35,850 bases of DNA, taken from contig JACQZJ010000004.1 of assembly GCA_016213895.1 (NCBI GenBank), positions 1 through 35,850 on the forward strand. The letters run 5' to 3'. This DNA is from Planctomycetota bacterium. Its GTDB lineage: Bacteria; Planctomycetota; B15-G4; JADJEK01. Of the stretch, positions 1 through 35,850 are shown one piece after another (the stretch's first letter is position 1; each line of letters begins with the position of its first letter). A model generated the notes under the pieces. That model searched no databases, was not told the origin of the DNA, and saw only the letters and a list, made by a program, of their open reading frames with translations. The position numbers and the translations under genes were made by a program.

Positions 1-300
1 CCGGCTTTCTCCGTCGCGCCCGCGACGATCTTGATCGCGTCCCACGCGTGGCCGCCGAACGTGTTGCGCGAGCCGTACCTGGCCTCGAAGTCCTTCGCGT
101 AAGCGAGCAGCACCGCCTTCTGCGGGTCGTTGTCGCTGAGATGCTCGGCGACGAGCAGCTTGCCCGCGGGGAAGACGACGCCGTTGGCGGCGGCGCCGGC
201 GAGCTGGATGTACATCTTGTTGCCGACGCCGTTGCTCTGGAGGAGCGGCGCCTTGAGGCCGGTGATGCTGCGGCATGCCGCGGCGCGAGCCGTCGTCGAA
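1..300 (-). pseudogene. Fragment of a branched-chain amino-acid-type ABC transporter substrate-binding protein
   Basis: Read on the minus strand, the first ~270 bases encode the middle of a LivJ/periplasmic-binding-protein-type solute receptor. Recognisable pieces are ITGLKAPLLQSNGVGN, then AGAAANGVVFPAGKLL and FGGHAWDAIKIVAGATE, in the order seen in this family. The reading frame runs off the left edge, so the C-terminus lies outside the window. Upstream of the ITGLK segment the frame turns into unrelated, low-complexity sequence and meets a TGA at about 402-404. There is no ATG or plausible start, and the N-terminal lobe with its signal peptide is missing. It is therefore called a 5'-truncated remnant. 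A rearrangement or an assembly join near position 270-300 would explain it. Family assignment is fairly sure; the exact breakpoint is not. Confidence 0.65.
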
Positions 301-444
301 CTCGTTGCATTGCCAGACTGCGCGCGCCGCCCGCGTGCGGTAGGAGCAATCGGGAGCGTGAATGCAGGTGGTGCACAGTCCAAGGGGACGCCTCGCGTGG
401 GTCATCCGACGGCTCGATCGGCCGGGTGGCGGTCGTGCGCCCTG

Positions 445-762
445 CTACGTGTAGTTCTCGCAGAACCAGATCTCCTGGCCGGTGCGTACGGCCTGGCAGT
501 CCGACTGGCAGGTGCAGGTGGTGCAGACCCCCTTGGCGAGGGCATTCTGCGGCGGCCTGCTCGCTGCCGGCCGGGCGCGCTCGGCGCACGCTACGGGGAC
601 GTAGGAGTCGAACTGCTCGCAGAACCAGACCGGCCGCCGGAGAGTCTCTCTCTCCAGGCAGAGGACGGCGTCGTTGCAGTTCCAGCAGAGGTCCTTGAAC
701 TCGGCGAGGGCCATCTGGAAGGGGGATTCGTCGGGAGCGCTATGGCGAGCGTGTAGAGTCAC
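445..762 (-). CDS. Small cysteine-rich protein with two tandem Cys modules
   Basis: A 105-residue protein. The GTG start at 762 is chosen because GGAGG lies five bases upstream on the minus strand; a longer frame reaches 846 but has no such site. The protein contains the same cysteine module twice: C26-x2-C29-x5-C35-x12-C48 and C80-x2-C83-x5-C89-x11-C101. Each module ends in WFCE followed by Q or N and an aromatic residue (WFCEQF, WFCENY). The identical C-x2-C-x5-C spacing in both halves makes it a real protein and suggests two metal (zinc or iron-sulfur) sites. There is no signal peptide, so it is probably cytoplasmic. Similar short proteins with one such module are common in anaerobe genomes, as far as I recall, but I know of no assigned function. 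The adjacent genes give no clear partner. Confidence 0.72.
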   Translation of the reverse strand: MTLHARHSAPDESPFQMALAEFKDLCWNCNDAVLCLERETLRRPVWFCEQFDSYVPVACAERARPAASRPPQNALAKGVCTTCTCQSDCQAVRTGQEIWFCENYT

Positions 763-1084
763 GGTGGCCTCCGAGCGTGGGGTATGGGTCTTGCGGCTAT
801 GCAGGGGGTCGCGAGCAAAGGCCGTGCCCGCCGCCCGCGAGGTCATGCGGCGCTTGCGCGCAGCGGTCCCGCGGCCGCGGCAAGGGGGGATGGCGGGGAA
901 GGGCGCGTAATATGGTGCGAAGATGGGCCCGCGCCGCCGGATCCCGGGGGGTTCTGGGCTTCGCGGGCGCCGAGACGAGGCGCTCGCCGAGCCGGGTCTC
1001 CGGCGCCGCGCGCCGGGGAGAATGGCGCCAGTGGGGAGGTTCTCCCCTGCGCGAGGGGCGGAGCAGCGTGCGCGTGACGGCCAA
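763..1084. other. Intergenic stretch, no gene seen
   Basis: About 320 bases of extremely GC-rich sequence between the cysteine-rich gene and the repeat that ends the response regulator gene. All open frames here are arginine/alanine/proline-rich and have no start signals or family resemblance. The only AT-rich patch is TAATAT at about 909-914, a possible -10 element without a convincing partner. Confidence 0.5.
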
Positions 1085-1142
1085 GCTCAAGCAACCCGCC
1101 TGAGAAACGTGGATTCCAGATGAGCCTCGCCTGCGGAGAGGC

Positions 1143-1145
<3 letters not shown>
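1085..1145 (-). repeat. 61-bp stop-codon-linked repeat, copy A
   Basis: Read on the minus strand from 1145, this 61-base stretch matches the plus-strand stretch 12725-12785 at 52 of 61 positions without a gap. The conserved blocks include TGAGCCTCTCCGCAGG, GGAATCCACG and TTCTCAGGCG. In both copies the first three bases are the stop codon of a gene, here the response regulator. The element is predicted to fold; see the hairpin at 1121-1145. Confidence 0.75.
1121..1145 (-). terminator. Hairpin at the end of the response regulator gene
   Basis: Perfect 8-bp inverted repeat (TGAGCCTC at 1121-1128 and GAGGCTCA at 1138-1145) around a 9-base loop. It starts in the stop codon of the response regulator gene. 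No T-run follows, so intrinsic termination is uncertain; it could instead protect the mRNA 3' end or act in translation termination. Confidence 0.45.
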
Positions 1146-2478
<1,333 letters not shown>

Positions 2479-2489
<11 letters not shown>

Positions 2490-4119
2490 CGGGCGGAACC
2501 TCCGCTGCGGCGTCGGGCTGCTCGAGCGGCAGCCTGATCTCGAAGGTCGTCCCGGCGCCGGGCTGGGTCGTCACGTCGATCCTCCCGCCGTGAGCGCTGA
2601 CGATGCCGTGCACCACGGGCAGTCCGAGCCCCGTGCCCTCGTTCAGGTCCTTGGTGGTGAAGAAGGGCACGAAGATCTGTTTCTTCACCTCCTCCGTCAT
2701 GCCCACGCCCGTGTCCTCGACGAGCAGCGCCACGTCGGCGCCGAGCGCCCGGGTCTCCACGGCCAGCGTCCCGCCGTCCGGCATGGCCTGGATAGCGTTC
2801 ACCATGAGATTGGCGAGCACCTGGTTCAACTGTCCGGCGTCGGCCGTGATCAGGGGCAAGTCGGCCTGCAGCCTGCGCACGAGCTTGATGTCCAGCTTCG
2901 CGCAGCGCGCCTCGAAGAAGTAGAGGCCCTCCTGGATGAGATCGTTGAGGTTCAGGCGCATCTTGCGCGCGGGTTGCTGGCGGGCGAAGACCATGAGCTT
3001 CCTGATGACCTCGCGCGCGTGCAGGCAGGCGCCGACGATCTTCTGCAGGTCCTTGCGCGTTTGCTGCGTCGGCTCATTCGCGTTGAGGATGAGCTCCGCG
3101 AAGCCGAGGACGTTGCCCAGCGGCTCGTTCAGCTCGTGCGCGACGCCCGCCGCGAGCTGGCCGATGGTGGCCAGGCGGTCCGCGTGCCTGAGCTGTTCTT
3201 GCAGCAGGGTGCGATCCTCCTCGGCCCGCGAACGCTCGACGAAGAGCGCGACCTCCTGCGCCACGGCGTCGATGAGGCTGCACTCCTCGGCGAGGAAGGG
3301 TCCCTCGTCCAGCTCCGGCAGCTCCTTGAGGTAGGCGACCTCGACGAAGCCCGAGTCCTTGCCGCGCACGATCACCGGGCTGCGCAGGCGCCGCTCGCTC
3401 TCCTGGTAGTCGCGCGTGCGGTAGGTGCGCCCGGCCAGGTCGATCCTCGCGACCGCCGCCTCGGCGTGCAGCCAGGCGGGAGGCAGCAGCTCGACGGTTT
3501 CCTGCAGGACCTTGTCGCGCGCCGCATCGGAGCGCGCCACGGCGCGGGCGATGCCGTACAGGCAGGACAGCTCCTTCACCCTCTCGCGCAGCGCGGTCTG
3601 GGCGCGATCGTGCAGCAGGGCCGTTCCGAGTAGCTCGCCCAGTCCTTCGTAGAACTGCAGGTCCGCGCGCGAGAAGCGACCCTCGACCGATCCGCCCAGC
3701 CGCAGCATGCCGATGGAGCGCGTGTCGATGCGGATCGGCACGGCCAGCACGGCGCCCGATGCCTGGGGGCCGACCCCGTCGGGCTCGGCCGCGCCAGCGC
3801 TGGCCGCTCCCCTGCAGACGCGGTCGAGACTGCAGGCGCCTTCCGCGTGCAGGCGCCAGCGGCGCGTGGCCTCCAGGCCCGCCCAGGACGTGACAAGGTC
3901 GCAGCGTTCGCCGCTGCGTACGCAGATCTGCACGAAGTCGCAGCGAGCGAAGTCGGCGATGATCCTGGCCGTATCGGCGAGGAAGTCCTGCCTGCGCGGG
4001 CCGCGTGGCGCGCGCGCCAGGATCGTGCGAGCGAGGGTTCGATAGGCTTCGATGCCCAGGGTTGTTCCGGTGCGGGGCTGCATGGTCGGTCGGCGGCGCG
4101 TTCGAGGAAGGAGAGCCAT
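2479..4119 (-). CDS. GAF-domain sensor histidine kinase
   Basis: A soluble histidine kinase of about 546 residues. GTG at 4122 and ATG at 4119 are adjacent possible starts, and ATG at 4083 cannot be excluded. The N-terminal part (about 40-170) looks like a GAF domain; a second GAF-like region covers about 180-300. A short coiled stretch leads to the H-box AGVAHELNEPLGN with the phosphorylated His at about 329. The ATPase core has the N-box (N442), G1 DTGVGM and G2 GTGLGL (about 496-501). No membrane segments are visible, so the signal is likely internal. Such NtrB-like kinases phosphorylate an NtrC-type regulator, and that gene overlaps the 3' end of this one. The ligand is unknown. Confidence 0.92.
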
Positions 4120-4271
4120 CACTTCGCCGCGAACGGTCGGAACGGTGCGCGCGGCGGCGAATCCAACCTAGCACTGCGTCGTGAATCCGCGCGCGAAATC
4201 GGCCGGCACAGCCGGGCGATCGCGTGCCGCCGCGGCCGCCGGTCCAACGAGGCGCCGCCCCTCGCGTATGT

Positions 4272-4277
4272 TAGAAT
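4272..4277 (+). promoter_or_regulatory. Candidate -10 element TAGAAT upstream of the NxxGxxxF protein
   Basis: TAGAAT stands out as an AT-rich hexamer in a GC-rich spacer, 61 bases before the ATG at 4339. The same hexamer occurs 173 bases before the next secreted-protein gene (6202-6207). No good -35 box is visible at 16-18 bases, so this is only a candidate. Confidence 0.3.
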
Positions 4278-4338
4278 CCTGCAGTCGTTCGGCCGCCCGC
4301 GGGGGCGGCGGCCTGCCTGGTTCTGGAGGAACTCCGCG

Positions 4339-6162
4339 ATGAAGAGGATCCTGGCGCTGCTCGCCGGCGCGCTGCTCGCCGTCCTGGTCCTGGCCGCGCC
4401 CGCAAGCAGCCAGGGCGCTCCCTACGTTCGGGTCCGGGACGACCTGATCCGGCCGGGCCCGCCGGGCGCCAGCCTCTTGCCCGCGCCGCCCCAGTACGCG
4501 ACCGTCTCGCCCTGCGCCTCTCTTGCGGCGCTCGCCTGGCACGGCCAGACCGTGTCCGGGGGCGGGACCCTCTATCCCCTGGCGTTCATGAACCCGGCCA
4601 CCATCGATCCTTCCGGCCGCCTGGCGTTCTTCTCCCAGGTGAACGGCGTGGCGCGCAACCAGGGCATCTTCGTCGCGGACGCGCTCGGCCTCACGGCCGT
4701 GGTCATGGGCTGCGGCGGTGGGGGCGGCTCGGGCGTCCCCGGCGGCGGATTCGGCGACCCCACGCCGCTCGGCGGCACCTTCGGCGGGATGTTCGGCGGC
4801 ACGGTCTTCGCGCCGGCCGTGAACGCCGGCGGAGACCTGATCTTCATCTCCGAGGTCGAGAACGGCAGCTCGCCGCGCGCGCTGTTCTTCTACGACGCGG
4901 GCAGCGGGACCTTCAGCAAGGTGGCGGCCGTGGGCGATCGCTCGCCGCTTGGCGGCAACTTCTCGGCCATCGGCCCCGGGTCGCTGAACGACGCGGGTAC
5001 GGTGGTGTTCCTCGCCATGACCGGCTCGACGAGCCTCTCCGACGCGTTCCTGTGGCAGGGAAGCGCGGTCAGCAAGATCGTGGCCACGGGCGACCCCGCT
5101 CCCGGCGGGGGCACGTTCACAATGATCGGCACCGAGTCGTTCGGGTTCGCCGATGGCACGACCATCCCGATCGGTCCGGTGCCGGCCATCAACGAGTCCG
5201 GGCAGATCACCTTCCGCGGCCTGGTCTCGGGCGGCATCGCCTCGCGCGGCGTCTTCGTGTCGCAGGGCGGCTCGCACCAGTGGTACATCAAGGCCGGGGA
5301 TCCCGTGCCCGGCGGCGGCACGTTCTTCGACTTCCAGGGCGCGATGATCAACGAGGCGGGCGAGGTCGCGTTCTTCGCCGACTTCAAGCCCACGCCGACG
5401 ACCTTCTCCTCCGGCTGGTTCGCGGGCAAGCCCGGCGCCTGGCGCAAGGCGCTGGCCTTCTACGATCCGCTCGAGAACGGCACGCAATGCTTCGGCCTGG
5501 CCTTCTCGCGCAATCCCATGACCGCTCTCGACGAAGCGGGCAACGTGCTGGTCTGGACCGACGCCAAGTACCCGGGCGGCACGATGGAGGAGAAGCTGGT
5601 CGCGTGCGCGCCGGACGGCACCGTGACCACGGTCGCGAGCCAAGGGGACGTCACGCCCCTCGGCGGCTCGTTCAGCTCGCTGCAGGCCTGGCCCTCCCTG
5701 AACGCGGCCGCGCAGGCGACGGTCAGCGCGGGCACGCCGGGCGCCGCAGGCGGCGTGCTGAACGCGCACTTCCTGGCGTCCGACGTGCTCGTCTGGCAGG
5801 ACCTGGGATTCGCCCTGGCCGGGGTGAGCGGCCTGCCCGCGCTCCGCGGCAGCGGCGCGCTTCTGCCCGGCACGCCGGGCGCTCTCGACCTGACCAACGC
5901 CAAGCCGCTTTCCGTGGCCTGGCTGTTCCTGGCCCTCTCCGCGTCCTACCTGCCGTTCCAGCTCGGGACGCTCGTGCCGGCGCCCGGCATCGCGCCCCTG
6001 CCCGTGCCAACCGACGCGAGCGGCGGCTTCTCCCTGCCCTGGGCGGCGTGGCCGGCGACCATCCCGGCCTGCACCGAGCTGTACTTCCAGTACTGGATCG
6101 TGGATCCGGCCGGGCCGCTCGGAACTTCCGCCTCGAATGGCCTCAAGGCAACGTCGCGCTGA
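4339..6162 (+). CDS. Secreted NxxGxxxF tandem-repeat protein with C-terminal planctomycete-type domain
   Basis: A 607-residue secreted protein starting at ATG 4339, with GGAGGA eight bases upstream. Residues 1-26 are a clear signal peptide (MKRILALLAGALLAVLVLAA...). The body consists of blocks of about 60-70 residues, each with a G-x-P-x-GGxF segment and an NxxGxxxF signature: NAGGDLIF, NDAGTVVF, NESGQITF, NEAGEVAF, plus degenerate DPSGRLAF and DEAGNVLV. This is the 'choice-of-anchor NxxGxxxF tandem repeat' architecture, presumably a beta-propeller. The last ~130 residues contain a separate domain ending in FQYWIVDPAG...SASNGL, comparable to the C-termini of the proteins at 6381-7331 and 30439-33453. 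It could be a sorting or anchoring domain. Ligand and function are unknown. Confidence 0.88.
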   Translation: MKRILALLAGALLAVLVLAAPASSQGAPYVRVRDDLIRPGPPGASLLPAPPQYATVSPCASLAALAWHGQTVSGGGTLYPLAFMNPATIDPSGRLAFFSQVNGVARNQGIFVADALGLTAVVMGCGGGGGSGVPGGGFGDPTPLGGTFGGMFGGTVFAPAVNAGGDLIFISEVENGSSPRALFFYDAGSGTFSKVAAVGDRSPLGGNFSAIGPGSLNDAGTVVFLAMTGSTSLSDAFLWQGSAVSKIVATGDPAPGGGTFTMIGTESFGFADGTTIPIGPVPAINESGQITFRGLVSGGIASRGVFVSQGGSHQWYIKAGDPVPGGGTFFDFQGAMINEAGEVAFFADFKPTPTTFSSGWFAGKPGAWRKALAFYDPLENGTQCFGLAFSRNPMTALDEAGNVLVWTDAKYPGGTMEEKLVACAPDGTVTTVASQGDVTPLGGSFSSLQAWPSLNAAAQATVSAGTPGAAGGVLNAHFLASDVLVWQDLGFALAGVSGLPALRGSGALLPGTPGALDLTNAKPLSVAWLFLALSASYLPFQLGTLVPAPGIAPLPVPTDASGGFSLPWAAWPATIPACTELYFQYWIVDPAGPLGTSASNGLKATSR

Positions 6163-6201
6163 GGCGGCTTCCGGGTGGACGCGCGGGCCGCGGAAGCGTG
6201 C

Positions 6202-6207
6202 TAGAAT
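6202..6207 (+). promoter_or_regulatory. Candidate -10 element TAGAAT upstream of the second secreted protein
   Basis: Second TAGAAT in the window in front of a secreted-protein gene; the flanking bases CGTGC resemble the TATGT at 4267-4271. It leaves a ~165-base leader before ATG 6381. No clear -35 box. Confidence 0.27.
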
Positions 6208-6380
6208 GGGATGACAGGGTCGTACGCGCTGGCTGTTTCGGCACCTTCGGCCGGCGCGGAACCAGGTTGACAGCCCGTGGCAGGGACCGGCCTCGCGGCT
6301 GGGCAAGGCGCACGGGCGCGGCACGAGAGCCCCTCGCAACCGCGCCCGCGCGCGAGCGAGAATCGCCTGGAGGGCGTGCG

Positions 6381-7331
6381 ATGCGTATCCGCCTGGGTCT
6401 GGCGCTTGCCCCGTGTGTGCTGGTCCTCGCCTCGTTGTCGGCCTCCGCGCAGGAGAGCCTCTGCATGATCTACCCGGCTCCGGGCAGCAGCAACAACGGC
6501 GGCAGCGTGGGCGGCGCGGTCTACTTCGACCTGACGGTCAACGTGTCGGTGAAGATCTCCGACATCGACTGCAACTTCTCGGCCACCACGGGCGCCTCCG
6601 TGGGCATGCTCCTCTACACGACCCCGGACACCTACGTGGGCAAGGAAAGCAGCGTGGCCGGCTGGACGCTCGCCGCCCAGGACAACGGGACCGGCACGTG
6701 CGCGGGGGCGGACGCGCCGACCCACATCTACTTCTCGAGTCCGGTCTTCCTCCTTCCCGGCAAGTACGGGATCGCGCTCGTGGCGGTCAACGCCTCACAC
6801 AAGTACACGAACGGCACGGGCTCCAACCAGAACTTCTCGAACAGCAAGCTCGTGGCGCAGTGCGGTGCGGCGACGAACGTGCCGTTCGGCGGCTCGCCCT
6901 TCTCTCCGCGCGTCTTCAACGGCTGCCTCTACTACTCGCCCGGCTGCACCGAGGAGTACGGCTACGGCTGTCCCGGCAGCGGCGGCTTCGTTCCCTACCT
7001 TTCGACGCTGGCGTGTCCGATCGCGGGCTACCCGATCAACCTCGACGTCATCGAATGCCTGGGCGGGTCCACGGCCGTCTTCCTCTTCGGCGCGGCGCGG
7101 GGTTCCTACCTCATGGACAACGGCTGCTACCTCAACCTCTCGGGCCTCTCCCCGCTGGTGATTGCCGTGCCCATGGGAGGTTCGGGACCGGGGAACGGCT
7201 CCCTCACCATCGCCGGGCTCCTGCCGGCGAACAGTGCGGGCCAGACGCTGCGCATCCAGGTGTTCGTCTTGGATGCGGGAGCGAGCGGCGGCTTCGCCAA
7301 CACGAACGGCCTGGAGCTGCCGGTCAAGTAG
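6381..7331 (+). CDS. Secreted protein of unknown function with shared C-terminal domain
   Basis: A 316-residue protein starting at ATG 6381, with GGAGGG eight bases upstream. It has a signal peptide (about 1-23, cleavage near SASAQE). The N-terminal half is rich in Gly, Ser, Thr and Asn with scattered cysteines and looks like a beta-sandwich extracellular domain. I do not recognise it more closely. From about residue 195 (YGYGCPGSGG) to the end it matches the style of the C-terminal region of the metallopeptidase at 30439-33453 (YGSGCAGTGG): the same start, the same succession of short beta-strand-like blocks, and a final NTNGLEL versus SATNGLHM. The gene follows the NxxGxxxF protein with a 218-base gap that holds its own promoter candidate, so it may be a separate transcript. 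Confidence 0.82.
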   Translation: MRIRLGLALAPCVLVLASLSASAQESLCMIYPAPGSSNNGGSVGGAVYFDLTVNVSVKISDIDCNFSATTGASVGMLLYTTPDTYVGKESSVAGWTLAAQDNGTGTCAGADAPTHIYFSSPVFLLPGKYGIALVAVNASHKYTNGTGSNQNFSNSKLVAQCGAATNVPFGGSPFSPRVFNGCLYYSPGCTEEYGYGCPGSGGFVPYLSTLACPIAGYPINLDVIECLGGSTAVFLFGAARGSYLMDNGCYLNLSGLSPLVIAVPMGGSGPGNGSLTIAGLLPANSAGQTLRIQVFVLDAGASGGFANTNGLELPVK

Positions 7332-7332
7332 C

Positions 7333-7347
7333 GGCCTCATCGAGGCC
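7333..7347 (+). terminator. Hairpin just after the secreted-protein stop codon
   Basis: GGCCTC-ATC-GAGGCC, a perfect 6-bp stem with a three-base loop, starts two bases after the TAG at 7329-7331. No U-tract follows. A plausible transcript end between two convergent genes. Confidence 0.4.
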
Positions 7348-7533
7348 CCGCGCGGCGCGTCGCGCCGGGAGAGGCTTGCGCACACCGGTCCCAGCGCGTG
7401 CGCGCCCGGCGCGCGCCGGCATCCACTACCGGCCGCTGTTCCGCGTGGACGATGGGGAGCGACGCCACGACCTCCTCGATTCCATCCACAGCGCGGACCT
7501 GGACACGGCGTTGAAGGCGTATCGAGGGCCCAC

Positions 7534-10263
7534 TCAGCTTCGCCTCATGCGAAACACGGCCCGCACGCCGTCCTCCTCGAACGTCAGGCCCGCCTCGGCG
7601 CTCTCGATCGCGTCGAGAAGAGGCGTGGCGTGCGCCTCGCCGCGCGGCGCCTCCGGGCAGCCGAACGCGGTCGACTCCATCGTGCGCAAGGCCTCGTTCC
7701 ACGAGTACTGGCCCCCTCCCGGGCAGACCAGCCGCTGGTGGAAGTGGCGCTCATGGACCACGACCGGGTCCTCGGCCGGGAAGAGGCGCTTCCACTCGTT
7801 GAGGATCGGCAGATTGCACCACGAGGCGTCGCGCACGCTCTCTGCCTGCCAATCACCCCAGAGCAACTGGAGCGCGTCGAGCGCCCTGCGGTTGAGCCGC
7901 ACGGCCACGCTCTCTCCCGGCCAGGGCGTATCCTGCGGCGGCGACGCGGCCGCCGCCCGGTCCAGGGCGCGCTGCACCAGCTTCTCATTGGGCGAGACCA
8001 CGAAGCGTCCCGGCAGCACGGCGTAGCACACGGAGTAGTCCTCCTCCTTTCCCGGCGCGCCTTCCGCGCCGCGGCCGAACGCATCGCCCCGCGCCGTCAC
8101 CTTGACGTAAGACCTGTCACCCCGCTCGATCGTCTGCCACTCCAGCGTGCCCGGAGCGGACTGCTCGACGAAGCCGCGCAGCGCGGTGAGGAACGCGGCC
8201 AGCCCCAGGGGGTCCTTCACCTCGGCCGTGAGCGCGACCGGGAAGCAGCTGAAGTCGTGCTCGAAACGCTCTTCCAGCTCGTCGAGCTGCTGGAACTCGT
8301 CCCACACGGGATCGTCGTCGATGTACACCGCGACGCTGTCTCCCACCCAGCCGAAGGGCTTGACGCGCAGGCCGAGCATCATGCCCTCGAGGAAGTCGGA
8401 TGCCTCGCTGAGCGGCGGCGAGTCGAAGTTCAAGGCCAGCACGAAATGGAGGATCGCCTCGGCGTGGGGATCACCGTCGCCCGGGCGGATGCTGACGCCG
8501 TGGGTGACTTCCATGAACTCGCGCAGGTCGGAGGCCGCGATCAGCGGCAGGACCGACACGTCGCTCTCGAAGTCCTGGCCGGAGAGCGCGACGCGTACGG
8601 CGATCGGGTCGAAGAACTGCTGCCACTCGCGCTGGTAGGAGTCGCGGAAGCGCCGGTAGGCGTCCGCTTCCGCCTGCGTCACGCGTTCGATGGAAAGCTC
8701 GGCGATCGGCGTCTGGAAGGCGAGGGTGCCGTAGGTCGCCGCGAGCGGCGCGTCCCCGGGCGGCGGCGTCTCGTTGCGAGAAAGCGCCGCGACCTGGCGC
8801 GCGCGGTCGTGGGCGAACGCCGCGGCCGCGCGGATGCGGCGCGAGGCGCCGACTCTCCAGCGCGGTCCGCACCAGCGCCGGATGGTCGCGTCGCTCAGGA
8901 CCAAGAGGGCGGTCTCGGGCTCGGCGGAGCGGTGATAGCGCGCGCGGAAGAAGGCGTACTCGGGCAGGCTGGCGAGCGCCGCGCGCTCGCCCGTGAGCAC
9001 GCTGGCCAGGGCCTCGACCTGCACCAGGGAGTTGGTCACCAGCACCACGTCCCCGTCGCGCGCGGCGTACGAGCAGATCGACCGGTCAGGTGAGCGGGCA
9101 CCGGCCCAGCGCATGCCGCCGCTCTGGCCGGAGAGCATCTCCACGCTCTCGTCCGCGGCGGCCGCGGCCTGGTGCGCGGCGGCGAGGAAGGCGAGGAGCG
9201 CCTCCGGCGCCTTGCTCTCGAACAACATCGCCACGTCCGATCCGGTCCTGAGGTAGGGGTCGGAGCCGGTGACCGCGACGCTCGCGACGAGCATGGGGCC
9301 GAGCTTCCTGGTCAGCTCGGAGAGCGGCAGGCAGAGCTGGTGCTCGTAGCGCTCGCGCGTGAACGCGTCGGCGGCCTGCCCCTCGAGCAGCCGCAGGAGC
9401 GGCGTGCCGGTCCGCGCCGCTTCGTCGGCGAGCGCGGCGAGCGCGTCGAACGAGGGGAAGAAGAGCGCGTGCTGGTCGGCCGGGATGGCGCGCGCCAGGG
9501 GATCCAGCTCCGGCTGGAGGTCCTTCACCCGCGCGCTCCAGTCGTACCCGCGCACGGTGATGCCGCCGAGCGACTCGACGTCGACGGTCCCCGCGCTGGC
9601 CTCGCCTGCCCGGAGCACTCGGTCGAGCTGCAGGTTCTCGGACAGGGCGCGGGCGCCGGTGAACAGGCCGAACGTCTCTTCGAGCTCGCTCTCCGCCCGA
9701 TTCGGCGCGTTCTGGCCCGCGGCCTCGGGGAGCGCCTGGCCCGCGGCGCCGTCCTTCTGCAGCTCCGGAGCGAGCGCCTGCAGCCGGAACCACGCCGCGC
9801 CCGGGATCCCCGCCTCGCTCAGGCGTTGGTAGTGCGACCTGCGGGCCGCGTGAAACGTCTCGCCTGCGGCGCTGCCGCGATCCGCGGCGATGCGAAACCG
9901 GCCCGCGGTCATGCTCTCGAGCCGGTCATCCGGGAGCAGGATGCGGCCGGTCACGTCCCCTTCGTGCTCGACTCTTGCGGCCAGGACGAGCCGCTGGGTT
10001 GGGTCGCTCGGGTCGGCGCACACGCAAGCCTCGCCTTCCCCGTCGAGCAGCACTGCCGGCAGGAGCGCCGCGTTCTGGCGCACTGCCCAGCCGAGGGACC
10101 ACGGGGACATCCCCAGGTTCGGCTGGCCCTCGGTGACCTCGAGCTCCTGCAGGGAAACGCTGTAGAAGACCTCTCCGGCTCGGGATTCCGCGCCGAACAG
10201 GACCATGGCGCCGAGCGAGAGGCCGAGGATGGCGGCAAGGCGCCGCGTGCGGGGGATCAACAT
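7534..10263 (-). CDS. Large exported protein of unknown function
   Basis: A 909-residue protein. The ATG at 10263 is chosen because AAAGGA lies upstream at good distance and a signal peptide follows (MLIPRTRRLAAILGLSLGAM, cleavage near ESRAGE). The frame is open further upstream, but that part has no start signal or secretory character. The sequence alternates hydrophobic beta-like stretches with acidic helices. It has no membrane segments after the signal and no motif I recognise with confidence. Phrases such as IPADQHALFFPSFDALAAL and the repeated arrangement of two similar halves resemble the DUF3352-like exported proteins of planctomycetes, but this is a weak impression. The gene is divergent from the multiheme cytochrome with about 200 bases between them, so the two may share a control region. 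Confidence 0.85.
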   Translation of the reverse strand: MLIPRTRRLAAILGLSLGAMVLFGAESRAGEVFYSVSLQELEVTEGQPNLGMSPWSLGWAVRQNAALLPAVLLDGEGEACVCADPSDPTQRLVLAARVEHEGDVTGRILLPDDRLESMTAGRFRIAADRGSAAGETFHAARRSHYQRLSEAGIPGAAWFRLQALAPELQKDGAAGQALPEAAGQNAPNRAESELEETFGLFTGARALSENLQLDRVLRAGEASAGTVDVESLGGITVRGYDWSARVKDLQPELDPLARAIPADQHALFFPSFDALAALADEAARTGTPLLRLLEGQAADAFTRERYEHQLCLPLSELTRKLGPMLVASVAVTGSDPYLRTGSDVAMLFESKAPEALLAFLAAAHQAAAAADESVEMLSGQSGGMRWAGARSPDRSICSYAARDGDVVLVTNSLVQVEALASVLTGERAALASLPEYAFFRARYHRSAEPETALLVLSDATIRRWCGPRWRVGASRRIRAAAAFAHDRARQVAALSRNETPPPGDAPLAATYGTLAFQTPIAELSIERVTQAEADAYRRFRDSYQREWQQFFDPIAVRVALSGQDFESDVSVLPLIAASDLREFMEVTHGVSIRPGDGDPHAEAILHFVLALNFDSPPLSEASDFLEGMMLGLRVKPFGWVGDSVAVYIDDDPVWDEFQQLDELEERFEHDFSCFPVALTAEVKDPLGLAAFLTALRGFVEQSAPGTLEWQTIERGDRSYVKVTARGDAFGRGAEGAPGKEEDYSVCYAVLPGRFVVSPNEKLVQRALDRAAAASPPQDTPWPGESVAVRLNRRALDALQLLWGDWQAESVRDASWCNLPILNEWKRLFPAEDPVVVHERHFHQRLVCPGGGQYSWNEALRTMESTAFGCPEAPRGEAHATPLLDAIESAEAGLTFEEDGVRAVFRMRRS

Positions 10264-10462
10264 GGTTTTTTCCTTTCTCGTTCCAGTTCCGCCCTGGGGC
10301 AGCGCCGAGAAACATAGCACCGGCTGGCCGTGGATCGCGGCCCGGCGGCGCGTGTTATCCTGCGGCCGCGGTCCGTGCGGAGGTCCGCCGTTGCGGTGCC
10401 ACAACGCGAATGCCGTGCCGCCTCGACGAGGAACACAAGTGATTGTCCGCCAAGCGGTGAGA

Positions 10463-12727
10463 GTGCTTCTACCCCGCCGGTGTGCTGGTCTGGAATCGGC
10501 AGCCGATGTCCAGCGGTGGACATCGGCTGCTCATGCCCGATGCGCGCGCGCCTTGCTCGTCTGCTTCTCCTTCCTGGCCGCAGCCTGCTCGAAGGAGCGC
10601 GCTCCCAAGCCGCAGGAGCACGCCGGCTCCGAGTCCTGCCGCGAGTGCCACGAGGAGGCCCACGACCTCTGGCGCGCGAGCCATCACGCCCTGGCCGAGC
10701 GGCCGTTCCGCCTCGATGTGGACGCAGCCGCCTTTCGCGGCAAGGGCGCGATCCGCCACGGTTCGCTCGAGAGCAGCGTGGCCCTCGAGGACGGCGAGCC
10801 GCGCATCCTCACCGCCGGGTTGGACGGTGCGCTCAGGCCCTTTCCCGTGTCGCGCGTGATCGGCGAGTTTCCGCTGCGCCAGTTCCTCGTGCCCGCGGAG
10901 CGCGGGCGCTTCCAGGTCGCGGCCCTTTCCTACGACCCCGCCAAAGACGAGTGGTTCGACGTCTTCGGGGAGGAGGACCGCCGGCCCCACGAGTGGGGCT
11001 TCTGGCTGAACCGCGGCATGAACTGGAACTCGATGTGCGCGGACTGCCACAACACGAACCTGCGCAAGAACTATGACGCGGCGGCGGACGCGTACCGCAG
11101 CGAGTTCACGGAGCTGGGCGTGGGCTGCGAGGCATGCCACGGCCCGAGCGGAGAGCACGTCGTCTGGCAGCGCGCGAATCGTGACGAGGAGGACGACCCG
11201 ACGCTGCCCTGGCTGCGCGTGCCCGAGGACGTGAACGCCTGGGTGGACACGTGCGGCGCCTGCCATTCGCGCCGCATGGAGCTGGTCGAGACCTATGACC
11301 CGGCCGCTCCCTTCCTCGAGGCGTTCCTCCCCGAGCTGCTCGACCTCTCCGAGGTGTACTACGCCGACTCCCAGGTGCACGACGAGGATTACGAGTACGT
11401 CTCGTTCCTCATGTCGCGCATGGGGCAGAGCGGCGAGGTGACCTGCCTGAGCTGCCACGAGCCGCACGGCGGAAAGCTGCGCGCCGCGGGAAACAAGCTG
11501 TGCATGGCGTGCCATCGGGACCAGCGGGGAACGATCCCGCCGATCGACCCGGCCGCGCACTCCCATCACGACGTCGCGCGGGAGGGCGGCTCGTGCGTAG
11601 GCTGCCACATGCCGCTCACCACGTACATGCAGCGCCATCCGCGCCGCGACCACGGCCTCACCATCCCGGATCCGTTGCTCACCAAGGAGCTCGGCATCCC
11701 GAACGCCTGCGGCCGCTGCCACGCGGAAGAGGGCGTCGACTGGGCGATCGAGGCCGTGGAGAAGTGGTACGGGGCGCGCATGGAGCGGCCGACGCGCATA
11801 CGGGCGCGTCTCGTGGCGCGCGCCAGGAGCCCGGCAGAAGACGCGGCGGCGCCGCTCATCGCGGCCTTGCCTGCCGAGAAGAGCCCGGTCTGGCGGGCGA
11901 CCTACGCGCTCCTGCTGGTGCGTTTCGCCGGGCAGGTCGAGGCGCGCGCCGCGCTCGCTTCCTTGCTCGCGGACTCTTCGCCCCTGGTCCGGGCCATGGC
12001 CGCGCGCGCGCTGGAGCTGCCCTGCGCGCGTTCGCGGCCGGCTCTCCTCGGCCTGCTCGAGGACCCGTGCCGCGCGGTGCGGGTGCAGGCGGCCTGGACG
12101 CTGCGCGCCGAGGTCGACCTCGCCTCGCGCGCCGGCCAGGACCTCTTGAACTACCTGGGGCAGAACGCGGACCAGCCCGCGGGAGTGATGATGGAGGCGA
12201 CGCTCCGGCTCGACCGGGGCGAGGTCGCGCGGGCGATCGAGCTCCTGCGCCTGGCCGTGGCGTGGGAGCCGAACTCGGCGGCCACGCATCAGAACCTCGC
12301 GATCGCGCTGAGCCGCGCCGGCAGGCCGCTCGAGGCGCTGCCGCACTGCGAGCGCGCCTGCGAGCTCATGCCCGAAGACGCGGCGCTCTGGTACTCGCTC
12401 GGCCTGGCGCGCGCGGAAGCCGGGGAGGGCCGCGGCGCCGTGGCGGCGCTCGAGACCTCCTGCCGGCTCGATCCCGGCCTGGCGCGCGCCTGGTACAACC
12501 TCGGCCTCGCGCGCAAGGAGCTGCTCGGCGACGCCGCGGGCGGGATCGCCGCGCTCGAGACCGCGACCGCGCTCGAGCCGGAATCGGCCGCCTTCTGGTA
12601 CGCCCTGGCCGCGCTCTGCCGGGACGTCGGCCTCGTGGAGCGCGCGGCAGAGGCCGCGGACCGCGCGCTCGCGGTCGATCCGAGCCACCGCTCCGCGCGC
12701 GCCCTCAGGGACTCGCTCGCGCGCTGA
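10463..12727 (+). CDS. Octaheme cytochrome c with HEAT and TPR repeats, exported
   Basis: About 754 residues if GTG 10463 is the start. TTG 10553, directly before the hydrophobic segment, is the alternative. A frameshift is also possible, because ATG 10540 begins a signal-like stretch in another frame. The hydrophobic segment ends in LAAAC, suggesting a lipoprotein. Eight CxxCH heme sites follow: CRECH, CADCH, CEACH, CGACH, CLSCH, CMACH, CVGCH and CGRCH (nt ~10636-11720). The piece VGCEACHGPSGEH is typical of cytochrome c554-like multiheme proteins. The second half has HEAT-like segments (~nt 11850-12110), then TPR units (WYSLGLARAEAGEG, AWYNLGLARKELLG). The likely role is periplasmic electron transfer in a complex, with the partner unknown. 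The stop codon begins copy B of a 61-bp repeat. A truncated copy of its TPR end lies at 16748-17130. Confidence 0.88.
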   Translation: MLLPRRCAGLESAADVQRWTSAAHARCARALLVCFSFLAAACSKERAPKPQEHAGSESCRECHEEAHDLWRASHHALAERPFRLDVDAAAFRGKGAIRHGSLESSVALEDGEPRILTAGLDGALRPFPVSRVIGEFPLRQFLVPAERGRFQVAALSYDPAKDEWFDVFGEEDRRPHEWGFWLNRGMNWNSMCADCHNTNLRKNYDAAADAYRSEFTELGVGCEACHGPSGEHVVWQRANRDEEDDPTLPWLRVPEDVNAWVDTCGACHSRRMELVETYDPAAPFLEAFLPELLDLSEVYYADSQVHDEDYEYVSFLMSRMGQSGEVTCLSCHEPHGGKLRAAGNKLCMACHRDQRGTIPPIDPAAHSHHDVAREGGSCVGCHMPLTTYMQRHPRRDHGLTIPDPLLTKELGIPNACGRCHAEEGVDWAIEAVEKWYGARMERPTRIRARLVARARSPAEDAAAPLIAALPAEKSPVWRATYALLLVRFAGQVEARAALASLLADSSPLVRAMAARALELPCARSRPALLGLLEDPCRAVRVQAAWTLRAEVDLASRAGQDLLNYLGQNADQPAGVMMEATLRLDRGEVARAIELLRLAVAWEPNSAATHQNLAIALSRAGRPLEALPHCERACELMPEDAALWYSLGLARAEAGEGRGAVAALETSCRLDPGLARAWYNLGLARKELLGDAAGGIAALETATALEPESAAFWYALAALCRDVGLVERAAEAADRALAVDPSHRSARALRDSLAR
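10499..10530 (+). promoter_or_regulatory. Perfect 14-bp inverted repeat near the cytochrome start
   Basis: GCAGCCGATGTCCA (10499-10512), loop GCGG, then TGGACATCGGCTGC (10517-10530): a perfect 14-bp palindrome. It lies 36 bases after the possible GTG start and 22 bases before the possible TTG start of the cytochrome gene. If TTG is used it is a stable leader hairpin or an operator; if GTG is used it is inside the coding region. Its perfection argues for a regulatory role and for the downstream start. Confidence 0.55.
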
Positions 12728-12785
12728 GCCTCTCCGCAGGAGAAGCTGATCCGGAATCCACGATTCTCAGGCGTGCTGCTCGACC
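12725..12785 (+). repeat. 61-bp stop-codon-linked repeat, copy B
   Basis: Second copy of the element at 1085-1145 (52/61 identical, no gaps), starting with the TGA of the cytochrome gene. Here the predicted hairpin is TCTCC-GCA-GGAGA, flanked by AGC/GCT with one mismatch. A second small stem follows, GAATC-CAC-GATTC. Confidence 0.75.
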
Positions 12786-12819
12786 GCGGTTCTGGACACG
12801 GCCTTGGCCGCAAGGTGGA

Positions 12820-12838
12820 GGACCGTAGCGAGCGGTCC
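12820..12838. terminator. Hairpin between convergent genes
   Basis: GGACCG (12820-12825) and CGGTCC (12833-12838) around a 7-base loop, midway between the cytochrome stop and the end of the convergent propeller gene. It could serve either strand. No T-run. Confidence 0.3.
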
Positions 12839-12933
12839 GGGACTTCCGACTCGCGGAGGCGCCGCGATGTGAGAAGAGGGCCGGGCAGAGCGCGAGGGGG
12901 AAAGAAGACTCGACCTGCCCGCGGACCGCCCCC

Positions 12934-14247
12934 TCACGGCTTGTTCAAGAGCTTCGCGTCGAGCAGGCGCGCGGTGATCATGACCTCCCTGGAACCGTTC
13001 AGCCGGCTGACGATCATTCTTCCACCCAGGTCATCCACCGTGGAGTAGTAGAAGTTCCACTTGCTCGGAGGCCGCGTGTGATGAATCACGACCGAGGCCT
13101 CGATCTCCTCCGGGTGTAAGCGAGCCTCCCGATACGTTCCCATCACGGCCTCTTGTCCTGGTCCATTCACAGACCAGTAGGACAACTGGCCTCCTCCCTG
13201 CAGCACGATGCCCCTTTGATCCAGCCATCCCGCGCTCCCTATCATGCCGCCCGCGTCGAACTCGACCAGCAACTGGTAGGTCCCGGGGTACAGGGACAAA
13301 ACGGCCTGCTCGAGCACCTTCGTTCCGAGCCTGCCGTGCGGCTCCTCCGCATCGCTCGAGTAGCCCCTTCCCCTCAACCTCACGCTGTAGCGCCACGGCA
13401 CGGTGACCACGTCGCCCGGATCGGTGAGGGTTCCCTCCCCGAACTGGATCATCCCGAATGGCCCCCAGGGAAAGCGCACCACGCCCCCTGAACCTCCCAG
13501 GGCCAGCAGGTAGCTTCCGTCCGAGGCCAAGCACTGCCCTTCCGGACTCGGGAAGTAGTCGACCAGCGCGCCGCCCGTCTCGGCGTAGGCATTCCACGCC
13601 CGGAGCTCATCCGTGGACGGTACGGTCACGAGCACGATCCAATCTCCGAGAAAGAGGAGGTCGCTCGCGGGCCCGCTCACCGGGAGCGGGCCTCCCACCA
13701 CCTCGCCCGCGTCGTCCATGCCGTACACGGTTGAGGCCTCCTCGGAGGCGACCCAGACTCTTCCCGCGGGATCCAGGGCGACGCCGATGGGTCCACCAAG
13801 GCCCGGCGGGCAGGGAATCACGGATTCCGTGCTTCCGTCCAGTCCGAGAACGACGACGGAGTCATTCCCATGGGACGCCACGATCAGTCGTCCGGACGCC
13901 CCCACGGTCACTCCCCTGGGGCTGACGAGGGAACCCGGGTTCGCCTGCCGCTCGATCGCCCCGTCACCGGAAATGCGGAAGATGTCTCCGCTCCCGGAGG
14001 CCACGACCACCAGGCGGCCGTCGAGGCCGAACGCAAGTCCCCACGGCTCGGAAAGGCCCGCTTGCCCCTCTCCCAGGGTCCGGACCAGCTCACCGCCTTC
14101 GTCGTACTCCTGGATCACGTCCGCGCCGCGATCCGCCACCAGTACGTGGCCGGCGCGAAACTCCTCGGCCCGAGGCGGGGAATCCGTGATGGCAAGCGCC
14201 GGAGCGCAGATCAGGACGATGGCGGGAAGAAGCCACATGGCCGTCAC
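12934..14247 (-). CDS. Secreted beta-propeller (NHL/SMP-30-like) protein
   Basis: A 437-residue exported protein. Start GTG 14247; ATG 14238 is an alternative three codons on. The signal peptide is MWLLPAIVLICAPALA. From about residue 30 to 270 there are repeated strands of the form G-x-VLVADRGADVIQEYD, GLAFGLDGRLVVV, GVTVGASGRLIVAS and GVALDPAGRVWVAS, as in NHL-type six-bladed propellers. The rest (about 290-437) is a beta-rich domain I do not recognise. The GTG start overlaps the TGA of the upstream protease gene (GTGA), and no ribosome site is visible, so translation is probably coupled to the protease. That makes it a candidate partner or inhibitor/scaffold of the protease. Its base composition is less GC-rich than the flanking genes, as in the protease. 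Confidence 0.8.
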   Translation of the reverse strand: MTAMWLLPAIVLICAPALAITDSPPRAEEFRAGHVLVADRGADVIQEYDEGGELVRTLGEGQAGLSEPWGLAFGLDGRLVVVASGSGDIFRISGDGAIERQANPGSLVSPRGVTVGASGRLIVASHGNDSVVVLGLDGSTESVIPCPPGLGGPIGVALDPAGRVWVASEEASTVYGMDDAGEVVGGPLPVSGPASDLLFLGDWIVLVTVPSTDELRAWNAYAETGGALVDYFPSPEGQCLASDGSYLLALGGSGGVVRFPWGPFGMIQFGEGTLTDPGDVVTVPWRYSVRLRGRGYSSDAEEPHGRLGTKVLEQAVLSLYPGTYQLLVEFDAGGMIGSAGWLDQRGIVLQGGGQLSYWSVNGPGQEAVMGTYREARLHPEEIEASVVIHHTRPPSKWNFYYSTVDDLGGRMIVSRLNGSREVMITARLLDAKLLNKP

Positions 14248-16194
14248 TCAGTAGTGAGAATGAACTGGTCGACATACAGGCCAAACGGAATGACCTTCGA
14301 GGACGGCACCTCCGGGCGGACCCGAACGCGACACCTCACGGCCCCGGTCGGGCTCTTGACGTGAGCGTGCACCTCGTCGGTCACGTGGAAGGTGTGCTCG
14401 AAATCCACGCCCTCGAATTCGGGCACCCACGTCTTCGCCTTGCCCCACTTCTCGTATTCGTAGTTGTAGAACCTGACCTCGATCCTGCGCGACTCATCAT
14501 CGACGCTGGCCAAGTGACCCCTGAGAGTAAGACTGATGTGCTGGTTCGGGAGCTCCGCCGCGAAGTACCTGACATGGAACTCGGCCTGATGCTTCTTATT
14601 GACGAGAACCGACTTGGCGAGAAGCGCGGCGCCGTCATCGCTCGAGACGTAGGCGAGCGCGTCGCACTGGTCGTCGACGTCCTTCAACTGAATGGGCGTC
14701 CCATCAACAGGGCCTTCCGGAGTGTACAGGGCGACGTTGTCTGCATATTCTCCGTATGCCTTCAGACGATGCGGCGCCCAGGGGACGAGCCCGGAACAGA
14801 TGGGGCCAGCGGGAAGTGAGTCGAGGGCGTCCTGGATCGACGCGTCGAAGTCGACTGTGCCGTACTTCGACGGCTTCTCTGCGTACGGATCACCGTTGTC
14901 CCGGATGGTGGGATACGCACCCTGGAAGATGAAGGCGCGCACGTCCTCCGTGTCTGCCAGTGGGAGCATGGCCTTGAGCAGACCGGCCAGGGCCGCAACG
15001 TGCGGTGAGGCCTGGGAGGTGCCGCTCTTGCTGCCGTACTGGGCGCCAGGAGTGGTTGACCACACGTTCCAGCCGTGCGCGCCCACCTCGACCTTGGGGC
15101 CCCAGCTTGAGAAGACCATCTTGTAGTTGAAGTAATGCGGTGGAATGAGGTTGTAGCCCTGCACGGCGCCAACGGTGATGACGTCGGGATCGCTGTTGGG
15201 CAACGGGATGTCCTGGGCCTTTGTCTTGTAGACTCCATCGATGCCGTCGGGCTCGTCCGCGTTTCCGGCAGAGCCGACGAGTACCATCCTCTGGTCGACA
15301 GCGTTGTCGATGGCCTCGGCGAGCTTTCCGGAGGTGGGCGCGGACAGGCCGAATGACATGTTCACGACCATCGCGTCATGGTGTCGGGCGTAGTTGATGG
15401 CCTTGGCCGTCAACTCGGGAGTCACCTCGAGGTCGCCGTTGGTCTTCCAGATTTTGAGAGGGAGGATGCGTATCACGGGCGGCTGACCGGAAATCGAAGG
15501 TGAGCAACTGGCTACTCCGACGCCGTTACCCGTGATAGCGGCGATGATGCCAGCCACGTGGGTTCCGTGGCCGGTCTGGTCATTGGGATTGCTGGAAGAC
15601 GTGAAGTTCTTGCCATTTGGGTCGATGCGGCCGGCGAGGTCCGGGTGAGTCGGGGAGATGCCGGTGTCGATGACGGCTACAATCACTTGCGCGAGACTTG
15701 GCGGCAGGTGCCCCCAGGATTGTGTGAGATTGTGCAGTTCAAAGGCGTGCTGTCCGGGCGATATGTAGATGGGATCGTTGGGCGAGTCGAACTGGACGTC
15801 GAGAAGCCCGCCGGGTACCATTGTGTAGGCGTGGCAGACGACGTCGCTGAGGGTGTGGGGAGAAGCTGGCGACAGACGCTCCTGGCTCTCGACAAGGTCC
15901 AGGAAGTCGGCGAGCTGCTGGCGGTCAGGGAAGCTGAAGTACATGCCCAGCTCGTCTTCGAGCATGAGGGTGGCGTCGTGTTCAGACGCGAGGTCGATGA
16001 TTGCGTCAGTCCAGGAGGCGGCCTCGTCGGGGTTGCTGGTTGCCGTGCGATCTACGAAGCAGACATCGTACTCGCGGGGGTCGAACGGGACCTGGCCGGG
16101 CGCGAGCTGGCGAAAGGCGAGGAGGAGAACGACGGAGGGGATGGTCCGGAGGAATCTGGAGTGCCTGGTGAGGGGGAGGGGGGGGGGGGGGCAT
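14244..16194 (-). CDS. Secreted subtilisin-family (S8) serine protease, frame broken at a C tract after the start
   Basis: About 650 residues. The catalytic triad is visible: Asp in VIDTGI (15666-15668), His in GHGTHVAG (15567-15569) and Ser in SGTSQASPHVA (15015-15017). An N-terminal prodomain-like region (about 100 residues) precedes the catalytic domain. A beta-rich C-terminal region follows. A signal peptide-like stretch (FLRTIPSVVLLLAFRQLAPG) follows the start. The likely start is ATG 16194-16192, with AAGGGAA about ten bases upstream, but it is followed by 14 Cs (minus strand). With 14 it reads into a proline-rich dead frame; with 13 it joins the protease frame exactly. No other start with a ribosome site is in the protease frame. 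So the gene is either phase-variable (off here), frameshifted, or miscalled at the homopolymer. The downstream propeller gene overlaps by four bases. Confidence 0.85.
16178..16191. repeat. 14-base G/C homopolymer tract at the protease start
   Basis: Fourteen Gs on the plus strand (14 Cs on the coding strand) immediately after the ATG of the protease gene, with a further run of five after one A. This is the classic arrangement of slipped-strand phase variation. It is also a strong G-quadruplex candidate on the plus strand and a place where sequencing often miscounts. Confidence 0.9.
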
Positions 16195-16560
16195 GCGTAA
16201 TTTCCCTTGTTAAGTAAGCTACTTGGAGGGAGTGTAAGATGCCGGTTGACCGCTGGGCAAGAAGAATCGGGCTGGGCATGAGAGTCGCGGCGGGCCGGTG
16301 GGTCGGGCGAGGTTCCTCGGAGGGGCGGCGTGGGAGGGGCGTCCCCCGGGGGGTAGCCCCCTGCGTGAGGATGGTCGCCGTCCGGGGCTGGGCCCATGCG
16401 GCCCGAGAGGCGGGCCACGCCTATGGGGGTGGCGAGTCTAATCTCTGGAATGGGCTGCCCGGGGGCGAGGGGAGGGGTCGTGATGGAGTACTCGGGAGGA
16501 TTCAAGTAGTAGGTGATGCAGCGGCTGGCCGCTCCGGACGCGATCCGGGCCCAGGGCAGG
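16195..16560. other. Protease upstream region, no gene seen
   Basis: About 365 bases with purine-rich, G-rich plus strand and no supported coding frame. On the protease strand it holds the AAGGGAA ribosome site and a small palindrome, AAGTA-AGC-TACTT (16212-16224), that could be an operator. Promoter hexamers are not convincing. Confidence 0.45.
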
Positions 16561-16745
16561 ACGATGGAGGCGCTCGAGGGCCCGGCGCCGAGCGGCGAGG
16601 AAGCCTAGGACGTGCTCTCCGGCAAGGTGTGCGGTTCCGACTGGTTTCAGGGCGTCAAGCTGGCGGCGGCCGACGCAGACCGCGCCTGGACGCGGCCCAC
16701 AAGGTGAGCGGCCGGGCGAAGTACACCCAGGACGTCAAGGTGGAC
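16561..16745 (+). pseudogene. Decayed fragment of a molybdenum hydroxylase (2Fe-2S C-terminus joined to Mo-subunit N-terminus)
   Basis: The translation gives EGPAPSGEEA, an in-frame TAG at 16606-16608, then DVLSGKVCGSDWFQGVK. It aligns with the end of the intact 2Fe-2S subunit at 18839-19438 (NPRPSHEEV...ALSGNLCRCGSYQGIKK). From about 16676 another frame reads RPRLDAAHKVSGRAKYTQDV, matching the N-terminus of the intact Mo-cofactor subunit (TPRIDAADKVTGRAKYTQDV, nt 19501-19560). So this is the subunit junction of a second, degraded copy of the operon. Most cluster cysteines are lost, there is a stop, and it is cut off at 16745, where TPR sequence begins. Confidence 0.75.
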
Positions 16746-16747
16746 CA

Positions 16748-17130
16748 GTGGAGCTGCACCGCCTGGCCGCGGAGTGGGAGCCGAACTCGGCGGCGGTGCA
16801 GCAGAGGCTCGCGGTGGCGCTCTGCCGCGCCGGGAAGACGCTCGAGGTGCTGCCGCACTGGGAGCAGGCCTGGGCGCTCTCGCCAGAGGACGCGGCGCTC
16901 CGGTTCTCGCTCGGTCTGGCGCGGGCCGAGGCCGGGGACGGCCCGGGCGCGGTGGCGGGGCGCGCCTGGTACAACCTCGGCCTGGCGCGCCACAGCATGC
17001 TCCAGGACGCGGCCGGCGGGATCGAAGCGCTGGAGAGGGCGACTGTGCTGCAGCCTGATTCCGCGGAGTTCTGCTGCGGCTTGGTCGTGCTCTGCCGCGA
17101 CGCCGGGCATGCCGAGCGGGCGTTCCTCGC
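16748..17130 (+). pseudogene. Truncated copy of the cytochrome's TPR domain
   Basis: Translation from 16748 (LAAEWEPNSAAVQQRLAVAL, LGLARAEAGDG, RAWYNLGLARHSM, DAAGGIEALE, VLCRDAGHAERA) closely follows the C-terminal TPR region of the octaheme cytochrome at nt ~12240-12690. It has an internal deletion of about a dozen residues between the second and third repeat, and lacks all heme sites and a secretion signal. It starts two bases after the hydroxylase fragment. The frame happens to stay open into the sigma-54 regulator at 17216, so a translated TPR-regulator fusion of 667 residues is possible. I favour a gene remnant because the regulator has its own ribosome site. Confidence 0.72.
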
Positions 17131-17172
17131 CGGGCAGCGCGGAACTCAGGGCATGGCAACGGTTGGCGCGAC

Positions 17173-17191
17173 GTGTACGTTGGATGTACAC
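17173..17191 (+). promoter_or_regulatory. Inverted repeat upstream of the sigma-54 regulator
   Basis: GTGTAC-GTTGGAT-GTACAC, a perfect 6-bp inverted repeat with a 7-base centre, 24 bases before the regulator's ATG and outside the TPR similarity. A possible operator or part of the promoter. Confidence 0.4.
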
Positions 17192-17215
17192 ACCCGGCCG
17201 AGCGGAGGCGCGCGC

Positions 17216-18751
17216 ATGGGCATCTTCGAGAAGGACGAGAGCGGACTCGCCGAGACGATTTCGCGCCTCGACTACTGCAACCCCTTCCTGCCGGAGCGGC
17301 TGGAGCTGGAGCGCAGTGCGCTCGGCCCCGACTTCCTCGGCTTCGAGCAGTTCCTGAACATCCGCCCGGAGAGCCCGCAGCAGCTCGAGGAGAATGTGCG
17401 GCGCCTTGTCGGGCGCGTGGGCACCGTGGTCGAAAGCGCGCGCCAGCGGCTCGCGCAGGGCGCTCCGGCCTCGGAGCGCGAGCGCGTCCTCTACGAGGAC
17501 CTGGCGCTCTTCTACCTCTACCACCGCTTCCACATGCAGTTCCGCGCGTGGATCTCCCACGCGCTCGCGGGCGGCGCACGGCGGCGCCTGGGCTTCTTCG
17601 GCGAGTTCGAGGAGGCCGCGCGCCACCTGTTCCTCGTGCCGGGCGTCGCCCTGCCGCACGACGATCCGCCGGAGCACCTCTTCGCCTTCTTCTTCCAGCT
17701 CAACCGCGCGTTCGTCAACATCTACCACCACATCGTGGGCGGCTCGATGGCGGCCGCGCGGCTGCGCGGCGCCATCTGGCAGTCGATCTTCACCCACGAC
17801 CTCAGGCGCTACCGCCGCACCCTGTACGAGCGCATGGGAGACATCGCGACCTTGGTCACCGGCCCGTCTGGCACGGGCAAGGAGCTGGTCGCGCGCGCGG
17901 TGGCCCTGTCGCGCTACATTCCCTTCGACGTCAAGCCGCGCGCCTTCAGCGAGGACTTCGCCAACTCCTTCCATCCCCTCAATCCGTCGGCGCTCTCGCC
18001 GACCCTCATCGAGTCGGAGCTGTTCGGCCACCGCCGCGGCGCCTTCACCGGCGCGCTCGAGGACAGGAAGGGCTGGCTCGAGGTCTGCAAGCCGCGGGGT
18101 ACGGTGTTCCTCGACGAGATCGGCGACCTCGACCCGGCGATCCAGGTGAAGCTCTTGCGCGTGCTGCAGACGCGGACCTTCCAGCGCCTCGGCGAGACCG
18201 AGACGCGGACGTTCCAGGGCAAGATCATCGCCGCGACCAACCGCGACCTCAGCGCCGCCCTGCGCCAGGGAGCGTTCCGGGAGGACTTCTTCTACCGGCT
18301 CTGCTCGGACATGATCGAGACGCCCTCCCTGGAGGAGCAGCTTGGTGGGAACCGCGACGAGCTGGAACTCCTGGTGCGCTTCATCGCGCGCCGCATGGCC
18401 GGCGACGAGGCGGACGTCCTGACCGCCGAGGTCGTGAGCTGGATCGAGAAAGAGCTGGGGCTCGCCTATGACTGGCCGGGGAACTTCCGCGAGCTGGAAC
18501 AGTGCGTGCGCAACGTTCTCATTCGCAAGGAGTACCGTCCCACCCCACGCGGGGAAAGGGAGGGGGAGAACGCTTTCTTGCGGGCGTTCGGCCGCGGGGT
18601 GCTGACCGCGGAGCAGGTTCTCGACGGCTACTGCCGCCTGGTCCGCGACCGCAGCGGGACGCTCTCCGAGGCCGCGCGCCGCCTCGGCCTCGACCGCCGC
18701 ACGGTCAAGGCGCGGGCCGAACGGTCCTGCAGGGTGGAGCCGGCGGGCTGA
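17216..18751 (+). CDS. Sigma-54-dependent activator with a novel N-terminal domain
   Basis: A 511-residue protein. ATG 17216 is chosen because GGAGG lies eight bases upstream. Residues 1-200 form a helical domain with no receiver (REC), GAF or PAS signature, including the aromatic segment LYHRFHMQF and a conserved-looking HHIVGGSMAAARLRG stretch. I cannot name this domain. The AAA+ domain follows with Walker A GPSGTGKE (216-223), GAFTGA (275-280) and Walker B VFLDEIGD (297-304), then sensor and PGNFRELEQ segments. A Fis-like helix-turn-helix ends it (SEAARRLGLDRRTVKA). The protein must therefore sense its signal through the unknown N-terminal domain rather than by phosphorylation. It lies directly before the molybdenum hydroxylase operon, whose upstream region has a sigma-54 promoter candidate, so it is the likely activator of that operon. 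Confidence 0.92.
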   Translation: MGIFEKDESGLAETISRLDYCNPFLPERLELERSALGPDFLGFEQFLNIRPESPQQLEENVRRLVGRVGTVVESARQRLAQGAPASERERVLYEDLALFYLYHRFHMQFRAWISHALAGGARRRLGFFGEFEEAARHLFLVPGVALPHDDPPEHLFAFFFQLNRAFVNIYHHIVGGSMAAARLRGAIWQSIFTHDLRRYRRTLYERMGDIATLVTGPSGTGKELVARAVALSRYIPFDVKPRAFSEDFANSFHPLNPSALSPTLIESELFGHRRGAFTGALEDRKGWLEVCKPRGTVFLDEIGDLDPAIQVKLLRVLQTRTFQRLGETETRTFQGKIIAATNRDLSAALRQGAFREDFFYRLCSDMIETPSLEEQLGGNRDELELLVRFIARRMAGDEADVLTAEVVSWIEKELGLAYDWPGNFRELEQCVRNVLIRKEYRPTPRGEREGENAFLRAFGRGVLTAEQVLDGYCRLVRDRSGTLSEAARRLGLDRRTVKARAERSCRVEPAG

Positions 18752-18762
18752 GCGCGCGCGCC

Positions 18763-18778
18763 GGGCAGGGGCGTTGCG
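18763..18778 (+). promoter_or_regulatory. Candidate sigma-54 (-24/-12) promoter of the hydroxylase operon
   Basis: GGGCAGGGGCGTTGCG contains the invariant GG (18764-18765) and GC (18776-18777) ten bases apart, with GGCA and TTGC matching the consensus halves. It lies 61 bases before the ATG at 18839 and right after the gene for a sigma-54 activator. In GC-rich DNA chance matches occur; position and the TTGC half support it. Confidence 0.5.
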
Positions 18779-18838
18779 CGCGCGCCAGGAATCGTCTTTG
18801 ATCGCTCCTCGCCGCGTGCGTGTCGAAAGGAGCAGCCC

Positions 18839-19438
18839 ATGAGCGAAGAGCGAGGCTTCTCGCGCCGGAAGTTCCTGCAGGGCGTGGGCGCCGGCGCCCT
18901 GGCGGCAGGGGCCATGCCGGACCTGGCGCGCGGGGCGGAAGCGCCGGAGGACGCGCCGGACCTCGCCGGGCCCGGGCCGGTTCCCGTCACGCTGGACGTG
19001 AACGGCGTGCGTACGACGATCGAAGTCGAGCCGCGCGTGACCCTGCTCGACGCGCTGCGCAGCCGCCTGGACATCACCGGCGCCAAGAAGGTCTGCGACC
19101 ACGGCGCCTGCGGCGCGTGCACGGTGCTGCTGGACGGCCGGCCGGTCTACGCCTGCTCGATGCTGGCGATCGCGGCGCAGGGCAAGAAGATCGAGACCGT
19201 GGAGAGCCTGGCGCCAGGCGGCGAGCTGAACGCGGTGCAGCAGGCCTTCGTGGCGCACGACGGCCTGCAGTGCGGGTTCTGCACCTCGGGCTTCGTGCTG
19301 GCGAGCGAGGCGCTCCTGCGCCAGAACCCGCGGCCGAGCCACGAGGAGGTGCTGGAGGCGCTCTCCGGCAACCTCTGCCGCTGCGGCTCCTACCAGGGCA
19401 TCAAGAAGGCGTCCGGCGCCGCGCCCGGAGGCGGCTGA
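18839..19438 (+). CDS. Tat-exported 2Fe-2S subunit of a molybdenum hydroxylase (PaoA/YagT type)
   Basis: A 199-residue protein. Start ATG 18839 with AAAGGAG upstream. The twin-arginine signal SRRKFLQ (residues 8-14) is followed by a hydrophobic run, so the folded, cofactor-loaded complex is exported by Tat. The plant-ferredoxin-type cluster ligands are C86, C91, C94 and C106 (CDHGACGAC...C). The second cluster has C145, C148, C180 and C182 (CGFC...CRC). This is the small electron-transfer subunit of the xanthine oxidase family; it passes electrons from the molybdenum site to the FAD subunit. A Tat signal only on this subunit is the pattern of periplasmic aldehyde oxidoreductase PaoABC; the other two subunits would be carried along. 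The stop overlaps the next start (TGATG). Confidence 0.93.
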   Translation: MSEERGFSRRKFLQGVGAGALAAGAMPDLARGAEAPEDAPDLAGPGPVPVTLDVNGVRTTIEVEPRVTLLDALRSRLDITGAKKVCDHGACGACTVLLDGRPVYACSMLAIAAQGKKIETVESLAPGGELNAVQQAFVAHDGLQCGFCTSGFVLASEALLRQNPRPSHEEVLEALSGNLCRCGSYQGIKKASGAAPGGG

Positions 19439-21564
19439 TGCGCGAGCTGAACAAAGGCTGGCCGAAGCTCGACGAGGCGACCCACCTCGGCAAGCGCACT
19501 CCGCGCATCGACGCGGCCGACAAGGTCACGGGGCGGGCCAAGTACACGCAGGACGTCAACCTGGACTCCATGCTGCACGCCAAGTTCACCCTCTGCCCGC
19601 ACGGCCGGGCGCGCGTGCAAAGCGTGGACGCGTCGGCCGCGCAGGCCCTGGACGGGGTCGTGCTGGCGCGCGCCATCGTGGGCGAGGGCGAGGAGCTCGA
19701 GCACGCGGGGCGCGAGGTCGCGGTGGTGGCGGCCGAGAGCGAGGAGATCGCGCGCGAGGCGGCGCAGCTGGTGAGGGTCGAATACGAGGTGCTCGAGCAC
19801 AACGTCGCCGACGCCTCTCCCGACCTGGCCGGGGAATGGGCGCGCGAGCAGCGCGGCCGCGACCAGGGCGACGTGGACGCCGGCTTCGCCGCGGCGGATG
19901 TCGTGGTCGAGGGCCGCTACGGCGCGCCGATCGTCACGCACTGCTGCCTCGAGCCGCACGGCTCGGTGGTCGAGTTCGTGGACGAGGAGCACGTCAATAC
20001 CTGGGTCTCGACGCAGCGCATCTCGTCCCAGGACGAGGACCTGGCCGGCGAGCTGGGCATCCAGCCAGAGAACGTGCGCGCCGTGTGCCAGCACATGGGC
20101 GGCGGCTTTGGCAGCAAGTTCCAGTTCGACGTCTGGGACCGCGAGTGCGCGCGCATCGCCGAGGAGACCGGCCGCCCGGTGAAGGCCATGCTCGACCGCG
20201 ATCACGAACTCATGGTCGCGGGCTCGCGGCCGTCGGCGTACGCCGACGTGCGCGTGGGCGTGAAGAAGGACGGGACGATCACGGCCTGGGAGTCGCGCTC
20301 CTGGGGCTCGGGGGGCGCGGGCGGCGGCTCCTCCCCGCGCCTGCCCTACGTATTCGACAAGGTGCCGCAGCGCCGCACGCACGTCAGCATCCGCACCAAC
20401 ACCGGCGCCTCGCGTCCCTGGCGCGCGCCCATGAGCCCGCAGAGCTGCTTGATCACGATGGCGGCTCTCGACGACGCGGCCGCGGCGCTCGACCTCGACC
20501 CGCTCGACTTCTTCCTCAAGAACCTGCCTTTCACCGAGCGCCCCGAGGTCTACGAGGAGGAGCTCTTGATCGCCGCCCGCCTCATGGACTGGCGCGGCCG
20601 CTTCATCCCGCGCGCGGCGCAGCAGGGCGCCGTGCGCCGCGGCCTGGGCCTCTCGCTGCATACCTGGGGCGGCTACGGGCACGACAGCAACTGCAGCACC
20701 ACGATCCGCGGCGACGGCGCCGTGACCGTGAGCTGCGGCACGCAGGATCTCGGCACCGGCTCGCACACCGTGCTCGCCGTGGTCACGGCCGAGACCCTCG
20801 GCCTGCCGGTGGCGGCGATCGACGTGCGGATCGGCGACAGCCTGCTGCCGCCCTCGGGAGGGTCCGGCGGCAGCACGACCGTGGGCGGCATCAGCTCCGC
20901 GGCGCGGGACGCCGCGCTCGACGCCCTGCGCCAGCTTCTCGCGCGCGCGGCGCCGGAGCTCAACGCCGCACCCGAGGAGTGCAGGGCGCAGGGCGGTCGC
21001 GTGTTCGTGGCCGCTGCTCCCGAGCGCTCATTGGGCTGGACGGAAGCCTGCGGCCTGATCGGGCCCGAGGCTCTGTCCGGCAGCGGCCGCACCGATCCCG
21101 AGCTCATGGCCGACGGCGTGGGCGGCGCGCAGATGGCCGAGGTCGAGGTGGACGTGGAGACGGGCGTGGTCGCGATGAAGAAGCTCGTCGCGGTGCAGGA
21201 CTGCGGCACGGTCGTCGACCTGACCACGGCCGAGAGCCAGGTGTACGGCGCCTGCATCATGGGCATCAGCTCGGCGCTCTTCGAGGAGCGCGTCATGGAT
21301 CCGACCACGGGCGCGTGCCTCAACCCGAACATGGCCTTCTACCGCCTGGCTGGCATCGGCGACGTGGGCGAGATCGTGGTGCATCTCATGCAGACCGAAG
21401 CGCACCACGCGCGCGGCGTGATCGGCATCGGCGAGCCGCCGGTCATCTCGCCGATCGCCGCGATCAGCAACGCCGTGGCCAACGCGGCCGGGGTGCGCGT
21501 GCCGTACGCGCCCTTCACGCCGCGCGCCGTGCTCACCGCCCTCGGGAAGGGACGTGGGCGATGA
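19438..21564 (+). CDS. Molybdopterin-binding catalytic subunit, xanthine oxidase/aldehyde oxidoreductase family
   Basis: A 708-residue large subunit, similar in length to the PaoC type. It opens with the family's RIDAADKVTGRAKYTQDV. It has the cofactor loop HMGGGFGSKF (about 219-228), a RPWRAPMSPQ segment in place of the usual AYRGAGRPE region, and GIGEPPVISP near the C-terminus with the expected catalytic Glu at 666. It lacks its own signal peptide and should be exported with the 2Fe-2S subunit. The substrate (aldehyde, purine or other heterocycle) cannot be read off. The gene order 2Fe-2S, Mo, FAD differs from paoABC (2Fe-2S, FAD, Mo). Its stop overlaps the FAD subunit start (ATGA). No XdhC/PaoD-type maturation gene is in the window. 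Confidence 0.93.
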   Translation: MRELNKGWPKLDEATHLGKRTPRIDAADKVTGRAKYTQDVNLDSMLHAKFTLCPHGRARVQSVDASAAQALDGVVLARAIVGEGEELEHAGREVAVVAAESEEIAREAAQLVRVEYEVLEHNVADASPDLAGEWAREQRGRDQGDVDAGFAAADVVVEGRYGAPIVTHCCLEPHGSVVEFVDEEHVNTWVSTQRISSQDEDLAGELGIQPENVRAVCQHMGGGFGSKFQFDVWDRECARIAEETGRPVKAMLDRDHELMVAGSRPSAYADVRVGVKKDGTITAWESRSWGSGGAGGGSSPRLPYVFDKVPQRRTHVSIRTNTGASRPWRAPMSPQSCLITMAALDDAAAALDLDPLDFFLKNLPFTERPEVYEEELLIAARLMDWRGRFIPRAAQQGAVRRGLGLSLHTWGGYGHDSNCSTTIRGDGAVTVSCGTQDLGTGSHTVLAVVTAETLGLPVAAIDVRIGDSLLPPSGGSGGSTTVGGISSAARDAALDALRQLLARAAPELNAAPEECRAQGGRVFVAAAPERSLGWTEACGLIGPEALSGSGRTDPELMADGVGGAQMAEVEVDVETGVVAMKKLVAVQDCGTVVDLTTAESQVYGACIMGISSALFEERVMDPTTGACLNPNMAFYRLAGIGDVGEIVVHLMQTEAHHARGVIGIGEPPVISPIAAISNAVANAAGVRVPYAPFTPRAVLTALGKGRGR

Positions 21565-22538
21565 AGGACTTCGCCTACGCCGTTCCGGCCACGCTCGCGC
21601 GCGCGGCGGCGCTTTGGCGCGAGGCGCCGGACGCGTCGCGCTTCCTCGCCGGCGGAACCGACCTCCTCGGCATGATGAAGGACTTCGTCATCCAGCCGGC
21701 GCGCGTCATCAGCCTTGCCGCCATCCCCGAGCTGCGCGGGATTCGCGAGGAGGATGGCGCGCTGGTCATCGGCGCGATGACTCCGCTCGGCGATGTGATC
21801 GCGTCGCCCCTGGTGCGCGCGCGCTGCCCGGCGCTCGTCCAGGCGGCAGCCGGCATCAAGAGCCCGCAGCTCAGGAACATGGCCACGCTCGGCGGCGACC
21901 TCTTGCAGCGGCCGCGCTGCTGGTACTTCCGCCGCGGCTTCGGCCTGCTGGGCATGAAGGACGGGAAGTCGCTCGTCCTCGATGGGGAAGACCGCTTCCA
22001 CGCGATCCTCGGCAACGCCGGGCCGGCGAAGTTCGCGAGTCCCTCGAGCATCGCGCCCGCGCTCGTGGCCGCGGGCGCCGAGCTTCTCGTCTGGAACGGC
22101 GAGGGGACGCGGCGCATGGCGGCGCTCGACCTCTACCGCACGCCGGAGCGCGAGGAGGAGAGCGAGTTCTCGCTCGCGGGCGGCGAGATCCTCGTGGCCG
22201 TGCGCCTGCCCGCGGCGCGGCCGGCGAGCGCGACCTGCGAGGTGCGCCAGCGCAAGAGCCTGGACTGGCCCGTGGCCGCGGCCTCGGCCTGTCTCGACCT
22301 GGAGAACGGCCGCGTGGCCGGTGCGCGGCTCGTCCTGGGGCAGGTAGCGCCGGTGCCCTGGCTCGTGGACGTCACGAGCCTGCTCGCGGGCAAGCCCCTC
22401 GACGAGGAGGGGGCGAAGGCGGCGGCCGAGGCAGCACTGAAGGACGCGACCCCGCTCGCCGGGAACGGCTACAAGGTGCAGGTGGCGGAGGTCGCCGCGC
22501 GGCGCGCTCTCTTGGCGGCCGCGGGCAAGGCCGGATGA
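21561..22538 (+). CDS. FAD-binding subunit of the molybdenum hydroxylase
   Basis: A 325-residue medium subunit. FAD contacts are seen in FLAGGTDL (28-35) and ATLGGDLLQ (109-117, the usual Asn replaced by Asp), followed by the LQRPRCWYFRRGF segment. The C-terminal CO-dehydrogenase flavoprotein-like domain begins near residue 220. In the PaoB type this region holds an extra 4Fe-4S cluster with several cysteines after the QRxRC motif. Here only C120 remains and the loop is shortened, so that cluster is probably absent. The start overlaps the previous stop by four bases, so the three subunits are translationally coupled. The electron acceptor is unknown; a periplasmic complex would need a soluble or membrane acceptor. 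Confidence 0.92.
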   Translation: MKDFAYAVPATLARAAALWREAPDASRFLAGGTDLLGMMKDFVIQPARVISLAAIPELRGIREEDGALVIGAMTPLGDVIASPLVRARCPALVQAAAGIKSPQLRNMATLGGDLLQRPRCWYFRRGFGLLGMKDGKSLVLDGEDRFHAILGNAGPAKFASPSSIAPALVAAGAELLVWNGEGTRRMAALDLYRTPEREEESEFSLAGGEILVAVRLPAARPASATCEVRQRKSLDWPVAAASACLDLENGRVAGARLVLGQVAPVPWLVDVTSLLAGKPLDEEGAKAAAEAALKDATPLAGNGYKVQVAEVAARRALLAAAGKAG

Positions 22539-22554
22539 CTTGGGAGGTACGGCG

Positions 22555-22785
22555 ATGACGTTTCTGAACAGGAGGGCGCCGTCCGGGCACCGCGTCTGCC
22601 GGCACCTGCGCTGCAAGGAGATGTACTTCCACGCGCCGGGCGGCGACGGCTTCGCGGCCGCACGCGCCGGCGACGAGGAGCGGCGCGACTACTGGTGCGC
22701 GCAAACCTGCCGTCCGCGCGGGCCGGAGGGCGCCGGCGCCGCTCTCGACGCCTGCGCGCCCGACCGCGCCTGCTACGAGGCCTGA
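22555..22785 (+). CDS. Small six-cysteine protein in the hydroxylase operon
   Basis: A 76-residue protein starting at ATG 22555, with GGGAGG seven bases upstream, 16 bases after the FAD subunit stop. Cysteines are at 15, 20, 48, 52, 67 and 73, in the patterns VCRHLRC, YWCAQTC and ACAPDRACYE. There is no signal peptide. I do not recognise a named family. The cysteine pairs suggest a bound iron-sulfur cluster or zinc. Tight spacing in the operon suggests a role with the hydroxylase: an electron carrier, a maturation factor or a regulator of cofactor insertion. The next gene begins ten bases after its stop, so it belongs to the same transcript. No relation in spacing to the Cys modules of the protein at 445-762. 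Confidence 0.72.
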   Translation: MTFLNRRAPSGHRVCRHLRCKEMYFHAPGGDGFAAARAGDEERRDYWCAQTCRPRGPEGAGAALDACAPDRACYEA

Positions 22786-22794
22786 GGCCTGCCA

Positions 22795-23553
22795 GTGAGG
22801 ACCCTTCTTCTCGCCGTTTCGAGCGTGCTCTTCGCGCTTCCGGTCGCGAGGAGCGCCTGGCGCGGCGCCGGAGACGAACCCTGGGCGCCGTACGTGCTGA
22901 AGAAGCTCGCGGCGGAGCCGTTGCCGGAGGAGGGCGGGGAGGCCGTTCCGCCGGCCCTGCCCGAGGAAGTGCCCGCGGCGTTCCGCGAACTGCTCGAGCC
23001 GGCAGGGCTGCGGGTCGAGGACGCCGGAGGCAAGGTCCTCTACGACCTCTGGCTGGTGAAGGAGATCCCGCTCGCGGCCGAGAAGCGCAAAGGCGAGCTT
23101 GGCACGCGCTTCGGCAACCTGCCGATCGGCACCCTGGTCGGCGTCTTGCGCTCCTACGGCCACGAGTACGACTACAAGGAGATCCCCATCGCGGAGGGCT
23201 GCTACGCCCTGCGCTACGGCGTCCAGCCCGAGGACGGGGACCACCTTGGGACCTCTCCGACCCGCGACTTCCTCGTGCTGACCTCCTTCCGCCACGACAA
23301 GAAGGTTCTGCCCGTGGAGGACATGGAGCGGCTCAACAACCTGGCCAAGCTCGCCTCGTCCACCGAGCATCCGCTGACCCTGTACCTCATCGAGCCGCAG
23401 GGCGAGGAGAGCAAGGAGGCGCGGCTCTACCCCGAGGGCGAACGCGACGAGTGGATCGTCGAGGTCGCGCCCGCGGCGCGCGTCGCGGGCGTGGAGGAGG
23501 CGACGAAGCTGCGCCTGGGCATCGTCATGATCGGTTGCTCGAAGAGCCTGTGA
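22795..23553 (+). CDS. Secreted protein of unknown function, hydroxylase operon
   Basis: A 252-residue protein. Start GTG 22795, with GAGG about seven bases upstream. Signal peptide of about 20 residues (MRTLLLAVSSVLFALPVARS). The mature part is acidic and soluble, with the segments PEEVPAAFRELLEPAGLRV, YDLWLVKEIPL and YGVQPEDGDHLGTSPTRDF. It ends in a hydrophobic LRLGIVMIGCSKSL tail with a single late Cys. I do not recognise the family. Its position between the six-Cys protein and the peptidase, with gaps of about ten bases, places it in the operon and in the periplasm with the enzyme. Confidence 0.8.
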   Translation: MRTLLLAVSSVLFALPVARSAWRGAGDEPWAPYVLKKLAAEPLPEEGGEAVPPALPEEVPAAFRELLEPAGLRVEDAGGKVLYDLWLVKEIPLAAEKRKGELGTRFGNLPIGTLVGVLRSYGHEYDYKEIPIAEGCYALRYGVQPEDGDHLGTSPTRDFLVLTSFRHDKKVLPVEDMERLNNLAKLASSTEHPLTLYLIEPQGEESKEARLYPEGERDEWIVEVAPAARVAGVEEATKLRLGIVMIGCSKSL

Positions 23554-23564
23554 GGGGAGGAGCG

Positions 23565-25304
23565 ATGAAGCCCCCCCGCCTGGCCGCCGTCCTGTGCGGC
23601 GCGCTCGTACTCTTCGGGGCAGGGCGCGCGGCCGGCGGCGACCGCAAGACCTACCTCGAGGACTACCGCTTCATCTGCGCGACCGTGGAGCGCGAAGGCG
23701 CGGCCCTCAAGTCCAAGGAGACCGACTGGAAGGAGGGCTCGGCGCGGCTTGAGAAGAGCTTCGCGGCGAGCACGAGCGACGCCGAACACGTGCAAAACGT
23801 GATGCGGCTGCTCGCGCTTTTGCGGGACAGCCACACGGGCGTGACCCGCTCCTCGGTGGAGGGCCTGCCGGCAAAGTTCGACGGGCTTTTCGGCGGCGGG
23901 CTCTGGTTCGGCTGGGACGGCGGCAAGTTCGTGCTGCGCGGAGTGATGCCGGGCCACGCGCTCCAGGGCGTGATCGCGCCGGGCTCGGTGTTGGTCGCGA
24001 TCCGCGACGAGCCGGCCTGGTTCGCCATGGAGCGGGAGCGGCGCCGCATCGCCGCGTTCTCCGGCATCTCCTCGGACCACAGCCTGTTCGGCTCGCTCGG
24101 CAACCGCATGCTGCCCTTCGGCGAGGAGCAGCAGGTCGAGCTGACCTTCCTCGATCCCGAGGGCAAGACGCGCAAGGCCACGGCCAGCCGCTGGGGCCCG
24201 GGTGGGAAAGCGTTCTCTCCGTTCGACGTGCAGGTCCCGGCGGGCGTGGAGTGGGCCGAGGGGGCGCTCTCGACGCTGCTCGAGACCAAGTGGTGCGCGC
24301 GCGTGGGCTGGCTGCGCATCACCGGCGGCATGGACGAAAAGACGGCGACCGCCTTCCACGCCGCGCTCGACCGCCTGCGCGACATGGAGGCGCTGATTCT
24401 CGACTGCCGCTTCATGGGCGGCGGCGGCGACGGCCCGGCCTGGGAGATGGCCGGGCGCTTCTTCAAGGACGGGGTGAACAACGGCCGGCACGGCCGCATC
24501 GAGGCCACGGGCGCTTGGCAGTTCGACGGTCCGATCGTCATGCTCCAGGACGAGGTCATGGTCTCGTCGGCCGAGACCTTCGCCTGGGCCATGAGCGAGA
24601 CCGGCCGCGCCGTGACCGTGGGCCGCGCGACCGGCGGCTGGGGCATCATCCCCAAGGTCTTCCAGTGTCCTTCCGGGCTCGTCGACTTCCGCCTGGGCGT
24701 GAACGACCGGCCCACGCCGATCCAGGGCGTGCACACCGAGGGCGTGGGCTGGCCACCCGACATCTGTATTCCCTTCGGGCCGGTTTTCTGCGGCCAGGAG
24801 GACGCGCCGCGCAGCGTGGGGCTGGAGATCCTTCACGTCCTGCACGCGGGCTTCGACGCGGCCGCGGTGCGCGCCGACTTCCAGCGGCTCTTCCAGGGCG
24901 AGGTCGCGACGTTCCAGAAGGCGGGCGAGCGCTATGCCAAGAAGGCGAGGGGCTTCGAGCCCGACCGCCTGGCGCGCGTCGTGCTCGACGACCTGAAGGG
25001 GGAGATCGACATGGAAGCCGCGCTCCTCGATCTCACGGGCGCGTGCCTTCCCGGCGTGGCCGGAAGCTCGGGCCGCGTCGAGCGCCTGCTCGCGCGCGGC
25101 CGAGCGGCCGGCCTGAAGAGCGAGACCGCGCGGCTCGACAAGATGCTCAAGTCCCTGAAGGCCGAGGCCGCGGCGCAGGAGCAGCTCTTCTCGCTGCTCG
25201 GCGAGGACTGCGCGGCGCCCGCGAAGCCCGAGCAGCAGGCCTTCCTGAAGAAGCACGGCAAGACCCGGACCGGCCGCTTCGCCATCGAGACTCTGTGGAA
25301 GTAG
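23565..25304 (+). CDS. Secreted S41-family (tail-specific-like) peptidase
   Basis: A 579-residue protein. ATG 23565 with GGGGAGG upstream, 11 bases after the previous stop. Signal peptide about 1-24. A PDZ-like region precedes the S41 core. The core has VMVSSAETFAWAM, with the likely nucleophile S335 in the SSAE motif, and LILDCRFMGGGGDG before it. In bacterial C-terminal processing peptidases the catalytic Lys sits about 24 residues later in GKG; here that position is W359 (TGGWG). Instead H90 in LLRDSHTGV matches the His used by the tricorn/IRBP-like branch of S41, so it may be active through a Ser-His arrangement. The C-terminal ~120 residues are helical. It is probably the last gene of the hydroxylase operon, perhaps processing or clearing periplasmic proteins. 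Confidence 0.85.
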   Translation: MKPPRLAAVLCGALVLFGAGRAAGGDRKTYLEDYRFICATVEREGAALKSKETDWKEGSARLEKSFAASTSDAEHVQNVMRLLALLRDSHTGVTRSSVEGLPAKFDGLFGGGLWFGWDGGKFVLRGVMPGHALQGVIAPGSVLVAIRDEPAWFAMERERRRIAAFSGISSDHSLFGSLGNRMLPFGEEQQVELTFLDPEGKTRKATASRWGPGGKAFSPFDVQVPAGVEWAEGALSTLLETKWCARVGWLRITGGMDEKTATAFHAALDRLRDMEALILDCRFMGGGGDGPAWEMAGRFFKDGVNNGRHGRIEATGAWQFDGPIVMLQDEVMVSSAETFAWAMSETGRAVTVGRATGGWGIIPKVFQCPSGLVDFRLGVNDRPTPIQGVHTEGVGWPPDICIPFGPVFCGQEDAPRSVGLEILHVLHAGFDAAAVRADFQRLFQGEVATFQKAGERYAKKARGFEPDRLARVVLDDLKGEIDMEAALLDLTGACLPGVAGSSGRVERLLARGRAAGLKSETARLDKMLKSLKAEAAAQEQLFSLLGEDCAAPAKPEQQAFLKKHGKTRTGRFAIETLWK

Positions 25305-25700
25305 CCGTGCTGGGCGACGGCGGCGGCGCTGAGCGGCGCGCCGCAGCTTGTGGATCAATTGCACGTCGAAAGGCATCTCTTCCAGTCGATCCAGCCAGGT
25401 AGGGACGCGTTCGATGAGCCTGTCCAGCGCCTTCTCGACCGCCTTCCTCGTCAGCCCGACCCGGGCCGGTTGCGTCGTGCCGGTCGCCTGCGCGAACAGG
25501 TCGGCGCAGCGGACCTCCTCGAAGGAGGCGACCGCGACGCGGGGAGTGGTCTCGACGGGAGCCTCGCCGGATGGAACCACCCGCACGTCGCCGATGGTCT
25601 CGCCGCCGACGGCCGGCAGGAGCGTCAGCTCGTCGTACGCCGACGTCTTCACCGCACGCCGCGAGCGCGGTTCGGCGGCCCGAGCAGCCTCTCCGCGCAC
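25305..25700 (-). pseudogene. Orphan 5' fragment of an unrecognised gene (antisense to neighbours)
   Basis: On the minus strand a frame with coding-type codon use (almost every third base G or C) runs from about 25700 (ATG) or 25652 (GTG) to the end of the peptidase gene. It includes the phrases DELTLLPAVGGETIGDVRVV, SFEEVRCADLFAQATG, TRKAVEKALDRLIERVP and WLDRLEEMPFDVQLIHKLR. No stop occurs before it runs into the antisense of the peptidase gene, so the natural 3' part is missing. I do not recognise the family. It explains this 430-base gap: a truncated gene lying divergently from the lipoprotein gene at 25734. Confidence 0.5.
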
Positions 25701-25733
25701 CTGGCGAGGCCAGCCCTTATGCTGGCAGCCGCC

Positions 25734-26648
25734 ATGAAGACCGCCTGCCGTTCACCGTTCCTGCTGCCGCTCCTCCTGCTCGCAGCCTGCGCATCGCCGC
25801 GGCTCGACCCCGCGTTCGACCCGTACCGCTCGCTCGCCGAGGTCGTGGCCGTGCTGCAAAACGGCGTGGACGCGGATCTCTACCGCTTCGAGCCGCCGCT
25901 CGACGTGTCGGGCGAGAACGTGTTCCGCGCCTCGGTCGCGCGCCTCGCGCGGTACTACGACCTCGTGCCCGACCCGGGCTACCGCGCCGCGATCCGCTTC
26001 GCGCAGGCGCGGGCGCGCGAGCGCCTGCTCGACTTCCAGGAGGCGGCCAAGCTCTACGGCGAGGTGGCGCAGGGGAAGGGGCCGCTGGCGCAGCGGGCCG
26101 CGAAGGACCTGGAGTTCGCGGCGCGCATGGCGGAGCTGACGCGCCCGCTCGCCGACGAGCAGGGCACGACCTCGCCCGAGCAGCTCCTCCTCTACCTCGC
26201 GGGCCAGCGCCAGGCGCTGCGCGAGCTGCAGGAGAGACTCGAAAAGGACGACGCGCGCGCCTGCCTGATCCTGATCTCCATCGAGCGCCTGGACGTGCGC
26301 GAGCGCGAGTTCCTCTGGCGCACGCGGGCGCTCTTCCCCGGCGGGTCGAAGGTGGCGCTCGACGCCGCGCGCCAGACGGTGCGCGACCACGTCGAGAGCC
26401 GCAGGGTGCTGGAGCACTCCATGCGCCTCGGCGACATGTACGCCGAGCTGGCCCGCTCCTACATCGCGTCGGTCGACCCGGCCGGCTTCGACTTCGACGC
26501 GGCCTACGCGCGCAACCTCATCCAGTCCGCGTCGCGGGTCTATGCCGAGGTGGCCGCGGTGGACGGCCGGCCGGAGCGCGAGGAGGCGCGCGCCGCGCTG
26601 ATCACGCTCGAGGCGTTGACAGCGCGCATGGGCGGGAGCGCGGAATGA
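25734..26648 (+). CDS. Lipoprotein of unknown function, helical repeat type
   Basis: A 304-residue protein starting at ATG 25734 (an in-frame ATG at 25719 is possible). Lipobox LLLLAAC (Cys about 20) after KTACRSPFLLP, so it is a lipoprotein. The body is almost entirely amphipathic helices (FAQARARERLLDFQEAAKLY, LEFAARMAELTRPLADEQ, ASRVYAEVAAV) with TPR-like spacing but no clean TPR consensus. Its stop overlaps the start of the next lipoprotein gene (ATGA), so the two are translated together and probably work together in the envelope. A TTATGC hexamer 12 bases before the ATG and the lack of a ribosome site would fit a leaderless or short-leader mRNA. Confidence 0.8.
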   Translation: MKTACRSPFLLPLLLLAACASPRLDPAFDPYRSLAEVVAVLQNGVDADLYRFEPPLDVSGENVFRASVARLARYYDLVPDPGYRAAIRFAQARARERLLDFQEAAKLYGEVAQGKGPLAQRAAKDLEFAARMAELTRPLADEQGTTSPEQLLLYLAGQRQALRELQERLEKDDARACLILISIERLDVREREFLWRTRALFPGGSKVALDAARQTVRDHVESRRVLEHSMRLGDMYAELARSYIASVDPAGFDFDAAYARNLIQSASRVYAEVAAVDGRPEREEARAALITLEALTARMGGSAE

Positions 26649-28600
26649 GGCGCGCGGCGGCCCTCCTGCTGCTTCTTGCCTGCGCCGCGTGTGCGGTGCC
26701 GGCCGAGCCGCCGCTTGAGCGCGAGGGCATCGTCCAGGCGACGCGCGAGGCGCTCGAGGCCACGCTTCGGGGCGAGCCGCTCGATCTCCGGCTCCGGCCC
26801 AGGCTCAAGGAGGTGCGCCGCTGCGACGAGATCGCCGCCTACCCCTCGGGCATGGCTGGCCGGCTGGAACTCTTGAACGCCGTGAACTGGCGCGAGCGCG
26901 CCACATGGCTCGACCTCATGCTGCGCGTGCAGGATGGTGCATCGGACCCCTTCCTGGAGCGGACCGCGACGCAGCTCCTGGAGCAGGACGAGGCCTATTT
27001 CGCGGCCGAAATGGAAGGGAACCGCATCTACTCCGGCTTCGCCGGCTTCTTCAACGGCGTGATGCGCATGGGCTTCTCCGCGCTGACCGGCAACCCTGTC
27101 GGCGTGATCCGCCCGATCCTCGAGGGCGTGGACGTGCTGCTCGGCGTGGGCAGCCTGGAGGCGCTCGACCGCAAGCAGGTCGAGATGTACCGCCAGTGGC
27201 TGGCGAAGCACCCGGACGGCGAGGGCCTCAGCCCGGACCCCGAGGCGATCCGGCGCCGCGTGGCAGCGGTCGACGCCGAGACCTTCGCCGAGGAGGTCCT
27301 GCTCACCACCAAGCTCGCGGATGAAGGCAAGCTCGACGCCGCGGCCGCGCACCTGCACGTAGCGCAGACGCGGCGGCGCGAGGCGCCGGAGGTCGCCGCG
27401 CTCGGCCAGCGCCTCGAGCAGGAGTTCACGCGGCGGCGCGAACGCCTGGCGCGCGCGGTCGGCGCCGAGCCGCTCGAGATGGAGCTGGTGCGCGGCGCGC
27501 CCGAGCTGAACGAGCGCTACGCCGCCCTCGTGGAAGCGATCCTGCTCGAAGGCGGGCAGGCGCCCTTCGAGGAAGCGGCCGCGCTCGCGGCGCGTGCCGG
27601 CCGCGGCGACGTGGCCACCTGCGCGCGGAACGCCGCGCGCCTGGTGGTGCGCTCCGTGGACCTCGAGGCCGCGGTGCGGCGCGCCAAGAGCGAGCACGTG
27701 GAGCGCCGGCGACGATTCCTGTTCACCGGCTTCCGCCCGGACGACGATCCGCTCAAGCGCTACCAGATCGCGCAGGAGGAGTCGCGCCGCTCCCTCGCCG
27801 ACGTCCTCGAGCCGATCTTCTGGATCCCGGCCACGTTGATCCGGGTGGTCTATTCGGCCTTTGCCGATCCGATCGACGACCGGCCGGTGGTCGACGCGCT
27901 CGCCGCCCTCGCCTGGCGCATCCCGCCCGGACCGCGGCGCGACGAGGTGCTCGCTGACCTCGCCGACCGCTACGAGGAGCGCGGCGAGACGCAGAAGGCG
28001 CTCGCGGTGGCGCGGCTCCTGCCCGCTGCCGGCCAGAGGATCGCGCGCCTCGAGGAGGACCTGGCGCAGGACGTGCTGCGCCGCTCCGGCAGCCAGGAGC
28101 CCCTGGCGCGGCGCCAGGCCCTCGAGCTGATTCTCGAGCGCTTCCCCAAGACCGAGGCGGCCGCGGCCGCGCGTGCGGAGTTGGATGACCTGCTGACCGA
28201 CGAGTACGCGGGTGCGGCGATGATCCCGGGCACGGCGCTCCTGCCGCTCGCCGCGGAGCTGGGCATCGATCCGCGCCTGCTCGACGGGCGCGAGGAGAAC
28301 GGCGAGATGAGCCGCGGCGGCGCGCACTATCTCGCCGAGCGCCTCCTCTTCGAGGTAGAGCGCGGGAAGGAGCGGGAGCGGCTCGCCATCGCGGTTGGCG
28401 AGGGCCTCAAGCCGCGCATGGACGCGCTCGCGGCCGAGTGGGAGTGGCGGCGCCGCGCCTCGCGTACGGCCACGTACCGCGAGCTGCACGAGGGCGTGCC
28501 GGTGGAGCTGAGCGCCGGCATCGGTTCGGGCGGGATCGGCGTCTACCCGAGGCTCTTGCCCGAGGAGTACCGCGGCGAGGACCGCGCGCTCTTCGAGTGA
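26645..28600 (+). CDS. Large lipoprotein of unknown function, TPR-like
   Basis: A 651-residue protein. Start ATG 26645 overlaps the upstream stop by four bases. Signal peptide with a lipobox in LLACAAC (Cys about 13 or 16). Mostly helical, with a glycine-containing hydrophobic segment (FAGFFNGVMRMGFSAL, about 135-150) and another at FWIPATLIRVVYSAFADPI (about 395-415) that could dip into a membrane. In between are TPR-like pairs (LADEGKLDAAAAHLHVAQ; YEERGETQKALAVARLL). The C-terminus has VELSAGIGSGGIGVYPRLLP. I do not recognise the family. It is coupled to the lipoprotein gene before it. It may be an envelope assembly factor, but the sequence gives no direct proof. Confidence 0.82.
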   Translation: MRRAAALLLLLACAACAVPAEPPLEREGIVQATREALEATLRGEPLDLRLRPRLKEVRRCDEIAAYPSGMAGRLELLNAVNWRERATWLDLMLRVQDGASDPFLERTATQLLEQDEAYFAAEMEGNRIYSGFAGFFNGVMRMGFSALTGNPVGVIRPILEGVDVLLGVGSLEALDRKQVEMYRQWLAKHPDGEGLSPDPEAIRRRVAAVDAETFAEEVLLTTKLADEGKLDAAAAHLHVAQTRRREAPEVAALGQRLEQEFTRRRERLARAVGAEPLEMELVRGAPELNERYAALVEAILLEGGQAPFEEAAALAARAGRGDVATCARNAARLVVRSVDLEAAVRRAKSEHVERRRRFLFTGFRPDDDPLKRYQIAQEESRRSLADVLEPIFWIPATLIRVVYSAFADPIDDRPVVDALAALAWRIPPGPRRDEVLADLADRYEERGETQKALAVARLLPAAGQRIARLEEDLAQDVLRRSGSQEPLARRQALELILERFPKTEAAAAARAELDDLLTDEYAGAAMIPGTALLPLAAELGIDPRLLDGREENGEMSRGGAHYLAERLLFEVERGKERERLAIAVGEGLKPRMDALAAEWEWRRRASRTATYRELHEGVPVELSAGIGSGGIGVYPRLLPEEYRGEDRALFE

Positions 28601-28610
28601 GCGGGCCTCG

Positions 28611-28625
28611 CGGCGTCTCTCGCCG
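28611..28625. terminator. Short hairpin between convergent genes
   Basis: CGGCG-TCTCT-CGCCG (28611-28625) fills the 25-base gap between the lipoprotein stop and the convergent thioredoxin-family stop. Stem of 5 bp only. Confidence 0.3.
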
Positions 28626-29210
28626 TCAACCGAAGTACGGGGGCGCCTCTCCCGGCTTCCACTTGATGTTGCAGCCCATGCTCGGGCGCTGGTCCTGGGG
28701 CACGGACTTCCCGGCGAGCAGGGCGTCGATGGCCTGCGCCAGGCTCTTGCCAGAGACCGGCACGCCGCTCTCCGGCCGGCTGTCGTCGAACTGGCCGCGG
28801 TAGACGAGCGTACGGTTCCGGTCGTAGAGGAAGAAGTCGGGAGTGCACGCGGCGGTGTAGGCCTTCGCGACTTCCTGCGTGCGGTCGATCAGGTAGGGGA
28901 AGGTGAAGCCGGCGCGCGCCGCGACTTCCTTCATCCGTTCCGGCCGGTCTTCCTTGTATTGCGCCTGCGTGAAGTCGTTCGAGTTGATGCCAACGATGGC
29001 CACGCCCTTTTTCTGGTACTTGCGCGCGAAGGGCGCGAGCGCGTCGCGGATGTGGATGACGTAGGGGCAGTGGTTGCAGATGAACATGACGAGCAGGGCG
29101 GGAGCGTCCTGGAAGTCGGCAAGAGAAACGACCTTGCCGTCCGGGTCCTGCAGGGAGAAGTCGGGCGCCTTGCTGCCGAGCGGCGCCATGGTCGAGGGTG
29201 TGAGTGCCAT
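28626..29210 (-). CDS. Thioredoxin-like / AhpC-TSA family protein
   Basis: A 194-residue cytoplasmic protein; GGAGG lies six bases before ATG 29210. It has the thioredoxin-like fold signature FICNHCPYVIHIRD with a CxxC pair (C45, C48) and a conserved C-terminal GCNIKWKPGE segment typical of this thioredoxin-family subgroup (a member of the alkyl hydroperoxide reductase/thiol antioxidant superfamily). It probably reduces disulfides or peroxides; the exact substrate is unknown. A third Cys pair position is C122 in TAACTPDFF. It lies 72 bases after the DsrE gene on the same strand, separated by a 12-bp inverted repeat, and could be a separate transcript with the TATCAT element in that loop as its -10. 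Confidence 0.9.
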   Translation of the reverse strand: MALTPSTMAPLGSKAPDFSLQDPDGKVVSLADFQDAPALLVMFICNHCPYVIHIRDALAPFARKYQKKGVAIVGINSNDFTQAQYKEDRPERMKEVAARAGFTFPYLIDRTQEVAKAYTAACTPDFFLYDRNRTLVYRGQFDDSRPESGVPVSGKSLAQAIDALLAGKSVPQDQRPSMGCNIKWKPGEAPPYFG

Positions 29211-29236
29211 CGAACGCCTCCGTGTGAGCGCCGCAA

Positions 29237-29274
29237 CCGCGCGGCGGGACCAGGATGATAGCCCCGCCGCGCGG
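29237..29274 (-). promoter_or_regulatory. 12-bp inverted repeat enclosing a -10-like TATCAT
   Basis: CCGCGCGGCGGG (29237-29248) and CCCGCCGCGCGG (29263-29274) pair perfectly around a 14-base loop. On the minus strand the loop contains TATCAT (29255-29260), five of six matches to the -10 consensus, 45 bases before the thioredoxin-family start. It can be the DsrE-operon terminator, an operator over the promoter, or both. Confidence 0.5.
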
Positions 29275-29282
29275 CCGTCCGC

Positions 29283-29603
29283 TCAGAAGCTCACGACCCG
29301 GTCCGCGGCGCGGATGAGGTCGTAGAGGTCCTTCATGGTCGAGAGGGGGCACAGCTCGGAGCCGGACGAGTCGCGGATCTTCAGGCACGTGCCGCAGGCC
29401 AGGATCTCGCCGCCGGCGTCCAGGAAGGCCTCTGCCTGCGCGCGCACGTCGAACTTCTCGTCCTGGATGCGGTCGAGCTCCACTCCCTTGCCCATGAGGA
29501 AGATCCCGGCGGTATCGCCCGCGCCTGCCGCGAAGCAGCCCAGGCGCAGGGCGTTGAAGGTGGTTTCGGGGTCATTGGTCGAGAGCACGATGGCGAGTTT
29601 CAT
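29283..29603 (-). CDS. DsrE-family sulfur-relay-like protein
   Basis: A 106-residue protein with the DsrE/TusD-like fold: N-terminal KLAIVLSTNDPETTFNALR, then GIFLMGKGVEL and ILACGTCLKIR. Cysteines are C23, C70, C73 and C85; C70/C73 in ACGTC sit where DsrE-type proteins carry their sulfur-binding Cys. Such proteins bind and pass persulfide sulfur between carriers. Its ATG overlaps the stop of the upstream ArsR-rhodanese gene by four bases, so both are made together, consistent with a rhodanese donor and DsrE acceptor. Confidence 0.88.
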   Translation of the reverse strand: MKLAIVLSTNDPETTFNALRLGCFAAGAGDTAGIFLMGKGVELDRIQDEKFDVRAQAEAFLDAGGEILACGTCLKIRDSSGSELCPLSTMKDLYDLIRAADRVVSF

Positions 29604-30277
29604 GGCCTGGTTTCCTCCACTGCGACGTCGAAGCCTCGAGCGGCCCAGTCGCGGACGCCGTCCTCGAGGCGCACGGCGACGAAGCCCCTGGCGCGCAACA
29701 TGTCAACCGCCTGGAGCGCCAGCACGCAGTAGGGTCCCCGGCAGTAGGCCACGATCTCCCCTGCACGCGGCAGCTCGGCGAGGCGCGCCTCGATCTCGCT
29801 GAGCGGCAGGGAGATCGCTCCCGGGATGTGGCCGGCGCGGTACTCCTCGGGCGGCCGCACGTCGATCACGGTCACGCTGCCCGAGCGCACGCGCTCGAGC
29901 AGCTCGTCCCTGTCCACTGCCTCCAGGCCGCGGCGTCCCTCGAAAAAGCGGCGCACGATCTGTCCGATGTCGGCGAGCCTCTTCTCCGCGAGCAGGCGCA
30001 TGCTGCGGAAGAAATCGCAGACCGCCGGGTCGGCGATGCGGCAGATGACGCGCAGCCCGTCCTTGCGGCTCTCGACCAGGCTCGCCCCGCGCAGAATCAG
30101 AAGATGCCGCGATGCGTTCGCGACCGAAAGGCCGGTCTCGCGCGCCAGGACCTCGACGCTTCGCTCTCCCTGGCAGAGCAAGTCGAGCAGCTCCAGGCGC
30201 TTGGGACTGGATACGGCCTTCCCGATCCGGGCGAACTGGTCGTAGATGGCGTCCTTGAACGCGCGGTTCGGGTTCAT
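29600..30277 (-). CDS. ArsR-family regulator fused to a rhodanese domain
   Basis: A 225-residue protein; GGAG lies seven bases before ATG 30277. Residues 15-95 form an ArsR-type winged helix (SSPKRLELLDLLCQGERSVE, then ETGLSVANASRHLLILRGAS). Residues 120-225 are a rhodanese domain with the active-site loop YCRGPYC (C179, possible second C184). The ArsR half has C35 in LLDLLCQG, at the position of the first sensor Cys of BigR/SqrR-type persulfide sensors, plus C79 and C87. It therefore could repress its own operon and release when C35 and a second Cys react with persulfide or peroxide, with rhodanese activity supplying the signal. The classical metal-site motif ELCVCDL is absent. The perfect inverted repeat at 30300-30321 is the likely operator. 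Confidence 0.92.
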   Translation of the reverse strand: MNPNRAFKDAIYDQFARIGKAVSSPKRLELLDLLCQGERSVEVLARETGLSVANASRHLLILRGASLVESRKDGLRVICRIADPAVCDFFRSMRLLAEKRLADIGQIVRRFFEGRRGLEAVDRDELLERVRSGSVTVIDVRPPEEYRAGHIPGAISLPLSEIEARLAELPRAGEIVAYCRGPYCVLALQAVDMLRARGFVAVRLEDGVRDWAARGFDVAVEETRP

Positions 30278-30299
30278 GAGGGCTCCGCGATCGGTCGCA

Positions 30300-30321
30300 T
30301 ATTCAAGCGACTACTTGAATA
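30300..30321 (-). promoter_or_regulatory. ArsR operator, perfect 8-bp inverted repeat
   Basis: TATTCAAG-CGACTA-CTTGAATA, 23 bases upstream of the ArsR-rhodanese start. It is AT-rich in an otherwise GC-rich region. ArsR-family proteins bind such imperfect or perfect dyads with an ATTC...GAAT core. It likely overlaps the operon promoter and mediates autorepression. Confidence 0.75.
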
Positions 30322-30370
30322 CTACACCGGATCCGCGTCCGTCAAGAGCGATCTCGGGCCGGACAAGAAC

Positions 30371-30404
30371 GCGCCCCGCTTCCCTTCGCCAGGGAGCGGG
30401 GCGC
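30371..30404 (-). terminator. Strong hairpin terminator of the metallopeptidase gene
   Basis: GCGCCCCGCTTCCC (30371-30384) pairs with GGGAGCGGGGCGC (30392-30404) except for one bulged T. It lies 35 bases after the peptidase TAG on the minus strand, and GTTCTTGTCC follows. The best terminator candidate in the window. Confidence 0.7.
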
Positions 30405-30438
30405 GCCCAAGTCTCGAGAGCGGTCGGCTTCGTCGAGG

Positions 30439-33400
30439 CTACTGGATGTGCATGTGCAGCCCGTTGGTCGCCGAGTACTCGCCGTTCCCCGAGCCGGCGT
30501 CAGCGATGAAGTGCTGCCAGTAGACGTCGCCCGCGGTGGCGCTGGCCGGGAGCTGGCCGGCGAGCGACAGGGCGCCGCTGCCATTCAGAGTGAGCGGGAA
30601 GCCGCCGCCGATCAGGCCGCCGACGAGCAGGGTGCAGCCGCCGGGGAGCGGTGCGGAGACCTGCGAGACGCCGAGCAGCAGGATGCCGAAGGCGTTGGGC
30701 TTGCCGTTGGTGATGTTGATCGACACGTTCGAGAGCGGCGCGGGCGTGCCCGTGCCGGAGAGCGACGGGATCAGCCCGCCGGTGCCGGCGCAGCCGCTGC
30801 CGTACTGGGCGAAGTACCCGGACGGAGCGGCGTCGACGCGGTAGAGCTTGAAGTCGTCGATGTTCCAGCCGCCGAACTCGAGTCCGCCGTCCGACGTGAG
30901 CCGGTACTTGATCTGCACCGAGGGGTTGCCGCCGGCCTGGGCGGAGATGTTCTGGTCGTAGAGCACCCAGGCCGAGTCGATCGTGTGGCCGCTGGAGGGG
31001 TTCACGTACACCTGGGTGGAGTTGACATAGATCGCCGCCTGGTCGTAGATCGCCTCCTCGACCGCCAGCCAGCGCCGGAACTGCAGGCGTACCGTGCTGG
31101 ACGTGCTCAGGTTGAACGTCGGGGAGCGCAGCTCGCCGGAGCAGCTCGGCTCGTACTTGCCGTCCGTGCCGCTCGCCGAGAGGTCGGTGCCCCAGACCGC
31201 GGTTCCGGAGTAGGCCGCGGTCGGGTCCGTGCCTTCGTTCGAGTTGGCCGGGTTGGCGCGCTGCCACTGGTCGCCGTACGTGCCGGAGAGGTTCACGTGC
31301 GTCCAGCCCTGGTCCGACGCTCCCTCGAAGTCGAAGCTCTGCAGCATGACGAGCTGACCCGCGTGGTAGATCTCGGGATAGGTGGGCGCCAAGGACGGCA
31401 CGGTGATCGAGCCGCCCACCGAGCTGGTCGCGGTCAGGTACCAGCGCACGCTGTTCGGCGACGCCACGCCCGGAATGAGCCCACCCCACTGGTTCGGGGT
31501 GCCGGTCGGCGCCATGGCCACCGGCGTGAAGGAGACGCCGGTCGTGTAGTAGACCGATGCCCCGGTGACGGTGCCGAGAATCGAGGTGATGTTCGCCACC
31601 ACGCTGACCGGATGCAGGTGGCCGACCTGGGCGTTGGTCGCCGGCTTCGACACGAAGCTCACCGCCAGGTCGGGGTAGGCCGGCCAGTTGTAGGCGCCGA
31701 AGCCGCCCGTGATGTCCGTGAAGTTGGGCGTGAGGTCGCCCAGGTTGCCGTTGTCGTCGTCGAGGACGAGCCAGTGGTCCTGGATGACGTTCAGGATCTG
31801 GCCGTCGTTGTAGGTGTTCATCCACGCGGAGAAGAGCGCGTTGGCGATGGCGTCGCCCGTCGCGCCGCCGTGCGTGGTGTTGAGGCGCGCGCGCACCGCC
31901 CACAGGGCGCTGGCCAGGGCCTGGCCCTCGTCATGCACCTCGCCGCCGTGGCAGCTCTCGTCGCCATCCGTCGGGCACTTCTTGATCGACGTCTGCAGGG
32001 CGCTGCGCATGCAGCCGCTGCCGGTCAGGTGATCGAGGCAGTAGTCATCATTGATGAAGTACGCGTAGGCGTCGGCGTTGCCCTCGTGGAAGGCGCCGGT
32101 CACCGAGCCGTTGTACTGCTCGTTGGCCCAGTGCCCTTCCTCGTGCAGCACGACGTCGCTATAGGCCGAGTTCATGCAGCCGCCACCCGAGAGCATGAAG
32201 TTGATGGACGAGCCGTCGTAGTAGGCGTTGCACGTCATTGAGCCGCTGTTGACGTTGGCCACCACCTGGAAGTCCATGGTGTTGTCCGTGGGATCGACCG
32301 CCACCACCCAGTCGCGGAAGCGGTTCACCCAGTAGAAGCCGGCGACCTCGGCCGTGGGCTGCTCCGCCTTGGTGGGGTTGAAGAGCACGTCGTTGCCCGA
32401 GCCCGTGACGTTGCTGAGGGTGAAGGATGCCTCCGCGCCTGCCGCGTTCATGGAGCGCGCGTAGGGTCCCTTCAGCTCGAAGAACAGCGTGAGCGGACCG
32501 GTCTGGTTGATCGAGTAGTCGCCGTTGGCGTCCGTCGTGGCCAGGATGGCGCCCGAGGCGTTGTTCTGCCGCACGCGCAGGGCCAGCATGGCCGGCTGCT
32601 CCTGGTTGGTGGTCGTGTTCGGCTCCTGGCCGATGTTCACGTTGCCCTTGACGTTGCCGGTAATGGCCGCGAAGGCCGTGGGCGCGACCTGGAATACCGT
32701 GAGGTCTCCCTCGGCCGAGACGATGACGCGAGCCTGCGCCGGCACGCCGTCCGCGGTGAACAGGCCGGGGTTCGACAGCTCGAACACGTACGCGAGCGTC
32801 GGGCCCATCGCGGTCAGCGGATTCTTGGCGCCGAAGGAGGCGGACGGTCCGACGATGGCGAAGTCGGTGGCGTCGACGCGCGCCGCGGCCACGCCGAACT
32901 GGCCCTGGTACGCGGCCTGGGCCGCGGCGAGCGCCTGGCCCTCGCTGGACGTGGGGTACGGGTCGGCCGTGGCCGCGAACGCCACGCCCGTGCTGTCGAG
33001 CGCGAGCACGTCGCCGCTCATCCGGTCGAACAGGATCGACACCGAGCCGTTGAAGACCGGGATCGAGTCCACGACCTGATCGAAGGTGACGGCCACCTTA
33101 TCGGAGGAGCCGATGCGCGAGAGGTTCAGAAACTTGACCTGGCGCAGGGCGAGGTTGTCCGACGCGAAGCCGAACAGCTCGGCGTTCTCATCCACGACCT
33201 GCCGGGCCGCGGCCTCGAACGCCACGGGTGCGCGCGGCGCGACGGGGAGCGAGAAGCGGCTGCCGTAGACGAGAGAGGGGTTGCCGCTGACCGGCTCCCT
33301 CACGACGCGCCAGCCATCACCGTGCTGGGCGATGAACGAGGCGGCGCTGGCCTTCTCGGGCGCCAACTCCTGGGCGGAGACCGTGGCCGGAACGGCGGCC

Positions 33401-33453
33401 AGGACGAGGCCGCAGAGCACGGTCGAGGTCAGGATCCGGGGAAGGGGATTCAC
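30439..33453 (-). CDS. Secreted zinc metallopeptidase (fungalysin/M36-like) with accessory C-terminal domains
   Basis: About 1004 residues. GTG 33453 is chosen because GGAGGAA lies upstream and a signal peptide follows (MNPLPRILTSTVLCGLVLAA...). The N-terminal ~200 residues look like an FTP-type propeptide (fungalysin/thermolysin propeptide). The catalytic motif is HEEGH (nt 32131-32145), with a downstream AFHEGNADAYAYF providing the likely third zinc ligand. Between propeptide and catalytic core is a carboxypeptidase-regulatory-like beta region (about nt 32420-32660). After the catalytic domain, FDFEGASDQGW starts a jelly-roll domain of the kind found in secreted proteases. The last ~120 residues are the planctomycete-type domain (YGSGCAGTGG to NGLHMHIQ). 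It probably digests extracellular protein. The hairpin at 30371-30404 ends the transcript. Confidence 0.88.
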   Translation of the reverse strand: MNPLPRILTSTVLCGLVLAAVPATVSAQELAPEKASAASFIAQHGDGWRVVREPVSGNPSLVYGSRFSLPVAPRAPVAFEAAARQVVDENAELFGFASDNLALRQVKFLNLSRIGSSDKVAVTFDQVVDSIPVFNGSVSILFDRMSGDVLALDSTGVAFAATADPYPTSSEGQALAAAQAAYQGQFGVAAARVDATDFAIVGPSASFGAKNPLTAMGPTLAYVFELSNPGLFTADGVPAQARVIVSAEGDLTVFQVAPTAFAAITGNVKGNVNIGQEPNTTTNQEQPAMLALRVRQNNASGAILATTDANGDYSINQTGPLTLFFELKGPYARSMNAAGAEASFTLSNVTGSGNDVLFNPTKAEQPTAEVAGFYWVNRFRDWVVAVDPTDNTMDFQVVANVNSGSMTCNAYYDGSSINFMLSGGGCMNSAYSDVVLHEEGHWANEQYNGSVTGAFHEGNADAYAYFINDDYCLDHLTGSGCMRSALQTSIKKCPTDGDESCHGGEVHDEGQALASALWAVRARLNTTHGGATGDAIANALFSAWMNTYNDGQILNVIQDHWLVLDDDNGNLGDLTPNFTDITGGFGAYNWPAYPDLAVSFVSKPATNAQVGHLHPVSVVANITSILGTVTGASVYYTTGVSFTPVAMAPTGTPNQWGGLIPGVASPNSVRWYLTATSSVGGSITVPSLAPTYPEIYHAGQLVMLQSFDFEGASDQGWTHVNLSGTYGDQWQRANPANSNEGTDPTAAYSGTAVWGTDLSASGTDGKYEPSCSGELRSPTFNLSTSSTVRLQFRRWLAVEEAIYDQAAIYVNSTQVYVNPSSGHTIDSAWVLYDQNISAQAGGNPSVQIKYRLTSDGGLEFGGWNIDDFKLYRVDAAPSGYFAQYGSGCAGTGGLIPSLSGTGTPAPLSNVSINITNGKPNAFGILLLGVSQVSAPLPGGCTLLVGGLIGGGFPLTLNGSGALSLAGQLPASATAGDVYWQHFIADAGSGNGEYSATNGLHMHIQ

Positions 33454-33754
33454 GATATTTCCTCCTGCTGGGTCGGGACGGCCCGCCGCACCTCCTTCGG
33501 GACGAAGGCGACGGGACGCGAGGAACAGGCACGTACCATCACGATGTTGTGGGGGAGCTCGTCGGGGCCGAAAACCCCCGCCAGCGGCTTGAAGAGGGAC
33601 CATTTGTATTCTCCGCCGCATTGCTTGTAACCGCAAGCTGTTGAAAGGGTTTTTCAATCTGCGCGCCGCGCGCTTCGGGCGGGTCTGGAACTCGGTTCCC
33701 CTCGCACCTGGCGAATCCGGACCGCCTTCCCGGCCGCCCTGTTAGGTTTGCACC
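33454..33754. other. Divergent intergenic region, no gene seen
   Basis: About 300 bases between the metallopeptidase and the binding-protein gene. It holds two small dyads: GCTTG/CAAGC near 33623-33638 and TTGAAA-GGGTT-TTTCAA (33641-33657). Both are AT-richer than the surroundings and could be operators or promoter parts for either gene. A TTAGGT hexamer sits 9 bases before the ATG at 33755. Confidence 0.45.
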
Positions 33755-34642
33755 ATGTTCCTTCGCCGCGGCATGTTTCTGCTCGCGCTCTCCACCCTGG
33801 CGGCAGGCTGCTCCCGGCCGGAGCAGGGCAGTGCGGCCGCGGGCGCCCCGCCGCGGCGCATCTGCTCCGTGACGCTCGCCACGGACGAGATCTTGGCGGA
33901 TCTGGTCGAGCCCGAGCGCGTGGTCGGGGTCACCTACCTGGTGGATGACCCGGGCATCTCCAACGTCGCCGGCCGCTACTCCAAGGCGGTGGCGCGCGTC
34001 GACGCCGACATAGAGATGATCCTCTTGACCGAGCCCGACCTGGTGCTGGTCGCTCCCTTCAGCCAGGCCGGCTTCCTTGGCGTGATCCGCCGCTCGGGCC
34101 TCGGCGTCCACGAGCACCGGCAGAACGACTCCTTCGCCGAGGTCCTCGAGGGGATCCTCGCGCTCGGGAGCGCGGTCGGCGAGCCGGAGCGCGCCGCGAA
34201 CCTCGTGGCGCGCGTGCAGGCCCGCCTGGCGCTCCTCGACGAGAAGATCGCGCAGGTCGCGCGGCGGCCGCGCGTGCTCTATTGGGCGCGCGGTTGGACC
34301 GCGGGCGCGGGCACGAACGTGCACGACATGATCGAGCGCGCGGGCGCGATCAACGTGGCGGCGGAGCAGGGGCTCACCGGCCATCCGCAGGTCTCGCTCG
34401 AGCTGGTGCTCGCCTCCGACCCGGAGATCCTGCTCGTGCCGGACTGGAGCGGCAGCGACGGCGAGCTGCCCTCGGGGCTGCCCGCGGTCTGCCGCAACCT
34501 GAGCGCGGTGCGCGCGGGCCGCGTCGTCGCGGTCGAGGGGCGTCTCATCGGCGCCGCCTCGCAGCACGTCGCCGACGGCGTCGAGCGCCTGGCGCGCCTC
34601 TTCCACCCCGAGCTGTTCGAGGGGGACGGCTCATGGCGCTGA
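33755..34642 (+). CDS. Periplasmic binding lipoprotein, BtuF/FecB type
   Basis: A 295-residue protein. ATG 33755; ATG 33773 is an alternative. Lipobox LAAGC follows the signal (MFLLALSTLAAGC). The remainder is the BtuF/FhuD-type bilobed binding fold: RRICSVTLATDEILADLVEP, the DLVLVAPFSQAGF region, LGSAVGEPERAANLVARVQA and HVADGVERLARLF. It would deliver cobalamin or a ferric siderophore to the permease. No cobalamin riboswitch is seen upstream, so the ligand is undecided. Its last ten bases overlap the permease gene. No strong ribosome site precedes the ATG. Confidence 0.88.
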   Translation: MFLRRGMFLLALSTLAAGCSRPEQGSAAAGAPPRRICSVTLATDEILADLVEPERVVGVTYLVDDPGISNVAGRYSKAVARVDADIEMILLTEPDLVLVAPFSQAGFLGVIRRSGLGVHEHRQNDSFAEVLEGILALGSAVGEPERAANLVARVQARLALLDEKIAQVARRPRVLYWARGWTAGAGTNVHDMIERAGAINVAAEQGLTGHPQVSLELVLASDPEILLVPDWSGSDGELPSGLPAVCRNLSAVRAGRVVAVEGRLIGAASQHVADGVERLARLFHPELFEGDGSWR

Positions 34643-35667
34643 TCCGCCGGGCGGGCGGGCGCTTCATCCCCTGCGCCGCGCTCCTGCTCGTGCCGCTCGT
34701 CCTCGCCTCCGTGGCCGAGGGCACCGTCCCCATCGGTCTCGGCGACACGCTCTGCGTGCTTCTCGACGGCCTGGGGCTCGGCTCGGCCGAGGGCGTCCCG
34801 CGCGCCTTCCAGATCATCATCCTGGAGGCGCGTCTGCCGCGCGCCGTGCTCTTCCTGCTGGTGGGCGGAGCGCTCGCGGTCTCGGGCGTCACCTTGCAGT
34901 CGACCTTCCAGAACGCCATGGCCGCGCCGAGCATCCTCGGCATCAGCGGCGGCGCCGCGCTCGGCGCGGTGATCGCGATCTACAGCGGCCTCGCGGACCG
35001 CTCTGCGTTCTTCCTGCCGGCCGCGGCCTTCGCCGGCGCGCTCGCCGCCATGACGCTGGTGTACGTGCTCGCGCACCTCGGCGGCCGGCCGTCGCCGACC
35101 TCCCTCGTCCTCACCGGCATCGCGGTCGGCAGCCTCGCGCTTGCCGGCGTGACCTTGATCATGCTCTGGGCCCAGGAGTACCGCATGAAGGAGGTGCTCG
35201 TCTGGACCATGGGCGGGAAGGAGGAGATCTCCTGGGCCGAGGTCCTGCTCGCCTGCGGGCCGGTGCTCCTCGGCGCGGCGCTGCTCTGCCTGCACCACCG
35301 CTTCATCGACGCCCTCTCGCTCGGCGAGGAGCACGCTCTCTCCGTGGGCGTGCCGGTCGAGCGCGTGCGCTGCACGCTCATGCTGCTCTGCGCCCTGGCC
35401 TCGGGCGCGGCCGTGAGCGTGGCCGGGACCATCGGCTTCGTCGGCCTCATCGTGCCGCACGTGGTGCGGCTCCTCATCGGGCCGCGCGCGCGCGCCCTGC
35501 TGCCGGCCTCCTTCCTGGTGGGCGGCGGGTTCCTGGTGCTGTGCGACCTCATGGCGCGCACGCTTTCCTCTCCCCTGCGCGTCCTGCCGGTGGGCATCGT
35601 CACCTCCGTGGCCGGGGTGCCGTTCTTCCTCTGGCTCCTCTACCGCGCGCGGAGGCTCGAGGCGTGA
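34633..35667 (+). CDS. FecCD/BtuC-type ABC transporter permease
   Basis: A 344-residue membrane protein with about ten hydrophobic segments. Family signatures are EARLPRAVLFLLVGGALAVSG near the N-terminus, PSILGISGGAALGA, GGKEEISW in the middle, and GFVGLIVPHVVRLLIGP, the motif that contacts the ATPase, in the second half. It overlaps the binding-protein gene by ten bases and the ATPase gene by four (GTGA), so the importer is one operon. Imports cobalamin or iron chelates with the neighbouring ATPase. Start ATG 34633. Confidence 0.95.
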   Translation: MALIRRAGGRFIPCAALLLVPLVLASVAEGTVPIGLGDTLCVLLDGLGLGSAEGVPRAFQIIILEARLPRAVLFLLVGGALAVSGVTLQSTFQNAMAAPSILGISGGAALGAVIAIYSGLADRSAFFLPAAAFAGALAAMTLVYVLAHLGGRPSPTSLVLTGIAVGSLALAGVTLIMLWAQEYRMKEVLVWTMGGKEEISWAEVLLACGPVLLGAALLCLHHRFIDALSLGEEHALSVGVPVERVRCTLMLLCALASGAAVSVAGTIGFVGLIVPHVVRLLIGPRARALLPASFLVGGGFLVLCDLMARTLSSPLRVLPVGIVTSVAGVPFFLWLLYRARRLEA

Positions 35668-35850
35668 CGGCGCTCCTTGCCGCGAGCGGGGCGGGCTACG
35701 AAGTGGCCGGGCGGGCGCTGCTCTCCGGCATCGACCTCGCCTTCCCGCAGCGGAGCCTGAGCGCGATCATCGGGCCGAACGGGTCGGGGAAGACGACGCT
35801 GCTCAGGCTCCTCGCGGGCGTGCGCGCGCCCGCCCGCGGCCGCGTCCTCC
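35664..35850 (+). CDS. ABC transporter ATP-binding protein (FecE/BtuD type), partial
   Basis: The first 62 codons only; the gene runs off the right edge. It starts at GTG 35664, overlapping the permease stop. It contains Walker A GPNGSGKTT followed by LLRLLAGVRAP, typical of FecE/BtuD ATPases. The signature motif and Walker B lie outside the window. Confidence 0.9.
   Translation, partial: MTALLAASGAGYEVAGRALLSGIDLAFPQRSLSAIIGPNGSGKTTLLRLLAGVRAPARGRVL

Follow-up and report, generated by a model that had tools for sequence, protein, structure and literature searches.

A C14 tract behind the start codon of a planctomycete secreted subtilase gene as a probable phase-variation switch

A secreted subtilase gene of an uncultured planctomycete carries 14 cytosines directly behind its start codon and is probably (a chance of about two in three, judged from the sequence) a contingency locus whose translation is phase-variable through slipped-strand mispairing in this simple sequence repeat (SSR). 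The gene lies on the minus strand of a window of 35,850 nucleotides, which is the entire contig C170 of a GC-rich (70% GC) assembly of 5.5 Mb in 218 contigs, a fragmented MAG with N gaps. In the proposed switch, mispairing during replication would change the number of Cs behind the start codon: with 13 (or 10 or 16) Cs the ATG would read into the signal peptide and the protease (ON), and other lengths, the assembled 14 included, would yield a short peptide rich in proline (OFF), with translation of the coupled propeller gene downstream probably lowered too. A paralogous operon on contig C115 would switch independently via a heptamer repeat of its own, and the bacterium probably flips both sister proteases on and off at random. 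In the majority captured by the assembly the gene would be OFF, or a single base away from ON if the consensus is wrong. Slippage rate, reversibility and population state are the parts of this model that we infer.

The tract, its start codon and the encoded protease

The features are collected in Table 1. As the original prediction had it, exactly 14 Cs follow a minus-strand ATG preceded by AAGGGAA, and this is the only ATG with a ribosome site, since the other in-frame upstream starts (ATG 16397, GTG 16418 and TTG 16505) all lack a Shine-Dalgarno (SD) sequence. Translation bore out the frame relation that had been proposed: with 14 Cs the ATG frame begins MPPPPPPPHQALQIPP... and terminates at 62 aa, with 13 it begins MPPPPLPLTRHSRFLRTIPSVVLLLAFRQLAPGQVPFDP... 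and continues as the protease, and with 12 it is likewise out of the protease frame. GC content by codon position in the protease frame is.73/.64/.64 in the 200 nt before the tract, giving no coding signature, and a coding-like.65/.50/.88 just past it; because coding-type composition begins only at the tract, the start must lie there, with no credible start upstream. The sole hydrophobic, signal-peptide-like stretch is found in the 13-C frame, with an 11-residue hydropathy of 2.35 vs -0.31 in the C14 frame. A consensus promoter and terminator scan 5' of the tract, stricter than the by-eye search behind the promoter-like site in Table 1, found nothing.

The protease frame runs through 649 codons without an internal stop, in agreement with the earlier expectation that the rest of the gene bears no lesion. 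As in SSR contingency genes, a simple repeat of hypermutable type sits in the 5' coding region, right after the ATG, and a change in its length (12, 13 or 14 Cs) shifts the frame of a gene that is otherwise intact. The product belongs to the S8 (subtilase) family, as indicated by a match to Peptidase_S8 (PF00082, E=9e-45) and by an Asp/His/Ser triad (Asp176, His209 and Ser393) aligned with thermitase 1thm. Of the protein parts named beforehand, the signal peptide (by hydropathy, in the 13-C frame) and the intact triad stand; no prodomain family was matched, and "prodomain" can be used of residues ~34-135 by position only. The start of the downstream propeller gene is a GTG in a 4-nt overlap with the protease stop (GTGA), an alternative ATG lying at 14238. 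This overlap makes coupling of protease and propeller plausible, and it is from this that we infer the effect of the switch on the propeller.

Table 1. Positions of the features discussed; plain numbers refer to the window, L-numbers to loci elsewhere in the genome
Feature	Position	Strand	Basis
Start codon ATG	16192..16194	-	sequence; coding composition starts here
AAGGGAA, Shine-Dalgarno-like	16202..16208	-	sequence
C14 tract, proposed slippage switch	16178..16191	-	sequence; run-length statistics
Promoter-like TTGCCC-18 nt-TACACT, ~37 nt 5' of ATG	16231..16260	-	by eye and pattern search; weak
Remainder of N-terminus, including signal-peptide-like stretch TRHSRFLRTIPSVVLLLAFRQLAPG	16095..16177	-	protease frame, hydropathy
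Conserved exported part, S8 protease and C-terminal region with stop	14244..16094	-	paralogue homology begins at QVPFDP
Catalytic Asp, residue 176	15666..15668	-	alignment
Catalytic His, residue 209	15567..15569	-	alignment
Catalytic Ser, residue 393	15015..15017	-	alignment
Downstream secreted NHL/Vgb-type beta-propeller gene	12934..14247	-	profile match; C115 has same gene order
Divergent neighbour ORF, sigma-54 activator domain and TPR protein	16517..18748 (start provisional)	+	ORF and profile match
DUF7948 loci (contigs C30, C56, C128, C133, C76)	L099:1502-1518, L168, L167, L164, L165		
Common-leader tracts (C13, C13, C11)	L098:1502-1514, L106:1497-1509, L112:1502-1512		

Long C tracts across the genome and in relatives

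In 1.39 Mb of unselected sequence, G/C runs numbered 1294, 184, 36, 5 and 0 at lengths 5, 6, 7, 8 and 9, respectively, with one run each of lengths 10 and 11; their number drops ~6-fold per added base. Geometric extrapolation, which gives rough chance figures, predicts ~0.1 runs of at least 11 per genome, and 10 were found (in 9 places), all internal to contigs and 0 at contig ends; for runs of at least 14 the figures are 0.0005 expected and 4 found. Some 5' intergenic excess of C runs is to be expected without any function, because selection makes long C runs rarer in coding DNA. Missing mismatch repair was rejected as the cause of the long tracts, MutS being present; its presence would keep mutation rates down, which counts against switching.

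The remaining long C tracts lie mostly at the 5' ends of genes that start with signal peptides. Those on C30 and C56 belong to the secreted DUF7948 family. In its six copies the TTGAC- and (C/T)ATCCT-like boxes (-35- and -10-like) are separated by a C run whose length varies from 0 to 17. This arrangement resembles promoter-spacing phase variation. On C26, C103 and C211 a common 5' leader with 13, 13 and 11 Cs precedes genes for secreted proteins, and on C11 one long C tract stands in front of a signal-peptide ORF; an Rfam search of leaders, these three included, and of tract loci gave no match. Two further repeats are on C39 and C67: a C15(CT)7 repeat on C39 (L100:1502-1530) lies in frame within a methyltransferase gene and is a candidate for switching from the ON state, and a C13-T-C15 repeat on C67 (L102:1502-1530) lies in the 5' portion of a gene for a GDSL hydrolase, of which the usual N-terminus is not evident.

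A sister genome, G001, from another species of the same genus, was deposited as a MAG of the Planctomycetota under the name "Phycisphaera mikurensis isolate FI88_71_9", which we take at phylum level only; its matches and their places are identical to those of G294. It has a single run of at least 11 (L300:1835-1845), in the leader orthologous to that of C26; the leader sequence is otherwise strongly conserved, and the run counts 11 Cs in G001 and 13 in the present genome. That this tract is kept at a different length argues that long C tracts are real, inherited and length-changing. G001 also holds several copies, at 89-94% identity, of a ~55-bp intergenic stretch of the window (12719-12773), which is a dispersed repeat. 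Elsewhere in the phylum, genomes have many poly-C runs within the first 100 bases of contigs, and these are probably artefacts of sequencing or assembly. Poly-C counts from other MAGs were left out as evidence because many lie at contig ends, a caution for any MAG survey of poly-C runs.

The protease itself has no orthologue in the sister genome and none was found in named genomes, and a search of 294 genomes of the phylum at E<=1e-40 returned only the two copies of this genome. The suggested check of relatives for the same tract thus met no homologues in these genomes, and the paralogue has the heptamer instead. Next to the propeller homologues of the sister genome no adjoining S8 gene was seen, and on C420 it is a different gene that precedes the homologue.

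A paralogous operon and the competing readings

The protease-propeller pair has one other copy in the genome, on C115, with 76% protein identity. The C115 protease starts at a minus-strand ATG (L029:8342) with GGAG in front, and the homologue is similarly organised in that a perfect heptamer array, CGCCTCT x4.9 (L029:8295-8328), begins 14 nt after this ATG. At the observed number of heptamers the ATG is out of frame and its reading frame runs into a stop after 43 codons; 3 or 6 full units would give MKRVNRLSPLASRLTATFWALCVAACAMQASALA-QVPFDP and so restore the signal peptide. No other 7-mer array of at least 3.3 copies occurs in 1.68 Mb sampled from the genome, and for any one stretch of 60 nt behind a start codon the probability of touching a repeat of this sort is roughly 2e-4. 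CGCCTCT was also considered as a dispersed repeat and rejected, as it is present only at C115. Homology of the two proteases starts at the exported part (QVPFDP) and their 5' ends are not homologous, so the two repeats arose separately. Over 614 codons, in which the genes show a two-codon difference and a frameshift in neither, the NG86 method gave a dN of 0.16, a dS of 1.15 and an omega of ~0.14; purifying selection acts on both proteases.

Each of the two copies appears to be OFF, a state that could also result from miscounting (for C170) or decay. It is unlikely, although this alternative deserves the most weight, that the true tract has 13 Cs and was miscounted in short-read assembly, the gene being simply on with no biological switching. 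Homopolymers of 14 bases are error-prone in a consensus, the assembly is a fragmented one, and poly-C runs in other MAGs of the phylum are often placed as artefacts are. However, all tracts of at least 11 in this genome are internal to contigs, the C26 leader tract is kept in a second, independent assembly, and a tract of truly 13 Cs would still be hypermutable. Furthermore, as both family members carry a different repeat of hypermutable type between start codon and signal peptide, homopolymer miscounting cannot explain C115. The original prediction had left the gene as either phase-variable or miscounted; phase variation is now much the stronger of the two, since the C115 repeat, in the same position and not homopolymer-prone, is also off, and for C170 taken singly an OFF state and a one-base consensus error are inseparable.

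That both genes are recently disabled pseudogenes would agree with their both being out of frame, and the DUF7948 family does include broken copies here (C128 frameshifted through a deletion, C133 with one TAG). We regard this as very unlikely: purifying selection and the lack of a frameshift disfavour decay, both triads are intact, and the sole frame problem of each gene falls inside its repeat, with no other lesion in 614 codons. There is also a slim chance that the gene is off in DNA and is expressed via slippage during transcription or translation of the C run, as RNA polymerase and ribosomes can slip on long homopolymers and the downstream region is under selection, but the established cases are mostly A/T runs (PMC3711429) and the C115 heptamer would be left unexplained. 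Barely credible is a start upstream (ATG 16397 or TTG 16505) from which translation passes the tract in frame without any switch: the frame is open from 16604, but these starts have no SD, the composition before the tract is not coding-like, the promoter-like site would fall inside the coding region, the signal peptide would be buried, and the paralogue has stops in the corresponding region.

Known switches and the meaning of a probably switched protease pair

The nearest known counterpart of the proposed switch is nalP of the meningococcus, in which a poly-C tract within the gene switches a secreted subtilisin (PMC5472700). NalP (AspA) of Neisseria meningitidis is an autotransporter and cleaves other proteins of the cell surface. 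The present protease shows no sign of an autotransporter domain, Pfam finding S8 only and no C-terminal beta-barrel, and identity as NalP was therefore rejected; further differences are the phylum, the pairing of the gene with a propeller gene and the placing of the tract right against the start codon. In autA and autB, short repeats of AAGC units come directly after the start codon and switch the reading frame of a protein that is exported (PMC5472700). The position of the repeat and the export of the product are alike in our case, whereas the units are C and CGCCTCT and the products are unrelated. In the opc promoter of Neisseria, the length of a poly-C tract sets expression, with 11 vs 12 Cs (PMC3447861). 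The DUF7948 family, with its C runs placed between boxes resembling -35 and -10 elements, is similar to this promoter type, which differs from the translational type at 16178.

Most of what is known of SSR phase variation comes from pathogens adapted to a host, where surface proteins are flipped randomly. We raise only tentatively, as somewhat doubtful, a genome-wide phasome in which C tracts and the heptamer would independently control many secreted proteins, the sister proteases with their different repeats among them, at the three levels of frame, promoter spacing and 5' leader. If true, this would place a contingency system within a phylum for which a limited search of open papers found no described case of SSR phase variation. 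Sister operons with different repeats in the same position would indicate a selected strategy for exported enzymes outside such hosts, and the protease pair would be tractable for asking which secreted function merits random switching, for example because the enzymes are shared public goods or because they expose the cell to phage or grazers.
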